Positions 1 through 64,000 of a stretch of DNA of 64,000 bases are shown here, piece after piece. The translations under genes and the position numbers were made by a program. Position 1 is the first letter of the stretch, and every line of letters begins with the position of its first letter. The stretch lies in the NCBI GenBank assembly GCA_943787425.1, contig CALSMJ010000001.1:124001-188000 (forward strand), given 5' to 3'. The notes under the pieces are model-generated. The model did no database searches and was not told the DNA's origin. It saw only the letters and a program-made list of their open reading frames with translations. Source of the stretch: an uncultured Pseudomonadales bacterium (lineage in GTDB: Bacteria > Pseudomonadota > Gammaproteobacteria > Pseudomonadales > Azotimanducaceae).

Positions 1-105
1 TTCGCCCTGAACCTCCAGCGAAGCCATTTTGTCCTGCATCTCTTGGAACTTACCCTGCATCTCCTGGGCCTGCTTCATCAAGCCTTCCATCCCACCCTTC
101 AACAT
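1..105 (-). CDS. ybaB: YbaB/EbfC nucleoid-associated protein, N-terminal part
   Basis: Only the first 35 codons are in the window; the gene runs off the left edge. The start (MLKGGMEGLMKQAQEMQ) and the following Met/Gln-rich amphipathic helix match the N-terminus of the YbaB/EbfC family, small dimeric DNA-binding proteins that coat the nucleoid. The start codon at 105 lies two bases after the dnaX stop. The dnaX-ybaB(-recR) order is conserved in proteobacteria, which makes the call firm despite the truncation. Co-transcription with dnaX is inferred from the spacing. Confidence 0.88.
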   Translation of the reverse strand, partial: MLKGGMEGLMKQAQEMQGKFQEMQDKMASLEVQGE

Positions 106-107
106 GG

Positions 108-2078
108 CTAACCCTCTCCTTTGGCGACTTTTGGCATAATGCTGCCCTCGACAATCTTTGCATCGAACCCCGCGATCAGATGTTGCACGCCTGGATCCTG
201 CTTCACTTCTTGTTCCGCTGCCTGAAGGGCTGCAGCTTGCGCGGCATTATTCAACACAGCTGGGGTCTTACCTGGCGCCAACGCAATGGTCACAGCAACG
301 CTCGTCTCCCTACCGAGCAGGTCGCCGAGCAACTCCGATATCCGAACGCTTTGACCTTCGTTAAACAAACTTGAGTGCGCGGGATCAAGACTCAGATGAA
401 AGCAGCCCTGCGCTTCACTGGTCAAGACACAATTGCTCGCCATAGCATACGCAATGCCCCCTAAATTCGTTTGCCTTAACAACTCGCACCACCGCTCATC
501 GCGCTCGGATTGGCCGGGTTCGGCTGTGATGGCGAGCTGAGCGCTGGCGGCTTCCGTTGACAGTTCGACGATGTTACCGGGCTTTTGCGAACTCGCGGCA
601 TTCACTCTGCCGCCGTCAGCACGCGCATCTTGCGATTGAGCAAGGCTTTCGGTTGGTGCAAGCTGTTGGACGGAGGGGACCTCCCGCGCCACCGGGTTGG
701 TGCTGCCGCTATGGACCGCTGCAGCCATCGGACTTTGCGCACTCACAGCTGGCGACGGCTCAGCCACGCTGACCGCCGGGCCATCGTTGCCAGGCCTCGA
801 TGCCGGCGGACCTTGGGTCTGCGCCGATCCATGGGCACCAACCGCTTGCGTTGATGGTTGGGCTTGTGGCTTAGGTCCATTCGTCAAGGCGTCCCGAAGT
901 CCCGTCAAAGGGGAGCTCGCAACCGGTTTAGGCATGCTGCGTTCAGCAGCTGGGGGCTTTGGGACTGCCACCGTTGCACCCGGCGGCGAATCATCACCTA
1001 ATTCGAACGCAAGCATGCGAATCATCGTCATCTCAAAGCCCATCTTAAGATCGGGCGCAAGATTCAAATCACGCTTGCCCACCAATGCAATTTGATAAAA
1101 CAGTTGGACCTGCTCGGCACCAACATTGGTCGCTAACTGCCCGATTTTTTCTCGATCACCAAAACTGTTATCCACGCCTTCCGGCACGACTTGAAAAACA
1201 GCGACCTTGTGCAGCACGGTTAATACTTCATCGAGCAACCCTGCGTAATCTGGCGAGAATTCGGAGACTTGGTCAATGACTTCATAAACCTTTGCGCCGT
1301 CCCCTGCCGCCACCGCATCGATGAGACGATACACTTCTTGCCGATCTACGGTGCCGAGCATGGTTGCCACTTCGGCCCCCAGCAATTTACCCGAACCAAA
1401 TGCGATGGCCTGGTCTGTCAGGCTCAACGCATCGCGCATGCTGCCGTCAGCGGCACGACCCAGTTGCCAAAGCGCGCTCTCTTCCGCCTCGATACCTTCT
1501 TCGGCCAAGACCAATTTCAAATGATTGACGACCCGTTCTGGCGTCATATTCTTCAAATTAAACTGTAAACACCGCGATAAAACCGTCACAGGCAGTTTTT
1601 TGGGGTCGGTTGTTGCAAACAAAAACTTGACGTGCCCTGGCGGCTCTTCAAGGGTTTTCAACATGGCGTTAAAGCTGCTCTTCGACAGCATATGGACTTC
1701 GTCGATTAAATAGACTTTGAAGCGCGAGGCCGTTGGCAAGTACTGAACATTGTCGAGCAGATCCCGCATGTCGTCGACACCGGTTCGAGAGGCAGCATCG
1801 ACTTCTATGAGATCGACACTGCGCCCCTCACTGATCTCAACACAAGAAGAACACGTGCCGCAGGGCTCAGAGGTCACACCCTGTTCACAGTTTAAACATT
1901 TGGCAAAAATTCTCGCGATGGTGGTCTTGCCTACCCCGCGCGTTCCGGTAAACAAATACGCGTGGTGCAACCGGTCTTGATCCAACCCATTGATCAAGGC
2001 TTGAAGCACATGCCCCTGACCTTCCATTGCCTTGAAATGGCCTGGTCGATACTTTCTTGCGAGAACCTGGTATGACAT
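108..2078 (-). CDS. dnaX: DNA polymerase III subunit tau (and gamma)
   Basis: This is the clamp-loader ATPase of the replicative polymerase; tau also ties polymerase cores and helicase together. It has 656 residues from the start at MSYQVLARKYRP; an upstream ATG at 2114 would add 12 unlikely residues. Visible parts are Walker A GTRGVGKT (45-52), the zinc-binding cysteines 61, 64, 73, 76 and 79, the Walker B region DEVH (126-129), the SFNAMLKTLEEPP stretch, the SRC arginine finger, a long Ala/Pro/Gln/Ser-rich linker (about 370-540) and a C-terminal tau domain. An A-rich stretch occurs only near residue 180, too early for a gamma-producing frameshift, so I see no obvious programmed slip site. 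ybaB follows immediately. Confidence 0.96.
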   Translation of the reverse strand: MSYQVLARKYRPGHFKAMEGQGHVLQALINGLDQDRLHHAYLFTGTRGVGKTTIARIFAKCLNCEQGVTSEPCGTCSSCVEISEGRSVDLIEVDAASRTGVDDMRDLLDNVQYLPTASRFKVYLIDEVHMLSKSSFNAMLKTLEEPPGHVKFLFATTDPKKLPVTVLSRCLQFNLKNMTPERVVNHLKLVLAEEGIEAEESALWQLGRAADGSMRDALSLTDQAIAFGSGKLLGAEVATMLGTVDRQEVYRLIDAVAAGDGAKVYEVIDQVSEFSPDYAGLLDEVLTVLHKVAVFQVVPEGVDNSFGDREKIGQLATNVGAEQVQLFYQIALVGKRDLNLAPDLKMGFEMTMIRMLAFELGDDSPPGATVAVPKPPAAERSMPKPVASSPLTGLRDALTNGPKPQAQPSTQAVGAHGSAQTQGPPASRPGNDGPAVSVAEPSPAVSAQSPMAAAVHSGSTNPVAREVPSVQQLAPTESLAQSQDARADGGRVNAASSQKPGNIVELSTEAASAQLAITAEPGQSERDERWCELLRQTNLGGIAYAMASNCVLTSEAQGCFHLSLDPAHSSLFNEGQSVRISELLGDLLGRETSVAVTIALAPGKTPAVLNNAAQAAALQAAEQEVKQDPGVQHLIAGFDAKIVEGSIMPKVAKGEG

Positions 2079-2181
2079 AGTGAACGCCTGTGAACCCGGC
2101 TTATTGTAGCCCATGCCGTGAGCTTGGGCGAATTTAACACCGATTCGTTAGTGCTTCAGCCTACCTTTGCAAGGACAGCTC

Positions 2182-2856
2182 ATGATCATCATTGGCCACC
2201 GTGGTGCCAGCGGCAATTTTCCCGAAAACACGCTGGCCGCATTTCGGCAGGCGGCGACGCTTGGCTGCCCCTGGGTCGAACTTGATGTCCACCTTTTAGA
2301 GGGCGAACTCGTGGTGATCCATGATGATCAGCTAGACCGAACGACCACCGGCCGGGGGAGTCTTGAGTCAGCGGGCTTAGCCGGGGTTCGGGCAGTGGAC
2401 GCAGGCAATGGTGAGCAGGTCCCGTTGTTGTCCGAAGTCCTTGTCGAACTAAACGGCAAGGTTGCCATTAACGTTGAATTAAAAGGCGCAGGCACTGCAG
2501 AGCCAACCTCGCAACTACTTCGAGCAGCCTGCGCAGCGGGCATTTGGCGCACTGATCAATTCCTATTGAGCGCGTTCGACCATGCAGAATTACAAAGGGC
2601 CGACCCAATCTTCGCGCGTGGTGTACTCTGGGGCCGCCCTGCGCCGGACATGGTCGCGCGCAGCCTTGCGCTGGGCGGCCAGTGGATGAATATCGCTCTG
2701 AAAACAGCCACTCAGGCCCGGATAACCGAGGCCCAACAAGCCGGTTTAAAGGTTGCTGTGTATACCGTCAACGAGCCTTGCGACCTGGCCGCCATGCGCG
2801 CGCTCGGGGTTGATGCGGTATTTTGTGATTTCCCAGAACGCGGACTCCCAGCGTAA
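2182..2856 (+). CDS. Glycerophosphodiester phosphodiesterase
   Basis: It hydrolyses glycerophosphodiesters to glycerol-3-phosphate and an alcohol (GDPD, TIM-barrel fold). The protein is 224 aa without a signal peptide, so probably cytosolic (UgpQ-like rather than periplasmic GlpQ). HRGASG (6-11) with PENT carries the catalytic His and Arg. Glu33 and Asp35 in VELDVH are metal ligands, and HDDQLDRTT contains the second catalytic His (47). NVELKG supplies a further metal ligand. The start at 2182 has AAGGA six bases upstream; an in-frame TTG at 2167 is less likely. It is divergent from dnaX, with about 100 bp between them that must hold both promoters. Confidence 0.92.
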   Translation: MIIIGHRGASGNFPENTLAAFRQAATLGCPWVELDVHLLEGELVVIHDDQLDRTTTGRGSLESAGLAGVRAVDAGNGEQVPLLSEVLVELNGKVAINVELKGAGTAEPTSQLLRAACAAGIWRTDQFLLSAFDHAELQRADPIFARGVLWGRPAPDMVARSLALGGQWMNIALKTATQARITEAQQAGLKVAVYTVNEPCDLAAMRALGVDAVFCDFPERGLPA

Positions 2857-2883
2857 TGCCCTGGCAATGGCGCCCATCAAGTC

Positions 2884-2945
2884 ACGCTTTAGTACGAGCA
2901 ACTTTAGACAAATCAGCTTTAGACAAGCCCGCTTTAGATCAGGGC
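2884..2945. repeat. Degenerate short tandem repeat (CTTTAG units)
   Basis: Four imperfect units of about 14-17 bp, each containing CTTTAG followed by A or T, lie between the GDPD gene and the convergent crotonase gene. No coding or hairpin role is visible. Similar short tandem arrays lie at 47815-47862 and 58154-58215. Confidence 0.6.
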
Positions 2946-3021
2946 AAGGTCTTTGCGCGGCGATAACGCGACCACCGAACGCTTCATGACACGCGGTAAA
3001 AAGGCGACTCGGTCAATCCAA

Positions 3022-3822
3022 TTATTTGCCTTTGAACTCCGGGGTTCTTTTTTCAAGAATCGCATCCACGGCCTCGACATGGTCTTCCATTTGATGCGCC
3101 AAGGCCTGCAGGCCCGCTGACATTTCAAGAATGCTGGGCAAATCCGCCTTGCGCGATTCTTTCAACAATTTCTTCGTCATGCGTAACGCATGAGGGGGGT
3201 TAGCGGCGACCCGCTCAGCTAATTTCTGAGCCGCCGACATTAGATCTTCCGGCGCAACCACGCTTGAAACCATTCCCCAGGCCAGCGCTGTCTCGGCATT
3301 TACCGGCTCGCCCGTAAAGGACATTTCATTGGCTCTGGCTTGACCGATCACTCTTGGCAAAAACCAAGCGCCGCCATCCCCAGGGATCAATCCGACCTTG
3401 ACAAAACTCTCGGCAAACATAGCTTTCTCGGACGCAACTCGCAGATCACACATCATCGCAAGGTCGCAACCCGCACCGATCGCGGCACCGTTGACCGCAG
3501 CAATAATCGGCACTTCCAAAGCATCGATTGCCAAAGGAATACGCTGAATTCCTTGGCGATAGCCATCTCGAATTTCAGCTGCGGTCCCACCAAACATTCC
3601 AACTTTATCTTTCATATCTTTGACGTTGCCACCGCTACTGAAAGCGGAACCAGCACCCGTCAGAATGACGACGCGCACACTCGCGTCTGCGTTAATTCGA
3701 TCACACGCGGCAACAATCGCGTTCACCATGACATCTTCTGAAATCGCATTGCGCGTTTCATGCTTATTCAAGGTCAGGGTCACTATGGCCCCATTTTGCT
3801 CATATAAAACGACATCACTCAT
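3022..3822 (-). CDS. Crotonase / enoyl-CoA hydratase family protein
   Basis: A 266-aa single-domain crotonase acting on CoA thioesters. Start chosen at MSDVVLYEQ, with GGAG seven bases upstream; a longer in-frame start at 3864 is less supported. The oxyanion-hole glycine regions are visible (SAFSSGGNVKDM about 59-70; NGAAIGAGCD 111-120), as is the IPGDGG loop (146-151). Compared with classic mitochondrial crotonase, the first catalytic Glu position is Asp120 and the second is Phe140. A standard 2-enoyl-CoA hydration mechanism is therefore doubtful, and an isomerase or other crotonase chemistry is possible. It is divergent from the AroQ-PheC gene at 3884. Confidence 0.88.
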   Translation of the reverse strand: MSDVVLYEQNGAIVTLTLNKHETRNAISEDVMVNAIVAACDRINADASVRVVILTGAGSAFSSGGNVKDMKDKVGMFGGTAAEIRDGYRQGIQRIPLAIDALEVPIIAAVNGAAIGAGCDLAMMCDLRVASEKAMFAESFVKVGLIPGDGGAWFLPRVIGQARANEMSFTGEPVNAETALAWGMVSSVVAPEDLMSAAQKLAERVAANPPHALRMTKKLLKESRKADLPSILEMSAGLQALAHQMEDHVEAVDAILEKRTPEFKGK

Positions 3823-3883
3823 AGTTGGCTCCAATCTGTTCAAGCGGACGGTAACATGCAACAAACGATGTTACCATCGCCCC

Positions 3884-5119
3884 ATGCGGACCCCTTTCAC
3901 AACTGGCTTAATCCTTCTGATGGTGTTGCTACACCCAATGCCTTCGCACTCGAACGACCCCCTATTTCAGTCAATTGGGGCGCGTTTAGGCTACATGAAG
4001 CGCGTGGCACATTATAAATTTATCCATCAGCGCCCCATTGAAGATCGCACGCGCGAGGCCGTTGTGATCAACAACGCTGAGCGCGCAGGCCTTGCACTGG
4101 GCTTGCCGGCCGCGCCCACCCGGCAGTTCTTTACCACCCAAATTACGGCTGCGAAGGCCATTCAACAATACTGGTTTGATCAATGGCAGGCCAATCCCCC
4201 ACCGCCGAACCCGGCCAGCTTAACCGAGGACCTCAGGCCGAACCTCCTTCGCTTGGGCGACGAGATTATGGCGGCTTTAACGACGCCTGTTGACCGCCAC
4301 GCCCGGCAATCATTTTTACAGCAAACCCAAACCGAAGGCTTACCCGAGACCCTTCAAAATCAATTATTTGATGAACTTCGAAGTCTCTCCACCTTTGGCA
4401 AAGATCTGCAACGAATTCAGGCCGCCGGCGTGCTCAGGGTGGGCACAACATTGGATTACCCGCCCTTTTCCAGCGGCACCTTGGATCAACCCAGCGGCAT
4501 CGATATCACCTTAGCGAAGGGCCTTGCTGACACACTTGGGGTCAAGGTCGTGTTTGTGCAGACCAGCTGGCCTAGCCTTACCCAGGATTTCACGGATCGA
4601 GCCTTTGATCTGGCTATCAGCGGTGTTTCGATTACGCCAAGCCGCGCCGTGTTGGGCGCATTTTCGACGCCTTACCATGTTGGCGGTAAAACACCGATCG
4701 GGCGCTGCCTAGATCGAGACCGTTTCAACGATTTTGCCGCCATTGACCAGCCCGACACCCGCGCGGTGTTCAACCCGGGCGGAACCAATGAACGGTTTGC
4801 GCGGCAACGTTTGCAACACGCTGAGCTGATCACCTTTGCCGACAACCGATTTATTTTTCAAGAGCTGTTGGCAGGACACGCGGACGTGATGTTTACCGAT
4901 GAAATCGAGGTCGCGCTTAAAACGCAGCAACATAGCGCGCTATGCGCCCTACTGCCGGGTCAACGCTTAACCCATCAGGAAAAAGCCATTTGGTTACACA
5001 AAGACGATGCCTTCAAACAGCACATCGATGACTGGCTGCAGACGATGATCAAGCAAGGCCGCCTCAAAGCATTATTCGATGCCGCCCTTGGACGAACCCG
5101 CTCGTCGTCAAGCCTTTGA
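3884..5119 (+). CDS. aroQ/pheC: Secreted chorismate mutase (AroQ-gamma) fused to cyclohexadienyl dehydratase (PheC)
   Basis: It is predicted to convert chorismate to prephenate and then to phenylpyruvate (or arogenate to phenylalanine) in the periplasm. The 411-aa protein begins with a signal peptide (residues 1-23, hydrophobic core LILLMVLLHP). Residues 25-105 match the exported AroQ-gamma chorismate mutases: RLGYMKRVAHYK, PIEDRTREAVV and FFTTQITAAKAIQ keep the pattern of active-site Arg, Lys, Glu and Gln. Residues about 178-405 match PheC, a solute-binding-protein fold: GVLRVGTTLDYPPF, QTSWPSLTQDF, ISGVSIT, GKTPI, NPGGTNERFAR, TDEIEVAL with the expected catalytic Glu. AroQ-gamma and PheC are usually separate proteins. 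The start at 3884 was preferred over upstream in-frame starts because it begins the signal peptide. Confidence 0.9.
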   Translation: MRTPFTTGLILLMVLLHPMPSHSNDPLFQSIGARLGYMKRVAHYKFIHQRPIEDRTREAVVINNAERAGLALGLPAAPTRQFFTTQITAAKAIQQYWFDQWQANPPPPNPASLTEDLRPNLLRLGDEIMAALTTPVDRHARQSFLQQTQTEGLPETLQNQLFDELRSLSTFGKDLQRIQAAGVLRVGTTLDYPPFSSGTLDQPSGIDITLAKGLADTLGVKVVFVQTSWPSLTQDFTDRAFDLAISGVSITPSRAVLGAFSTPYHVGGKTPIGRCLDRDRFNDFAAIDQPDTRAVFNPGGTNERFARQRLQHAELITFADNRFIFQELLAGHADVMFTDEIEVALKTQQHSALCALLPGQRLTHQEKAIWLHKDDAFKQHIDDWLQTMIKQGRLKALFDAALGRTRSSSSL

Positions 5120-5198
5120 CACATCATTGGGTCCGGCCCTTCGCCAAAGAGCAGCTTTAAAAGGCTTTGCAAGCGCTTTTAAAACCGCTTGATCTGCC

Positions 5199-6137
5199 TC
5201 AATTCGAATCGGCCGCTGAAGCGGGGTTCACCAGGGTTTGGTATTCCGGAACCGTCTCGCCCGCTAAGAAAGCCTCAAGCATGGTATTGACCGCCTCTGG
5301 GGCATCCTGTTGAACCCAGTGCGAGATCCCTGCTAAGTAGCGCAGGGTAAGATCCTCGACGTAGTCGTCAGTACCATAAGTCGTCTCGATGGATAACGCC
5401 ATATCATCTTCACCCCACAACATTAGGGTTGGCACCTTTATTTTTGGTAGGCCCAAACGCTTTTGTCGCCGCATTCCGCCACCTCGAACCAGCCCGCGAT
5501 AATAGTTGATCATTGCTGTGACGTTTTCTTTACGGCGTGCGTTCTCGTCGTACAGGGCCACCACTGCTTCGGAGAAGTTTTCCGGTGTTGCAGCCGTGGT
5601 TTTAATCATAGCGCCCATGCCAGGGCTTTTGAGTAACATTCGTTCTGGCAGGCGAGGCAATTGAAAGAAAAAGATGTACCAAGACTTTTTAAGCTGCGCC
5701 CAACTCATGGCGGCCGCCGCCGGCCCTGGATGCGGCACATTACAAATGACCAGCCGATCGATTTTGCGGATTTGGTGCATCGCGAAAGACCAAGCAATGA
5801 CGGCACCCCAATCGTGCGCCATTAGGGTGACTTCCGAGCAAGCGGCTGCATCAATCAGCTCCCCAACGTCATTCATCAGGTTTTCTAAGCTGTAAGCAGC
5901 AATACCGTGAGGCGTTGAGGAGTTACCATACCCCCTTAAATTTGGCGCCCAGACGCGATAGCCTAGTCGGGCCAAATAAGGCAACTGAAACCGCCAAGAA
6001 ACACTGTGCTCGGGGAAACCATGCAAACAGATAATCAATCGATCCCCGTCCCCAGCCATATCAACCTCAAAGTTAAGACCATTGGCGGCAACCATTTCGG
6101 TTCGTATTTCCGGCAGAATATCAGCAGTGCGTTGCAT
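5199..6137 (-). CDS. Alpha/beta hydrolase, epoxide-hydrolase-like
   Basis: A 312-aa alpha/beta-hydrolase. HGFPE (39-43) is the oxyanion-hole motif typical of epoxide hydrolases. The nucleophile is Asp109 in AHDWG, the acid lies in WGEDD (241-245) and the catalytic His is His273 in ISHW. Tyrosines in the cap region (NYYRGLVRGG, and Y154) could open an epoxide ring. An Asp nucleophile points to epoxide hydrolase or haloalkane dehalogenase rather than an esterase, and HGFPE favours epoxide hydrolase; the substrate is unknown. Start at 6137 has GGAGC four bases upstream; a longer start at 6170 lacks this support. Divergent from the SMP-30 gene. Confidence 0.88.
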   Translation of the reverse strand: MQRTADILPEIRTEMVAANGLNFEVDMAGDGDRLIICLHGFPEHSVSWRFQLPYLARLGYRVWAPNLRGYGNSSTPHGIAAYSLENLMNDVGELIDAAACSEVTLMAHDWGAVIAWSFAMHQIRKIDRLVICNVPHPGPAAAAMSWAQLKKSWYIFFFQLPRLPERMLLKSPGMGAMIKTTAATPENFSEAVVALYDENARRKENVTAMINYYRGLVRGGGMRRQKRLGLPKIKVPTLMLWGEDDMALSIETTYGTDDYVEDLTLRYLAGISHWVQQDAPEAVNTMLEAFLAGETVPEYQTLVNPASAADSN

Positions 6138-6199
6138 GGTTGCTCCGTAGGGACTCGATTGCGACAGCATACACGCCCGCCAAGGTTTTGGAAAAAAGC

Positions 6200-7075
6200 A
6201 TGATCAAGATCCGGCCAATCACGACGATCCCTTGCGCCCTCGGCGAAGGCCCACTTTGGGACGCTGAGCACCAACGATTATTTTGGGTTGACAGTTACCT
6301 AGGCCAGGTATTTTGTCGCAATTTAGATGGCGCAATCGAGACTTGGCAAATGCCCTGCATGATTGGCAGTCTGGCCGTCATCAATACTGATGAGATTCTG
6401 GTTGCGCTGCAGACCGGGCTTCATCGTTTTAACCTCAGGACACAAACCTTACAGTTCATCCATGATCCGGAACCGGATTTGCCGACGACGCGACTCAACG
6501 ACGGCAAGACCGACAGAACGGGACAATTTTTATTTGCGTCCATGGGCATCTCTGATCGGACTCACGGCTGGGGCGCGCTATATCGGCTGCGCCGTGATGG
6601 CGTTGTTGAGCGGTTGCTTGATAACGTGATCGTCGGCAATGGACCGTGCTTTTCTCCTAAAGGCGATAGTCTGTACTTCAGCGACGGCCGAGGCGTGATT
6701 TTGCAATTCGACTATGACCCTAATCAGGGATTGAGCGCGCCCAGGCCGTTCTTTGATGCAAAAGCGATGGGCACCGCTTGCGACGGGGCAACCGTTGATT
6801 CAGCAGGAAACCTCTGGACGGCCCTCATTGGCGCTGGAAAAATAGGCTGCATTCGCCCGACGGGCGAGCTAAAGCTTACCGTTGACCTGCCGATACCCCT
6901 TGTAAGCTCGGTGATGTTCGGCGGTTCCGACTTGGATGTCTTGTTCGTGACCTCGATTAGCAACTCGGGCAACCGACAAGACGCTGACCCCAAATCGGGC
7001 CTGGTTTTTGAAGTATCAGGACTCGCCAGCACGGGACTACCAGAGGCTGCCTTCACCGGAAAAATTCCGCTATAA
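6200..7075 (+). CDS. SMP-30/gluconolactonase/LRE family protein
   Basis: A six-bladed beta-propeller lactonase of 291 aa that would hydrolyse a sugar or other lactone with a divalent metal. The N-terminal GEGPLWD gives the metal ligand Glu16. LNDGKTDRTG, GNGPCFSP and DGATVDSAGNLW supply the expected Asn and Asp ligands of the other blades. The start at MIKIRP is preceded by GGA about seven bases upstream; the frame stays open to 6140, but that extension overlaps the divergent hydrolase start region and does not look like the family. Confidence 0.9.
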   Translation: MIKIRPITTIPCALGEGPLWDAEHQRLFWVDSYLGQVFCRNLDGAIETWQMPCMIGSLAVINTDEILVALQTGLHRFNLRTQTLQFIHDPEPDLPTTRLNDGKTDRTGQFLFASMGISDRTHGWGALYRLRRDGVVERLLDNVIVGNGPCFSPKGDSLYFSDGRGVILQFDYDPNQGLSAPRPFFDAKAMGTACDGATVDSAGNLWTALIGAGKIGCIRPTGELKLTVDLPIPLVSSVMFGGSDLDVLFVTSISNSGNRQDADPKSGLVFEVSGLASTGLPEAAFTGKIPL

Positions 7076-7131
7076 TTCTTCGGTCCTTTGTTTGGCCGAT
7101 TGCGTACAGCCTAATAAGGGATGATCAATTC

Positions 7132-8316
7132 GTGAATACTGTAGCAGCACATTATCCGACGAACTATCCTACGTCCGATCAAGAAGAGGCGGTAATCACC
7201 AACATCATGATAGCTTTACGCCCAAGAGAGTTCTTCGAACAACACTTGCAGGACTCGTCCTTTATTAAGGAACTCCCCCCTTCTGATGCCGAAGTCATCG
7301 GTGCAGCGGGCGAATACATCGATTACGAAGATGGTGAGGTGCTCTTTTTAGAGGGCGACGATGCTGATGCAATGTATTTTATCGTGACCGGTAAAATCCT
7401 GATTTATACCGATAAAGATCGAACTGCCGAGAAAGAACTCGCGCAGCTTGGCCCGCTCGCCCACTTTGGCGAACAGGGTCTGCTGAGTATTAACGCTGGC
7501 AAACGAACCGCCAGCGCGCGCGCCGTGGAAAAAACGCGGCTCATCAGAGTGTCTGGCGAGCTCATTAAAAACACGCTCGCGCATCAGAGCAAACTCGTGG
7601 CTCAACTCGAAAAAATCGGCGCCGAACAACAAGAGATCAAACGAGAAGACCGTAAAATCCAGCTGCTGCTACGGTTGAGCCGGTCCCGAACCTCAATCAA
7701 TCTGCAGGTGCCACGTTTCTCAGATAAGTTTTCGAGTCTGCTGGTTGGGGTCGACATAAACCGTCATGTGATTCAGCTCGATGAGGTCATGTCGGAGCAT
7801 CGCAACCCGATCCGAGCTGGAGACACGGTTACCGTGACCGGCAGCATTACGGGAACCCCCATCGTTTTTAAGACGCGCGTTTTAGCCGTCAAGATCGTCG
7901 ATGGTTCAACGCTGTATGAATGCACCATTCCTGATGAGATGACTTATGAACAACAACGCGCCCAGTTTCGATTAGAGCTCGGTGCTGCGAGTCGTGCTGA
8001 AGCAAGCGTTACGAAGGACGGTAAAAAATATCGCGGCAAGATCAGTGATATTTCGGAGCTTGGCGCTGCGTTTCGACTCCGCCGGGGTGTCCCTATCGAA
8101 AAAGGGGATCGTATTGATCATGTCGCCTTCAATCTCACCTCGGAGATTACGATTCAGCCCAAAATTGAAATCATGAACGTGCTAGATGTTGCCAAGGCAC
8201 CTAACCTTCAACAATTTGGCGTGCGCTTTCTCGGCATATCAACCGCTGACTCTGCTGCCTTAAAAGAATTCATGCGAGAAGAAGAACGCCGGCGATTACG
8301 AATGGGGCGACGGTAG
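7132..8316 (+). CDS. Cyclic-nucleotide-binding domain plus PilZ-type c-di-GMP-binding protein
   Basis: A 394-aa cytosolic two-sensor protein. Residues about 60-150 form a CAP-family cyclic-nucleotide-binding domain with an intact phosphate-binding cassette (FGEQGLL at 112-118, Arg125 in KRTASA). Residues about 185-270 look like the PilZN/YcgR-N domain. Residues 276-385 are a PilZ domain with both c-di-GMP motifs: RAQFR (276-280, RxxxR) and DISELG (306-311, D/NxSxxG). It has no HTH or enzymatic domain, so it probably changes partner binding when cAMP or cGMP and c-di-GMP levels change. The start is GTG at 7132; an ATG at 7121 is out of frame and hits a stop at once. Confidence 0.88.
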   Translation: MNTVAAHYPTNYPTSDQEEAVITNIMIALRPREFFEQHLQDSSFIKELPPSDAEVIGAAGEYIDYEDGEVLFLEGDDADAMYFIVTGKILIYTDKDRTAEKELAQLGPLAHFGEQGLLSINAGKRTASARAVEKTRLIRVSGELIKNTLAHQSKLVAQLEKIGAEQQEIKREDRKIQLLLRLSRSRTSINLQVPRFSDKFSSLLVGVDINRHVIQLDEVMSEHRNPIRAGDTVTVTGSITGTPIVFKTRVLAVKIVDGSTLYECTIPDEMTYEQQRAQFRLELGAASRAEASVTKDGKKYRGKISDISELGAAFRLRRGVPIEKGDRIDHVAFNLTSEITIQPKIEIMNVLDVAKAPNLQQFGVRFLGISTADSAALKEFMREEERRRLRMGRR

Positions 8317-8402
8317 CCGTCGCATCGAGACGCTTGAACCCTACCGCTCGAATGTCTCACCTTACGAGCTAGCAATTCACCTAACAAAAAAGCCGAATCA
8401 CT

Positions 8403-8431
8403 TTGAGTCGCCCCCCCGACCTTGCTAGAAT
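8403..8431 (+). promoter_or_regulatory. Sigma70 promoter of tRNA-Ser
   Basis: TTGAGT (8403-8408) and TAGAAT (8426-8431) are separated by 17 bp and followed by a GC-rich discriminator, as expected for a stable-RNA promoter. The tRNA begins 68 bp downstream of the -10. Confidence 0.65.
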
Positions 8432-8498
8432 CGCCCAGCGTCTGCGACTGGTATTAAATAACGTCACTGATTTCTACCAAACCAGTCCCACGCAACAC

Positions 8499-8589
8499 GG
8501 AGAGGTGTCTGAGCGGTTGAAAGAGCACGCCTGGAAAGCGTGTATACGTTAATAGCGTATCGAGGGTTCGAATCCCTCTCTCTCCGCCA
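8499..8589 (+). tRNA. tRNA-Ser (anticodon GGA)
   Basis: A 91-nt class II tRNA with an encoded CCA end. The acceptor stem GGAGAGG pairs with TCTCTCC (one G-U), the anticodon loop is CTGGAAA with GGA flanked by the stem ACGC/GCGT, and there is a long variable arm and a T arm GAGGGTTCGAATCCCTC. It lies at the border between core genes and the accessory region, a usual integration site for islands. I found no second copy of its 3' end at the far side. Confidence 0.96.
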
Positions 8590-8975
8590 ATTAGCTACTG
8601 TTGGTTACTTTTCAATGACTTACGAGTGCTTTAAAGGGGCATTACGCACCAAATTACGCACCCATATTTACCGTTGTTTACCGTTGTTTACTTTTCAACT
8701 GCGTAATTTACGCACTTTTTACGCAGTCTTTTTGGGAAGGCCGACTAGGTTCGTAATTGGAGCTTCCTTCTCTGAGATGTCCTCTTCGGGATCGTTGTCA
8801 TCCGCGTAATGTTTAGCCGCTAATCCTGCTGATGACGTCTAAACTTCCACCGCCCGCGGCTAAGGTTGGATGTGCAGAAAGCACAATCTTATCGACCTCA
8901 GTCTCAAAGATACTTTGAAAGACAAGTTCTATCACCATTAACTTAGTCTCATTCTTGGACGTACGCTCCTGCTAA
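8590..8975. other. Gene-poor junction behind the tRNA, with short repeats and coding remnants
   Basis: This stretch holds no intact gene. From about 8640 to 8730 it carries repeated TTACGCAC motifs and a tandem TTTACCGTTG pair, the kind of sequence seen near integrase attachment arms. On the minus strand two open fragments can be read: one ending with TAA at 8719 (about 40 codons, rich in Asp/Glu and ending in NLVGLPKKTA) and one ending with TAA near 8819 that contains the stretch VFQSIFETEVDKIVLSAHP. Both lack a clear start, so I read them as decayed gene ends, possibly of a lost integration module. No att repeat was confirmed. Confidence 0.45.
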
Positions 8976-9809
8976 TTAACTTATATTGGAAGTTGCGTTG
9001 TCGACGCCGTTTAGGAACAAATGATATTCGCAATCGGGACTATGCATTGGGCTATTTTGCATTAGCAGCGTTTCCTTCGCCTTTAACAAGGCCCGTTCGA
9101 CCCAAGTATCATCACCTACAAACGGAATGACCGCCGTTTTAAACCGCATCCAGGCCTGGGCAGGATCCTGATCATCTAACATCCCCGTTTCACCGACATG
9201 CTGACCATCAACATACAGAAAGTATCCTACATCGCTCACCTGGAAGCCCTTGCGGCGCATAATCCACTGATACATCGCCATCTGACGGCGATAACTGGCT
9301 TTGTAATCCGGGACCTTTGGATCCTGAGGTGGGGCGAGGAAACTTTCATCCAACGGCTTGGGCGTTTTGCTCATTTGCGCCGTGCTCTTGTAATCCACCA
9401 GGTGCAACTCGCCGGTTTCAATGTTCTCCCAAACATCATCTAACCCACCGCCAAAGAGAATGTTGGTCTCGTGGTGTAGCGTGTTGAAATGACGCGGACT
9501 GGCGCCAAATTGCAGGGAGGACACCCACTTTTCGAGATCCTCATGCGCAAACGGCCTCAAGTGCCTGAGCCCGGCAGCCACCATGATGGGATGTGGCCCA
9601 ACACCGCGTACCTGATCGAAGTCTTTCTTTAGCAGCGTGTCGGTATTGGTATTGAGCAGAAAACCCGGCATTCCGGGGAATTTAACGCCCTTTGCCCGCT
9701 CCAGCCAAAAGCAGGCCTCGCACTTAATCAGGGCCTCGATTTTGCCCCGCGATAGCTCATAGGGCCCGGGGTGATCAGGTTTAAACGTACCTCGGTGTCT
9801 TGTTTGCAT
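8976..9809 (-). CDS. PD-(D/E)XK nuclease superfamily protein (RecB/Cas4-like)
   Basis: A 277-aa protein with the RecB-like nuclease signature: GGLDDVW (121-127) gives the first Asp, VDYKST (138-143) gives the D-x-K pair, and RRQMAMYQW (174-182) is the QxxxY motif. Cysteines in KCEAC (30 and 33) and one near the C-terminus (PDCEYH) could form a Cas4-like metal site, though only three are seen. Start at 9809 has GAGG nine bases upstream. A DUF2130 protein, itself nuclease-like, lies upstream on the same strand 61 bp away, and the pair could be one unit. Function beyond DNA processing is not known. Confidence 0.75.
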   Translation of the reverse strand: MQTRHRGTFKPDHPGPYELSRGKIEALIKCEACFWLERAKGVKFPGMPGFLLNTNTDTLLKKDFDQVRGVGPHPIMVAAGLRHLRPFAHEDLEKWVSSLQFGASPRHFNTLHHETNILFGGGLDDVWENIETGELHLVDYKSTAQMSKTPKPLDESFLAPPQDPKVPDYKASYRRQMAMYQWIMRRKGFQVSDVGYFLYVDGQHVGETGMLDDQDPAQAWMRFKTAVIPFVGDDTWVERALLKAKETLLMQNSPMHSPDCEYHLFLNGVDNATSNIS

Positions 9810-9870
9810 CCAGCGTTACCTCGCTTTAAGTCGCAACCGCTTTTTTTTGATCCGGTCCTCACAGGCTGAT

Positions 9871-11073
9871 TCATTCATCCTTAAGCGGATCCGTCTTCTT
9901 GAGATCGGAAAATTTTTCCGACATGGTTGGGTTGCGCCGAGTGAGTTTTTTGATCGTGATGTCTTGCGCCTTATTGTTCGCAAGCCTTAAGTTGCGGTCC
10001 GCCCCAAGCAAGGCATCCCTTGTTTTTTGAAGATGATCGATCGACTTATCAATTTCATCGATGGCTTTTTGGAATCGGCTGGACGCTAGGTCATAGTTTT
10101 TGGCAAAGCCCACTTTAAAATTATCGAGGTCTTCCTCGAAATTGGTGATATCAATATTTTGGGCCCGAATCAGTGCAAGCTCTGTTTTGTATTCGAGAGA
10201 ACTCATGGCCGCATTGCGAAGCAGCGTGATGATGGGCAGAAAAAACTGTGGCCGAATGACATACATTTTGGGATATCGGTGCGACACATCAACGATACCG
10301 CTATTGTACAGTTCGCTATCAGGTTCTAATAACGAGACCAACACCGCGTACTCACAGCCTTTCTCAACGCGATCTTTGTCCAATTCTTTAAAAAAGTCCT
10401 CATTACGCTTCTTCGTTGCCGTGCCATCAGCTTCGTTCTTCATCTCAAACATTATCGAGATGATTTCCGTGCCAGCATCGTCCGCATCTCGGAAGATATA
10501 GTCGCCTTTGCTCCCTGACCGCGCATCGTTGTCTTTTTCGAAATATGCCCTTGGGAAGGCGGTTGCTCTAATTCGGTTGAATTCGGTCTCACAATGCACT
10601 TCTAAGCTTTCACCAATCATTTTGGTCGAGAGCCGCGCCTTCATATCGCGCAGGCGCTCAATTGCATCGTCACGATCCTTAATTTGCGTTTGGTATTTTG
10701 CCTCAAGCGCTTTTTCGGAGATTGCTTTCTCTAATTCAGCAACTTCAAGACGATTACCCAACTGGTCACGCTGTTTCTCGACGGCGCCCAGCGCCTCGGA
10801 AATGGCAAGCGTCTTGGTCAACTCTGCGCGCTCGACCTCGGACTTCAGCGCCGCAATCTCGGCATCCTTGGCGGACGCCGCTTTTTGCATCTCGTTATCG
10901 ATTTTGCTTTTTACAAGCGCCAAGGCATCCTGCTTTTCGCGTTCCGCCAGCGCCAGTCGTTCCTGCAACTGTCGGTCAAACTCGTGGTCACGAACCTGCT
11001 TCAGGATGTCCCCGTAGCCCGATTCATCCACTTTGAAAGCTTTACCACAATGCGGACAGCTAATGTCGTTCAT
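9871..11073 (-). CDS. DUF2130 domain-containing protein
   Basis: A 400-aa protein. It starts with a zinc-ribbon-like pair CPHCGKAF (6-13), continues as a long Glu/Lys/Ala-rich coiled coil (about 30-150), and then has the DUF2130 domain (about 150-330). That domain contains [10 protein letters not shown] and [10 protein letters not shown], which resemble the Asp and ExK elements of a PD-(D/E)XK nuclease. A second helical region follows. Members occur in many bacterial accessory regions and are of unknown function; a nuclease role is an inference from these motifs. The same-strand PD-(D/E)XK gene at 8976 is its neighbour. Confidence 0.82.
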
Positions 11074-11395
11074 CGTTTAGGTCCTATTGTTTTGTTTGCA
11101 GCTGGGGTTCGATCCATACCGTAAACCCGGCCCTGCATTGCACCACCATCTTGCCTTAAATGAGCATTCTCACACTAGATTTAAAGACCAAATCCGTTGA
11201 AAAGTTTCACTTGATGCCGCAGAGCGAATCGATGCTTATCAAGCGCAAGTGCGATATCCTTTTCTGGTCGGTCGAGGGGCCGTGTTTATTCAGCGATCTA
11301 ACCAGAAAACAAAAAAATATCATTAAATATAATATTTTCAACATCTTATAAAGCCATTATAATAATTAACATTCAATACAAAACAAGGTCGAAGC
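11074..11395. other. Intergenic, with an AT-rich promoter-like tract
   Basis: No supported gene. The last 80 bases (about 11310-11390) are very AT-rich and contain two TATAAT-like hexamers upstream of the gene at 11396. A 63-codon open frame at 11160 has no family resemblance and no good ribosome site, so I do not call it. Confidence 0.4.
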
Positions 11396-11806
11396 ATGAA
11401 AAAAGACGTCTACAAACTCGAAGGCAGCATGCTCGATGTGCTCTTTAACTTCATTGCGGATGGCCAACCGGTACCCAGGGTTATTGGCGACAAAGCGCTT
11501 AAGCAGTGGCAACACTACCTGCGAGCCGAAGGTGGCATCAGTTTAGAATCGGCATTTTTTGGGGCAGATGAAGACGGCTCCTTCGCGGCTAGAACGGCGC
11601 AAGGCGCCGCGCAACGCAAGCAGTTTATGGCCCTACTCAACGCTGAGCGAAGTGGCGCAACCATTGAGGACCTTACAGCCCTGATCGCTTCGCCCGCAAG
11701 CGGTCATAACCCCGGTGACGCCCCAAATAGGGACTGGGTCACCCAAGAACTACAAGCCTACGCGACTTGGAAAAAAGCGGTTAATGCGGGTCGCGTTTTG
11801 CCGTGA
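11396..11806 (+). CDS. Hypothetical protein
   Basis: A 136-aa soluble protein that I do not recognise. It begins MKKDVYKLEGSMLDVLF, has AAGG eight bases before the ATG, and codon use like its neighbours. No membrane segment, signal peptide or catalytic motif is visible. The AT-rich tract just upstream looks like a strong promoter, which supports it being a real expressed gene. Confidence 0.6.
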   Translation: MKKDVYKLEGSMLDVLFNFIADGQPVPRVIGDKALKQWQHYLRAEGGISLESAFFGADEDGSFAARTAQGAAQRKQFMALLNAERSGATIEDLTALIASPASGHNPGDAPNRDWVTQELQAYATWKKAVNAGRVLP

Positions 11807-11864
11807 AACGCTTAGCCTAGCAATCCGAACCTGATAACCGAATGATTCCGAGCCGCGCATTTCT

Positions 11865-12104
11865 ATGAAACCAATCCAAACAACTTGGCTTAAGATAACC
11901 GGCTTGCTCCTTACCCTCGGGATCCTCGTAGCTATCACAGCGATCAGCATCATCGATAACACCATTCCAAAGATGCAATCGACGACCCTGCGCCTTCTAA
12001 CCCTAGCCAACCCGGACGCAGCAGACCCGCTCCGCATCGCCTTTTTAAGTGACTTACATTTTAATGGTGACCTTGAGTCGCGGTCCGACTCGAGCAGCTT
12101 CTGA
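11865..12104 (+). CDS. Membrane-anchored metallophosphoesterase, N-terminal fragment (frameshifted)
   Basis: 79 codons: a signal-anchor (LLLTLGILVAITAI, about 14-27) followed by the first metallophosphoesterase motif SDLHF (Asp63, His65). The frame then ends at a TGA at 12102. The rest of the enzyme continues in the next frame from 12110. Adding one G to the GG at 12082-12083 would fuse both parts into one 280-aa YkuE-like protein spanning 11865-12706. So this is one gene broken by a single missing base. Confidence 0.72.
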   Translation: MKPIQTTWLKITGLLLTLGILVAITAISIIDNTIPKMQSTTLRLLTLANPDAADPLRIAFLSDLHFNGDLESRSDSSSF

Positions 12105-12109
12105 CCAGG

Positions 12110-12706
12110 GTGATCGCCGCGCAACCGGATGTCATCCTACTGGGCGGGGACTACACAACCGCTGTCACCAATGAGGCAGACCTGCGCGACCTGCGCGCCG
12201 TCTTCGCTGAGATATTTTCTAAGACCAAAGGCATTCCGGTTGTGGCGGTTTTGGGCAATCACGAGGCCTGGACCGCCCTACCCCGCTGGCGAGCATCGCT
12301 GCAATCAGCAGGTATTGCGGTACTTGAAAACGAAGTGCTGGTCTTGGCCGGCTTGGGTCTATGTGTTCGCGGCCTAGGGGATTATTACTCCGGCGGGTAC
12401 CGTTTTACCGACTTTCCCGCTGAATGCGGCAACCTTGCCGCCTTGACCCTCACTCATGATCCTGCCGCCGCCTTCCAACCCGGCATTGAAGGGCTGGTAC
12501 TAGCGGGCCACACCCATTGCGGTCAAGTAAGCTTGCCCTTCATTGGCGCGCCTTGGGCACCCAGCAGCGCCCCCAGCGAGGCCCATTGCGGGCTGTATTC
12601 CGACGAAATTCGGCGGGTTTTGGTCACGCCCGGTATCGGCACCAGCGTGCTGCCTGTAAGACTGGGCACGCAGGCGCAATGGGAGCTGTTAACGCTGTAC
12701 CGGTAA
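12110..12706 (+). CDS. Metallophosphoesterase, C-terminal fragment (frameshifted)
   Basis: 198 codons that carry the remaining metal and phosphate motifs of a calcineurin-like phosphoesterase: GGDYTT, GNHEAW, LTHDP and GHTHCGQ. The first metal motif (DLH) is in the upstream fragment at 11865, in another frame. The pair resembles membrane-tethered YkuE/UDP-diacylglucosamine-pyrophosphohydrolase-like enzymes facing the cell exterior; the substrate is unknown. On its own this part would be inactive because the D-x-H ligands are missing. Confidence 0.78.
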   Translation: MIAAQPDVILLGGDYTTAVTNEADLRDLRAVFAEIFSKTKGIPVVAVLGNHEAWTALPRWRASLQSAGIAVLENEVLVLAGLGLCVRGLGDYYSGGYRFTDFPAECGNLAALTLTHDPAAAFQPGIEGLVLAGHTHCGQVSLPFIGAPWAPSSAPSEAHCGLYSDEIRRVLVTPGIGTSVLPVRLGTQAQWELLTLYR

Positions 12707-12726
12707 GGTTTAGCTTGCTGTCCTAG

Positions 12727-13059
12727 CTAGCCAACGTAGGCAAAATGTTCGTTGCGCAGCACCGCCTCACCCGACCAACGATACGCTACCAACTTACCCT
12801 GCTTAGCAACCGAATAGTCCAGGCACGCCACGTTGTGCGTTCGGGGGGCAGGTTCACCGCGAAGCCAGTAATGACCGACAAAACAGGGTTTCTCCTCTAC
12901 CCCATAACGCGGCATATCAGAAGGAATTGCGTCATTAGCAGCAGCCCCAAGATCCAGGTCCGCAGGCAAGGCGATCTCTTGCAAGCAAGTTGCCTCATGC
13001 TGCCACCACTGCGTTCGCATATTCGTGCGCTCAAAGCCGCCTTTATCCTTGAAGCTCAC
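12727..13059 (-). CDS. Metallophosphoesterase, C-terminal fragment (frameshifted)
   Basis: 110 codons that complete the protein begun at 13640. It contains the late metal motif region CFVGHYW (GHxxW) and the closing strand NVACLDYSVAKQGKLVAYRW typical of Shp/ApaH-like phosphatases. The two parts are in different frames; one extra base near 13069-13074 would join ...GYEVP to LPPGVSFKDKGG and give a protein of about 300 aa. Confidence 0.7.
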   Translation of the reverse strand: MSFKDKGGFERTNMRTQWWQHEATCLQEIALPADLDLGAAANDAIPSDMPRYGVEEKPCFVGHYWLRGEPAPRTHNVACLDYSVAKQGKLVAYRWSGEAVLRNEHFAYVG

Positions 13060-13640
13060 ACCAGGTGGTAAGGCACCTCATAACCCTTCAACAAGGTTTC
13101 AACAGCGCCATACTCCGTCGAGCCCGCTTTTGAGGCTTTAACCAGTAACTCGGGGGTAAGCTGCGCGCCATAACCCAAGGCGGTGAGTGCCTGCATTGAT
13201 CTGGCATCCCAACACGCGTGCACCACGCGCAACCCTTCTAGTTCTAACCAAAGCGGCAACTCGTAAAAAAAATCGAGCACCTGCTGCTTGGCTTCCGGAT
13301 CCTCGCCATACTCGTTCAAGAATGCCTGGTGCTGCTCGTTGTTCTTTTTAGTGTGCGGCCGTAAGTACAAACCGTCGTGACGCGTGTGATAGGCCAACGC
13401 ATTGAACTCGTGATTGCCCATTACCGCCAGGGCATGGCCATTGCGCACCATTGCCATCACAACCCCTAGCAGCGCCCGGTGCTGCGCTAAATCCTCTCCT
13501 CTATCGATAAAGTCCCCGAGAAAAATAACTTTCCGGCTCGGATGCTGATACCCAGTTTGGCCATTGGCGTACCCCAGATGCGTTAGCAGCTTAACCAATT
13601 CGTCCGCATGGCCATGAATATCCCCTATTAGGTCGTACAC
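13056..13640 (-). CDS. Metallophosphoesterase (PPP/ApaH-like), N-terminal fragment
   Basis: 194 codons with the first three PPP-family motifs in order: GDIHGH (Asp7, His9), GDFIDRG (Asp43, Asp46, Arg47) and GNHEFN (Asn76, His77, Glu78), plus VVHACW carrying the next metal His. The family includes Ser/Thr phosphatases and dinucleoside polyphosphate hydrolases; this length and the HACWD motif fit the bacterial phosphatase group often annotated as metallophosphoesterase. The C-terminal GH motif is out of frame at 12727. This is the second phosphoesterase here broken by a single-base change. Confidence 0.78.
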   Translation of the reverse strand: MYDLIGDIHGHADELVKLLTHLGYANGQTGYQHPSRKVIFLGDFIDRGEDLAQHRALLGVVMAMVRNGHALAVMGNHEFNALAYHTRHDGLYLRPHTKKNNEQHQAFLNEYGEDPEAKQQVLDFFYELPLWLELEGLRVVHACWDARSMQALTALGYGAQLTPELLVKASKAGSTEYGAVETLLKGYEVPYHLV

Positions 13641-13693
13641 CGTGTTTCCTTTTAATTGTTTACTGTGTCCCGTTACATCGGAAATCTGACTAA

Positions 13694-14020
13694 TTAGCGG
13701 CGGGGCTTTCCTCTTAGGTTGGGCGGCGCGTCATAGGACTCCCAATCAATCTCAACGGAACCCTGATCTAGTTTCTTCTTAATCCGACGTTCTTCCAGCG
13801 TCATACCGAAGGCCTTCATATGCTCGTCATCAATTACAGCCTGAAGCGCCTCTTTGGTTATCATTTTCATCAAGATCGCGGCTTCAAAGTAACCATCGAT
13901 TTGGTCCCCCAAGCGTTTACGGGCATCGGGTTCCGCATCCCCATAGGAGTACAGTTTAATGAGCTTTTCTCGAAGCCGCTCAAGGTATAACTCTTTCCGA
14001 ACTGTTTCCGATAACCGCAC
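13694..14020 (-). CDS. Hypothetical protein
   Basis: A 108-aa charged, mostly helical protein that I do not recognise. It has no membrane segment and no catalytic motif; the C-terminus is basic (LRGKPRR). It lies upstream of, and on the same strand as, the broken phosphoesterase. Confidence 0.55.
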   Translation of the reverse strand: MRLSETVRKELYLERLREKLIKLYSYGDAEPDARKRLGDQIDGYFEAAILMKMITKEALQAVIDDEHMKAFGMTLEERRIKKKLDQGSVEIDWESYDAPPNLRGKPRR

Positions 14021-14272
14021 GTCTATTCCTCTGACCTAATAACCCACACGATATACGCAATTCAAAGCAACCTGAACTTACTTTAACGCCACGTAAAAGG
14101 GTCACTACGGCTGATGAAAAATGCTGCGCCCTAGACCTCATTCAGCCCAAATATGAGCATAAAGCCCCGCTGAAACAACGCGATCGCGAGGTCCAATGAT
14201 ACCCTCAAGTTGACAGGATTCAGAATAACGGTATTTTAAAATAGACGTCCCCAATCACGACGGACACCATAA

Positions 14273-15169
14273 ATGTCTTGGATTCATGCCTTCTGCCCTG
14301 CTGACTTTACACGCTATGCGGTATGGTCCCGTCACTATGAAGAATTAGACTGGCGACTCGATCAACATCAATACCGATATAGAAAGTATTTAACCGGACT
14401 AGATTTCCTTAAAGCTGAGGCGACCCTTAATGTAATCCAAAGCGATTTCACGGAAGGCTTTGAATCTGAGCGCGGCCTAGGTGAACTGCCTGTCGTTTTG
14501 CACACCCTTTTAAGAGACCAAAAATCGGAGATAAAACGCCGGACAGGGCGTTTCCTGGAACAAGCCGAGCGCGAATTACTTCACAAAAGACTCGGACTGA
14601 GTATCGAGACGATCGACTCAATTGCGGAGCAAATTGAAGAGCTCGCAAGCGCCTATAAAGTAACCCAACACTTGAGCGAGGACGACCCAGACTACGTGTT
14701 GGCTAAAATTCTTATAGACTTAAGCCTTTTACTCCAAGACACAGCTCACAAATTCGCTGATGGCATAGAACACTTTTCGGAGCCTTCCAGTATTCACTAC
14801 TTTAAAACTCGTTTGAACGCATTAACACAACGAAGTGATTACTCTGAACAACTCATCAAGGATTGGATTCAGGCATTTCAAAGTCAACTTAAGTGTCGCG
14901 ATGATGTGCCGACAGATTCCTTCCACCAGAACGCGAGCGCAAGCTGGCAAATCGTTTTTGGCGCAACTGAGAAGATGATCAATACCCTTCATGGTTTGTT
15001 TATGTTTTTAGAGGCCAAGGCGCATAACGATTGGGACGAGGACAAACAAAAAGACTGGTTAGAAAATCTACGTAAACGCTCCGAGACTGATCAGAAAATA
15101 TTCAGTCGGGCAAACTTTATCAAGGCCAAGGTCTTTAAGAATTACTTGTGCGAGGCTTGCGTTTTGTGA
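14273..15169 (+). CDS. Hypothetical protein, all-helical
   Basis: A 298-aa soluble protein that I do not recognise. It is rich in Glu, Lys, Leu and aromatic residues, with long predicted helices throughout and no signal peptide. It begins MSWIHAFCPADFTRYAVW. Its reading frame, codon use and length are convincing for a real gene. An RNase H-like protein follows 64 bp downstream on the same strand, so the two could be a pair. Confidence 0.6.
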   Translation: MSWIHAFCPADFTRYAVWSRHYEELDWRLDQHQYRYRKYLTGLDFLKAEATLNVIQSDFTEGFESERGLGELPVVLHTLLRDQKSEIKRRTGRFLEQAERELLHKRLGLSIETIDSIAEQIEELASAYKVTQHLSEDDPDYVLAKILIDLSLLLQDTAHKFADGIEHFSEPSSIHYFKTRLNALTQRSDYSEQLIKDWIQAFQSQLKCRDDVPTDSFHQNASASWQIVFGATEKMINTLHGLFMFLEAKAHNDWDEDKQKDWLENLRKRSETDQKIFSRANFIKAKVFKNYLCEACVL

Positions 15170-15233
15170 CTCCTATGCATAGGTTGATCGTTAAACGCAT
15201 TCCCAAGAATCTACGAAGCTGAGAGATCAGGTT

Positions 15234-15917
15234 ATGACTGTGCTAAGCCCAGACGACTACCGAAATGCCATTTATTTCGACTTTGAAGGTGAGGGTTGGT
15301 CGTCAAAAACCAAATCCGCTCCAAAACCGCACATGGTTGGGACTTTCAGACCCAATGCCACAGGTCGATCTGGCCAGTATTGCGCGCATTTATTTCAAGA
15401 GAATTGGAAGCCAGTCGCCAATCACCTAGGCGACCGGGGGCAAGTGGTCAATTTTGAGTCGTTTTTTCAAACCCTATACAGCGATGCATCACAGACCGGT
15501 TCAAGGCTCATCCATTGGTCGATCTATGAGGAAACCGCACTAAAAGATCACCTGACTACAGCTACTTTTAAAAAAATCGAACCGCTTTTGTACAATCTCC
15601 TGCCCCCTGCGCGACGGTACGCGAACAGACGAAAATCATTTGGCCCGGAAGAAACAGCGCGTAACAAAACTTTAGAGGAATTCTGCAGCGCACTTCTTAA
15701 TCGCGGACCCTTCCCCCCGCTGGCGCTCGGAGCAGCTAAGGTCTGTCGCAAAATCGACAAGGCTTGCCAAACTCATCGGCGGTGGAAACACTTCTCTGAC
15801 GCAGAAAAAAACCATGTTAAAACGTTCATCGCTTACAACACCGGTGATTGCCGGGCCAGTTGGTTAATCGCCAAGCGACTTGGCAACGCTTATGCACCGC
15901 GATCCGCTCAATCGTAG
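15234..15917 (+). CDS. RNase H-like (DEDD exonuclease-type) protein
   Basis: A 227-aa protein with the hallmarks of the RNase H-like domain found in YprB and TM0106-type RecB nucleases: AIYFDFEGE near the N-terminus (Asp16, Glu18), LIHWSIYEE in the middle, and FIAYNTGDCRASWLI (about 200-214), where the Asp would be the last metal ligand. In TM0106 proteins this domain sits behind a RecB nuclease domain; here it stands alone. A 3'-5' exonuclease role is likely but the substrate is unknown. Start ATG 15234 is preceded by GAGAGATCAGGTT, giving a weak ribosome site. Confidence 0.65.
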   Translation: MTVLSPDDYRNAIYFDFEGEGWSSKTKSAPKPHMVGTFRPNATGRSGQYCAHLFQENWKPVANHLGDRGQVVNFESFFQTLYSDASQTGSRLIHWSIYEETALKDHLTTATFKKIEPLLYNLLPPARRYANRRKSFGPEETARNKTLEEFCSALLNRGPFPPLALGAAKVCRKIDKACQTHRRWKHFSDAEKNHVKTFIAYNTGDCRASWLIAKRLGNAYAPRSAQS

Positions 15918-16069
15918 GCAAGACATCTAAAGGCGCATCAAAGCAAGGTTCGAAACTTAAGGCCTTACGCTACCTTTTGAACCTGCTCTCCAGTGTCGAC
16001 CGTAAGGTTGAGTGTCGTCGCATCCCTGATCGTAAAATCGCAAGACGTCATTACAGCCTTATTCACTGA

Positions 16070-16945
16070 CTACGCCTTGACCAACAACGCGTCGTGAACT
16101 GACATCGCGTTGACGCGTCTGTAGATGAGTTTCTGGGATTTCGAATAACCCATCATCTCATTGTAACGGCGATGAACGCACACGATCTCAGATTCAGATT
16201 TTTCGCAAACAATAATGCACACATCTTCACTGCCCCATCTGACCATATGTGTGCGAATAAAAGGTGATGCAGTCACCCCTAAGGTTTGCTGGAGCGCGTT
16301 ATCAAGTCTGTTTTGATAATGATGGAGAGTTCGGAAATCATCCTCGAATAACCCCTTAAGCTTTCCTTTTTTTCCAAAACCGATTAGCACCTGCCCGCCC
16401 GCTGTATTCAAAAATGCCGCGACATGTTTCACGACCTTATGTTGGATCCGAGGATCAGCCAGTTTGCTAATAGGTGAGGCATGGAAGCTTTCGCAAAGCT
16501 CGAGCCTAGGGTCGAACCAGTTTGTTGCAAGGCTTTGTACCATTTTCCAATCTGGCCCTGTAGGCGCTTCTTTCGACTCGACCCGATATGCGTCCCGAAT
16601 GGGGACAACCTTTCCAATTTTGCGTCGCAATTTTTGCCAAGCCTCAAACTTTACTGCGCCAACATCGACCTGCCGTTCTAGGTACCGGTCATAAAGCTTC
16701 ATGCTTACCAGCTTTGCTCTTATAGAAGCCTCAGAATGGTGTAGCGTTTCAGATAACCGCTCAAGATCGTGACCTTTTTCGATTCCCGAAACGAGCGCCT
16801 GTACCTTTTTAGTTGCGTGCCAACCTTCTTGCTTCGAAAAATCATTTTCGACATATTCCTTAAGCTGTCGACGCATAGCCATATGACGCTTCAGAAAAGA
16901 AAATAGACCGTAGGTTACGGTGATAATTGCTACGATTTCCCACAT
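16070..16945 (-). CDS. Membrane-anchored AlbA_2 (Schlafen-type) domain protein
   Basis: A 291-aa protein with one N-terminal membrane helix (MWEIVAIITVTYGLFSFL), a helical middle, and a C-terminal domain (about 160-290) resembling AlbA_2/Schlafen AAA-type divergent ATP-binding domains. VVKHVAAFLNTAGGQVLIGF is the typical FlN-GGxLxIG core, and IIVCEKSES and KLIYRRVNAMS match later strands. Such domains occur in transcription regulators and in defence-associated proteins. A membrane tether on this domain is uncommon. Another AlbA_2 protein lies at 20258. Confidence 0.68.
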   Translation of the reverse strand: MWEIVAIITVTYGLFSFLKRHMAMRRQLKEYVENDFSKQEGWHATKKVQALVSGIEKGHDLERLSETLHHSEASIRAKLVSMKLYDRYLERQVDVGAVKFEAWQKLRRKIGKVVPIRDAYRVESKEAPTGPDWKMVQSLATNWFDPRLELCESFHASPISKLADPRIQHKVVKHVAAFLNTAGGQVLIGFGKKGKLKGLFEDDFRTLHHYQNRLDNALQQTLGVTASPFIRTHMVRWGSEDVCIIVCEKSESEIVCVHRRYNEMMGYSKSQKLIYRRVNAMSVHDALLVKA

Positions 16946-16989
16946 CAGTTAATCAATCCACGAAACTGACCGGGGAAAAGCACAGGCCA

Positions 16990-17163
16990 TTAATCCCTGT
17001 AACGTTTTCCAACTTCTCGCCTCCAAAGTATAAAAAACACAATAATCAAAGCTGGCTGCAGAACCACAAACAAAGCCAGATTCGTTAAGTTGTAGCCCAG
17101 ACCCGTGACTTCGCCAAGCCATTGAATCAACATCACACAAAACCAAAATATTGAATCGATCAT
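16990..17163 (-). CDS. Small two-helix membrane protein
   Basis: 57 aa from the ATG at 17163, two bases after the stop of the SPOR gene. Two hydrophobic segments (IFWFCVMLIQWLGEV and LALFVVLQPALIIVFFILW) are followed by a basic tail WRREVGKRYRD, so the C-terminus is probably cytosolic. The tight spacing suggests translation with the SPOR protein. I do not recognise the family. Confidence 0.55.
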   Translation of the reverse strand: MIDSIFWFCVMLIQWLGEVTGLGYNLTNLALFVVLQPALIIVFFILWRREVGKRYRD

Positions 17164-17165
17164 CT

Positions 17166-17630
17166 TTATTTGTTCTTGGCTAATAACAGGCCAGAGAACT
17201 GCTTGCCGCTGGCCCAATCGATCGCAAGCTCGGCTTCGTGCTTTTCAGCAAACGGCCCAATCATCACCCGGTGGATGTCTCCTGTCGTCTCGACAAAGAT
17301 GTCTGCACTTAAATAGCCCTCCAGTAACGCCTGGGCCCTGAAACTATCGGCGTTTTCGAGCTTTGAAAAAGCCCCTATCTGCACGTAGTAAAGGGACGCG
17401 ATCCCATCATCCACACCTTGCACTGGTGCACTTAGAACGGCGTCATAAACATCCCTCACCACCGTAATACTGGATTGCGGGAGGTTATCGTAGAAGGTGT
17501 AGTCGATCTCTTGAATCTGGCTGGCAAGCTTTGATTCAACCGCCTCACGGCTGACTTCAGGCGCTAGGTCCTGCTCATAAAAAGACACCGTCACCAGCAC
17601 ACCGATTACAAAAGAGATGAGGTATTTCAT
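17166..17630 (-). CDS. SPOR domain-containing protein
   Basis: A 154-aa protein with an N-terminal membrane helix or uncleaved signal (YLISFVIGVLVTVSFY) and a C-terminal SPOR domain (about 80-154: LYYVQIGAFSKLENA, DIHRVMIGPF). SPOR domains bind denuded peptidoglycan glycan strands at division sites. The short linker and size fit small periplasmic SPOR proteins rather than FtsN. A small membrane protein follows at once. Confidence 0.85.
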   Translation of the reverse strand: MKYLISFVIGVLVTVSFYEQDLAPEVSREAVESKLASQIQEIDYTFYDNLPQSSITVVRDVYDAVLSAPVQGVDDGIASLYYVQIGAFSKLENADSFRAQALLEGYLSADIFVETTGDIHRVMIGPFAEKHEAELAIDWASGKQFSGLLLAKNK

Positions 17631-17637
17631 AGGTCAC

Positions 17638-17665
17638 TTTACGCCTGATTTAAAATGCTTATAAT
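17638..17665 (+). promoter_or_regulatory. Likely promoter of the structured leader and Tat protein
   Basis: TATAAT at 17660-17665 with a weaker TTTACG -35 element 16 bp upstream. A start near 17672 would give a leader of about 165 nt before the ATG at 17838. Confidence 0.4.
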
Positions 17666-17714
17666 TCCAGCTTAGCGTGGACTTTGGTCGTCGTACACCA
17701 AACACGCTTAATTA

Positions 17715-17816
17715 GCATCCGGAGTGGGACTTGTTCCCCGCCAACCTGCCTACCCAGGCAAGGTGGTTCGAGAATGTGGCCGAAAGGCAACCAATTGGGT
17801 TCTCTCATTCCGATGC
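17715..17816 (+). promoter_or_regulatory. Structured 5' leader (candidate cis-regulatory RNA)
   Basis: A long closing helix can be drawn between 17715-17729 and 17803-17816: GCATC pairs with GATGC and the pairing continues with GGA-TG-GA against TC-CA-TCC with few mismatches. Inside lie a hairpin of about 11 bp with mismatches (17741-17767, loop ACCC) and a GCC-GAAA-GGC tetraloop hairpin (about 17779-17788). The ribosome site AAGGAG (17825-17830) begins just after the closing helix. I could not match it to a known riboswitch class. Confidence 0.4.
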
Positions 17817-17837
17817 TCCATTTTAAGGAGACAGGAC

Positions 17838-18401
17838 ATGAGCATTTCACGAAGACAATTTTTGTTATCAACCGTCGGTGCTGTTGGCGGGTTTATTCTT
17901 CCCTCTTTCTACACTCGGGCGCTCGAGTTTCTAGACCAATTTGGCGAACCCTTGCTAGAGGCGCCGAAACTGGTTGTGGATGAACTCATCATTTGCACGG
18001 AACGCGATGGCGAACTAAACCTAGGTGACCCCTGGGAGCAGGTTCCAGATATGTCCTGGCGGGAAATGCTGACCCGCTACCAACCAGAAGGCCTGGACAA
18101 CCTTGAAGCGCACTGGGACCTCACGGAATCACAGCTTGATGACGAGGCCCCTTGGGATTGGGTTGTTGATTTCTGGTGCCGGGCAGACAGCCCGAATGCG
18201 CGCGCCTATCGCCTGCTAAATAACCTGGACCTGGGTCCGAATTTCACTGAACCAGATGCCATTGGCGGGCTTGTTTTTACCGACGGGCCCTGCCCTGGTA
18301 ACGACTATCTTGGTGTGGCGGTTGAGGACGAAATTTCGGCCAGCCTGTTACAACAGCGACTAAACGACCTCAACACTGGCATAAAACTGGTCTATGGCTA
18401 G
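17838..18401 (+). CDS. Tat-exported protein of unknown function
   Basis: 187 aa. The N-terminus has a twin-arginine signal: SISRRQFLLSTVGAVGGFIL, so it is exported folded through Tat. The mature part is acidic and Trp-rich (DMSWREM, EAPWDWVVDFW), with no cofactor motif that I recognise. Start chosen at 17838, with AAGGAG seven bases upstream; the frame stays open to 17724, but that stretch is the structured leader. The insertion element begins only 24 bp after the stop. Confidence 0.7.
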   Translation: MSISRRQFLLSTVGAVGGFILPSFYTRALEFLDQFGEPLLEAPKLVVDELIICTERDGELNLGDPWEQVPDMSWREMLTRYQPEGLDNLEAHWDLTESQLDDEAPWDWVVDFWCRADSPNARAYRLLNNLDLGPNFTEPDAIGGLVFTDGPCPGNDYLGVAVEDEISASLLQQRLNDLNTGIKLVYG

Positions 18402-18487
18402 GCCTGTTACCGAGATGATTAAAGATGAGATGCCCCTAGATTTGTAGACGCTTTGCTTGGTAATTTTGGAACCAAGGAGAGACGGAT

Positions 18488-18769
18488 ATGAGCAAAGGGA
18501 TTCGATATACGGATGAGTTTAAGCAGGATGCTGTGGCGCAGGTTGTCGAGCGTGGTTATGCGGTCAGTGAAGTCGCTGAACGGCTGGGGATCAGCACAAA
18601 ATCGCTTTATACATGGCGCGCCCAATTTACGAAGGCACCGCGGTTGCGGGCCGAGGATTCTGCGCAGGCTGCTGAAGTCAAACGATTGAAGCGCGAACTG
18701 GCGCGTGTAACCGAAGAGCGTAATATCTTAAAAAAGGCGGCCGCATACTTCGCGAGAGAGTCTCAGTGA
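18488..18769 (+). CDS. IS3-family transposase OrfA
   Basis: 93 aa, basic, with the HTH that binds the IS ends (YTDEFKQDAVAQVVERGYAV, then VAERLGISTKSLYTWR) and a leucine-zipper-like helix (VKRLKRELARVTEERNILKKAAAYF). The A6G run at about 18729-18736 (AAAAAAG) in the last part is the usual -1 slippage motif that makes the OrfAB fusion. Ribosome site AAGGAGAG lies upstream of the ATG. Confidence 0.92.
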   Translation: MSKGIRYTDEFKQDAVAQVVERGYAVSEVAERLGISTKSLYTWRAQFTKAPRLRAEDSAQAAEVKRLKRELARVTEERNILKKAAAYFARESQ

Positions 18770-19645
18770 GGTATGCGTTTATTGAGAAACATCGCGTTGA
18801 GTTTTCGGTGCGGTCAATGTGTCGCGTGCTGATGGTGCATTTCAGCGGCTTCTACGCGTGGATTAAAAAACCGTTAAGTCAACGTGCGCTTGAGGATGTG
18901 CGGCAAACCTCATTAATCCAGCAGGCATGGGTTGCTAGCGGCAAAGTCTATGGGTGCTGAAACCCTGCACGATGATCTTTTGGATCAAGGGGAGAGTTGC
19001 TCTGAGAACCGTGTTGCGCGATTAGCAAGTTTAGCGGGCATCTCAGCTCAGATAGGCTACGGACGCCGCCCTGGTCAATATGGTGGTAAGCCTGCGGTTG
19101 TCGCCGACAACACATTAGATCGACAGTTCGAAGTTGACGCACCTGATCGAGTTTGGGTGACAGACATCACCTATATCAAAACGCATGAGGGGTGGTCATA
19201 CCTAGCGGTTGTGATCGATCTGTTCTCGCGACGTGTCGTAGGTTGGTCGATGCAGTCTCGCATGACAACGGATCTAGCTTTGCAAGCCTTGCTTAGTGCC
19301 GTTTGGCGACGCAAGCCAAAAAGCAAAATTTTGATTCATTCCGATCAAGGCGCTCAGTTCACTAGCAAGGTTTGGCAGTCGTTCCTGAACAAACACAATT
19401 TGGATGCGAGCATGAGCAGACGTGGGAATTGTCATGACAATGCGGTGGCAGAAAGCTTCTTTCACCTTTTGAAACGGGAACGAATCCGGCGACGGACCTA
19501 CTCGACACGCGACTCTGCAAGGCAGGACGTGTTCGATTACATCGAGATGTTCTACAACCCGACCCGAAAGCACACCAACAACGGTATGCTTTCGCCGGTT
19601 GATTATGAAATCCAACAGAAGAAAATGAACGAAGCAGGTGTCTAA
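18766..19645 (+). pseudogene. IS3-family transposase OrfB, frameshifted
   Basis: The DDE integrase part of the transposase. The N-terminal HTH_21-like segment (18766-18960) is in one frame and ends in VYGC-stop. The catalytic part continues in another frame up to 19645 and keeps the DDE residues: VWVTDITYI (Asp), ILIHSDQGAQFTS (Asp) and DNAVAESFFHLLKRE (Glu). Where relatives read VYGYRKLH, this copy reads a TGA plus one extra base (about 18953-18965). Both a stop and a shift suggest real inactivation, so the copy is probably not self-mobile. The GTG start at 18766 overlaps the orfA stop. Confidence 0.88.
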
Positions 19646-19697
19646 GAAACTAGGGGCATCTCATCCCGAAGGCTTAATGGTGCTCTTAATCAATTAA

Positions 19698-19826
19698 GGC
19701 CTGCTAGACGATAAATACGATAATGAACCGACGGAAGATATTGATTGGAGGATTCTCTTTCGAAGCCTGAAAAAATTAGAAAAGGTTTTCAAAAGACAAT
19801 TTAATGTAAAGTTTATTTTTCGGTAG
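19698..19826 (+). pseudogene. C-terminal gene fragment next to the IS
   Basis: A 42-codon open stretch with no start codon (from GLLDDKYDNEPTEDIDWR to KRQFNVKFIFR-stop). It reads like the charged helical end of a protein and starts 35 bp from the IS right end. I infer the remainder was lost on or after insertion; the family is not recognised. Confidence 0.35.
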
Positions 19827-19848
19827 TAACGGCACCAGACATTCTACG

Positions 19849-20103
19849 TTATCTATCACGTGGACCGAACTCGCGAATTAACGCGACGTCTTGTTGTAAG
19901 TATTCCTCGTCGAGCCATTCGATAAACAAGCTGCCCTCAAACCTCTCGGCTTGCACAGAAAATCGGAACAACTGATAAGGATCAATGGTTGTGTCGTAAC
20001 ATGTGCTATCGCCATTGATATCGTAAGCCACTACCACTGCCTTCTTTGCGGGTACACCCTCGATGGTATCACAAGGGAAAAATTCATCTAGCTCCTCAGA
20101 CAC
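19849..20103 (-). CDS. Hypothetical protein
   Basis: An acidic 84-aa protein (MSEELDEFFPCDTIEG) without membrane segments or known motif. It sits between the IS and the defence operon on the minus strand. Its size and charge resemble small accessory proteins, but I cannot assign a family. Confidence 0.5.
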   Translation of the reverse strand: MSEELDEFFPCDTIEGVPAKKAVVVAYDINGDSTCYDTTIDPYQLFRFSVQAERFEGSLFIEWLDEEYLQQDVALIREFGPRDR

Positions 20104-20257
20104 TAGAAATTCCGATCGCGAATCATGAAGCTAACCAGCTAGGTTTGAGTATCTTGCAAACTCATCTCAACAAACTTCATTATCACGCCGAAGTTTTTCT
20201 TACTTGATTTAGCTATCTTCCTAGGACACCCAAAATGGGCTACCTATCACTCACGCA

Positions 20258-21040
20258 TCAGAAACGCTTCGAGCAGTACTCAACGAGGTCTTCGCCAAAA
20301 ATTTGTCTAGTAGAAGCATCAATCCGGACAAAAAAAGCATCTCTGTTTTTAATTTCTAAGAATACCCTTCTGTCAGATTTAACCATATTTAAAAGGCATA
20401 CGGTCGCCTCTCCAACGTCATGAAATGAAATTTTTAAATAATCATTTATTCGATTAAAAAGAAAAGAAGGGAAGTATGGATTCAGCACCGAATCAAGCAA
20501 CATTCGACGATACCCATCTAGAGTTTTATCTTTTAGCTTGGGAATTTCACTATTTACTCCAATGACTTCTACTTCATCACGATCTTTTATTTCTTTAACA
20601 CCAATGACCAGATGACCACCATCCGCGTTAAGAAAACCAGCTATAGATTTAGCAATTATGACTCTGGAAGTCTCTGTCCCAAATTGGGAAATGCTTCGCT
20701 CAATTATCGCTTCTCTGCTTAATGACTCGCTCCAAAGACAACTGGATTTAAATTCAGAAAAATGACTTTCGCCATCGGCAATTATGTCTTCAATAGACCT
20801 CTCGCCTGCCAGTTCTTCCTCAATGTCCGAGACAAACTCCAATTCATTATTTTTGCAAAGTTCCTTTACGCGGCCGGTCTCGCCAGATTGAAGTTTTACA
20901 AGCAATCCATGCGGGTGATCTCCGGCTTTTGTAAGGACGACATCTATCGCTCCCTCTACCAAAATTTTTCTCGTGCGATCTGACTGCGGGTTGATCTTGA
21001 CCCGCGTGCCTTTTTGTAATTGCTCTGCGGTAATACTCAT
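20258..21040 (-). CDS. YwbE-AlbA_2 fusion protein
   Basis: 260 aa. Residues 8-62 match the YwbE family (DUF2196), a small beta-barrel-like domain: KGTRVKINPQS and HPHGLLVKLQSGETGRVKEL are its signature. Residues about 85-240 form an AlbA_2/Schlafen-type domain: ESHFSEFKSS (the ExxxEFK motif) and IAKSIAGFLNADGGHLVIGV. It is the last gene of the GHKL-PC4-helicase-PLD operon, 13 bp behind the PLD gene. Both domains occur in nucleic-acid-related proteins, so a sensing or RNA/DNA-binding role in the defence module is plausible. The fusion is not one I know. Confidence 0.75.
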   Translation of the reverse strand: MSITAEQLQKGTRVKINPQSDRTRKILVEGAIDVVLTKAGDHPHGLLVKLQSGETGRVKELCKNNELEFVSDIEEELAGERSIEDIIADGESHFSEFKSSCLWSESLSREAIIERSISQFGTETSRVIIAKSIAGFLNADGGHLVIGVKEIKDRDEVEVIGVNSEIPKLKDKTLDGYRRMLLDSVLNPYFPSFLFNRINDYLKISFHDVGEATVCLLNMVKSDRRVFLEIKNRDAFFVRIDASTRQIFGEDLVEYCSKRF

Positions 21041-21053
21041 CTATCGTCTCGAT

Positions 21054-21980
21054 TTAACACTTAATAAGAACGCTTTCAGATACGTTGAACCTTTTTACTT
21101 CGAACACTTCTGGCATGAACCTAAACCAATCGAAGAGTATTTTCGTGAACTCCTTCACCTCACTTCGATAGGGGGTCACCTCGTCTAAAAGCGCACTGTG
21201 CAATTGGTTAGTAACCCAACCAAAACGCACTTCATTTTCAACTCCAATAGTATCTCTTAACCAATGATATAACCGAGTTTTTAAAAAACCTTGCTTCAAG
21301 CAACCTTGATCAAAATTATCTATTGTAAGATCAAGCAGCTCAAAATCATGAACAATCTCTGAAGATTCAAAATTTGGACTTTGAAGAGAACTTGGCGAAT
21401 TAAAAACAAGCTCTGAAGTCCAAAGATGAGCTATTTTTCGATCGAGCATTTCTTTAATATTTGCTGACCAAAGAAGAGCTCTCTTTTGCCCAACAGATCT
21501 ACTGTCTGCGATTACCTCCTCTTGCAATACTTTAAACAAGTCCCCGCCAATCCAGATGACCTCATTATCTATAAAAGATTTAAATTTCTCGATATCAGTA
21601 ACTGACGGATCTAGTCGAGTTCCTATCTCAATATTGCCAAGACCAGCAAAGCTAAGCCCCTTATAGGTCACATTGGCACTCCCCACAAAAATAAAACTTT
21701 CATCAACAAGATACAACTTAGCATGTAGATTAGAGTTCACGCCAAAGCGGTAGCCATTATCTTCGCACCACCTGTAAACTTCTAAATCAGAGGCTCCAAA
21801 AAGAAGATCATGCTTTGCCCAACGGGCAACGACAGTTAACGACACGTGATCTGGAATATTTTTAAGTAGAGCCCTGATAGCTTTTTCTTTTATAAATGCT
21901 GAGCATATGAAAATTTCTTGCTTTGAGTCTGAGATAGCTGAGGCTAATTCTTTAGAAAAATCTGAGGAAAAGAGCAGCAT
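21054..21980 (-). CDS. Phospholipase D-like (HKD) nuclease
   Basis: 308 aa. One HKD motif, HAKLYLVDESFIFVGSANVT (His86, Lys88, Asp93, with Ser101/Asn103 following), places it in the single-motif PLD nucleases that work as dimers, like the PLD domains of restriction enzymes and of many defence proteins. The C-terminal half (about 150-308) is helical and unrecognised. It starts two bases after the helicase stop, so the two are translated together and probably form a helicase-nuclease effector. Confidence 0.85.
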   Translation of the reverse strand: MLLFSSDFSKELASAISDSKQEIFICSAFIKEKAIRALLKNIPDHVSLTVVARWAKHDLLFGASDLEVYRWCEDNGYRFGVNSNLHAKLYLVDESFIFVGSANVTYKGLSFAGLGNIEIGTRLDPSVTDIEKFKSFIDNEVIWIGGDLFKVLQEEVIADSRSVGQKRALLWSANIKEMLDRKIAHLWTSELVFNSPSSLQSPNFESSEIVHDFELLDLTIDNFDQGCLKQGFLKTRLYHWLRDTIGVENEVRFGWVTNQLHSALLDEVTPYRSEVKEFTKILFDWFRFMPEVFEVKRFNVSESVLIKC

Positions 21981-21982
21981 TG

Positions 21983-23638
21983 CTATGAAAAATCCTGCTC
22001 AACTCTTTGAACATAATAATCATCAAAATATTCGTAGATATCATTGTGATCAGGTAATCCAATCAAATTGTCTGCTATGTTAACAATCAGGCATTTCTCG
22101 GTTCCACCGATCGCCGGACCTCTAAGGCCTCGACCAATAATTTGACTGTAGAGGACGATCGAATGAGTTGGTCGCGCTATGAAGACAACATCTGTTTTTG
22201 GTGCATCAAAACCAGTCGCCAACACACCATAATTGGTCAACACATTTAACTCGCCAGATCTAAAGTCATTGGTAATTTTTTGTCTGTTTAAAGGACTGGT
22301 TTCTCCGTCAACATGAGCAGCTTTTACGCCTTTAAATTTTAAGATTGCAGTCAAAAATTTGGAGTGCTTTACACTACAAGCAAAGAGAATGATCTTACGA
22401 TCGATATTCGACTTAACAAGTTGAATTACCTTAGCGATGATTTCAAGATTCCGCTGGTCTTGGCTTGCTAAGCGATCCATAACTGATTTGGGAATTTGCA
22501 AATCCTCTTCAAACCTCCTAATTTCCGCCGGACTCAAAGAATCTTCGGACCCTGTGATTAACTCCATGGAGGTTCTAGCCATAACATCAATCTTCCTGAG
22601 GTATGCAAATACATTCCCTCCATCAGAGGACTTCAATCTTACAGTTTTGTCAAAATAAAGAGCTGCTAGCGCTTCGTTGCTCTCTTTAGCATTAGCATCT
22701 CGTCCAGGCGTAGCCGTTAATCCCATCAACTGAGAGCCGTGCTTCAGTAAACTTTCGATTGAGGCTCTGTAGTTTGGCGCTGCACTCATATGAGCCTCGT
22801 CTACAACCAACAATGAGCAGGATTCTGCAAATATTTGAAATTTAGCTGGATCAGACTTTTTAAACCTACCCATTGATTGAAGCGTCGATATCACTAATGC
22901 TGGAAACTCTCCAATGCCGTCGAGCCCGTCTCGACTCTTATCGACAATTCGTACTTCGATATCATGCGTTCCGAGATGCTCCCAAACTTCCTCGAAGCCA
23001 GAAGCAGCCTGCTCAACCAAATCAATTGAATGAGCTAACCAAACTACATTTTTATTCGATCCACTTTTAAAGTGATGCGATACAACCTCCATGGCGGTTC
23101 GAGTTTTTCCAGACCCCGTAGGCATCTGAACAACGAATCTATTTCTTGGAATTTTCAGTTGATCGACGATTTCCCAAAATATTTTCGTTTGAAAGTCTTT
23201 CAGTGCCTTGAATGGAGAAACTGGCGCATTAACAACTTTTACAGCAGCCCTTAAGCTCTCATTATCAATTTTTTCGACATAAGGTAATTCATACTTGGTA
23301 CATTCAAACTTCAAACACTCTTCGACTAATTTTTGATCGGGTAAGGATAGGTCTATTCCATGCGCCTCGAGTTCTATTATTTCTCTTTCTGTACAACGGG
23401 CGAGACAATCTCTCCAAAAACCGTGTGCATAGAGCTTCGGGTTTTGGGAGAGACTTAGCAATATTTTTATTTGGCTGGCCTTTTTATTTGTCTCAAACAG
23501 CTCAACCTCGTCTTGGTACAATTTTTCTAAGAACTCTTCTATATCCTCATAAAGATCGGGGTCAATTAGCTCCTGTATTTCTCTTTTAGATAGTTTATCA
23601 AGCAATACTAGCACCCCCTCTTCGCGAGAGTTTTGCAT
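21983..23638 (-). CDS. DEAD/DEAH-box helicase (SF2)
   Basis: 551 aa. Motif I is QMPTGSGKTR (171-180), motif II VDEAH (279-283), motif III GLTATPGRD; the second RecA lobe has NYGVLATGFDAP (motif V) and SQIIGRGLRG (motif VI). It resembles the ResIII/restriction-type translocases that act on double-stranded DNA. The N-terminal 130 residues are helical. The ATG at 23638 lies 41 bases inside the upstream gene; a TTG at 23605 with a GAGGGGG ribosome site would shorten the overlap to eight bases and is a good alternative. It is coupled to the PLD gene. Confidence 0.93.
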   Translation of the reverse strand: MQNSREEGVLVLLDKLSKREIQELIDPDLYEDIEEFLEKLYQDEVELFETNKKASQIKILLSLSQNPKLYAHGFWRDCLARCTEREIIELEAHGIDLSLPDQKLVEECLKFECTKYELPYVEKIDNESLRAAVKVVNAPVSPFKALKDFQTKIFWEIVDQLKIPRNRFVVQMPTGSGKTRTAMEVVSHHFKSGSNKNVVWLAHSIDLVEQAASGFEEVWEHLGTHDIEVRIVDKSRDGLDGIGEFPALVISTLQSMGRFKKSDPAKFQIFAESCSLLVVDEAHMSAAPNYRASIESLLKHGSQLMGLTATPGRDANAKESNEALAALYFDKTVRLKSSDGGNVFAYLRKIDVMARTSMELITGSEDSLSPAEIRRFEEDLQIPKSVMDRLASQDQRNLEIIAKVIQLVKSNIDRKIILFACSVKHSKFLTAILKFKGVKAAHVDGETSPLNRQKITNDFRSGELNVLTNYGVLATGFDAPKTDVVFIARPTHSIVLYSQIIGRGLRGPAIGGTEKCLIVNIADNLIGLPDHNDIYEYFDDYYVQRVEQDFS

Positions 23639-24200
23639 GCAAGCCCCAATTAGCTTCTATGGTTTCAGCAATCTCACGAGCGTCGGAGTTTTTGGCGTCT
23701 ATCAAATCCTGAGATTTATGATAGGCCTGTAGCAGAAACGCAACGTGCACGAATATCTCGTTGTCAAGATCATCTGGCAGTAAATTTAGCAAGGTTGCCA
23801 CCCAAGGATGGCTTTTGTTTAACTGAAGAACTGAAACACCACCTATTTGTTCATATCTCGAAAGTTCAAAGCCCTTCCACTCTGAGATCTCAACCCTATA
23901 CTCGTCTGCCTTTAATCTGCTTTCTTCTAGAGATCTGGCGTTTATTTCTTGCTGCGTAGCACCAGAATCAAACCAAGATTCTATGATTTCGCTCTTTTCT
24001 CGAAAGACTTCAATTAATGCTTCGTATTGCATGCGATTCAAAGAGATGCCTTTTTTCGTCGGTGCCAACTCTCCAGAGATCTTGTCCGTAAAATATTTAC
24101 GAACATCGAGTAGGTTCTTTCCTCCGTAACTACTGAGTTCGCAGACCAAAGGTGCTTTTTTTGAGCCCGCGATTAAAATTTTTTCATCCTCAATTTTCAT
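23598..24200 (-). CDS. PC4-like ssDNA-binding domain protein
   Basis: 200 aa. Residues 18-75 resemble the PC4/p15/YdbC single-stranded DNA-binding fold: CELSSYGGKNLLDVRKYF, then APTKKGISLNRMQYEALIEVF, matching the family pattern of a beta core followed by GkKGISL and a helix. Residues about 115-195 match the C-terminal end of the neighbouring GHKL ATPase (hydrophobic strand, N-x-SHP, long helices, final NWG motif). It begins two bases after the ATPase stop. A PC4-like domain would suit binding of unwound or nicked DNA. Confidence 0.68.
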   Translation of the reverse strand: MKIEDEKILIAGSKKAPLVCELSSYGGKNLLDVRKYFTDKISGELAPTKKGISLNRMQYEALIEVFREKSEIIESWFDSGATQQEINARSLEESRLKADEYRVEISEWKGFELSRYEQIGGVSVLQLNKSHPWVATLLNLLPDDLDNEIFVHVAFLLQAYHKSQDLIDAKNSDAREIAETIEANWGLHAKLSRRGGASIA

Positions 24201-24202
24201 GG

Positions 24203-25870
24203 CTACTCTTTCCCCATGTCATTAATGTATGAGTTAACATACATTCCCCAATTCGTTCGAAGATCTTCTAGCAATCCGGTCTTTTCCTCATCCACTGACA
24301 TTTTTGACTCAGCTTTGACGTAGGACAAGAGCAGAAGATCAACTATCGTTTTTAATTCCGCTGCCAAAGCCACAGACCCTGAGTTTTCACTACTAGAAAT
24401 CTTCGCCTCCAATTCGAGAAGCCGCTTCATCAGGGGATGAGAATTGTTATATAGCAGAACGTCACTGCCTCCTAGAGGTTTTAACTCTATGAATTCCTTT
24501 CCTTTCCACACAACCGACTCGATGGTATATGGTTGAGATCTCCACGCTGCAATAATTGAATCTTTGTCGGTAGTATTTTGATACTTTTCCATTGAATCTA
24601 TGAGATCGCTTGCAGCTTTATCGGGGTCCGAAACCGGTTTAGATGTATTTTCCGTGTTCTTTTTCTTAGCTATTTTCTCAGCCGCTTTGTGACCTGAGTC
24701 ATGCTCACCTTGCGCCTTGGCTTGAGCATCAGCTTTTTCCTTTTTCTTGTCCCAATCTTCTTGAATCTGTGCAATGTAGTTTTTTACTGTTGGATTAATT
24801 TGCTCAAAAATTGCTTCTTTGAGATCTCTGACCGGGGCCGCGCCTCGCTTTATATTTTTTACCTGAAAGACTCTATCTAGTAGCGGACTAAACTCGATTT
24901 CGCAACCCCACCATCGATCGATCTCGTCAAACCAACTCTTACCACCGGGCCAATAAGAGATTGGGCCATAAAACACCTCTCGTCCGTTCCGTGTAATTGA
25001 AACACCCTGATTTCGATCTATATATCGTTCAGTAACTTCTTTTCGTGCACCAGTTCCCCTGAACCCCCTTATCTCCTCGCTAAGCAAACTTAACCTTATG
25101 GTAATAGTGTCTTTACGTCCTGCCTCGCCTTCAACATCATCAGGAACTGTCCACTCCAACCGTATAGGATCAGCCAAAGTAGCTGGCACATCATTGGGAA
25201 ATTTCGTTTTTTCCATATTTGCGTAAAGAGGGTCAATTGCCTTGACAGGCTCACCATTAATATAAATTTTTAAGCCGTCCCAGATGAACTTTCTAAAGAC
25301 CCTTCCGAAGTAGACTTTAGACTCGCTAATTATTCTCTTTCCATTCTCAACTTGCCTATCGTAATCGCTCCAAATAACTGCAGTTCCAGTGCCACGAGGT
25401 TTTAAAGAATCTATCCATTCAGGAAACTCAGATATCGCAGGGGAGGCAATCGCGACGCTCCCATCATCAGATGAAGAAATATCGAGGGTAGTGGAAAGCC
25501 ATTCACCTTGTTCTGTATCTCTTGAATACACTCTGACATTCCGACACTCGTGAATCGCACCCATTGTCATTCCTACTCCGAATCTTCCGATTCCAGTGCG
25601 GTCATTGAATCGACTGGAATAGCCAAGCACTAAACAATTATGGATCAGGTTTTTATCCATACCAGTTCCGTTGTCGATAAAAGCAACGCGTTTTATATAC
25701 TCGTAGCTCGTCCTTCGAGTTTCAGTCTGAAATTGGACATTAATCTCTGATGCCCCCGCTTGAATTGAATTGTCAATAGCTTCCGCATAGGCGCTATAAC
25801 AATCGAAATCTGAATCTCGCATGGACTGTAAGGCTTGACCCGCGGATACAGGACTCAGTGATGCACTCAT
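24203..25870 (-). CDS. GHKL (Hsp90-like) ATPase
   Basis: 555 aa. The ATP site is clear: N-box YAEAIDNSIQAG (28-39), G1 box DNGTGM (66-71) and G2 box GRFGVGM (95-101), followed by the second domain of MutL/MORC-type ATPases to about 350. A Lys/Glu/Ala-rich linker (about 365-410) leads to a C-terminal domain (about 465-550) shared with the PC4-like neighbour. GHKL ATPases of this kind clamp on DNA and recruit nucleases, as MutL and the bacterial MORC-like defence ATPases do. It is the first gene of the operon; the 171 bp upstream hold the divergent promoters for it and for the methyltransferase gene. Confidence 0.88.
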   Translation of the reverse strand: MSASLSPVSAGQALQSMRDSDFDCYSAYAEAIDNSIQAGASEINVQFQTETRRTSYEYIKRVAFIDNGTGMDKNLIHNCLVLGYSSRFNDRTGIGRFGVGMTMGAIHECRNVRVYSRDTEQGEWLSTTLDISSSDDGSVAIASPAISEFPEWIDSLKPRGTGTAVIWSDYDRQVENGKRIISESKVYFGRVFRKFIWDGLKIYINGEPVKAIDPLYANMEKTKFPNDVPATLADPIRLEWTVPDDVEGEAGRKDTITIRLSLLSEEIRGFRGTGARKEVTERYIDRNQGVSITRNGREVFYGPISYWPGGKSWFDEIDRWWGCEIEFSPLLDRVFQVKNIKRGAAPVRDLKEAIFEQINPTVKNYIAQIQEDWDKKKEKADAQAKAQGEHDSGHKAAEKIAKKKNTENTSKPVSDPDKAASDLIDSMEKYQNTTDKDSIIAAWRSQPYTIESVVWKGKEFIELKPLGGSDVLLYNNSHPLMKRLLELEAKISSSENSGSVALAAELKTIVDLLLLSYVKAESKMSVDEEKTGLLEDLRTNWGMYVNSYINDMGKE

Positions 25871-26041
25871 AAACTCACCTCAACAATTTTCAAAAGTTTA
25901 ATACAGTAGGCAACATAAGATACCTACTAGAAGAACGGCGACCCCATGACTAAACAAACAGATGATTTACTTCAACGTCGGGACAAAGTCGTTGATGCTC
26001 GCTACACTCTAAACAATGACTAGCCACTTAAAACTTCTTAG

Positions 26042-27904
26042 ATGAATGATAACCGTTTTAATAACTTAGTTCTCGATCTTACTGTAGGCAAGATCTTACC
26101 TGACTCGATTTATGTTCATCGTTCGGCAATTCCAGAAATTGATGGTGAACTGCGGGCTTTCCTACAACTCATTGCCAGCGCCATTAAGATAAAGTCAGAT
26201 GATTGGAACATCGTCAAGTTCTATAAACGCCATTACAAATTGTCATTACTTAACTACCCCACCTTTGATATTTATCCTTATCCAGCCCTAGCCCAAAGTC
26301 ACACGATAGATTTGGCCAAGGTCCAAGTAAGATCAGCAGACTACTCGAAAAGCCTTAATCCTCCCATACTTCACAGGAGAGAAGCCTTCGTTGCAGCCAA
26401 CGATCCTAAATCAATGTCGTACAAAGTTTTCACAGAGGCGGGTGAACAGATCGGGCTTTATGAAAACACCAGAAAAATTGGTTTCAAAAATCAGTGGGAG
26501 CAACTAATCAAACGCAAGGGATATTTCCTGGATCAATCAGGACACCTTGTTCCTCTATTTGAAAAAGCGCAGCATCTTGACGATCTAGAAGACGACATCG
26601 AGATACAGCGACACCGAACAGCGATCGAGAGAAACCAACTTTCACAACCGATGCAAACGCTAGCTAGGCACGGATATCTGAATGGCCAGTATTCTATTTT
26701 TGATTACGGTTGTGGTAAGGGCGATGACCTCAGAGAACTAGAGGCCCACGGATTAGATGTGGCGGGCTGGGATCCTAATTTTCATCCCGAGGCGGAATTG
26801 GCCTCTGCAGACATCGTTAATCTCGGCTTCGTGTTAAACGTCATTGAAGAGAGACAAGAACGTGACGATACGCTCAAATCAGCCTGGACCCTAGCGGATA
26901 GATTTCTAGTGGTGTCAGTAATGATCGCGGGAGAGTCGGTCATATCTCAGTTTAGGCCGTACAAAGACGGCGTCGTAACAAAGACTAATACTTTCCAAAA
27001 ATATTACTCGCAGTCTGAGTTCAAACTCTATGTTGAGACGATACTAGATGCCAATGTAATCGCTGTTGGGACTGGGATATTTATAGTTTTTAGAGATTCT
27101 ATTGAAGAGCAAGAGTTCCTACTACGAAGACACAAAATTACGCGTACCTGGAACTACAAGACAACATCACTCAGCAAAAAGAAGACCGCAAAAATTTCTC
27201 AAGCAAAATTTACGGAACACAGGTCTATTTTCGATAGCTTTTGGGCTACGACTCTTGATCTAGGTCGACTCCCTGCCAATGATGAATTTGATTTCTCGGA
27301 TGAGATAAGGACCTTAGTTGGCTCTCATGCGAGCGCTTTTAAGAGTCTATCTGAATTCTTTGATACGAGCGATTTTAAAACTGCGGAAAAAAAACGGCGT
27401 GATGACCTTCTAGTTTACTTTGCGATGAGTCTATTTGAAAAACGCCGACCATACACGAAGCTCCCAGTTTCGTTACAAAGGGACATCAAGGCTTTTTTCA
27501 ACAACCATACTGGAGCGCTAGATCACGCGCGAGAGCTCCTATTCTCTGTGGGAGATCCTGGAATAATCACCACACACTGCAACCTGAATTATCAGGATTT
27601 GAATACAGGCCAACTCGATAGCGGCCACAGTTACACCATACATAAGTCAAAAGAGCCTTTACTCACTCCAACTTTACGGACCTATATAGGCTGCGCAGGC
27701 ACACTGTACGGTGATATGAGTGATGTTGATCTTATTAAGATACATATGACTTCAGGAAAAGTAACTTTCTTAGAATATGACGACTGGTCTAAACCCGAAC
27801 CTAAACTAGTCTATCGAATAAAAGTAAGGATGCGTGATCAAGATTTTGATGTTTTCGATCATAGAACCTCGATCCAAACTGTTGATAAGAGGAGCTTTAG
27901 TTAA
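26042..27904 (+). CDS. DNA phosphorothioation-associated putative methyltransferase
   Basis: 620 aa. The N-terminal part (YPTFDIYPYPALAQSHTIDL) and middle (RHRTAIERNQLSQPMQTLA) fit the Dnd-associated methyltransferase family found beside dnd and ssp genes. The SAM-binding loop is FDYGCGKGDD (about 219-228), followed by DVAGWDPNF and NLGFVLNVIEE. The target, DNA or otherwise, is not established for this family. It is transcribed away from the GHKL operon, and its stop directly abuts the GTG of the GIY-YIG gene. Confidence 0.85.
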   Translation: MNDNRFNNLVLDLTVGKILPDSIYVHRSAIPEIDGELRAFLQLIASAIKIKSDDWNIVKFYKRHYKLSLLNYPTFDIYPYPALAQSHTIDLAKVQVRSADYSKSLNPPILHRREAFVAANDPKSMSYKVFTEAGEQIGLYENTRKIGFKNQWEQLIKRKGYFLDQSGHLVPLFEKAQHLDDLEDDIEIQRHRTAIERNQLSQPMQTLARHGYLNGQYSIFDYGCGKGDDLRELEAHGLDVAGWDPNFHPEAELASADIVNLGFVLNVIEERQERDDTLKSAWTLADRFLVVSVMIAGESVISQFRPYKDGVVTKTNTFQKYYSQSEFKLYVETILDANVIAVGTGIFIVFRDSIEEQEFLLRRHKITRTWNYKTTSLSKKKTAKISQAKFTEHRSIFDSFWATTLDLGRLPANDEFDFSDEIRTLVGSHASAFKSLSEFFDTSDFKTAEKKRRDDLLVYFAMSLFEKRRPYTKLPVSLQRDIKAFFNNHTGALDHARELLFSVGDPGIITTHCNLNYQDLNTGQLDSGHSYTIHKSKEPLLTPTLRTYIGCAGTLYGDMSDVDLIKIHMTSGKVTFLEYDDWSKPEPKLVYRIKVRMRDQDFDVFDHRTSIQTVDKRSFS

Positions 27905-28783
27905 GTGGCAAAAAAAGTGCAGACCAGAGTCGAGAGGTCACAGGTAAAAGGTTTGCTCTGGCGAAAAAAAGTTGATTCGACCCTGTTAAACCAGCAACAA
28001 ACTCCACTTCCAGTTTGGATTCTAGAACTATGGAAACATAATGGCTTATCAGTTCCAACAACCAAGGAAAAACTCAAGGAATTTCTTGTAAAAATGGATG
28101 GTGGACTTTTCTCGTCCTCCATTACAAGCAGAAGAAAAAAGAACAACTACCAATACTATCTTTCGTTTGATAACGAACTGGGTGAAAAACTTAAGCGTAT
28201 TTTTCTGATGTCATTTATGCGATCGATTGAAGCTGAGCTAAGTGGCAAAAAGAACCACCAACACATTGAGGCCACCATACCATTTTGGGAATTCCTGGAT
28301 ATTGAATATATCCCTTCCACCCAAGCTTTCAAATTAACCGCGCATTACACAATTCCTCCTCAATTCCCCAACTTGTTCGCACAGCTCTCCTCATCTGCGG
28401 CACTCAAGGCTGTTGCGATGAGCGCCAACGACCACGTTGAGCTTAAAATCCATAAACAAGGTTGGAGATCAAGAGAGCACTACAAGCAAGAAATCGGCGC
28501 ATTTAACGTTATTTACACCCTAATCGATACCAAAGAAAAACTGGTATACGTAGGGGAAGCAAAAAACTTGAAAAAGCGATTAGACTCGGGGCATCCGGAA
28601 ATTTCCAATTGGAACTTTTACCGATTCAACGTTTTGCCGAGAGGGATGAACAATAGAAACAGACTAGAGCTGGAAAGAATGGCTATCAGAGACCTAGCTT
28701 CCCTCCTACCCAACGAAAAAAATCAGGACTTAATTGAGATTTCCAGTTTCAAACTCGTAAACAAGAAAATCGACATTCTATAA
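27905..28783 (+). CDS. GIY-YIG nuclease domain protein
   Basis: 292 aa, GTG start immediately after the methyltransferase stop. The C-terminal third (about 200-275) holds a GIY-YIG fold: FNVIYTLIDTKEKLVYVGEA gives the two Tyr strands, KNLKKRL the Arg helix and NRLELERMAI the metal-binding Glu. The first 200 residues are basic and unrecognised (possible DNA recognition domain). Pairing with the methyltransferase suggests a modification/cleavage couple. Its 3' end overlaps the sspD 3' end by six bases (convergent). Confidence 0.78.
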   Translation: MAKKVQTRVERSQVKGLLWRKKVDSTLLNQQQTPLPVWILELWKHNGLSVPTTKEKLKEFLVKMDGGLFSSSITSRRKKNNYQYYLSFDNELGEKLKRIFLMSFMRSIEAELSGKKNHQHIEATIPFWEFLDIEYIPSTQAFKLTAHYTIPPQFPNLFAQLSSSAALKAVAMSANDHVELKIHKQGWRSREHYKQEIGAFNVIYTLIDTKEKLVYVGEAKNLKKRLDSGHPEISNWNFYRFNVLPRGMNNRNRLELERMAIRDLASLLPNEKNQDLIEISSFKLVNKKIDIL

Positions 28784-29635
28784 ACTACAAATAATACAGG
28801 CTTGATCCTCAGGATCGTCGTCTTCGCCTGCCTTCAATACATCCTGCCATCTATCAGAGCTAATCACGCCATCAGCGATTTGCTTCTCACGCTTCTGCCG
28901 AGCATGCTCTACGATTTCCTCTAAACTACCGCTCTGGCTCCAGGTATAACCAATACCGCCGACAGCAATTTCCCCAGCGTCCCATGAAAATTTTGTACGT
29001 TCCCGTGTTTCGTAATCTCTTGCTTGCTCAAATAAGTCGGGATGATTCTCTTTCAATCCAAGCCACTCATCCTGCCTTTGGAAAAAACAAAAGTAGCAAC
29101 CCGAGCGAGACCGCCACTTGTAGTATTCAGGAATACCAATCGTGTCTTCAAGTAACTTAAACACGTCATCTCGAATCAAACCGTCTTCAATGAACGGAAA
29201 TACAGGGTGTATATTGGGTTTACCTTCAGATTTATAACCGTCCCGGAATTCATCAGCTCTAATCCCTACATAGCTGACAACCCTGTCTGTCCCTACAAAA
29301 TCCTCGAAGGGTTTTATTTTCATCTCTCGAGTACACCAACGGATTTTCGGAGATGGCAGTAGGCCATTGTGCATCTTGAGATGATGATCAAAATCCCGTC
29401 CACTACTAAGGCGAATAATTTCTTTACCTAGGTAGGCCTCTAGCTTGTCAAGGAACTCATAAGCCTCCTTAAGCTCAGCTCCTGTATCAGAGAAGAAATA
29501 CTCCACTTTCTCATGAATTTCCTGATAGTTCTCTTTGATATAAATAGCTAGAGCAGCGCTGTCTTTTCCGCCCGATAAACCTAAAACGTGTCTAAAGCCT
29601 TCCCTCTCAGCCAAATCCTTAAAAGATTCATTCAT
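28778..29635 (-). CDS. sspD: SspD/DndC-like ATP pyrophosphatase (PAPS reductase family)
   Basis: 285 aa. The PP-loop SGGKDSAA (21-28) binds ATP; RWCTREMKIKPF and SGCYFCFF supply cysteines seen in DndC-type proteins, and the C-terminus ends in a further Cys pair (ACIICSL). In single-strand DNA phosphorothioation SspD activates the backbone and hands sulfur from a cysteine desulfurase to DNA. No sspA-like desulfurase lies in the window, so sulfur may come from a housekeeping IscS, as known for some related systems. It overlaps the sspC end by eight bases. Confidence 0.87.
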   Translation of the reverse strand: MNESFKDLAEREGFRHVLGLSGGKDSAALAIYIKENYQEIHEKVEYFFSDTGAELKEAYEFLDKLEAYLGKEIIRLSSGRDFDHHLKMHNGLLPSPKIRWCTREMKIKPFEDFVGTDRVVSYVGIRADEFRDGYKSEGKPNIHPVFPFIEDGLIRDDVFKLLEDTIGIPEYYKWRSRSGCYFCFFQRQDEWLGLKENHPDLFEQARDYETRERTKFSWDAGEIAVGGIGYTWSQSGSLEEIVEHARQKREKQIADGVISSDRWQDVLKAGEDDDPEDQACIICSL

Positions 29636-31592
29636 CTATATCTCCTTTAGCAGCCTTATACTCAACCCCACCCTCTTCATCCTTTTCGGTCAGATCGGGA
29701 GCTAGCGTTTGAGAAAGCAACCTCGCCAGACAAGCTGCTCGTAGGTCCTCATCCATCAACATGATTTCAGCCGTTATTTTGCTTAAGGACACCGCAATTT
29801 TTTCTTCAACTAAGCTGTCCAAGACAACCACTTTTTCTATAGGAGAATCTCCCTTTCGCAACGCTTTCAAAAGATAAAAGTCAATATTCGGGTCATTGAT
29901 GTCGCTGCCTCTGGTCTCCAAGCGAATCTTCTCTAGATCATTAATTTGCCGTAGATAATCTCGCAAGCGATACATTGCCGAATTAAAATCGTTATCACTC
30001 CACTTCTGAGATGGCTTTCGGCCTAAAAACATTAGAACGTTTTCAAACCATTCATCATTATTGGCTTGGACTTTAGTTAACCTTGCGATAAAAGCGCTTA
30101 TTCCGATTGTATCTGCTGAGTACTGATCCAGGCCATACAAGTTCCCGCAAGTACGTCGAGTCTCAGCCAGAGAAATCTCTTCTTCCCTTCCTAGGCCTTT
30201 ATTCAACGCCTCCCTAAAGCGATCGACCATCTGAGGATGACAACGCGAGAACTCTTTGATTACGCCCATTAGCGCAACAGAAAACTCTTCTAGCTCCTCA
30301 TGTTTTAATTTAGAGGTGCCAGAAAAACCTAAGGCACCCGGGAGGTTAAAAAAGATAAGGTCATTCGGTGACTTAGCCATGTTGAAAGCACTTCTGACCT
30401 TCTGTGCGCGGTCGGACAGGCCTTCCCTTGTCACCTGAACATATTCGGGGAGATTCCCCATAAACGACGCTAGGGGCTTAACAAGGTCTAGCACGGATTT
30501 CTGACTTGACTTTTTCTTAGCTTGGTTAGTCAAGCCAAATGCTTTTTCGTAAGAGTTAAATATCGACTCATTGAGTCCTTCAATCTTAAAGTATTGAAAA
30601 GTAAATTCGTCAGGGCGTTTCGCGAATCGTTCCGCCATTTCAACTGTGAATCTAGGCCTAAACCTTCTGTTTTCAAAAACACCTATAGAGCTTTGATTGA
30701 CTAAATAGACCGCGAAATAAAGAAGCGGTAGCACACCAGCCTTTACGCCATACGGCGGCATCATTAGTTCTTCGTTTAATCCTACCAATGATTTCGGCTC
30801 GGAATCGGTCGATTCGATAAATCGCTCGATTCGTTCCCATACCGGTATTACACCCCCGGAGCTATCATCAGTAGGCTTCTGAAGGAAACAAGTTGCCCCT
30901 ATTTCATCAGGTACAATATGAATACCCGTTTCCCGAAACAGTGCTCGGTACATTGCTTTTTCCGCTGGGAAAGACGCTGACGAAAAGCCTAGGTCGACCT
31001 CATCAGAGTGCGAAAGCATTGCCGCCATAAGCTTATTTCTTGCCATCACGGCTTGTCCGGATGGACGATCCCGATTAATCAGCTCATTTTTAAAGGTCGG
31101 GGCGTAAGGGTAAATCCTCTGCAGGCATTCAGATAACCTTTGTTGCAGATCCTTCTTTTGATTGACCGCTAGTAGTTCTCCTCTAAACTCCCACCGATGC
31201 ACTTGAGGCTCTTGCAGGAATCCTGAAAGCACAGCCTCTTCAACTTTTTCAGCACTTGTTAGCCGATCCTGGAATTCCTTTTTCGCAACAGGGTCACGTT
31301 CCAATTCATGGCTTGATGACCCTATCCTTCGCAGCGCAATGACCTCACCAACTGCCGAGCGGATATAGTCAGAAGTACTACACTCAATCAAGATATCAGA
31401 ACTTGAGAAAAACTTGTGTATTAAAGGAAAAGTCCTTGAATCGTCAGTTCCATAAGACAAGAAAAATATCAACCTAGGGTCTTTAGACTCCTGAGGGGCT
31501 TTTAGATAGGACTTGGCATCAACAAACACCGGACGAAAATATCTAAGCGCAGAATTCTCTATCGAGTAACGTTTAGCAACTACAGGGAGCAA
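29628..31592 (-). CDS. sspC: SspC-like ATPase, C-terminal part (separated by a frameshift)
   Basis: 654 codons from a TTG, with no ribosome site of its own. The sequence is mostly helical and has no separate catalytic motif that I can see. Its frame stays open upstream to a point inside the end of the sspC N-terminal part, where removing one C from the CCC at 31633-31635 would join ...ELGSLG to QFPVADELNRSDR and give one protein of about 1160 aa. That is the length I would expect of a complete SspC-type ATPase. So this is the second half of one gene, split by an indel or by a real mutation. Confidence 0.78.
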   Translation of the reverse strand: MLPVVAKRYSIENSALRYFRPVFVDAKSYLKAPQESKDPRLIFFLSYGTDDSRTFPLIHKFFSSSDILIECSTSDYIRSAVGEVIALRRIGSSSHELERDPVAKKEFQDRLTSAEKVEEAVLSGFLQEPQVHRWEFRGELLAVNQKKDLQQRLSECLQRIYPYAPTFKNELINRDRPSGQAVMARNKLMAAMLSHSDEVDLGFSSASFPAEKAMYRALFRETGIHIVPDEIGATCFLQKPTDDSSGGVIPVWERIERFIESTDSEPKSLVGLNEELMMPPYGVKAGVLPLLYFAVYLVNQSSIGVFENRRFRPRFTVEMAERFAKRPDEFTFQYFKIEGLNESIFNSYEKAFGLTNQAKKKSSQKSVLDLVKPLASFMGNLPEYVQVTREGLSDRAQKVRSAFNMAKSPNDLIFFNLPGALGFSGTSKLKHEELEEFSVALMGVIKEFSRCHPQMVDRFREALNKGLGREEEISLAETRRTCGNLYGLDQYSADTIGISAFIARLTKVQANNDEWFENVLMFLGRKPSQKWSDNDFNSAMYRLRDYLRQINDLEKIRLETRGSDINDPNIDFYLLKALRKGDSPIEKVVVLDSLVEEKIAVSLSKITAEIMLMDEDLRAACLARLLSQTLAPDLTEKDEEGGVEYKAAKGDIDE

Positions 31593-31611
31593 TCTATCGC
31601 TTCGGTTCAGC

Positions 31612-33120
31612 TCATCTGCAACAGGAAACTGGCCCTAAACTGCCAAGCTCCTCGCTAACAGCTTGATCAAGGTCAAAATCGCTGCCTTGCCATACTCGGT
31701 ACTCACCGCTGAATTTTTGAAAGCTTACTAGCGACTGGCGTTTTAATTTGCGAAGGACTTTGTTGTACGTTTTGTTACCGAGCAATGAGGAGATATTTAG
31801 CAAGCCGTCCGAGGCCTTTAAGCCACCTTTAACTCCAATGATATTAAAGAGGCCAATAGTTTTTAACAGGTTGATTTCGTCCTCGCGTAGATCTGAGGCT
31901 CTATCAAGACAGGACAACACCTCTGCCCATCTTTTCTGAGTAATAAAATCGGCGGTCGCTAAACTTTGATTGTGCACAAAATAATCGAAAGCATGGTGAG
32001 GCAACACGAATTCGCCAGGATCAAGGCTCGCCAGCATTGCTAGAACGCCAAAGTCCTCACGACTACCCAAATAACTGAATAAAGTTCGTTCGTTTTGCGC
32101 GATTTTCTGACAAAGATGAGGCAGCAAAAGAGCCGTGACAGGGTGCAAAGGGTAACAATTCTTAAAAAGGCTTTCCGCACCCGCTTTGTCTAAAGAACTT
32201 GGCAATAGATCTTTAAATGATTCATCACCTATAACAGCATTGACCTGTTCAACGATTTTCAGATTATCGACTTTCGAGCAGCTGTTATTAAACACTTTAC
32301 CGACAATCTTTAGCGTCTGCTCGGCAGATTCAAGAAAAGGTATTTCTTCGAACCGTCCCTGAATTTTACCCCACTCGTTCTTCAACGTTTCCGACAAACC
32401 TTTGGCGTAGCGCTCCATCGATTGGTGAAGAAGAACGAAGTTGAGAAGTAAAAAAGTATCGTCGGCACTGGACTCTTCAGCCAAACTTTGCAGTAAGTAA
32501 ATATCGTTAGCACCGTAGTGCCTGACCTCATATTCAAGGAACTTTCCAAGCTCATCTATGATGAATACCAACCCTGCAACTCCACAGCGCTTCAGATCGG
32601 CTTTCAAGCCTCGCATTAACCGCAGAAAATCGGCGTGAGACACTTCGCCCGAATCTAATGCCTCTAAAATATCAGCTAAAATCTTTGGGTTCCTGCCTTT
32701 TCGGCCACTAAAAAACTCTAGTGCTTGAACATGCATGGCGGAAAGAAGCCGAGCAGCTAAAGGTTCAGGAGCTCCGACAACAGATATTACGAGGCAATCG
32801 GCGGCTTTCGATTCCAATTCACTACGAAGTTCAGGATTCCCTTTCCCTAACAGCTCAAAGGCAGCGCGTTTGCCATCACCTTGTAAACCGAGCAGGTGAG
32901 AGACAAATAGGGCGAACGAAGACTTACCCGAACCATATGGACCGACTAGAGACCATGACCTCTGAGCAACTCCCTTAACTAAAACTCCGGATACCTTCTC
33001 TAGAGTCCGCAACGCTCTCGATGTTGGGATATAACCATTGAGAAAGTCCGCAGCGTGCTTATCTCGATCCAAATTAACCGAGCGGGTGTGACGGTTATTC
33101 ACGGTTATAGCCAGCGTCAT
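31612..33120 (-). CDS. sspC: SspC-like P-loop ATPase, N-terminal part
   Basis: 502 codons. Walker A is GPYGSGKSSF (60-69) and Walker B is VFIIDELGKF (about 184-193), with an AAA+/STAND-like surround. SspC is the ATPase of the SspBCD DNA phosphorothioation complex; its N-terminal start MTLAITVNNRHTRSVNLDRD and the neighbours (DUF4007 upstream, PP-loop protein downstream) fit that role. The frame ends shortly after ELGSLGP; the remainder continues in the next frame at 31592. The ATG overlaps the sspB stop (ATGA), so the two are translationally coupled. Confidence 0.85.
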   Translation of the reverse strand: MTLAITVNNRHTRSVNLDRDKHAADFLNGYIPTSRALRTLEKVSGVLVKGVAQRSWSLVGPYGSGKSSFALFVSHLLGLQGDGKRAAFELLGKGNPELRSELESKAADCLVISVVGAPEPLAARLLSAMHVQALEFFSGRKGRNPKILADILEALDSGEVSHADFLRLMRGLKADLKRCGVAGLVFIIDELGKFLEYEVRHYGANDIYLLQSLAEESSADDTFLLLNFVLLHQSMERYAKGLSETLKNEWGKIQGRFEEIPFLESAEQTLKIVGKVFNNSCSKVDNLKIVEQVNAVIGDESFKDLLPSSLDKAGAESLFKNCYPLHPVTALLLPHLCQKIAQNERTLFSYLGSREDFGVLAMLASLDPGEFVLPHHAFDYFVHNQSLATADFITQKRWAEVLSCLDRASDLREDEINLLKTIGLFNIIGVKGGLKASDGLLNISSLLGNKTYNKVLRKLKRQSLVSFQKFSGEYRVWQGSDFDLDQAVSEELGSLGPVSCCR

Positions 33121-34034
33121 GCAGCTTTCTCCTCGTCGCTCGCTCTATAATAGGCAAGAACCAAAGCATATGGATCCAGTGCCTCTTTCAGAAAAACCTG
33201 GTTGATGCCGTTGCTCTCTCGGACCTCAAAATATTCACTAAGCTCCAGGCTCATTTCTTCTAGCTTTTTGATCAGGGTGTTCTCTGTTAGCCGAAAAACG
33301 GTACCTGGCGCTGCATATTGATCTTTCGAATACATCAAATCTTCTATTGGAAGAATCTGGGCTTTCCTTTCAGTCATAACCGAAATTACTGCATAACCTA
33401 AGATTAAATTAGGCAAACCCACCCTTTCTGAATATTTGGAGCTATAACGTTTTCCTGCGAGCGACTTCGAAATCAATCCAAGACTAGCAAATGGCGAATC
33501 TAGAGAGTCTTCCATAGGGTTTCTTGAATCAAGTTTCGATTGCGCATACATACGCAACAACACGCTAACATCAGCGTCTAAAGTTGATACCGATACGGTT
33601 CTCTGCAGGTTTTGACTGGCAAAATCTCGCAGCGATGTGCTCGCTTCTTCTCCCGAAAATTCAGATTGATGATAGAGATTGAAAAACCAAAATGCAGCCG
33701 TAGCATCCCTCGCATTCGAGGCTAGCAACCAATGCAGCAACCAAAGAGTTCCATCATCTTCCAGAAACGGATCGAACCCTTTTTCTTGATCGAATATTTC
33801 TTCGCACAAACCTGTTAGCTTCCCGCTTGCGCCGTCAATCAGCCGAAAAGCCTGCAACCAATATTTGATTGATTTTACCATTGCAGAGCCGACACCTAAC
33901 TTCACCGTCGCCTCAGCATTTTCGAACACCTTGGGGTCTGCGGAATACTCTTTTATCCCTTTTGGCAACCAAGCGAATCGGACTGGAAATTTCTGAGCAC
34001 CGCCAAATTTATAAGCCGAATTATCGAGCTTCAA
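33117..34034 (-). CDS. sspB: SspB-like DUF4007 protein
   Basis: 305 aa. The N-terminal KFGGAQKFPVRFAWLPKG is typical of DUF4007, which is the domain of SspB, the DNA-nicking/recognition partner of single-strand phosphorothioation. Further family-like stretches are LWLLHWLLASN and AAFWFFNLY. No nuclease motif is obvious from sequence alone. ATGA overlaps join it to both the small RHH-like gene upstream and sspC downstream, so RHH-sspB-sspC-sspD form one coupled operon. Confidence 0.85.
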   Translation of the reverse strand: MKLDNSAYKFGGAQKFPVRFAWLPKGIKEYSADPKVFENAEATVKLGVGSAMVKSIKYWLQAFRLIDGASGKLTGLCEEIFDQEKGFDPFLEDDGTLWLLHWLLASNARDATAAFWFFNLYHQSEFSGEEASTSLRDFASQNLQRTVSVSTLDADVSVLLRMYAQSKLDSRNPMEDSLDSPFASLGLISKSLAGKRYSSKYSERVGLPNLILGYAVISVMTERKAQILPIEDLMYSKDQYAAPGTVFRLTENTLIKKLEEMSLELSEYFEVRESNGINQVFLKEALDPYALVLAYYRASDEEKAA

Positions 34035-34228
34035 GAGGAGCCTCCTACCGTATCTTCTACTTCATCAAACAACGATATTTGCCCCGTCGAGGACCGCAGA
34101 TGCTCAGTAGCTTGAGCAACGAACCAATCCTTTAGACTTATACCTTGCTCACGAAGCGTTGTGTGCAGCACAGATTTAAATTCAGGATCCACTTCAATGA
34201 CAATTCGGCCACTATTACCTATAGGCAT
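34031..34228 (-). CDS. Small ribbon-helix-helix-like protein
   Basis: 65 aa. GRIVIEVDPEFKSVLHTTLR followed by GISLKDWFVAQATEHL has the beta-strand plus two-helix pattern of RHH/MetJ-Arc DNA-binding proteins. It opens the ssp operon and overlaps sspB by four bases. It could be an autoregulator, or play the DNA-binding role that the small DndE protein plays in Dnd systems; sequence alone does not decide. Confidence 0.62.
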   Translation of the reverse strand: MPIGNSGRIVIEVDPEFKSVLHTTLREQGISLKDWFVAQATEHLRSSTGQISLFDEVEDTVGGSS

Positions 34229-34664
34229 CGCTTACCCTTATGTTATGTAACATAGGTACTTTATCAGCAAATTTCAGACCCTCCAACTCCCATAACTTTG
34301 ACAAAAAAGTATGAAAAAGAGCCTGTGATCTGAATCTCACTTTGACAACTTCGTAGGTTTCAATTTCTTCGAAATAAGAAGATATCGAAGAGTCACAACT
34401 CTTAAGTGGGTAGGACAACTCAAATCTAGGCAACTATCGAAAACTATTAGTTAACTCTAGTCGAATTCCACCGTCGACATTATATCCTCCGGGAAAGTCT
34501 CGCAGAATTGGACCGCAAAGATCACTAGTTGATTCTGGGTCTAGAATTATTTCATTCAATTCATCGACTACATCGAAAACAGCATTGGTAAGCGATTCAT
34601 GAAAACCAGAAAAATAATTGGCCCCTAGAGCACGACCCAAGACTGACTCAGCACAAGGCATCAA
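34215..34664 (-). pseudogene. Small open frame interrupted by an in-frame TAG
   Basis: A 76-codon frame (34664 to 34434, MMPCAESVLGRALGANYF) ends in TAG, and the same frame continues for 72 codons (to 34215) with no ATG near its beginning. The downstream half would have to start at the TTG that directly follows the stop, without a ribosome site. I read it as one gene of about 149 codons with a nonsense codon, lying between the retron-type RT and the ssp operon on the same strand. The family is not recognised. Confidence 0.45.
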
Positions 34665-34701
34665 TACATTAGCACCTCACATTTCCTCTTATCCTTAATG
34701 C

Positions 34702-34727
34702 AACCCAACTTGAAGAAAACTTGGGTT
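34702..34727 (-). other. Hairpin downstream of the reverse transcriptase
   Basis: AACCCAA and TTGGGTT arms (34702-34708 and 34721-34727), extendable to 10 bp with one mismatch, 17 bp after the RT stop. It may end or attenuate the RT transcript before the ssp-side genes, but there is no T tract. Confidence 0.35.
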
Positions 34728-34743
34728 ACGCTCAAAGATACAA

Positions 34744-35574
34744 CTAAGAAACTTCGGTGTTTTTCGCCTGAATCATCCGCACGTAGTTTTTATATCCCTC
34801 TAACTGCTTTTCAGTCATCGTAGCTTCGATTTTGTTTTTAAGCCTGTGCTCAACGGCCCTGAGCTCCCGGCGTTTTTGTCTAGAAATCGTCGTTTTACCA
34901 CTGTTAATGGTCACACCACAGATTCTCTGTGCCTGATGCTTTCTAAGAATATGAAATTTCCCACGGCGTCGATTAAGTCTGAAACCGGCGCTTCTCAGCC
35001 TGTGGTTCACAAAAGAAATCGTTTTGTGTATCTCTTTGCGATCATCTTTAGGCAGGGAAATAGTTATATCATCAGCATAGCGAGAGTACTTATATCCTCT
35101 CGACCAACAGTAATACCAAATCAACTTATCGACCTCTCTGAGAGCGAGGTTAGACAGCAATGGGCTTGTAGGAGCACCTTGTGGTAACCCGCCTTTTGTC
35201 GTCACTAGTTCAACGAGCTTATCTTCAACGGATTTTGTCAAAAATAATGGCTTGAGCAGTCGACGACATCTTTTTACTGAAACTCTTGGAAAAAAATTAA
35301 TGACATCAAGCTTGATTACTACCGCAGCACCAATATGGACCTGCGCGTTAGTTTTAATGTTTCGAAACTTCTTGTATGAGTGCACATTCCTACTAACGCG
35401 ATGTCCGAGTTTACTCGCCAGATACGTCAGCAATTTCTTCTGAAGCGCCTTAAGTTTTGGGTTAGGTACCTGCAAATGACGTGAACCGCCGGTCCGCTTG
35501 GGAATTTTAAATGAGGCATATTCGACCTCAACATCGAAAAATTCTTTTTCTTGAAGCGCTAATGCATTAAGCAA
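34744..35574 (-). CDS. Retron-type reverse transcriptase
   Basis: 276 aa from a TTG start; the frame is open about 30 codons further upstream without an ATG, so the true N-terminus is uncertain. The retron NAxxH motif is NAQVH (76-80), the first catalytic Asp lies in IKLDVINFFP, QGAPTSPLLSNL is the conserved QG block, and the active site is RYADDITIS (Y-A-D-D 166-169). QRICGVTIN (216-224) stands where retron RTs have the VTG thumb motif. It would copy part of an adjacent RNA into multicopy single-stranded DNA; a fitting structured RNA lies immediately upstream. Confidence 0.9.
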   Translation of the reverse strand: MLNALALQEKEFFDVEVEYASFKIPKRTGGSRHLQVPNPKLKALQKKLLTYLASKLGHRVSRNVHSYKKFRNIKTNAQVHIGAAVVIKLDVINFFPRVSVKRCRRLLKPLFLTKSVEDKLVELVTTKGGLPQGAPTSPLLSNLALREVDKLIWYYCWSRGYKYSRYADDITISLPKDDRKEIHKTISFVNHRLRSAGFRLNRRRGKFHILRKHQAQRICGVTINSGKTTISRQKRRELRAVEHRLKNKIEATMTEKQLEGYKNYVRMIQAKNTEVS

Positions 35575-35749
35575 GGCACTGCTATTTGCTTCTCGGCGTG
35601 CTTTAGAACGGGAGTAGCTTTGAGCACGGTGGAGCCTTAACTCTGAAAAAAACTATTGCTAAGATCCCTAGTAATAGAAAGAGCACCAGCGCATCTTCTA
35701 TCGCCCCCATAGCAGCATCCCCAGTTTTTCAAAAGGAAGCCCCCTTTCG

Positions 35750-35965
35750 GGGGCTGCTATGCCTATAGGGCTTCTAATTAACTTAGTGTGCGCGGAAATT
35801 CGCAGAATTTTGGCGCACACTTCGTTAATTAGTTCCTTTTAGCGGATCTAAACGCAGTTTAGATTGTCTGCTCGTTTGGAAGTGCCCTTGCGCAGCTAGC
35901 GCAAGTCGAACATCGTGAGCGGCGAAGCACCGCTCTGTACCCGAAGGTACCGCCATAGCAATTAA
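35750..35965 (-). ncRNA. Candidate retron msr-msd RNA
   Basis: Read on the minus strand, this region upstream of the RT gene is a chain of hairpins. First comes an a1-like arm (TGCTATG, from 35960 to 35954), then GTACC-TTCG-GGTAC (35937-35950) and GAGCGG/CCGCTC (35917-35935). CTTGCGC/GCGCAAG (35887-35905) and ATCTAAAC/GTTTAGAT (35846-35864) follow. Next is a long msd-like hairpin of 9+9 bp around a 2x2 internal loop (35774-35832) with an inner AAATT/AATTT stem, and last the a2-like arm CATAGCA (35761 to 35755). The a1/a2 pairing, short msr-like stems and one long msd-like stem match the known retron layout. A GC-rich hairpin with a TTTC loop (35738-35755) follows. Confidence 0.72.
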
Positions 35966-36045
35966 AACCTATTTCTTTTATCCATTTATGTCAAATCTAA
36001 AAATTTACGGCTCACCGGACCGATTGATTACCTATCGATCTGGAG

Positions 36046-36438
36046 CTAAACCGCCACCCCAAACCAAATAAGACAAACCAGTCCAATAATCCAACCAAAA
36101 AGGGAAATCCCCATCACGTCACCAACCTCAAGATCGGGATACCCAGTGCCGACTTTCCCCTCAACAGCAGCTCGATATAGCCAACTCATTGAAAACGGAA
36201 AAAACAAAATGGGCAGCAGCCACCAAATATTTTCGATCGCAGCGGTAACACCCAATAAAAGCATCACTTTCTCAAAAATCCAGCATACCCGCCACCAATC
36301 AGCCGCATCACTTTCAGGTGAAAACAGGTTGTCCTCATAAAACTTCTTGGGCTCGACATAGCGCATGACTTTCCTAAATGACTCGCTCTGCCCCTTTCTC
36401 TTTCGCCGCTTGTACCATTTTCTAAGCCTAGCTTTCAT
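36046..36438 (-). CDS. Membrane protein of the radical SAM/DUF763 operon
   Basis: 130 aa from the ATG at 36438, which overlaps the radical SAM stop in an ATGA. A very basic N-terminus (MKARLRKWYKRRKRKGQ) is followed by hydrophobic segments IFEKVMLLLGVTAAIENIWW, LLPILFFPFSMSWLY and MGISLFGWIIGLVCLIWFGV. It is the last gene of the coupled operon. The family is not recognised; a membrane effector or anchor is possible. Confidence 0.65.
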   Translation of the reverse strand: MKARLRKWYKRRKRKGQSESFRKVMRYVEPKKFYEDNLFSPESDAADWWRVCWIFEKVMLLLGVTAAIENIWWLLPILFFPFSMSWLYRAAVEGKVGTGYPDLEVGDVMGISLFGWIIGLVCLIWFGVAV

Positions 36439-37223
36439 ATTGGGTGCGCACTCCATTTGATGGGACTAATCGCATTCGTCAATAGATCGTGTTCACGCAA
36501 CCGCTTTCGAACTTTCGGGAAGAGTTTGATCCGCTCCACCTCAAGCGATTTCAAAAGCCCAGGCCACAAATCATAAAGTCGCCGCTTAGCAGCTTTGATT
36601 GACGCCTGGTCAGAGAACGAAACGCTCAGACAAGCGTTGCAAGAGATACCCGCTGCTATGAGTGTCTCCAACGCCTTGAACGGCAGCTCATACGCCGAGC
36701 TTTGTGCGCCGGTGAGCTTATGAAACTCCTCTGGACAACACCCCTTCATCGAAACTCGTACGTGTAGGTTCTTAAAGCGCTTGAGATCTCTGACGTACTG
36801 TTGGTCAGAACCGAGGATCATGCCATTCGTCTCCAGAACGTAGGTGTAATCCGACTGATCAACCAGTTCGAGAAGTTCCAACAGATGCTGCTTGCCCAGC
36901 GTACCCTCGGAGGCAGATGCTGAAATGATTTTCGTGTTGTACTTCCGCGCCGCTCGGTCAAGACCATCGAACACTGCCTGCGGTGAGTAAAATTTCCCTA
37001 CGCGCCCCGGTTTCCAAACAGGCTTGTCACTGAAGCAGAACTTACACCGCAGGTTACAACCGACTTCGGTTGCGCTGATTGAGCCGCCATAAAACCTGAG
37101 CCTTCGGCCTAGCTGCACGTATTTTCTTTGATTGCCGCGAACGACCACCTTTTCGGTGGCCGCCGCGAGCGCTATGGGATCATACCCAGGCTCTTTATCA
37201 ACGCTTGCCATAGAGCAACCCAT
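36435..37223 (-). CDS. Radical SAM protein
   Basis: 262 aa. VGCNLRCKFCF has the CxxxCxxC cluster motif (Cys56, 60, 63) that binds the 4Fe-4S/SAM site; the (beta/alpha) barrel continues with ISASASEGTLGKQHLLELL, YVLETNGMIL and HVRVSMKGCC. It looks like a MoaA/NrdG-like enzyme without a SPASM extension. The start could be 37223 or 37211; neither has a good ribosome site, and both overlap the DUF763 end, so coupling is likely. The substrate is unknown; pairing with DUF763 is the main clue. Confidence 0.85.
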   Translation of the reverse strand: MGCSMASVDKEPGYDPIALAAATEKVVVRGNQRKYVQLGRRLRFYGGSISATEVGCNLRCKFCFSDKPVWKPGRVGKFYSPQAVFDGLDRAARKYNTKIISASASEGTLGKQHLLELLELVDQSDYTYVLETNGMILGSDQQYVRDLKRFKNLHVRVSMKGCCPEEFHKLTGAQSSAYELPFKALETLIAAGISCNACLSVSFSDQASIKAAKRRLYDLWPGLLKSLEVERIKLFPKVRKRLREHDLLTNAISPIKWSAHPI

Positions 37224-37833
37224 TCTGGGTATCCATGATTTTGCGTGTAAGACCCTTTACAACCGTACCCATGAACGTTTTACCGCCGCTGTTTTCCGCG
37301 TGGCTCCATTCAGACTCGATCAACTCACCGAGGAAATCCAGCGGCGTGCCGATTGATTCTCCCGCCACAGCAACCTTGTGCAAACGTTTCAGCGCCGCAG
37401 ATTTATCCTTGTCACCAAGCTTTGCCGCATCAACGCTGTTCTGAAGCATCGAGACCGTCTCGTCGAACGACTTCTCATCAATTGGGTGCGGGCGACCATC
37501 CTTGCCGCCGACCGCGAAGGAAAACCGGGCTGGATCTTCAAACCGCGTTGCGTCGCCGTGAATGACCTCGCTGGCCATAGCAAGCGCCTTGAGCGTCCTG
37601 GGTCCCACCCCTTGCATCATCACCAGATCATCAAACTGCTCGATGTCGCGGTTGTAGGCTAGGTTCAAGACGGAGCCCAGGCGCGCCATATTCACATCAC
37701 CCTTGCGCACATCGTGGCGATCCGGCAGTTCAAGGCTTCGGAGGGCTTCAATCACCTCACCTGGTCGATCTTTGGTTAGCGCGACCATATTATTGCGTAG
37801 GCTACTCGCCTCGCCGTCAACGAGGTTCAGCAC
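37198..37833 (-). CDS. DUF763 protein, C-terminal part (frameshifted)
   Basis: 211 codons. The upstream frame can be followed to VESFVNRPHTGIVGIEQQQV, which continues the DUF763 domain from the gene part at 38428. Removing one base at the CC of 37890-37891 would fuse both into a protein of about 410 aa, the usual DUF763 length. This half holds VMMQGVGPRTLKALA, a helix-hairpin-helix element that suggests DNA binding. Confidence 0.78.
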   Translation of the reverse strand: MLNLVDGEASSLRNNMVALTKDRPGEVIEALRSLELPDRHDVRKGDVNMARLGSVLNLAYNRDIEQFDDLVMMQGVGPRTLKALAMASEVIHGDATRFEDPARFSFAVGGKDGRPHPIDEKSFDETVSMLQNSVDAAKLGDKDKSAALKRLHKVAVAGESIGTPLDFLGELIESEWSHAENSGGKTFMGTVVKGLTRKIMDTQNGLLYGKR

Positions 37834-37873
37834 CTGCTGCTGCTCGATCCCAACAATGCCGGTGTGCGGTCGA

Positions 37874-38428
37874 TTAACAAACGATTCTACCGTAGGGCGA
37901 ATGCCAGTGGTAGCGCCGCGCGCGTCGCGTCTGACGATTCATGCCCTGAGAAATACTGGTCCACTCCCCTTCATCCGATAGGATGAAATACTGCTGATAC
38001 AGTCCATAGCCGTCCTGCACGGCGTTGTTGTCAACGCGGCGCGTTAGATTGCACGCATGCACAAGCTCCTGACCTGGCAAGCCGTGATTGTCCGACACCC
38101 GATTGATCTGCTTGGTCGTCCAGCCCATCCGTTTGCCCTTGCCGCCGAGAATGTGCAGCCCCAGCGTTTTCGATCTCGGGTTAATCTGCCGCTGCAACGA
38201 ACCCAAAACGGTGGCCGTCACGCCCGATGAGTTCCAGTGCATGCCCATCACCGCGCCCAGCGCCTGAAACCAGTTGGGATCGGACATCCTCGTTAGGACC
38301 TCCGATTTACCATAGTTTTCAACAATTGATTCAACGATGGCATTCCCCATCTTGCCCATCCGCTCGGTTAAGAAGGACGGGACTCGTCCGAAATGGAGTG
38401 GCATTCCGATTGTTCCTGCATTGATCAT
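37874..38428 (-). CDS. DUF763 protein, N-terminal part
   Basis: 184 codons with several DUF763 signatures: GMPLHFGRVPSFLTERM, WFQALGAVMGMHWNSSGVTA, GLHILGGKGKRMGW, QDGYGLYQQYFILSDEGEW and ARRYHWHSP. DUF763 proteins occur in archaea and scattered bacteria; the function is unknown. The ATG at 38428 overlaps the stop of the ImmA/IrrE gene (ATGA) and has GGAG six bases upstream. The frame breaks after SPYG because of one extra base; the remainder is at 37833-37198. Confidence 0.82.
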   Translation of the reverse strand: MINAGTIGMPLHFGRVPSFLTERMGKMGNAIVESIVENYGKSEVLTRMSDPNWFQALGAVMGMHWNSSGVTATVLGSLQRQINPRSKTLGLHILGGKGKRMGWTTKQINRVSDNHGLPGQELVHACNLTRRVDNNAVQDGYGLYQQYFILSDEGEWTSISQGMNRQTRRARRYHWHSPYGRIVC

Positions 38429-39105
38429 TTCGATCTCCTGATTTTTTTGATGAACCGCAACGGGTGCCGTAATACCGCGACAGCAAGACGTAGGGTTCTT
38501 TGGTTAAACCCGATAAATCGGGCATCTCGATAGAAATCTTGGGGCCTACCAGATTGGTAGAGGGCGCCACTCACAAGCCCCAAGTCGATCAGTCGGTTCA
38601 CCATGGCCGTATTCGACACATTGGCAAACTGACCGGTCTCCACAACCCGCGCCGCGATCCCTCGCAGCATGCCGGTTGTGGGCCTATCAACTGGTTGCGA
38701 CCCAGTTGATAGTGTTTCAAATGCTGCGATGACCCATTCGGCGGGCATCAGCAGCGCTGCTGCAAATCGATCTGCCTGTCGCTCAACCAATGGTTTTTCA
38801 TGGGTATCGCGGCAGATGATCTGCGCTGTATTCGTTGTTTTATTGCGAAGGTAGTGATCCCGGTGTAGCACGTGGTGACCAATTTCATGGGCAATGGTGA
38901 AGTTGTAACGCCCCTCATGTGCCGTAAGCGCCGCATTCACAGTGATTGATTGATCTTCAAACACAATACCGCCTAGATAATCCGGGTCGGCAAACAGTCC
39001 CTCATCGGTAATCACGATCTCGTAGCCCAAGAACTGCTCTGCCAGGACTTCAACTGGCGTGGGGCGTTGCTGGCCCGCTCTCGCCGCGCCAAGCACTGAA
39101 AGCAT
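38425..39105 (-). CDS. ImmA/IrrE-family metallopeptidase
   Basis: A zinc peptidase that in known cases cleaves the XRE repressor encoded next to it. This frame (226 codons) has NFTIAHEIGHHVLH (HEIGH 73-77) and RQADRFAAALLMPAEW (third zinc ligand region), typical of the family. The true N-terminus is probably in another frame: MSAPQLDDYPELADAVIEAK starts at 39181 and would join at ...RGES-GQQRPTPVEVLAE if one C is removed from the CCC at 39074-39076. That start overlaps the XRE stop (TGATG). So the intact gene would run 39181 to 38425, about 250 aa. Confidence 0.85.
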   Translation of the reverse strand: MLSVLGAARAGQQRPTPVEVLAEQFLGYEIVITDEGLFADPDYLGGIVFEDQSITVNAALTAHEGRYNFTIAHEIGHHVLHRDHYLRNKTTNTAQIICRDTHEKPLVERQADRFAAALLMPAEWVIAAFETLSTGSQPVDRPTTGMLRGIAARVVETGQFANVSNTAMVNRLIDLGLVSGALYQSGRPQDFYRDARFIGFNQRTLRLAVAVLRHPLRFIKKIRRSK

Positions 39106-39180
39106 CCAGCAGCGCTTGGGCCTTAGCCTCGATTACTGCATCGGCCAGTTCAGGGTAATCGTCCAACTGCGGCGCAGACA

Positions 39181-39549
39181 TCAGTCCTCGCCCTCTGTCG
39201 CATTCGCTTTTGCCATTTTCTCGACCTGCTTCTGAAGCTTGGCCCACTGCTGCGGCGTCAAGTTCTTCGCGCTTCGGAGCAGGCTCGGCACTGTGTAGGG
39301 ATTGCTCTGAATAACGTTCACAACCGCTGGGTCTAATTGATCTGCCAGGTGCAAGAGCTCATCCAGATCACCTTGCAGCTCTGCCGCAATCTTCTCGACC
39401 AAGTCTGAGGATGGCATCGACTTGCCCTTCTCAAGGTTCGAGATATGCATCGCTGAAATATCAAGCGCCCTGCCCAACTCCCGAATGCCCATACGCTTCT
39501 CAACGCGAAGCGCCTGCACTCGTTGCCCAAATGTTGCCTCGTTGCTCAT
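39181..39549 (-). CDS. XRE-family transcriptional regulator
   Basis: 122 aa from the ATG at 39549, with GGAGAG seven bases upstream. The HTH reads GIRELGRALDISAMHISNLE followed by KGKSMPSSDLVEKIAAEL. It opens the operon with the ImmA/IrrE peptidase, a pair known in mobile elements where the peptidase relieves repression. Two matching palindromes lie just upstream of the start (39578-39616), the obvious operators for autoregulation and for control of the divergent genes. Confidence 0.9.
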   Translation of the reverse strand: MSNEATFGQRVQALRVEKRMGIRELGRALDISAMHISNLEKGKSMPSSDLVEKIAAELQGDLDELLHLADQLDPAVVNVIQSNPYTVPSLLRSAKNLTPQQWAKLQKQVEKMAKANATEGED

Positions 39550-39577
39550 GTCGGTCTCTCCAATCAATTTCGTATAC

Positions 39578-39596
39578 TGTAAACTGACAGTTGACA
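39578..39596. promoter_or_regulatory. Operator palindrome 1 for the XRE regulator
   Basis: TGTAAAC-N5-GTTGACA, one mismatch from a perfect palindrome. Its centre is 20 bp from the centre of the second copy, so two dimers could bind on the same face of the helix between the divergent operons. Confidence 0.7.
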
Positions 39597-39597
39597 A

Positions 39598-39616
39598 TGT
39601 AAACACCTAGTTTACA
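39598..39616. promoter_or_regulatory. Operator palindrome 2 for the XRE regulator
   Basis: TGTAAAC-N5-GTTTACA, a perfect 7-bp inverted repeat with a 5-bp spacer, one base from copy 1. It lies 27 bp before the divergent small gene at 39644. Confidence 0.72.
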
Positions 39617-39643
39617 TTTTGGTCAAATTAGAGACGGACAGTA

Positions 39644-39775
39644 ATGATGGAAACAGTAAAAAAAATTGCGGCAGTGATTCTGACGATTCCCGTATGGTTT
39701 CCCGTGCTGGCGTACCTACTTTTTTATTTCTTGATAGTTAATCACGACAAAATTTACAAAGAGTTTGAGGAGTAG
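39644..39775 (+). CDS. Small single-span membrane protein
   Basis: 43 aa: MMETVKKIAAVILTIPVWF then PVLAYLLFYFLIVNHDKIYK. One or two hydrophobic spans are flanked by charged ends. It begins the plus-strand operon divergent from the XRE gene, and the next gene starts three bases after its stop. Too short for family assignment. Confidence 0.55.
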   Translation: MMETVKKIAAVILTIPVWFPVLAYLLFYFLIVNHDKIYKEFEE

Positions 39776-39778
39776 AGG

Positions 39779-40971
39779 ATGCGAAGCAATCGAGTGACCC
39801 AATCCGACATCGGCAGTTCAAGACCCTATAAGACCGTCTCAGATTTTCTAGAAGAGGATTCTTTTACCGGATTCACGCAGGAGCATCTCTTCATTAAGCG
39901 CTTTATAAAAAATGCCTGGGGACAGGATATTGCCGCACTATCCAATATGGCCGAGGCAATCGCCGGTCTCTACGCTCTAGAGCTAATCGACGATGAAACG
40001 GCGCGGCATCGCCTCAACATGATTGTAAACAGAGCGCTTCACAAAAGCGTTCGGCCCTACAGTGGAACATTGGAGAACCAAAGCTCGCTGGGTTTGTATG
40101 GGTACTACCTCGAGCACCTTAATATTATTCTGGGACACTTCCAGGCCGCCGGCGACAATAAGCACCTGACGCTCAACGAACGCATCACAGTACATCTGCG
40201 AGACCTATCCTTAGAAGCAATCGAACGTCCACGCACCCCTTCTGCCTCACGTCAGGATGCGCTGGAGCGCAGATCAGGCCGCGATTATTCATTCAATTCA
40301 TTTGTTCGATCAAAACAACGGCACAACGCATCACGAAGCGCTAGCTGACCGGTGGCTTTCAACAATGAAACAGCGCTTCACTCATCAATCCGGGTTGTTT
40401 CAAACGGAGGTCATGAACTGTAAGGCTTATTCGAAAGAGCCACGCGGTTGCGCGGGTGCCTACCTCATTTACTACATGAGCGCCTTTGCGCCGGAAACCG
40501 CCGAAGCAACAGTGGGCCTTGTATAAGCACAACCTGATGACCACTAAGTTTGGCGTTACAGGCGTCAGGGAGTACCTCCCCGCCTATCGCGGCCGCTGGA
40601 CGCCCGATTCCGGTCCAATCATCAGTGGCATTGGCGTTGCTGCATCAGGGCTAGCGCTTAAGACCGCCGCACGAGTTGGCGATCTTGAGACCTATGACCG
40701 AATTGCGCGCTGCGCGGATCCCCTGATAGCCACGTGTCATGCCATTCAGTCGATCCCATTACTCGGAATCGTTGGGAAGATTGGCAGTGACCTGCTGGCC
40801 TCTTCCGTCAGACTTACGGCGCAGGTTGAGGCGATTCGCGACAGATCTAATTCCAAAGAATGCGTCTTAAATCTCGAGGCCAGATTTCGAACAACTCGTC
40901 AACGACTGTTTAAAACACAAGAATTTTTCAAACAAATTAAACAGGAGGCACAAACACAATGGGCATATTAG
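39779..40971 (+). pseudogene. Unrecognised protein of about 395 aa broken by two frameshifts
   Basis: Three overlapping frames read as one protein: 39779 to about 40260 (MRSNRVTQSDIGSSRPYKTV ... ERPRTPSASRQ), about 40258 to 40506 (WSADQAAIIHSIHLFDQNNG ... YMSAFAPETAE) and 40507 to 40971 (QQWALYKHNLMTTKFGVTGV, REYLPAYRGRWTPDSGP, GIGVAASGLALKTAARVGD). One extra base at 40258-40264 and one extra G at 40506 cause the breaks. Aromatic and helix-rich repeats and the SGP/GIG motifs recall alpha/alpha-toroid enzymes, but I cannot name the family. It is flanked by two tiny membrane proteins in the same operon. Confidence 0.6.
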
Positions 40972-41093
40972 GAATACTATTTATTTGGATTTTTTACCGC
41001 GCAATGACGAGCGAACGGCGCTCTCTAGCAAGACAAAGGCGAGTCGCTGAAAGGTACGAGCGCGAGGCTCAAAAAATGTGGGAGCATGAGTAA
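40959..41093 (+). CDS. Small membrane protein
   Basis: 44 aa: a short hydrophobic N-terminus (MGILGILFIWIFYRAM) followed by a long Arg/Glu-rich helix. The ribosome site is excellent (AGGAGG 10 bases upstream), and the gene overlaps the 3' end of the preceding frame by 13 bases. It looks like the third member of the operon divergent from the XRE gene. Confidence 0.6.
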   Translation: MGILGILFIWIFYRAMTSERRSLARQRRVAERYEREAQKMWEHE

Positions 41094-41209
41094 GTAATCT
41101 GGTTTTGCTTTAGCAAAGCGCACAATATGATCTACCTAATGTAGCCGATGAGCGGTAGGCTATTGTTTTCGAGGGCTGAGATTTTGTAATCGAAGGGTGT
41201 TCTCCAGGA

Positions 41210-41497
41210 TCATTCTTCAGCTTTGTCCTTTTTGTAGTAGTCCTCGTACAGATCTAGCGTCTTAGATTTCCCGCCACGCTTCTTGCTGAACTTCAGAGCT
41301 CGCCAATTGTAAGCAATGACTAACAAGGGAAATCCAAGCCCCCAACTCAGCATTGGAAGGATCCCGATATAGCGCTCAGTAAACACAAGAGGGACCAAAA
41401 CCACTGCCCACACAACCTTTAGGTGGGTTGCTTTTTTCATCAGACTTAATCCCATCCTGCTTAAATTTCGACTGCGGACAATTGTTCCAATAAACAC
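41210..41497 (-). CDS. Small membrane protein
   Basis: Up to 95 aa; the true start is probably one of the internal Met codons (MGLSLMKKATHLKVVW). Two hydrophobic segments (VVWAVVLVPLVF; YIGILPMLSWGLGFPLLVIAY) precede a Lys/Asp-rich tail. I do not recognise the family. Confidence 0.5.
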   Translation of the reverse strand: MFIGTIVRSRNLSRMGLSLMKKATHLKVVWAVVLVPLVFTERYIGILPMLSWGLGFPLLVIAYNWRALKFSKKRGGKSKTLDLYEDYYKKDKAEE

Positions 41498-41682
41498 AAT
41501 TACAAATCAACTAAAACAACTGTTTATTCCCAATATCTATCCACATTTTCGCTTGAACCTCGTGCGTCTAATTACAGGAGCTTTGTAGCAACCCAGCGCC
41601 TTTTTTTGCACTCAGCACTGGTTACTTTGCGCTCATCTCAAATAACAATTGTGGGGGCTTTAGGAGTGTCAGCCAGCATTGG

Positions 41683-42321
41683 CTATTTTTTCAAATGATC
41701 ATTTTTTACAAGCCCCTTAATGATTCCCTTGGCTACAGCTTTTGCATCGCCAGCTGTACCAACAAAGAAAGCCCCTCCGGCGCTTGTTAATATATCTGCG
41801 TACCAAGCTATTCTACTTGTCTTTACATCAAGTAATACTGCGGAGAATTCTGCTGAAGACCGAGTATCGAGCATGTGATAGGAAGTCGAAGTACCTGAAC
41901 CGGAAAACGATCCAGTATTGTTATTGTAGTTACCGCTTGCGCGGCCATAGGTTTGAGTAATTCCGGGCATTGTAGAGACTGCAGATGCCCCGGGAGTAAC
42001 TACTAACACTGCGTCAATTAGGTTCTTAGTAAGCGCATCGTTTCTCGCTTCAGGTGTCCATTCCCTAGTTGGAGGGAAGAGCCGTTTATGGTCGACAAGG
42101 TCTATAGCGCGTTTGGAAAATTCTTTCTGTAGACGCTCGGAAATCATTTTGGTCGCGGCAAAACTACCCTCAACAACCAACATTACCTTAGTAAATTTAT
42201 AATCCACAAAGTCTGGATCTGTGTATGCCTCAAAATCAGTAGACCTCAGCGCATGAGATGAAAAGGTCATGAACGACAAAACCAACATGACCAAAATACT
42301 CTGAATATTTTTTATTTTCAT
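41683..42321 (-). CDS. Secreted or outer-membrane-associated hypothetical protein
   Basis: 212 aa from the ATG at 42321. A signal peptide is clear (KNIQSILVMLVLSFMTFSSHA). The mature part has a Gly/Ser/Asn/Thr-rich low-complexity stretch (GRASGNYNNNTGSFSGSGTS) flanked by strands LIDAVLVVTPGASA and FSAVLLDVKTSRIAWYADI, and a C-terminal GDAKAVAKGIIKGLVKN. This layout resembles small periplasmic lipoprotein-like proteins with a CsgG/DUF4136-type fold, but without a Cys lipobox. No function assigned. Confidence 0.6.
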   Translation of the reverse strand: MKIKNIQSILVMLVLSFMTFSSHALRSTDFEAYTDPDFVDYKFTKVMLVVEGSFAATKMISERLQKEFSKRAIDLVDHKRLFPPTREWTPEARNDALTKNLIDAVLVVTPGASAVSTMPGITQTYGRASGNYNNNTGSFSGSGTSTSYHMLDTRSSAEFSAVLLDVKTSRIAWYADILTSAGGAFFVGTAGDAKAVAKGIIKGLVKNDHLKK

Positions 42322-42542
42322 GGAGAAACTACCCTCTGACCAATATTTGGCAACCTTACTTTTGACAGTAATTAGACTATCAGTTTTTCTAATATAGGAA
42401 ACATTCTTCCCTGATGCCAACTTTACCCAGTAATCCAGCAACACGTTCAAAACCAATGAATGGCTCCTAATCAGCGCAATGGACTTCCCAGAGTTTGCTA
42501 GACACCCTTCAGTCACACAAAATGACTATGGGAGAGGTGAAC

Positions 42543-42722
42543 ATGAGAAAGACGCGATACCCAAATGATTTCAAGATATAAGCTGTTGAACGTGTAGTAG
42601 ATGCTGGCCACAGCATTGGCGATAGAATTTTTTAGAGCCCCTAAAAGGGACTGAGTGACTTGGCTGAGCAGCCAGACCCCTTCTGTTCTCTCAAGAGAGA
42701 AATGTTGCAGAATGAGCCGTAG
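42543..42722 (+). pseudogene. Degenerate IS3-type OrfA remnant
   Basis: MRKTRYPNDFKI, a stop, then AVERVVDAGHSIGD reads like the start of an IS3-family OrfA, and LKREMLQNEP after a frameshift matches its C-terminal helix. Two stops and shifts show an old remnant. The rest of 42322-42838 holds no other supported feature. Confidence 0.6.
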
Positions 42723-42838
42723 TGTGATTCTAGATCTGCTTCAGAATTAAGAATCAGCCTGAGGACCAAAAACCGCGGCACGCAATCACCCACCCCCAAA
42801 GGCCCCAACAGTACCTTTTCATCCCAAGGATGCTTGAC

Positions 42839-42949
42839 TCACCACTTTCGTTTCTCAAATTTCTCGTCTTTTTTTTCAGCCAGACGAACAAAGATGAAGT
42901 AGACCAGGCTGATGATAATAAATAGACCTACCAATGTTTCAATGATCAT
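42839..42949 (-). CDS. Small membrane protein coupled to the YbjQ-like gene
   Basis: 36 aa: one membrane span (MIIETLVGLFIIISLVYFIF) and a basic/acidic tail (RLAEKKDEKFEKRKW). Its ATG overlaps the stop of the upstream gene (ATGA), which argues for real translation. No family known to me. Confidence 0.55.
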   Translation of the reverse strand: MIIETLVGLFIIISLVYFIFVRLAEKKDEKFEKRKW

Positions 42950-43305
42950 TCTGTTTCTAGCCCCTGCGCTATTACGGCAGTTCCATAAGCCGTCACTTCG
43001 GCTACGCCAACGCCTACGGTTGCAGAAGTGAATCGGAAGGCAATTACTGCATTCGCCCCAAGATTGCTAGCATCTAACTTCATTCGGTAAAGCGCCTCCT
43101 CTCTGGCCTCGGCCAAAAGTTCCGTGTAGCCGACAACTTCACCACCGACAATGTTCTTAAGACCCGCGAAAATGTCGCGACCCAAATGCTTAGCCCTAGA
43201 AGTTCCGCCCCTTACAGGCCCACACAATTTAACAATATTCATTAAAGGAATTTCATCGGAGGTAACAACAATCATCTCAGAGAGCGCTTGCGCAATATCA
43301 TTCAT
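42946..43305 (-). CDS. YbjQ/UPF0145 family protein
   Basis: 119 aa. It follows the family pattern: MIVVTSDEIP near the N-terminus, VRGGTSRAKHLGRDIFAGLK, then IVGGEVVGYTELLAEAREEA and LGANAVIAFRF near the end. YbjQ proteins form pentameric or larger rings of unknown role (sometimes called heavy-metal-binding domain proteins). A tiny membrane protein follows with ATGA overlap. Confidence 0.85.
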   Translation of the reverse strand: MNDIAQALSEMIVVTSDEIPLMNIVKLCGPVRGGTSRAKHLGRDIFAGLKNIVGGEVVGYTELLAEAREEALYRMKLDASNLGANAVIAFRFTSATVGVGVAEVTAYGTAVIAQGLETE

Positions 43306-43407
43306 CTTTTTGTCCTTGCGTAATTTTAATTCGTCGCCCCATGTGTCAATACTTTGAAAACGTGGCGCCGGTCAGCGCCGTCTAGACAAAGCAATCAGGG
43401 CGCGCCC

Positions 43408-43797
43408 TTATCTAGGGGATTGGATTGATGCGACCGAGGCTTCCCAGTTTTGCCCGTCAAACCCTTCGACCTCAAAGTGATCACAGCCCCCGTCTAAACA
43501 GCGGGCATTGACATCATACCCGTCAGGGTGCGAACGCGGATGGCTAAAGGGGTGAATACCACAGTGCTTGCAGAATTTATGTCGAGCCGCACGGGTATTG
43601 AATTGGTAGGTGCTTAAGCTCGCCGCACCATCAATTAATTCAAATTGTTCGGATGTGACAATTAAATTCACCATGCCTTTTTTAGCGCAAATGGAGCAGT
43701 TGCAAGCGATGGCTTTCGCCCCAGCAACAAAAACCCTAAATCGCACGGCGCCACAGTGGCATCCGCCGCTCTGCCAAGCGCCTTCATGGTCTGTCAT
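43408..43797 (-). CDS. GFA-family (glutathione-dependent formaldehyde-activating-like) protein
   Basis: 129 aa from the ATG at 43797, with AAGGG about seven bases upstream. The zinc ligands of the GFA fold are present: GGCHCGAVRF, ACNCSICAKKG and KFCKHCGIHPF. Most members are not formaldehyde enzymes and have no proven function. An upstream in-frame extension to 44082 lacks family similarity. Confidence 0.87.
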   Translation of the reverse strand: MTDHEGAWQSGGCHCGAVRFRVFVAGAKAIACNCSICAKKGMVNLIVTSEQFELIDGAASLSTYQFNTRAARHKFCKHCGIHPFSHPRSHPDGYDVNARCLDGGCDHFEVEGFDGQNWEASVASIQSPR

Positions 43798-44044
43798 CTC
43801 ATTACCCTTTAGATTCATGAGGCGAGCATGACATTTGGCGAAAGGCGCAGCAAGCAACGAACCGGATACTGCGCTGTCCGACCGCCGACTGCGCGTCGCC
43901 AAGCGGGTCTGTCTGCGACATACGAAACCTGCCTCCTTTACAGCCAGTATGGCAATGAGCGCTGCAGACGAGCTGCCTCTCAACGCTGCCAGAGTCTCTT
44001 TTCGATCTGAATCTGCTTGATGTCTAAATTTGAGCCAACCAACT

Positions 44045-45799
44045 TTAACGTTCAGGCACGCGCGCTTTGATATACGCCCCAACTTCTACGGCAGTCCTGC
44101 GGGTCGCGCCAGTACCGATAGCACCAGAGATCAACGAATCACCCGAGAACCCAAACAAGTAACGTATCAGCAGCAGACCATCTGTAAGGGGCTTAGACTC
44201 GCCATCGCCATCAATGTCCAGCTCTAAACCGGCATCCGCTAGATAGCCTGCAATGGACCCTGAGGAGTCTCTGCCTGCGTCACCAGAGACAGCGCCAGAG
44301 ATTAGTGCGTCACCGCTAAAGCCAAATAGATAACGAATCACCAATAGGCCATCGATTAAAGGTTCTGCATCCAGACTTTCATCTACGTCAAAACTAAAAG
44401 TGGTCATGCTAGGGTTTGAAGGTGCCGCTGGGTTTTTTCCGTAGTAACGGATGCCGAGAAAATCGACCACATCCGCAATATCTGCGTCCGGAATTTTCCA
44501 GCCAGGCGGCGCATAGTTCTTAGAAATCGTGTTTGCATCCACAGATCTGAGTAACGCATTAAATTCCGCGTAAAATTCAAGTTCGGTTAGACCAAGATGC
44601 TTTTCAATAGAACCCCAAAAACCCAGCTCATAGTAGTCAGCCGGTATGTCCCTTAAGGCAACCCGCCAAGAACTCTTATAGGCTATGAATTGTGTACCGG
44701 CCGCAAAAATAATACTCGGGCAGTTGCTTTCAAAGCCTTGGCCTCGCCTAGGGTCCCCTTGATACCAGCCGTCGGACGGCCCGGCCATCCAACCTTCACA
44801 ATTCTCGTCATTAACGCTTGCATTGAGAACACCACCGATTTTGTTCGGCGTATTTTGAACTTGGGATGCGGCAAAAAAGAAGGTCGAATTTAATTGATCG
44901 ATCGACCACCGAATATGGTCATCAAGGCTGTTATATTGTTCGCCCGCATTTGGCGCAGGCGTGCGCCAATCAACAGATGCCCAATAACCCGCATAGTCTG
45001 GATCATCAGGGTTTAGATATCGAAGATGATCGATCGATTTCCAATGATCGCGAGCAAACCAGAAACCAAACTGTCCGGCGCCTTCGATCCACCACCAAGG
45101 GAGGTAGGCATTCTGTTCGGGATAGTTAAAGTCGGCATTATCAAAGCCAAACACGCGATCTAACGTGTGCGCTTTCTGATAATGATGAAAATACTCATGA
45201 TAAAGGCTGTCCAATAAGCCGAAGTCATTTAACCAGCGGTGATAGAACTGACCTTCAGGCAAAGCTGGGAACTGCTCAAAATAATCTTGTTCTTCGGTAA
45301 ACTGACTCAACCATAATATGCAGAGACTGTGTTCGACATAGTTAGCCCCCGCGGTTAACACCCCGCCGTTAGGCGCACTGCCGGTCAAACAGCTGCTGAA
45401 GGCTTTTGCCTTAGCCGTTGTCCAGCCATTCGTCTGAATTTCTTCGTCTTCTTTGCGATATCCAATATCCGTCAAGACATCAAATACAGCGGCGTTCTCT
45501 TGATCTGTCCCATCTGGATCGAAGACCACGGCGTTCCAATTCCGATAGGCGCCAAACACACTTTGGATGCTCGCCATATTAGCCCGGTACCGCTCAACAT
45601 CCTTTTGCGTGAGCAATGTGCTGGCTGCGAACCCTTGATTGCTCTTGCCGCCAAAGCTCGGGTCATTATGACGATCTAAAAGCATCCTTTGTGTTGCTTC
45701 GTTGGGGACTGCCGTTGCAACGACGGGTTCATAAGCTGCATTTACGCCGAGCGCGGCGGTAACAAGAAAGGTAAAAAAAACACTGCGGTAGATCTTCAT
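44045..45799 (-). CDS. Secreted HExxH protein with dockerin-like EF-hand repeats
   Basis: 584 aa with a signal peptide (residues 1-21, VFFTFLVTAALGVNA). LYHEYFHHYQKAH (HEYFH 201-205) and WWIEGAGQF (Glu239) form a likely gluzincin-type zinc site, so a metallopeptidase is probable. Residues about 468-584 carry two tandem EF-hand/dockerin-like units: DVDESLDAEPLIDGLLVIRY and DIDGDGESKPLTDGLLLIRY, each followed by LFGFSGDxLISGA. The same type of tandem unit is found in the cytochrome c peroxidase-like protein at 52493. Such units bind calcium and may aid surface attachment; that is inference. Confidence 0.8.
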   Translation of the reverse strand: MKIYRSVFFTFLVTAALGVNAAYEPVVATAVPNEATQRMLLDRHNDPSFGGKSNQGFAASTLLTQKDVERYRANMASIQSVFGAYRNWNAVVFDPDGTDQENAAVFDVLTDIGYRKEDEEIQTNGWTTAKAKAFSSCLTGSAPNGGVLTAGANYVEHSLCILWLSQFTEEQDYFEQFPALPEGQFYHRWLNDFGLLDSLYHEYFHHYQKAHTLDRVFGFDNADFNYPEQNAYLPWWWIEGAGQFGFWFARDHWKSIDHLRYLNPDDPDYAGYWASVDWRTPAPNAGEQYNSLDDHIRWSIDQLNSTFFFAASQVQNTPNKIGGVLNASVNDENCEGWMAGPSDGWYQGDPRRGQGFESNCPSIIFAAGTQFIAYKSSWRVALRDIPADYYELGFWGSIEKHLGLTELEFYAEFNALLRSVDANTISKNYAPPGWKIPDADIADVVDFLGIRYYGKNPAAPSNPSMTTFSFDVDESLDAEPLIDGLLVIRYLFGFSGDALISGAVSGDAGRDSSGSIAGYLADAGLELDIDGDGESKPLTDGLLLIRYLFGFSGDSLISGAIGTGATRRTAVEVGAYIKARVPER

Positions 45800-46119
45800 T
45801 TATCGACTTAAAACCTATTAAACGTCATAGCCAATTATCGTTGACGTGATCGAAGACACCAGCCTAAAAAGCTGACCACGCGCCTTCAAGATCCAACAAC
45901 CGTTATCGTGACAACAAGGATGATATCTACAAACTGCGAGTGATTCGGACATCCATGGCGACCCTATATCCTTTTAAACTATCTCTTAGAGATTCTGGAA
46001 AAATCGTAGCCGCCTAATCTCGATCAAACCCATTTATCCATTGCCGCGAGCAAACCGACCGCCCAGTTTGGCGACCCATTTTAGGCAAGACCGCCCATTC
46101 TTGGCGGCCCTAATCGAAG
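45800..46119. other. Intergenic region
   Basis: No supported gene. One hairpin, CCGCC/GGCGG with a 7-base loop, lies at about 46089-46108 and could be a weak terminator for the minus-strand gene downstream of it. Nothing else stands out. Confidence 0.35.
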
Positions 46120-46386
46120 CTACTCGTAATAATAAAAAGCGACGATCAGACCGACGGCGAGGAATCCGCCAATCCAGGAATAGACCAGGGGTATCCCGTT
46201 ATAAAGACAAATTCCAGCGGCGATGCCAGTCGTCGCAAGAAAGATCAGGCTGATTCCGATAAGGTCTCGCGCAACGCCCCTAAAAATATCGATCGGCAAA
46301 TTAAGCAACTTTCTCCACACATACTTGTACACCGTTTCTTCACGTTGACTTGAGTCTTCGGTGTGCTCATCTGTTGTTTTGACCAT
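46120..46386 (-). CDS. Small two-span membrane protein
   Basis: 88 aa from the ATG at 46386, with GAAGG six bases upstream. An acidic N-terminus is followed by an amphipathic helix (YVWRKLLNLPIDIFRGVARD) and two spans (LIGISLIFLATTGIAAGICLY, VYSWIGGFLAVGLIVAFYYY). No family recognised. Confidence 0.6.
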   Translation of the reverse strand: MVKTTDEHTEDSSQREETVYKYVWRKLLNLPIDIFRGVARDLIGISLIFLATTGIAAGICLYNGIPLVYSWIGGFLAVGLIVAFYYYE

Positions 46387-46739
46387 CGGCACCTTCTTAG
46401 CAGTGCGTTCTTAGATTCATCACGACTGTAATCAAAAAAAAAAGCTAAGACCAGATGCCCCAACCTAAAACGCTGCCTTTTAATCGCGGATGGCGGCAGG
46501 GGTAGGCGCACCTGAATCAACTTTCGGTACTCGATTAAAATTTAAGTTTAGCCGCGAACCATCAGCCAATCTGAGCGGCGGCGTGCCCGACTTATCGCCC
46601 ATGGTTTTAACCAAAACAGCACAAGTCTTCCGCTGCCTGCAGTTGATCAGGCCAGGACAAACCCAAGGCCACGCTGCTATCCTTTGGCTTGAGCTGAGAG
46701 CACTAACGTCCTGCGTGCCGGCCTTCTGAGGCAAACTGT
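46387..46739. other. Intergenic region with overlapping doubtful frames
   Basis: About 350 bp without a convincing gene. A plus-strand frame (46490-46729) and a minus-strand frame (46480-46734) of about 80 codons overlap almost exactly; neither has family similarity or a good ribosome site, so neither is called. Presumably it carries the promoters of the two divergent genes. Confidence 0.35.
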
Positions 46740-47693
46740 GTGAAATACATCATCCCCTTTTCCATCTGGCCCTATCTGGCCGGGTTTATCGTCCTGATCA
46801 GCAGTAGCACCTTGGCCAGCATTGGTTTGATTAACGGCCTTGTGCAACTGATCTTGTTTATCGCGGTGGTGTGCATACCACTTTGGCGCACGGGACGCAT
46901 GTCTTACGTGGATATTGGTTGGCCCATCGGCGTACTCCTCATCGGCGTGTTAACGCTTGCGCTGTTGCAAGACGGCTACTGGCTCAGAACCCTCATCGTG
47001 AGCTTGGTGTACCTCTTGATCGGCGGTCGAATGGGGCTTGGGGCACTGCATGGCCTACGCAAGGGATGGCTTGACACCGAACTGCCTCGATATCAGTACC
47101 AACGGATCCATTGGCAGAACATCGGCATCACGAACACCCGGCTGCGCGCACAGGTCGAGGTGCTCAGCCAGGGGGTTTTTAATGCATCCTTCATCGCGCT
47201 GCCAGCGTTCATCATGGCGATGAATCCCAGCCCCGCAATCTCTTATTTCGAAATCCTCGGGCTTTGCCTATGGCTTGCGGCATTTTGCCTAGAAACCCTC
47301 GCCGATCGCCAAAAACTCGCGTTCTTAGTCGCCATGAAAAAAGCCAATAAACCCCGAACGGTGTGCAACGTCGGCTTGTGGCGTTATACCCGGCATCCCA
47401 ACTATTTTGCCGAGTGGATGGTCTGGAACAGCCTCGTGATCGCTGCCATTCCCTCTTGGCTCGCTTTGTATTCTGCAGAGTCGTTGATCATTTGGGTCTT
47501 GCTGGGCGTTGGCCTGCTTATGGTGTCATACGGCTTGTTTGCCACCCTAGTCAGTTACACGGGCGCGGTGCCGTCCGAGTATTTCTCCCTCCAAAAACGA
47601 CCCGGCTACAAAGCCTACCAGCAGCAAACCAATCAGTTCTTCCCAGGCCCTAGAAAAACGACTTTTGATGTGAACAGCGACCCAGCTGGGTAG
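46740..47693 (+). CDS. DUF1295 membrane protein (steroid 5-alpha-reductase-like)
   Basis: 317 aa, GTG start, about eight hydrophobic spans. The C-terminal part has LWRYTRHPNYFAEWMVWN and GYKAYQQQTNQFFP, the conserved signature of DUF1295 and of the wider ICMT/steroid reductase-like methyl- or reductase superfamily that binds SAM or NADPH at the membrane. The substrate is unknown. Confidence 0.87.
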   Translation: MKYIIPFSIWPYLAGFIVLISSSTLASIGLINGLVQLILFIAVVCIPLWRTGRMSYVDIGWPIGVLLIGVLTLALLQDGYWLRTLIVSLVYLLIGGRMGLGALHGLRKGWLDTELPRYQYQRIHWQNIGITNTRLRAQVEVLSQGVFNASFIALPAFIMAMNPSPAISYFEILGLCLWLAAFCLETLADRQKLAFLVAMKKANKPRTVCNVGLWRYTRHPNYFAEWMVWNSLVIAAIPSWLALYSAESLIIWVLLGVGLLMVSYGLFATLVSYTGAVPSEYFSLQKRPGYKAYQQQTNQFFPGPRKTTFDVNSDPAG

Positions 47694-47814
47694 GGTCCAT
47701 TGATCAATTACAACGCAAGCGCCGAGGGGCACAGGCTTAGATCAGTGCCGGTTTTCATCAAAGAGACATCTGATAACGCGGGTACTATCAAAGCAGACTT
47801 TCTGTCGCGACCGG

Positions 47815-47862
47815 CTTCTATCGCCGCAGCCTTCTATCGCCGCAGCCTTCTTTCGCCGCGGG
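47815..47862. repeat. Three tandem 16-bp repeats
   Basis: CTTCTATCGCCGCAGC occurs twice perfectly (47815-47846), followed by a third copy with changes at its centre and end; a weaker copy precedes. It lies between the DUF1295 and DUF4126 genes. Confidence 0.8.
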
Positions 47863-47925
47863 CGCTACCCGTTTACAATTGCGTAAAGGGGATTTAGACC
47901 AGCCGAAAAACGCTTGGATTGATTT

Positions 47926-48594
47926 ATGGAACTCGATTCACTTTCAACCTTGATCGCGCTAACACTGGGCGTCGGCTGGGCCAGCGGCATTAATCTCTAC
48001 GCAGCCGTCTTAGCGCTTGGACTGGCTGGCACGACGGGCTACGCAGATTTACCCACCGGCCTTGAACTGGTTGAAAACCCTTTTGTCATAGCTGCCGCTG
48101 GGGTCATGTATCTGGTTGAATTCTGCGCGGACAAAATCCCAGGCGTGGATTCGGCTTGGGATGCCCTGCATACCTTTATCCGGCTACCCGCAGGCGCCCT
48201 GCTCGCCGCCGGCATCGTCGGCGATCAGGGTCCCGTGATGGAAGCGCTGGCAGGCTTGGCAGGTGGCGGACTGGCCGCGTCAACCCATGCCGCCAAAGCC
48301 GGCGGGCGGGCGCTGATTAACACCAGTCCAGAACCCTTTAGTAATTGGGCGACGTCGATCACAGAAGACATTGGCGTTTTCGGCGGGGTTTGGTTGATGC
48401 TGAATCACCCCTGGGTCTTTGTCGGGTGCTTGGTGATATTTGTACTGTTACTGATTTGGTTGTTGCCAAAACTTTGGCGAGCAATCCGATATCTCTTTAA
48501 AAAGATTGGCGCGTTATTTGGCGGTGCGACGCCCGAGCCGCTTGAGACCACAACCTTTGATCAAAAAACGGTTTCGCGCAAAAAGCCGAACTGA
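47926..48594 (+). CDS. DUF4126 family membrane protein
   Basis: 222 aa with several hydrophobic spans. LTLGVGWASGINLYAAVLAL at the N-terminus and FCADKIPGVDSAWDALHTFI in the middle are typical of DUF4126; a Gly/Ala-rich region (GLAGGGLAASTHAAKAGGR) follows and the C-terminal helix ends in a polar tail. The function is unknown. Confidence 0.87.
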   Translation: MELDSLSTLIALTLGVGWASGINLYAAVLALGLAGTTGYADLPTGLELVENPFVIAAAGVMYLVEFCADKIPGVDSAWDALHTFIRLPAGALLAAGIVGDQGPVMEALAGLAGGGLAASTHAAKAGGRALINTSPEPFSNWATSITEDIGVFGGVWLMLNHPWVFVGCLVIFVLLLIWLLPKLWRAIRYLFKKIGALFGGATPEPLETTTFDQKTVSRKKPN

Positions 48595-48717
48595 CCCGGT
48601 AACTTTGGCATTGCGACCATGCGCTTGCTTCGAATTACCAAATACTTGCGCTTACGCCATATGCTTTACCTTACCGCAACCAAATCAAAGCCGCCGCTGG
48701 AACAAGAACTTTAAAAA

Positions 48718-49503
48718 TTACTCAGGCGCCACCCCTTGCACCTGTAACCGGTGCAGCAGCCGCGGCTCATCCCCATGGTCATGAACCGCGTAATGTAGCA
48801 AGCAGCGGTTGTCCCACATCACAAGGTCCCCCTGTCGCCATTGATGCCGCGCCTGAAACTCTGGCCGCACAGAATGCTCATACAAGTATCCCAAAAGAGC
48901 CTTGCTTTCTGCCCGACTCCAATCCTCGAAGTGCTGGGTAAAAGCGGCGCAGACATACAGGGCTTTATCGCCGGTTTCTTCATGTGTACGGGCAACGGGA
49001 TGGTGCGCTTCAGAGGCCTCATCCGGGTTCTGACCATATAAGCGCGCCAAGTCCTTGGCCGAATGCAGCGCTTGAAGTGAGTCCACCAGTCGGGTGAGGC
49101 CAGGACCCAGCGCTTGATACGCCAGCACTTGGTTTGAAAAAGCCGTCTCACCACCGAATTCTGGGGCATCGAGTGCATACAGCATCGTTAACTTCGGCGG
49201 CGTAGGACTGTAGGTCATATCCGAGTGCCAGTGCTGGTTCACATCTTTGGCTTTGCCCCGATTTTTTAAAGGAATGATATTGGGATAATCCGCGAGCGCG
49301 CCGTACGGAAAAGGCATCAGACTGCCCCAATGTTCTGCAAAGGTCATCTGATCTTCAGGGGTCAAGGTTTGGCCTGGAAAAACCAAGACATGATGGGCTA
49401 AGAATTCGGCTCGAACAGTTTCCAGTTGCCCTGCGGTCATATCTCGAACATCGACATCTTCAACAATCGCGCCCAGCGGCGCCGCCATTTTCCGAACTTG
49501 CAT
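48718..49503 (-). CDS. TauD/TfdA-family dioxygenase
   Basis: 261 aa. An Fe(II)/2-oxoglutarate oxygenase: HWHSDMTY gives the HxD iron ligands (His93, Asp95), VMWDNRCLLHYAVHD the distal His, and EPRLLHRLQVQG the 2-oxoglutarate-binding Arg. Members release sulfite from taurine or split aryloxy acids and sulfate esters; the substrate here is open. No signal peptide. Confidence 0.9.
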   Translation of the reverse strand: MQVRKMAAPLGAIVEDVDVRDMTAGQLETVRAEFLAHHVLVFPGQTLTPEDQMTFAEHWGSLMPFPYGALADYPNIIPLKNRGKAKDVNQHWHSDMTYSPTPPKLTMLYALDAPEFGGETAFSNQVLAYQALGPGLTRLVDSLQALHSAKDLARLYGQNPDEASEAHHPVARTHEETGDKALYVCAAFTQHFEDWSRAESKALLGYLYEHSVRPEFQARHQWRQGDLVMWDNRCLLHYAVHDHGDEPRLLHRLQVQGVAPE

Positions 49504-49794
49504 CCCGCCTCCGTACTTTTAAGTCTTTAAGAGCCCCGCAAACCGACTGATCCGAGCCACCATCACAACCTGCCAAAATAAAAACGCGCACGCCTTGATT
49601 GCTGCGCCCGTCTCGTCCTATTGCAAGACAAGCTGGTCCTCGCTTTGGTCCCTATTGCGACCGCCCTTTTATACGCTAAGTTACAAGCCTGCCCTACACG
49701 ACTAGCCTGCTCAACCAAAGTATTACAGACCTTTGCTAAGCGCTCTGTCCACAAACAACACAATTTATTGGCAATGCTTTGCCAACCAAAGTCC

Positions 49795-50589
49795 CTATTG
49801 GCTCAAGGCTTTGACACTGGCAAACGTTGCTCGAGCAAGCTGATCGCCACGGGCATCGCCTAAAAGACCATCTGCCATCTTGTTCATAACATAGGAGAAA
49901 CTTAATGCATTGTCCTGATCGATGATGGCTCTGGAGCCGCCCCAACCGCCCCAAAAACACAGATTGCGTCGATCCGCCTTGACCGGGTGCAAGCCAAAGC
50001 CAAGGCCAAAGGCCATCGGCCCGCCGAAAACGAGGTCCATGCCTTCGATTCGCGTTTGCATGACCGATCGACAAATCTCTGGCGACAAGAGCTGAACATT
50101 ACCGCAACGGCCACCATTGGCCAGCGCTGAATGAATCTTTGCAACGGCTCTGGCATTGCCATGACCATTCGCCGCGGGAATCTCGGCGCGCCGCCAGCCA
50201 TCGGTATGACTGTCTAGCGCAGTTGTTCGAGGGCTAGAAAACGTTCTGTGGGGGATCGAATCTTTGACCGCGCCTTGGCCTAAAACCGCCCCATCCGGTG
50301 GCGGGATTAAGTTCCCAATGCGGTGAAATTCTGAATCCGGCACACCAATCATAAAGTCGGCGTTTAAGGGCCCTGCGATCTGCTCTGCAAAAAACTGCCC
50401 CAAACTTTGGCCCGTAATGCGTCGGACCACTTCGCCGATTAAGTAGCCTTGAGTTAACGCGTGATAGCCACTGGCACTTCCCGGCGTCCACCAAGGCGCT
50501 TGCTGCGCAAGCAATTGGGTGACCCGTTCCCAATCGTAGAGCTCATCGCCCTGCAGCGCGCACATCCATACCCGATAACCCGGCGGCAT
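49795..50589 (-). CDS. Serine hydrolase (beta-lactamase family), C-terminal part (frameshifted)
   Basis: 264 codons that continue the enzyme started at 50938: ...ALQGDELYDWERVTQLLAQQ, PGSASGYHALTQGYLIGEV (YxA/N-type motif with the catalytic Tyr) and FWGGWGGSRAIID near the end (HxG-like position occupied by GGWGGS). An extra base near 50557-50562 separates it from the N-terminal part with the SxxK motif. Fused, the protein is 380 aa, the size of EstB-type esterases. Confidence 0.8.
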   Translation of the reverse strand: MPPGYRVWMCALQGDELYDWERVTQLLAQQAPWWTPGSASGYHALTQGYLIGEVVRRITGQSLGQFFAEQIAGPLNADFMIGVPDSEFHRIGNLIPPPDGAVLGQGAVKDSIPHRTFSSPRTTALDSHTDGWRRAEIPAANGHGNARAVAKIHSALANGGRCGNVQLLSPEICRSVMQTRIEGMDLVFGGPMAFGLGFGLHPVKADRRNLCFWGGWGGSRAIIDQDNALSFSYVMNKMADGLLGDARGDQLARATFASVKALSQ

Positions 50590-50938
50590 GATTCATCAAG
50601 TGCCAAACCAACACATCGCCCTTACCGGCGGCGGCAAACTCCGGCCAGTACCGCGCGACCGGCGCATCAAAATCCAATTCGCCGCGATCAGCGAGCAGCA
50701 AAGCGCACAAAAAGGACATGGTTTTCGTGGTCGAATACACATTGACAATGGAATCTTCTTGCCAGGGCCTGGTCTTGTTCTCGTCCAAGTAGCCGCCCCA
50801 CAGATCGACGACCGTCTCACCCTGCCAGGTTGCTGAGAATGAGGCGCCTAAATCAGCACCCTCCGAAAGCAATGTCTCAAACACCGCTTTGACTTTCATA
50901 AATCGCTCGTCACAAAACCCCTGCACACTTGCTGTCAT
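50543..50938 (-). CDS. Serine hydrolase (beta-lactamase family), N-terminal part
   Basis: 131 codons holding the nucleophile motif YSTTK (Ser69-x-x-Lys72), after VVDLWGGY, as in class C beta-lactamase-like esterases (EstB type). The frame ends soon after MNHAAGLSGMDV; the remainder is in the next frame at 49795-50589. The enzyme would be cytosolic (no signal peptide). Confidence 0.8.
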   Translation of the reverse strand: MTASVQGFCDERFMKVKAVFETLLSEGADLGASFSATWQGETVVDLWGGYLDENKTRPWQEDSIVNVYSTTKTMSFLCALLLADRGELDFDAPVARYWPEFAAAGKGDVLVWHLMNHAAGLSGMDVRAAGR

Positions 50939-51387
50939 AACCCCTCCTGCTTACTGCCTACGACCATAGCAAAGTCTGGCCGATGACGCTCGTTGTGCGT
51001 CAGGCGCGCTAGACGCGGGACGCTGAGAAGCCCTCGATTTAGATCAAACCGGCGCCAGCGATAACAAACTCAAAGGCGCCTTTTAGTTGGATCGAAGGAC
51101 AACGACCTTTGATAGGCCCTCGCATTGAACGAAACCAGTTTCAAACATCACCGAACCCATGCCAGACGCCCAAGCTAGAAAAAAGAAGCACGCTCGTTCA
51201 AACAGGTTGTGGCCTTTCCTGCGGTCTTGTATCTAACCAGCTCCAGGCACGCTGCCGACCGCCAAAAATGTCCCAGCGCCCATACAGCGGCGCTCAACGC
51301 ATCGAATCATCGTGCCCACCTGCCGCCCTTTTGGCGTAAACTTCCCGCTGACGGCAAACAACCTTGTTCAACAGCAGGCGCTTTAAC
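50939..51387. other. Intergenic region, nothing recognised
   Basis: About 450 bp between the divergent serine hydrolase and SDR genes. Short frames of 60-76 codons lack any family similarity. I see no RNA gene, repeat or clear terminator. Confidence 0.35.
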
Positions 51388-52188
51388 ATGATCGATTACA
51401 ACAACAAAGTGGTGCTCGTTACTGGCGCTGCCTCCGGCATTGGTGCAGCCTTAGCGCTCGCCTTTGCGGCACGGGGTGCACAGGTGGTCTGCGCGGACAT
51501 CAATGCAGACGGCCTTCAGCAAACGGTTGTGGCAACGGGTAACAACGCAAAGGCAATCACCTGCGACCTAGCCGACCCCAATGCCGCCGAGCAACTGATT
51601 GAGGCTGTCTACGCGGAAATGGGGCGCCTTGACCTCGTATGCTCGAACGCAGGGATCGGCTTTGCTCGTAAACTGGCAACAACCGATTTTGATGACGAGC
51701 GCATAGAAAAGCTGTTCGAAATCAACTTTTTTGCCGGACTGAGACTCGGTAAAGCCTATAGTGCGCGTCTGGTATCTGCCGGGGCCCGCGGCCGCTTCAT
51801 CGTCACCGCATCGGAAAATTCTCTAAGCGTGCCAAGCGCGGTCCGAAACGGCCGACTTGCGCTTTATGCCGCAAGCAAGCATGCCCTGTTGATTGCGATG
51901 GAGTGGTTTCGAATCGAACAAGCCGAGGGTCCTTTGGATTTGCATGTTTTGATGCCTGGGGCGGTTTATACCCCTTTGATCGCCGGCGGCCTACCGGACC
52001 CAGCGCAGGCGCCGCCAGAACTTGGCCTCATCACGCCTGAACGGTGTGCCGAGATCGCTTTAAACGGCATGGACCTGGACTTGTTCTATATCCCAACCCA
52101 CGCCCATATTTTTGATGATATGCAGCCGCGTGCCACCGAGGTTGCGAGCGCACTGCAGGCCTTAGGCCTGCGGTCCGTTACCGACTAA
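51388..52188 (+). CDS. Short-chain dehydrogenase/reductase
   Basis: 266 aa. The NAD(P)-binding TGAASGIG (12-19), CADIN after strand 2 (prefers NAD), CSNAGIG and the catalytic YAASK are all present, with the active-site Ser in TASENS. Start chosen at MIDYNNKVVLVTG; the longer frame to 51364 adds nothing family-like. The substrate is unknown. Confidence 0.93.
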   Translation: MIDYNNKVVLVTGAASGIGAALALAFAARGAQVVCADINADGLQQTVVATGNNAKAITCDLADPNAAEQLIEAVYAEMGRLDLVCSNAGIGFARKLATTDFDDERIEKLFEINFFAGLRLGKAYSARLVSAGARGRFIVTASENSLSVPSAVRNGRLALYAASKHALLIAMEWFRIEQAEGPLDLHVLMPGAVYTPLIAGGLPDPAQAPPELGLITPERCAEIALNGMDLDLFYIPTHAHIFDDMQPRATEVASALQALGLRSVTD

Positions 52189-52492
52189 ACCCGCGCCTTG
52201 CGCCAAGACCGCCCAAATGAGAAAAGCTGGCGGCCGAGTCTTTAAACAATATCGTTCATCGGCGCTGAACGATCGTACACACAGCCCCATCATCGCGAGG
52301 CTTGTTTTAGCGCTGAAGACCAATACGCAATGGCACGACCGACACGCAACACCTTCGCCAACCTAAACGGCCATGCCAGAGTGCCGGGCAATGTTTAGGT
52401 TTGATTCAGCTTAGCACTGGTAAGCTGCTTGAGAAACTGCACACTAAGCTGTCATCAAGCCTTCACCAAAGGCTGTATTGAGGGTCAAACAC
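52189..52492. other. Intergenic region, nothing recognised
   Basis: About 300 bp between the SDR gene and the peroxidase-like gene. No open frame, repeat or RNA that I can support; it should contain the promoter of the gene at 52493. Confidence 0.35.
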
Positions 52493-53926
52493 ATGCGCCG
52501 CCGCCTAATCCTATTACTGATGCTCGTCGTCGCCCCAACCGCCTGGAGCTCAGATTTTGATGTCGACGACGACGGTGTTGTCGCGCCGCTCACCGACGGC
52601 CTGCTGGTTCTAAGACACTTCTTTGGTTTCACGGGTACCGCATTAACCGAGGGCGCGCTTGGTGCGAATGCAACCAATACAACCGCAGAAATGGTTCAAG
52701 CGCACATCAATAGTCGCCCGAATCGGTTTGATCTCGATGGTGATGGCCTGCATCAACCTCTAACCGATGGCCTGCTGCTCTTAAGGTTGCTTTTCGGCTT
52801 TACGGACGAGGCGCTAACTCAAGGCGCACTCGGTGATCACGCTACCCGCAGAACCAGTAATCGCATTCTTGGGCACATTGAAAGTGAACTCAACATCAGT
52901 CTCAAAAGACTTGAACAATACGCTGATCAAACCCGTCCAAGTTACATAACGAAAGACAATACCGACGCCAGCAACCCTATCACCGATGCGGGCGCAACCT
53001 TAGGCCGCGTCTTGTTTTATGATCCTAGCTTGTCCCGAACCGACAGCCTAAGCTGTAGCGCCTGCCATCAACAGGCCAATGCTTTTAGTGATCAGAACAT
53101 CGCAAGCATCGGGATCAATGGCACAACCAGCCGGCATTCCATGCGACTCATTAACAGCCGCTTCAGTGATGAAAGGCGATTTTTTTGGGATGAACGCGCA
53201 ACGTCTTTAGAAGCACAGACCACCCAACCCATTCAGGATCATATCGAAATGGGGTTTAGCGGCGCTGACGGCGACCCAAGCTTGGCTGACCTGATCAACA
53301 AACTGGCCGCAATCGATCGATATCCTGCTTTGTTTACACTGGCTTTTGGCGATAGCGCCATTACAGAGCCTCGATTGCAATCGGCGCTAGCCCAATTTAT
53401 CCGCAGCATTGAATCCTTCGATGCACCTTATGACGTTGGCCGGGCCAATCATCGGGACAACCAAGACTTTGACAATTTTACTGCGGCTGAAAACAGGGGT
53501 AAGCGCTTGTTTATGGCCCCGCCGAACGATGGCGGAGCGGGTTGCGCAGGGTGCCATCGCCCGCCCGAATTCGATATTGATCCGAACACGCGTAACAATG
53601 GGGTGATTAATGCCATCGACGGTGGTACCGACCTCACCAACACACGCTCACCGAGCTTGCGGGACCTGGTTAACCCTGCTGGGGTTCCCAACGGCGGGTT
53701 GATGCACAACGGTGCCTTTGAATCGCTCGAGGCGGTGATCGAACATTACAACCGAATCCCTGAGGACAATGACCGCCTCGATCAGCGATTGCGCCGACCA
53801 GGCGGCGGACTCCAGCGTTTAAATTTTTCAGAAGCCCAGAAAACTGATTTGGTTGAATTCTTAAAAACACTCACCGGCAGCGCCGTGTACACGGATCCCC
53901 GTTGGTCGGATCCCTTCGCGCTCTAA
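52493..53926 (+). CDS. Di-haem cytochrome c peroxidase/MauG-like protein with dockerin-like repeats
   Basis: 477 aa. Start at MRRRLILLLMLVV with AGGG about eight bases upstream; a signal peptide ends near residue 20. Residues 21-130 are two EF-hand/dockerin-like units (DVDDDGVVAPLTDGLLVLRH and DLDGDGLHQPLTDGLLLLRL, each followed by FGFT and GALG). The catalytic part has two haem sites, CSACH (188-192) and CAGCH (about 350-354), as in bacterial cytochrome c peroxidases and MauG. It acts in the periplasm or outside. An N-terminal calcium-binding-like module on this enzyme is unusual. Confidence 0.88.
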   Translation: MRRRLILLLMLVVAPTAWSSDFDVDDDGVVAPLTDGLLVLRHFFGFTGTALTEGALGANATNTTAEMVQAHINSRPNRFDLDGDGLHQPLTDGLLLLRLLFGFTDEALTQGALGDHATRRTSNRILGHIESELNISLKRLEQYADQTRPSYITKDNTDASNPITDAGATLGRVLFYDPSLSRTDSLSCSACHQQANAFSDQNIASIGINGTTSRHSMRLINSRFSDERRFFWDERATSLEAQTTQPIQDHIEMGFSGADGDPSLADLINKLAAIDRYPALFTLAFGDSAITEPRLQSALAQFIRSIESFDAPYDVGRANHRDNQDFDNFTAAENRGKRLFMAPPNDGGAGCAGCHRPPEFDIDPNTRNNGVINAIDGGTDLTNTRSPSLRDLVNPAGVPNGGLMHNGAFESLEAVIEHYNRIPEDNDRLDQRLRRPGGGLQRLNFSEAQKTDLVEFLKTLTGSAVYTDPRWSDPFAL

Positions 53927-54066
53927 GGGGTCTTGCCCAAGGCGGCAAACCCTACGCCGTAACGGCGATCGCACTCGCGCAGGCCTAGCCACTACTCAGG
54001 TTTTAGCGCTGGTAGAACCTATTTAATGTGTGCCATTATAAGTTTTCGACAAAAAACTGAACCCCT

Positions 54067-55131
54067 ATGAATGATGACCGACTCATAATACGAGGCTCTC
54101 CCGGCTCACCGTATACTCGAAAAATGCTGGCAGCTTTGCGCTACCGTCAAATCCCGTACCGCTATCATCAGAGTCCTGACCCGGCGCTCCCTGAACCCAA
54201 AGTCCGTTTGATTCCGGTTGTCTATCTGCCAGACGCAACGGGAGCGCGCCAACCCGAGGTTGATAGCACGCCGATCATTCGCCGGCTTGAGCACGATTAC
54301 CCGCATCGCCAGATCATTCCTGAAAACCCGGTTGTGGGTTTGCTGAATGCGTTACTGGAGGATTACGGCGATGAGTGGTTGACCAAGGCGATGTTTCATT
54401 ACCGGTGGTACTACGCAGAGGATATTGAGCTGGCTGGTGCCGTGCTGCCCCACTACGCCGATGTCACGCAGACCGATGAAACGCTGCAAGCGATGAAGCA
54501 AATATTCTCGGAGCGTCAAATTAATCGCCTTTACGTCGTTGGCTCAAACGACACCACGGCACCCGTCATTGAGGCCAGCTACCAGCGATGTCTTGAGGCG
54601 CTCAATGCGCACCTGAAGCATCAACCCTTTTTACTCGGCAGTAGACCCGCCTCGTCAGACTTTGCCTTCTACGGCCAACTCACCCAGCTTGCTCAGTTTG
54701 ATCCAACCCCCTCAAGACTCACCCGTCAGCTGTATCCGAGGATTCACGCCTGGGTCAGCAAATGTGAGGACTTGAGTGGACTTGAACCTGATCCCGACGG
54801 ATTCTTAACGGCGAAGCCTACTAGCGCCTCGTTGAAAGCTATTTTTACCGAGGTCGGCCGGACCTATGTGCCCGTGATGCTGGCCAATGCCGAAGCTGTT
54901 GATCTGGGTCAACTTGAGGTTAAAACCAAGGTTGACGGTTTACCCTGGATACAAACCCCTTTCCCCTATCAGGCCAAATGCCTGCATTGGCTGCGACAGG
55001 AATATGCTGGTCTTGATGAGACTGAGCGCGATCAAGTCGGCGCCGTCATTAACGGCACTGGTTGTGAACGTCTCTTCTTGAAACCTACGCCACAACGCGT
55101 CACCGAGGACACAAAACATGGAAGTGATTAA
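54067..55131 (+). CDS. Glutathione S-transferase family protein
   Basis: 354 aa. The N-terminal thioredoxin-like domain reads IIRGSPGSPYTRKMLAALRY (Ser/Tyr in SPYTRK near the glutathione thiol) and VDSTPIIRRLEHDYP; a helical GST C-terminal domain contains LLGSRPASSDFAFYGQLTQL. The last 100 residues extend beyond a usual GST. It overlaps the DUF1330 gene by 14 bases. Confidence 0.85.
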   Translation: MNDDRLIIRGSPGSPYTRKMLAALRYRQIPYRYHQSPDPALPEPKVRLIPVVYLPDATGARQPEVDSTPIIRRLEHDYPHRQIIPENPVVGLLNALLEDYGDEWLTKAMFHYRWYYAEDIELAGAVLPHYADVTQTDETLQAMKQIFSERQINRLYVVGSNDTTAPVIEASYQRCLEALNAHLKHQPFLLGSRPASSDFAFYGQLTQLAQFDPTPSRLTRQLYPRIHAWVSKCEDLSGLEPDPDGFLTAKPTSASLKAIFTEVGRTYVPVMLANAEAVDLGQLEVKTKVDGLPWIQTPFPYQAKCLHWLRQEYAGLDETERDQVGAVINGTGCERLFLKPTPQRVTEDTKHGSD

Positions 55132-55555
55132 CCAGGTTTATCCAACCGAACCCGGGCAAATTGAAAAGATGATGGAACCCGGACCCGATGGACCGATCGT
55201 CATGGTCAATTTATTAAAATTCAAACCCAAGGCCATTTACAAAGATGGTCGCGCAAGCACCCTTACCGGGCGTGAAGCTTACGCGCTTTATGCCAACGCC
55301 GTCACCCAATACATTCAAACGTTTGGTGGGCGTATTTTGTTTGGTGGAGACGTTACCCATTTAACCCTTGGCATCGTCGATGAACTTTGGGATGAAGTGG
55401 CGCTGGCAGAATACCCGAACCGGGCGGCAATGGTTGCGATGAGCCTCTCCGACGGTTTTGAGTCGATGTCAGCGCATCGCGAAGCTGGCCTTGCGGGTCA
55501 ATTGAATATCGAGACGATTTATAACGCCGCCATGTTCAATCCTTTGGCGGGATGA
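55118..55555 (+). CDS. DUF1330 family protein
   Basis: 145 aa, ferredoxin-like fold of the dimeric alpha/beta-barrel group: GPIVMVNLLKFKPKA, then GREAYALYANAVTQYIQTFG, GRILFGGDVTHL and a final EAGLAGQLNIETI. Its start lies within the GST gene, so the two are coupled, and its stop overlaps the next start (ATGA). The function is unknown. Confidence 0.82.
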   Translation: MEVINQVYPTEPGQIEKMMEPGPDGPIVMVNLLKFKPKAIYKDGRASTLTGREAYALYANAVTQYIQTFGGRILFGGDVTHLTLGIVDELWDEVALAEYPNRAAMVAMSLSDGFESMSAHREAGLAGQLNIETIYNAAMFNPLAG

Positions 55556-55857
55556 TCGTTAAAACCGACAACCTCGGTCGCTATCTCGGCGCGCTCGATA
55601 AACGCCAGATTGCGCTAAAAAACAACGGCCATGATCTAACACTCCAGGTCTTCGTTGCCGATACGGGCCGACGCGCAGGCCAAGTGATGGTGTCATTGAG
55701 CTCGCCCTCTGCGTCTGCTTTGGGCGCCGCACTGGATGATCGCACGCAAGACTGGTTTGCTGCCGTGCTTAAAGATCTTGAAGGCTCCCGTGAATACCAG
55801 CACGGCCGGGCAACCTTCGCGCATTGTCGGCGCTCACACTTGGCATTCATTCATTGA
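55552..55857 (+). CDS. Hypothetical protein in the GST-DUF1330 operon
   Basis: 101 aa, ATGA-coupled to the DUF1330 gene. TLQVFVADTGRRAGQVMVSL followed by SPSASALGAALDD could be another dimeric alpha/beta-barrel protein of the NIPSNAP/DUF1330 kind, but this is a guess from strand pattern only. Confidence 0.6.
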   Translation: MIVKTDNLGRYLGALDKRQIALKNNGHDLTLQVFVADTGRRAGQVMVSLSSPSASALGAALDDRTQDWFAAVLKDLEGSREYQHGRATFAHCRRSHLAFIH

Positions 55858-55908
55858 TTCAGGCAGACTTAACAGCCGCCAAGTCGCAGCATTCAGATCA
55901 GGGCTCAT

Positions 55909-57183
55909 ATGACCGGCATTACGGTAGAAGGCACAACAGCCAAAGGCTTTGAGCCCATCCGCTCGTTATTCGAGCAAAACATGCACCGCTACCTCGAAGA
56001 CAAAGCACAACTGTGCATTTATGTGAAGGATCAATGCGTTGTCGATCTTTGGGCCCGACCATCGGATGAACCCGCCTTCGATGGCGATGCCTTGATCAAC
56101 GTGTTCAGCAGTGGCAAGAGTCTTGAATCGATTGCACTGGCCTGGCTCGTGTCAGAAGGCAGGCTCCAACTGACGGACCCTGTTACGCGCTATTGGCCAG
56201 ACTATGCAGCGCAAGACAAAGCCCGACAAACCATCGCCGATGTCATGCGTCACGAAGCAGGCCTTGCGGCACTCAACCAAGCGTTAGACCCAAAAGATCT
56301 CCACCGCGATCGCCTCAAGGACAATACGATTGGCGCGATTCTCGCCGCCCACCCGACCCAATATCGTCCAGGCGGCATCGAGGCCAGCCGGGATTATCAT
56401 GCGCTCAGTCGCGGCTGGATTGCCAATGAGATCTTCAGGCGTGCCGACGCACAGGGCCGAACGATGGGTGAGTTTTTTGAAACCGAGATCCGCAGCGCTT
56501 TTAACGCTGATCTTCATATCGGTGTGGCCAACGAAGACCTCAATCGCATCGCTCGATTGCGGCCCGTCTCAATCGGCAAGCACCTACTGCACAGTGCATG
56601 GCCCTTTACCAAGACTCGTAAAACCCACAACACGCTCTGGGTCTTACTCGGCCGCCTATTGAATTTCGCTCTGCGGGCGTTGATGTCACCCGGCATGCGT
56701 CCTAAAGAGGCGTTTAAAGACCTACCCATCATCCAAGCCTTCAATCATCCCTTGATCATCCAAGGCGAGACCCCTTCTGCCAATGCCCATTGTTCCGCGC
56801 GCGGGCTTGCTCGCATTGGCTCTGCGCTTGCCATGGGCGGTACCAGCCAGGACAAGATGTTACTCAACCCCGAGGCTTGGCAGGCTCTGCATGCCGAACC
56901 GATTACGCGCGACATGAATATTCAAACCAGTTTTACCCAGGGCGGCGTGGCTTATTTTAGCAAGGCCAATACCGGCGCCGGCGCAATGAACCGAGCACTC
57001 AATCAGGGCAGAGAGGGTTTCTATGGCTGGATGGGCCTTGGCGGATCAATTTTTCAGTGGCATCCTGAAAAGCAAATCAGCCTCGCGTTCGTGCCCACAT
57101 CATTACATCTGCTGGACCTAGTCAACGAACGCGGCAAAACCTACCAAACTGAAGTTTTACGATGCGTGGACGAGGCAAAGTAA
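55909..57183 (+). CDS. Serine hydrolase (beta-lactamase family, EstB-like)
   Basis: 424 aa. VFSSGKSLESIAL gives the nucleophile motif SxxK (Ser67, Lys70). SRDYHALSRGWI holds the catalytic Tyr, and GWMGLGGSIFQW occupies the third motif position. No signal peptide, so it is a cytosolic esterase rather than a beta-lactamase. It is a paralogue of the frameshifted enzyme at 49795-50938. Confidence 0.88.
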   Translation: MTGITVEGTTAKGFEPIRSLFEQNMHRYLEDKAQLCIYVKDQCVVDLWARPSDEPAFDGDALINVFSSGKSLESIALAWLVSEGRLQLTDPVTRYWPDYAAQDKARQTIADVMRHEAGLAALNQALDPKDLHRDRLKDNTIGAILAAHPTQYRPGGIEASRDYHALSRGWIANEIFRRADAQGRTMGEFFETEIRSAFNADLHIGVANEDLNRIARLRPVSIGKHLLHSAWPFTKTRKTHNTLWVLLGRLLNFALRALMSPGMRPKEAFKDLPIIQAFNHPLIIQGETPSANAHCSARGLARIGSALAMGGTSQDKMLLNPEAWQALHAEPITRDMNIQTSFTQGGVAYFSKANTGAGAMNRALNQGREGFYGWMGLGGSIFQWHPEKQISLAFVPTSLHLLDLVNERGKTYQTEVLRCVDEAK

Positions 57184-57242
57184 GACCTGCGCCCTCCGCT
57201 GTCATCGTTAAAAACGCGTGACGTTCTGAATGCCGGCTAACA

Positions 57243-58142
57243 TTATAAAGCGGCCTTCACTTCCCTCAGCAGTTCTATGGTTTTTAGACTCTGTATTTGA
57301 TCCGCGCTCATGTTTCGAACAATCACCTCGGTATAGCCTTGCTGCTTGAGTTGGCCCAGCTGATCCGAGACCTCAGCAACAGAGCCGACGACCAGCGCCG
57401 CCTCCGGAATGCCGCGATAGCCAGCTGCAAGATACGGCGCAACCGCCCGCTTCGCGGCTTGACTGGTTTCAGCAATCAATATATCTCGTCGGATCGCTGC
57501 CGCCCCCATCGCTTTAGAAGCCTCCGCACAGGCTGCTTGATATTGCTCGATAGCAGTCGCCGACTCGGCAGGCGTCAACGACGGCGCGGCCAGCCAGCCA
57601 TCGCCTAATGTCGCAGCACGCGCAATCGCAGGCGCCACCAGAGCACCAACCCAGACTTCAACCGGTTCTGATGGCACGGGTGAGATTCGCGCGCGCTGAA
57701 GCTGCCAGTACTTGGATTCATCAACCGTCTCGCCGCGCCAAAGTGACTGCATCACGTTTAATGCCGCAACGAACAAACCGACCTGTTGACGCATATCAAT
57801 ACCCAGCGCGGCACCCTGCCGGGCATCGCCCAAACCACACTGCATAATAAACCGGCCTTTAGCCAGTGCTGAGAGCGTGCCCACTTGCTCGGCCAACAAA
57901 ACCGGATTCCAAAGGGGCAGCAGATACAGCGCGCCAAAAGGCTTATCGCCCCATTCGGCAAGCATCCGAGCCAGCATGACATTATTTTGAAAGTACGGCG
58001 TTTTCGTCGAATGATGATCGCCAACAAACAGATGATCTAAACCCGCCGCATTGGCCGCTCGCGCGCGCTGGACCATCCAATCTGCCGCGAGATTCGGCGC
58101 GACATTCGGGTAGGAAGAGCTCACAGAGATCCCAATCTTCAT
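57243..58142 (-). CDS. LLM-class flavin-dependent oxidoreductase
   Basis: 299 aa, luciferase-like TIM barrel using F420 or FMN. MKIGISVSSSYPNVAPN opens the first strand; HLFVGDHHSTKTPYFQNNVM and RFIMQCGLGDARQGAALGID are typical of the family, and EVWVGALVAPAIARAATLGD gives the late flavin loop. The substrate is unknown. Confidence 0.9.
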   Translation of the reverse strand: MKIGISVSSSYPNVAPNLAADWMVQRARAANAAGLDHLFVGDHHSTKTPYFQNNVMLARMLAEWGDKPFGALYLLPLWNPVLLAEQVGTLSALAKGRFIMQCGLGDARQGAALGIDMRQQVGLFVAALNVMQSLWRGETVDESKYWQLQRARISPVPSEPVEVWVGALVAPAIARAATLGDGWLAAPSLTPAESATAIEQYQAACAEASKAMGAAAIRRDILIAETSQAAKRAVAPYLAAGYRGIPEAALVVGSVAEVSDQLGQLKQQGYTEVIVRNMSADQIQSLKTIELLREVKAAL

Positions 58143-58153
58143 GATGCCACCTC

Positions 58154-58215
58154 TTTTTTAAAACGGACTTTTTTTAAAACGGGCTACTTTTAAAACGGGC
58201 TACTTTTAAAACGGC
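58154..58215. repeat. Tandem TTTTAAAACGG repeats
   Basis: Four copies of a unit around TTTTAAAACGG, the last ones with a 16-bp period (TTTTAAAACGGGCTAC). They lie just upstream of the LLM gene start, where a promoter is expected. Confidence 0.75.
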
Positions 58216-58251
58216 CCTACCGTCTTTCACTTCGTTACTTTGAACCTGTCC

Positions 58252-58289
58252 AAAAAAAACCAGCGCCCACGAACAATCAGGCGCTGGTT
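58252..58289 (-). terminator. Rho-independent terminator
   Basis: On the minus strand AACCAGCGCC and GGCGCTGGTT form a 10-bp stem with an 11-12 base loop followed by an eight-T run. It ends the transcript of the secreted protein gene at 58331. Confidence 0.85.
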
Positions 58290-58330
58290 CTTAACGTTTC
58301 AACCAGCCTCGCTGGTTTTTTGCCCCAAAA

Positions 58331-58834
58331 CTATTGAACACGCCGAATGACGGCGGTCCCCCCTTCGGTCGCACCCTGATTCATGATAATCGAGTCCACG
58401 ACCACCGAGCCTTCAGCCGCTGAACCCAAATTGTAGGTCATCGCCGCGACAAAACTGTGGTGTTCGGCGTGATAGCCCGAATCCGGAATCAGCCTTAACG
58501 CCACCTGATCCTCTGATTCTGTTGCAACTCGAAACTCCGGCTCCGTGCCAAGCGAGCAGTAATGCTTCACAACCAAATCACCTTCCTTTTCGGTATAGGT
58601 GGTCAACATTTCGACCCCATCTTCGATCAGCGTTTCAACCATGGTGTTGCCACCAGCAATCAAGCGGAACTCAGAGCGGGTATCAACCACTTCACCCGTC
58701 ACCCGAGTCAATTTGCCTTCCCAAATACCTTCCATCTGCTTCATTTTATCGAACGCCGAATGGTGTTCTGCCAACGCAGGCATTAACCCCGCGCCGCCCA
58801 TGACAACGATTAAAAGACCTATTTTCCGGATCAT
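58331..58834 (-). CDS. Secreted hypothetical protein
   Basis: 167 aa with a signal peptide (IGLLIVVMGGAGLMPALA). The mature part, KMKQMEGIWEGKLTR, EFRLIAGGNTMVETLIEDG and MLTTYTEKEGDLVVKHYC, is lipocalin-like and resembles DUF1579-type proteins. Role unknown; a terminator follows. Confidence 0.65.
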   Translation of the reverse strand: MIRKIGLLIVVMGGAGLMPALAEHHSAFDKMKQMEGIWEGKLTRVTGEVVDTRSEFRLIAGGNTMVETLIEDGVEMLTTYTEKEGDLVVKHYCSLGTEPEFRVATESEDQVALRLIPDSGYHAEHHSFVAAMTYNLGSAAEGSVVVDSIIMNQGATEGGTAVIRRVQ

Positions 58835-58971
58835 ACTTTTTTCCTTTCCTTAAGATTAAGCCCCTCACGCTTGCGCTTATCGAACATTACTCTCGATGTG
58901 CCGCTCGGACAACGACAAATGTTTTAAACCCAAACGCCTTCATCACGCCCCTAAACAACACGAAGCCGTCG

Positions 58972-59610
58972 CTACAACGTTATGATACCCTGCGCACACG
59001 CAACCGTTGCCGCGACCCCAGGGCGCGCTTGGGTCACCGTCACGGGTAAATCCAGCTGCCGCATCAAGCGCTCAAAGGGTTCGAGTTGATCTAATAATTG
59101 CACAGTAACTTGGCGAAGGGTTCCCGCAACAGCAAGGTCACGGCACGGGTGTGGGCTTTGGCCCCAATCGATGAAAAACGGCATCCTTGCGCCGTAAGCA
59201 TGGCCCGAGACAAATAGCAGGCGCCACGTCAGTTGACCGCCGGTAATCGTCTCCCTGGACATCTCAAGCACCCTATGGCCAAACCCGAACGCTTCTAATC
59301 GCAGCACCAGATCCTCAAAACTAGAACAGCGCACGGCAAAGGTTCGCAAGTGCGGTGTGGTATACCCCAACAGCTGCTCTGCTAGCGTTCCGGACAACCC
59401 TTGCGTCGGATCAGGCGCGATCACTTCCAAATAGCAATCCTCGGCAAGTCCTAGCAAAGCATTACGCGTTCCCTGGCTTGGGTGACGACCACCATCTATC
59501 GCCGGCAGTCCGAACTGATTTTTGACCCACGCTTTCCCCTGGTCCAAATCGGACGCCCCGAGCATAAGGTGGTCAATCTGGTAATCCGTGGTTGCTACAT
59601 TGAGCGCCAA
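58972..59610 (-). CDS. Glyoxalase-like (VOC) domain protein
   Basis: 212 aa from a TTG at 59610 with AGGAG six bases upstream; the frame is open to 59727, but those residues do not look like the family. YQIDHLMLGASDLDQGKAWV and GTRNALLGLAEDCYLEVIAP match the Glyoxalase_3-type VOC proteins. The substrate is unknown. Confidence 0.78.
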   Translation of the reverse strand: MALNVATTDYQIDHLMLGASDLDQGKAWVKNQFGLPAIDGGRHPSQGTRNALLGLAEDCYLEVIAPDPTQGLSGTLAEQLLGYTTPHLRTFAVRCSSFEDLVLRLEAFGFGHRVLEMSRETITGGQLTWRLLFVSGHAYGARMPFFIDWGQSPHPCRDLAVAGTLRQVTVQLLDQLEPFERLMRQLDLPVTVTQARPGVAATVACAQGIITL

Positions 59611-59823
59611 AACATTCTCCTGCGCAGGGGGTGGCCGCGTTTCAACCGCTGGTCGCGCCACGCCCTTGCCTTGAATCTCGCTTTGAGAACCATGATTGAC
59701 GCGCTCCAGCGCCATGCCTTGACACACTTTAAAGCCAAATGCGTATTACCTCAAAAGATTGCACAGAAACAAACCCGATTGAATTAGACTCAAGCACTCA
59801 CCTCGCTGGAGATCGCTCAAACC

Positions 59824-62283
59824 ATGAAACACGCCATATTCATCAGCCTCGCATGTTTGATCACCCTGCCGATATCGGCGAGTCTCAACTACCAAGAACC
59901 GGTCGAGGCAATCGCAAACCTCGCAAAAGCACAATTGGCGCCAAGTGTTCGCGTCAACAGCAAAGGCACGACCATGCTTTTGCTCACTCGAGCGCTCTAC
60001 CCCCCGATCGCGACCCTCTCAGAACCTGAATTACGATTAGGTGGCCTCAGGGTCAATCCTCAGAAAAATATTGGTAGCCGGGTGCGCTACTACCATGATA
60101 TCCAAGTACAAGCCTTGAGCGGCACGGATCAAGGCGCGACGGTCAATTCTAAGCCGGCTGATCCTACCATCGCGACACCCGTCTCCGGGCTACCCCAACA
60201 ACCACGCCTGGCTTATTTTACTTGGTCACCCGATGAACAAACCGTTGCCTTTACCCATACCAGCAGGACAGGCGTCGAACTTTGGATTTTGGATATTGCA
60301 AGCGCCAAGGCTAGAAGGCTTTCAGCGCAACCGCTTAATGCGAACTTAGGCTCACCTTTTACCTGGGCCGCAGACAGTCAATCGATCTTAACCAAGGTTG
60401 TTCCTTCGACTCGATTGGCGCTCATCGACGCCGATCGCTCAGTGCCAACTGGGCCGACCGTCTCGGTCAGTCAAGGTGAAAAAGCTCAAAATCGGACCTA
60501 TCAAGATCTACTAAAAAGCCCAGCTGATGCGTTTAATTTTGAACAACTCACCCGATCTGAGCTGTATCGAATTACCCTGAAGGGTCGAGCAACACGCTGG
60601 CAATCGTCCGCCCTCTATGCGTCGGTTGAGGTCTCGCCAAATGGCGAATATGTCATGGTGACTCAAGTAAAACGCCCTTTCTCCTATTTAGTCCCTTATT
60701 ACCGTTTTGCCGCAGAGACCAATATTCATACCGACAGCGGCAAGCTCGTGACCCAGCTCATCGACCGGCCGGTTGAGGAGACTCGCGCTAAAGGTTTTAT
60801 GGCGACCACACCCGAAAAACGCGGTTTTGCATGGCGTGCTGATCAGGCCGCAACAATCACTTGGGTTCAGGCGCTGGACGACGGCGATCCAAAACAAGTC
60901 GTCCCGTTTCGCGATGAACTCCTCGAACTTGAGGCGCCTTTTAAAGGGGAACCGAAATCGCTCATCAAAACCCAGAACAGACTACAGCGTGTTCATTGGG
61001 GCAACGCCTCGATCGCCGTGGTCGATGACATCTGGTACGACAATCGCAATACCAAAAGCTATGCATTTGATCCAACGCACCCTGAATCGGGCGCCACAAT
61101 CTTATTCGATCGCAATCTTCAAGATGAGTATAACGATCCTGGTCAGTTCGCAAAGACCCGAAACACCCTGAATCAAACGGTACTAGTCCTTGATGCGGGC
61201 AAAGGTTATTTACTCGGAAAGGGCTTCTCCGATGCAGGTCAGTTCCCCTTCGTTGACACGATTGACTTCCGGCTTGGCACAACGCAGCGGCTATACGAGT
61301 CGGCCTATACCGATCGGATTGAGCGGCTACAGAGTGCGATCAATCTAAACGCTGGCACCTTGCTTGTGAGTATCGAATCCCCAAGCACCTATCCCAACTA
61401 CTACCTCAGAAATATTCGCGCGCCTTCCCTGACTCAGGTTACCGATTTTGAGAACCCTTATGCGGCGCTGGCTAATACGCAAAAAACGCTGCTGACCTAC
61501 CAGCGAGAGGATGGGTTAAGTCTTTCCGGCACTTTGTATCTGCCCGATACCTATCAAACTGACTCGGGGGAGCGGCTCCCGCTCTTACTTTGGGCCTATC
61601 CAGTAGAGTACAAAGACGCCCAAAGTGCTGGACAAACGACCTCCAATCCCAATGCCTTTACCTATCCTTATTACGGCAGTCCAATCTTCTGGGTAACCCG
61701 AGGGTTTGCCGTTCTGGATGATGCGGCCTTCCCAATTGTCGGCGAAGGCGATACCGAGCCGAATGACAGTTTCCGCCGACAGTTGGTGGCCAATGCCGCC
61801 GCTGCCATCAAGGCCCTCGATCAACGCGGCATCATCGACCCGACACGGGTTGCCGTTGGCGGGCATTCCTATGGCGCCTTCATGGTGGCCAACTTGCTCA
61901 GCCACTCTAATTTATTCGCAGCCGGCATTGCGCGCTCTGGCGCCTACAACCGAACCTTGACGCCCTTCGGGTTTCAGCGCGAACAGCGCAGCTATTGGGA
62001 GGCCCCGGAGGTGTATTACGACATGTCGCCCTTTATGCATGCCGATAAGATGAAGACACCGCTTTTGCTCATTCATGGCGAAGCCGACAATAATTCTGGG
62101 ACCTACCCCATGCAAAGCGAGCGTTACTTTAACGCTCTAAAGGGCTTGGGTGCACCAGCGCGGCTCGTGATTTTGCCTAAGGAGAGCCACGGTTATCGGG
62201 CTCAAGAAAGTATTCTGCATATGCTCTGGGAGCAGGACGAATGGTTGCAACAACACCTGTCGGCAACTCAAACAACGCCATAG
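59824..62283 (+). CDS. S9-family serine peptidase (prolyl oligopeptidase type)
   Basis: 819 aa with a signal peptide (FISLACLITLPISA), so periplasmic or secreted. The first part (about 40-560) is a beta-propeller, and the C-terminal alpha/beta-hydrolase domain has the nucleophile motif GGHSYGAF (about 679-686), the acid in HGEADNNSGT (about 754) and the catalytic His in KESHGY (about 788). It resembles dipeptidyl/glutamyl peptidases of marine gammaproteobacteria. Divergent from the VOC gene. Confidence 0.93.
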   Translation: MKHAIFISLACLITLPISASLNYQEPVEAIANLAKAQLAPSVRVNSKGTTMLLLTRALYPPIATLSEPELRLGGLRVNPQKNIGSRVRYYHDIQVQALSGTDQGATVNSKPADPTIATPVSGLPQQPRLAYFTWSPDEQTVAFTHTSRTGVELWILDIASAKARRLSAQPLNANLGSPFTWAADSQSILTKVVPSTRLALIDADRSVPTGPTVSVSQGEKAQNRTYQDLLKSPADAFNFEQLTRSELYRITLKGRATRWQSSALYASVEVSPNGEYVMVTQVKRPFSYLVPYYRFAAETNIHTDSGKLVTQLIDRPVEETRAKGFMATTPEKRGFAWRADQAATITWVQALDDGDPKQVVPFRDELLELEAPFKGEPKSLIKTQNRLQRVHWGNASIAVVDDIWYDNRNTKSYAFDPTHPESGATILFDRNLQDEYNDPGQFAKTRNTLNQTVLVLDAGKGYLLGKGFSDAGQFPFVDTIDFRLGTTQRLYESAYTDRIERLQSAINLNAGTLLVSIESPSTYPNYYLRNIRAPSLTQVTDFENPYAALANTQKTLLTYQREDGLSLSGTLYLPDTYQTDSGERLPLLLWAYPVEYKDAQSAGQTTSNPNAFTYPYYGSPIFWVTRGFAVLDDAAFPIVGEGDTEPNDSFRRQLVANAAAAIKALDQRGIIDPTRVAVGGHSYGAFMVANLLSHSNLFAAGIARSGAYNRTLTPFGFQREQRSYWEAPEVYYDMSPFMHADKMKTPLLLIHGEADNNSGTYPMQSERYFNALKGLGAPARLVILPKESHGYRAQESILHMLWEQDEWLQQHLSATQTTP

Positions 62284-62493
62284 TAGGTTGAGTGATCCGC
62301 CGATGCATTCAGGCTCGATTCTGATTTTCAGGACTGACAGGGCCCTGCACTCAACCAAGGCCTGAGGCTTTTTTGTTTTCGCCGTTCGCGCAGCGCAGTT
62401 ATCTTGAGACTTGAGAGACTTAGCTGCGACCAGCGCTTTAACTCGTTGCGAATCTCTGATTAACTTAGAGTTGGTGTTAAAGGCCTGCTTTTG

Positions 62494-63378
62494 ATGTCGC
62501 TACCCCACCCCATGGATCACATCAGTGTTCGTCAACTGCGGTTTGACTTTGACCGGGACGAGACGGGTTGCGTTTGGAGTCAAAGCTCCCCGGAATTTTC
62601 CATCTTCATCAATGCGCTTGGACTCCATGTACCTTATTTCGAGCGATTTCTGATCAAGGTCATGCGGCAATACCGCAGCGAACTGACCGATCCTGCACTT
62701 GCACTAGACGTTCAAGCCATCATTGGCCAGGAGGCCCATCACGCCTTCAATTTTATCCGTTGGAATCAAGCCTTGTGCGCCCGCTATCCGGAACTACGTC
62801 GCCTTGAACAGTCCGCTGAATCATTTTTTCAAACTGCGTTTGACGCCCGCAGCAAGCGGTTCAAGGTTGGGTTTACGGCAGGCTATGAAACCTTCACCTT
62901 TTTAGGCGGCATGATTATTCTGGATCGCTATGAAGCATTAATGGGCGAAGCAGACCCAGATCTTCGAGCCCTCTGGGTCTGGCATCAGGTTGAAGAAGTG
63001 GAGCATGGTGCCGTTGCTTTTGATTTTTACCAAGCCCTGTATCCAGATGAACAGTGGTATCGCAGGCTCATGATCCTGCAAGCTTTTATCCACATCAGCT
63101 GGCAAACCTTTAAGGCCTACCGGTACATGATGAATCGCGAAGGCTATTATCACTCAGTTCGAAAAGCCATTAAGGGTTGGGGGTTTTTCTTTGGTTTTGC
63201 CCGGGATCTTGCTCGCAGCGCCCTGCCCGTTTTTTCGCGACACTACCACCCGCGAACACATCCGATTTGCAATGACAAACAAAACCCGGTGGCAGTTGCT
63301 TGGCGAGACTATGTGCTGGCGGGTGGCCAAGCAGAGCACCTAGATTCAAAGACGAGCCAGCACTTGTCTGCCCCGTAA
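62494..63378 (+). CDS. Metal-dependent hydrolase of the COG3687 (PF10118) group
   Basis: 294 aa. QEAHHAFNFIRWNQ and HQVEEVEHGAVAFDFY have the Glu/His spacing of a di-iron-like helical bundle, typical of this predicted metal-dependent hydrolase family. Start at the ATG 62494 (an adjacent TTG at 62491 is possible), with AAAGG upstream. The substrate is unknown. Confidence 0.87.
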   Translation: MSLPHPMDHISVRQLRFDFDRDETGCVWSQSSPEFSIFINALGLHVPYFERFLIKVMRQYRSELTDPALALDVQAIIGQEAHHAFNFIRWNQALCARYPELRRLEQSAESFFQTAFDARSKRFKVGFTAGYETFTFLGGMIILDRYEALMGEADPDLRALWVWHQVEEVEHGAVAFDFYQALYPDEQWYRRLMILQAFIHISWQTFKAYRYMMNREGYYHSVRKAIKGWGFFFGFARDLARSALPVFSRHYHPRTHPICNDKQNPVAVAWRDYVLAGGQAEHLDSKTSQHLSAP

Positions 63379-63410
63379 TAACCGCGCTCTAAAACCAACC
63401 GAGGCCCATC

Positions 63411-63929
63411 ATGAGCAATCTTCATCACCCATCAAACCGGCTTTGTTTTACCGTCATTGGCCACGCTATGACGGTGTTGTTTATCGGACTGGTTGCTGGG
63501 GTTTTCCTTATTTTTTCGCTTTTAGATGCGGTGACCCTTTGGCCACTACCCGCTTGGGAGGTCAGTATCCCCGGCTCGACTCGGGGCTGGCAAGCCGCGC
63601 ATGTCGGGGGTATTTTAAACGGCGTGATGATCGCCGCCGGCGCGCTACTCATGGCCAAACTACAACTTGAAGCTCAGTCCGCGCGCTGGGTTGGCTGGGG
63701 GCTCATCATCACGGGCTGGGCCAATACGATCTTCTACTGGGCTGGGAACTTTGCGCAAAACCGCGGTCTTTCGGTCAGCGCAACGCCTTTCGGCGAGGGC
63801 GATCTGGCCGGCGCCATTGCATTCTTAGGCGGTGGGGTTGGCATGTTTTTTACGTTTGTCGCCATTGCCCTATTAGGACGCCGCGCCTTTGAATTGGCTG
63901 GCCAAGCGGCCAACACTGCGGATTCATAA
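63411..63929 (+). CDS. Styrene-oxide-isomerase-like membrane protein
   Basis: 172 aa, four hydrophobic spans. The blocks PGSTRGWQAAHVGGILNGVM, GWANTIFYWAGNFAQNRGLS and FGEGDLAGAIAFL correspond one by one to those of styrene oxide isomerase (StyC), a haem-dependent membrane enzyme that turns styrene oxide into phenylacetaldehyde. Whether this protein does the same reaction is not shown. It follows the COG3687 gene by 32 bp. Confidence 0.65.
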   Translation: MSNLHHPSNRLCFTVIGHAMTVLFIGLVAGVFLIFSLLDAVTLWPLPAWEVSIPGSTRGWQAAHVGGILNGVMIAAGALLMAKLQLEAQSARWVGWGLIITGWANTIFYWAGNFAQNRGLSVSATPFGEGDLAGAIAFLGGGVGMFFTFVAIALLGRRAFELAGQAANTADS

Positions 63930-64000
63930 AAGCCCGACCGGACACTTTGGGCAACCGCTATAATCCTGGTCGCACAATCTTCTAGATTGTCCACCTTACC

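Follow-up and report, generated by a model that had tools for sequence, protein, structure and literature searches.

A reverse transcriptase (RT) gene and the structured RNA encoded upstream of it, located in a 64,000-nt stretch of DNA from an uncultured Pseudomonadales bacterium (hereafter the window), are on balance best assigned to a retron lineage that lacks a separate effector gene and tethers its RT to the membrane through the N-terminus. We infer that the best reading of the locus is a self-contained retron, the RT of which would make msDNA at the membrane. A conserved lineage devoid of a toxin, in which the RT is apparently membrane-bound, would represent either a minimal retron with a single protein or one that serves a purpose other than defence.

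The protein encoded by the RT frame carries NAQVH in region X, which fits the NAxxH pattern, as well as the catalytic motif YADD, both as claimed by a previous sequence-only reading of this DNA. Pfam assigns it to the reverse transcriptases, and it is the sole RVT_1 match in the 3.26-Mb genome. In PADLOC, retron models came out on top (RT_XIII, III-A, and II-A), the best being RT_XIII with 210 bits and a best stretch at 125–272, and no PADLOC type fits well. Among the NCBIfam families, the St85 type (NF038233) scored 199.2 bits, far above group II introns (82 bits) and Drt2 (58 bits); membership of this type was rejected, the curated cut-off being 235 bits. Comparison by sequence with the solved structures of the PDB ranked Ec86 first at 97 bits, followed by other retron RTs, and the first 16 Foldseek matches of a structure model of the RT (folded with 12 rows, mean pLDDT of 82) were all retrons, again led by Ec86 (7v9x), with 26% identity in the fold alignment. 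Region Y reads ICG in place of the expected VTG, a departure that could speak for a non-retron RT preceded by an unrelated structured leader. However, three members of the clade described below (L098, L101, and L116) have VCG in this region, and the profiles, the fold and the conserved a1/a2 RNA all oppose this explanation, the probability of which is negligible. Profiles and fold likewise argue against an RT of a non-retron clade, an outcome that the sequence-only reading had named as grounds for abandoning the retron.

On the minus strand ahead of the RT, a candidate RNA of ~206 nt runs from 35960 to 35755, its ends being perfectly complementary over 7 nt (Table 1). This strand folds at −116.2 kcal/mol between 35970 and 35690, vs. 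−85.05 kcal/mol (SD 5.04) for 200 dinucleotide shuffles, none of which folded as low (0/200; z = −6.18), and the fold bears out the short stems and the long stem of 9+9 bp in the plan that had been proposed for the RNA. An unpaired G-N-G directly follows a1, as it does in the nine relatives modelled below, and the priming guanosine is expected to lie within it. The long hairpin is likely msd and would serve as the template of msDNA. A covariance search with Rfam, one of the checks suggested for this locus, returned no retron-like match at the gathering score in the window, and on the RNA stretch itself just two unrelated matches (E-values of 2.1 and 4). Elsewhere in the window, Rfam recognizes a SAM-I/IV riboswitch at 17710–17804 on the plus strand (68.5 bits). 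PADLOC has msr-msd models of its own (PMC9252829). Plasmids searched with the RNA by blastn gave no match.

Table 1. Features of the retron locus, in coordinates of the window
Feature	Position	Strand	Basis and remarks
a1 arm, TGCTATG	35954–35960	−	Sequence; perfect 7-bp complement of a2
msr stem-loop 1	35937–35950	−	Fold; corresponding helix (helix 2) covaries in relatives
Stem-loop 2	35917–35935	−	Fold; 8-bp stem, 3-nt loop; helix 3 of relatives
Stem-loop 3	35887–35905	−	Fold only; no alignment to relatives
Stem-loop 4	35846–35864	−	Fold only; no alignment to relatives
Long hairpin (likely msd)	35774–35832	−	Fold; adjoins a2, like the last hairpin of relatives
a2 arm, CATAGCA	35755–35761	−	Sequence; complementary to a1
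Terminator-like inverted repeat, GC-rich, with T-rich tail	35731–35755	−	Sequence; between RNA and RT
Small frame from ATG (putative N-terminus of RT)	35603–35710	−	Contains one stretch of strong hydrophobicity; joins RT frame at a seven-T run
Retron reverse transcriptase frame	34744–35652	−	302 codons; open reading frame, retron profiles and predicted fold

Apart from the gene itself, no RT above 39% identity was among the matches listed from the genus (14 congeners and the own genome), from 397 other sampled genomes of the phylum, from plasmids (10 of 30 plasmid records lay outside the matches listed, all at <60%) or from phages; a single-protein scan of viral contigs gave no match. When a six-row alignment was run against a collection of 84,980 species, at least 80 loci were recovered, the best listed being 42% identical, and nearer relatives may exist. 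Eleven of these loci (L093–L101, L105, and L116), ten from Planctomycetota groups and one (L100) from Methylomirabilis, encode short RTs, the C-terminal end of which is shared, and have one upstream plan in common. Its 5′ part consists of an a1 ending in TGG, a hairpin and a second hairpin of the form GGCTGATG-TTT-CGTCAGCC or similar, the counterpart of stem-loop 2 of the window, whereas its 3′ part comprises a variable sequence with a last hairpin, an a2 beginning with GCA, a GC-rich hairpin and the RT. In these eleven relatives the RNA measured 108–149 nt, including a few flanking bases.

Nine of these relatives were aligned and folded into a covariance model, from which the window, L096 and L116 were kept out. 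Paired changes occur in the alignment at 13 of the 23 predicted pairs; over the 20 pairs retained, 96.7% of cells pair, vs. 85.3% in shuffles and 32–52% with partners slid, and double changes are found at 11 of the 20. The a1/a2 helix shows double changes at four of its seven pairs and the helix of stem-loop 2 at four of eight, the latter with 100% of cells paired. Four of five covariation measures beat all 500 shuffles, whereas the fifth, the number of further pair types, fails to do so (16 vs. 17.9). When applied to the 64-kb window, this blind model finds the RNA at 35965–35861 on the minus strand (27.2 bits, E = 3e-4), the next-best match having an E-value of 8.9; the model sets the 3′ arm too early there because the RNA of the window is longer. 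In the complete 3.26-Mb genome, the same RNA is the only match listed at E ≤ 10 (E = 0.015; 150 of 503 first-look candidates scored). The two relatives left out were also found, L116 at 56.9 bits and L096 at 50.1 bits. The nearest of the remaining 69 scan loci was L172 (E = 0.022, just upstream of the RT), followed by L124 (E = 0.16) and by five weaker ones, and 90 other RT loci (viral, plasmid, or phylum-mate) gave no match to the model at E ≤ 5. Judged by sequence comparison, the structured RNA is real, its helices having been kept by paired changes in the relatives. The retron identity first claimed for the locus is thus backed by covarying RNA in the relatives, by the RT profile and by the RT fold, and the second ground named for abandoning it, relatives devoid of conserved upstream structure, clearly failed.

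Two profile searches delineated the wider clade. Among 392 Planctomycetota genomes (at most five first-look candidates scored per genome), 28 scored at least 338 bits, followed by one partial match at 286 bits and the next at 270 bits; among 298 genomes of the class to which the genome of L099 belongs, a partly overlapping sample (at most seven candidates per genome), 23 scored at least 303 bits. These searches yielded 47 loci at which the RT scored at least 285 bits, and 45 of them have the RNA at E ≤ 0.05; the 47 include four loci already in the covariance model (L175, L176, L204, and L205, i.e., L099, L101, L093, and L098, respectively). The two loci without it are L212, where the contig extends just 237 nt upstream, and L221, where the RT match is partial. 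At the seven lower-scoring loci listed, the RNA accompanies the partial RTs L224 and L225 and is absent from the other five, including L223, which has two weak matches (E = 0.74 and 0.96). Two tandem copies of the RNA precede a single RT at L180 (2563–2934, minus strand) and L186 (1115–1397, plus strand). Closer to the window, nothing beyond its own gene scored above 243 bits in its class (369 genomes) or above 193 bits in its family (200 genomes), and the 11 loci listed from these class and family searches gave no match to the RNA model. No description of the clade appeared in the literature listings searched; its novelty is provisional, the main retron classification lying outside the comparison.

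How closely the window is related to this clade depends on the tree. A quick tree of 104 rows sets all 53 rows of the clade on one side of a branch (SH-aLRT of 95), with the window outside and joined at 85 to three long-branch viral rows. A careful tree of 76 rows, from which nine outsiders and 19 clade rows were omitted, instead makes the window the sister of the clade (90/87, not starred). The RT phylogeny that had been proposed as a check therefore supports a divergent sister of a clade sampled mainly in Planctomycetota, a position that does not hold in the larger tree; both trees lack a non-retron outgroup and hence are no proof of retron kind. With a clade profile that omits it, the window RT scores 264.6 bits, vs. 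at least 332 bits for the untruncated members and 269 bits for the best of 50 outsiders. As this score is level with those of outsiders, the RNA, which is recognized by a model built without the window, is a firmer link to the clade than the RT score.

The N-termini of the clade RTs suggest where such proteins would reside in the cell. Mean hydropathy reaches at least 1.6 over 17 residues ahead of the RT core in 16 of 48 classed RTs, with L177 borderline at 1.61; these 48 are what remains of 55 rows without L175 (duplicate), L202 and L225 (truncated), and L187, L194, L197, and L224 (unclassed). In 29 of the other 32 the start is followed by Gly, typically in MGLFDWIKRLLG or MGFFDFLKRLF, a count inflated by a choice of start codon that favoured a following Gly. 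The short hydrophobic N-terminal motif of clade RTs reads MGLF..., and since the helical moment of these short N-termini beats shuffles (p ≤ 0.1) in just 10 of the 32, it is from the motif that membrane binding is proposed for them. In Melainabacteria, L156 (6799–6817) and L172 (6673–6845) have the second RNA hairpin without such an anchor before the RT, and therefore this hairpin may predate the clade.

In the window, no ATG, GTG or TTG precedes TTG 35574, the first usual start of the RT frame, and initiation there would fall inside the portion of the RT that aligns with relatives. The small frame starts at ATG 35710, 44 nt past a2, has a hydropathy of 2.84 over 17 residues, and joins the RT frame at the seven-T run 35646–35652; the RT-frame residues in between form a basic linker resembling that of the transmembrane-type relatives. 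By analogy with these relatives, the small frame would be the N-terminus of the RT, the hydrophobic stretch and the RT occupying different frames in the assembly. Because sspC and the DUF763 gene are also frame-changed, and possibly the region 39779–40971, assembly error and real break are equally likely, and a programmed frame shift at the RT start is possible. The lack of a usual start ahead of TTG 35574, together with a hydrophobic stretch that is out of frame with the RT, could also betray a decayed retron, the RT being a remnant that lost its own start. Yet 302 codons have stayed open, the catalytic motifs and the RNA arms are intact, and the broken sspC and DUF763 genes suggest errors of assembly or a general decay, not a defect specific to the RT, all of which renders a decayed retron very improbable. 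As to these other genes, sspC (29628–33120, minus strand) consists of two frames (SspC positions 6–497 and 517–1063) with a break near 31592–31612, where no base is repeated six or more times in a row; the DUF763 gene (37198–38428, minus strand) is divided into two frames near 37833–37874; and the overlapping same-strand frames 39779–40348, 40257–40526, and 40486–40971 (plus strand) might be one gene broken twice.

Downstream of the RT lie a small frame (34434–34664) without a Pfam match, then SspB, the split SspC and SspD; the earlier observation that a broken small frame and ssp genes, and no usual retron effector, follow the RT was confirmed. Nor do the relatives share a neighbouring gene: of the 399 frames located within 5 kb of the RT across 51 clade loci, the most widespread family, which we take from its motif to be sulfatase-like, spans four loci, vs. 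15 and 10 loci for the largest neighbour families at 32 control retron loci, a set rich in type XIII. Given that relatives are likewise without a recurring neighbour, the absence of an effector looks normal for the lineage and does not suggest a local loss. Of the proposal that the effector was either lost or of a kind not yet recognized, the absence of an effector gene stands, whereas loss in this genome looks less likely. The genome may encode an effector at another site; more speculatively, the RT's own anchor could itself fill that role.

An ordinary three-part retron with a local effector would have to recruit the 136-aa membrane protein, the radical SAM protein or the downstream small frame. 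The 136-aa protein (36046–36456) is hydrophobic and encoded upstream on the same strand. It has no homologue in the 14 congeners, and the radical SAM protein has none in 119 other genomes of the family, so both may have arrived with an island. Against this explanation, which we consider improbable, none of the candidates was matched by tblastn at the 51 clade loci (nor was the first DUF763 piece), the 136-aa protein belongs to no PADLOC, Pfam or NCBIfam family, and its gene overlaps that of the radical SAM protein, suggesting membership of that pair. The two overlapping genes span 36046–37223 on the minus strand; the radical SAM protein is weakly viperin-like in PADLOC (E = 2.7e-5), and no homologue of it was found in plasmids and viral contigs.

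A tie to the ssp system, also put forward earlier together with a search for conserved retron and ssp adjacency, did not survive comparison. The retron does precede the ssp operon in the window, on the same strand, which speaks for a working part of that system, but SspB, both SspC parts and SspD had no tblastn match at any of the 51 clade loci (0/51), all of which were recovered with the RT query (51/51), and this explanation is scarcely credible. A GIY-YIG domain gene (27905–28783, plus strand), barely over the Pfam cut-off with 23.6 bits, borders the end of this operon on the opposite strand.

Retron RTs prime at a G located after a1. Priming from the 2′-OH of a guanosine is described in one report (PMC8867640), and another presents the RT and RT-DNA as neutralizing an effector until phage elements perturb the RT-DNA (PMC12548924). 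If the self-contained retron favoured here behaves as known retrons do, its transcript would fold, the RT would prime at the conserved G after a1 and copy the last hairpin into msDNA, and many transcripts may stop at the hairpin between the RNA and the RT, so that RNA would outnumber RT. The 70-nt segment after a2 in the window has a z-score of −2.71, and its lowest fold pairs a C run with a later G run; across loci, the median z-score of this segment is −2.42, and z is below −1.5 in 42 of 54 (shuffles preserved single-base content only, and the value of L184 is void owing to Ns). A terminator-like hairpin in this position suggests an excess of RNA over RT. Extending the scheme further, the RT-msDNA complex would be located on the inner membrane and, more speculatively, phage damage to the msDNA would free or rearrange the anchor, the membrane being the target in place of the usual toxin. 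That the RT itself is the effector, i.e., that one protein and one RNA suffice and the membrane segment is held harmless by msDNA until phage disturbance, can be advanced only tentatively; if true, it would make this a one-gene membrane-acting retron spread chiefly in Planctomycetota.

A membrane-tethered retron of the same lineage could instead have a non-defence role and supply a small DNA for some cellular use. This alternative is rather unlikely, yet serious because few defence genes lie near the clade loci. The relatives stand alone among housekeeping genes, a single copy of the element is found in each of four genomes searched whole, and the Pfam families listed for clade neighbours (25 of 83) are mostly metabolic and translation genes. 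PADLOC (E ≤ 1e-20) matched three models with one protein each, and no retron effector, in 139 of the 146 listed clade neighbours (up to two from upstream of each locus and one from downstream, all <900 residues, seven large ones being left out), whereas SWIM_XIII alone matches 13 of 93 neighbours of control retrons; no direct sign of defence was seen around the clade loci in PADLOC or in Pfam searches of neighbours. On the other hand, the copy in the window adjoins the ssp defence operon, and the clade is patchy, occurring in 28 of 392 Planctomycetota genomes and in none of the 14 congeners of the window, a distribution that suits a mobile, dispensable gene. Whatever their role, the short conserved RNAs of the clade might serve as compact msDNA makers.

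Most retron types consist of an RT and an RNA paired with a toxin, either as a separate gene or as a fused domain. Ec86 (type II-A), the best match of the window RT by sequence and by fold, resembles the window in that its RT is preceded by an RNA with end arms and stem-loops. Its effector is a nucleoside deoxyribosyltransferase (the title of 7v9x reads “in complex with its effector”), whereas no such gene was found at the locus in the window. RT_XIII is the best PADLOC model not only for the window RT but also for all eight clade RTs scanned (8/8). However, L109, taken as a true type XIII RT, scores 622 bits vs. 210 for the window, and type XIII RTs differ by a long N-terminal region and, beside the control RTs, by SWIM and HEAT/ARM partners. 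Type XIII membership was rejected on this score and on the absence of a SWIM or HEAT/ARM partner in nine other scanned genes of the window and in the 139 clade neighbours. In type IV (Ec48-like) retrons, a two-transmembrane effector encoded by a separate gene acts at the membrane, whereas the clade relatives carry the hydrophobic segment on the RT itself. The one-gene retrons RT-Toprim, RT-protease (XI), and RT-TIR (XII), each listed by PADLOC as a single gene, have a C-terminal enzyme domain added to the RT, whereas the clade RTs gain only an N-terminal hydrophobic segment.
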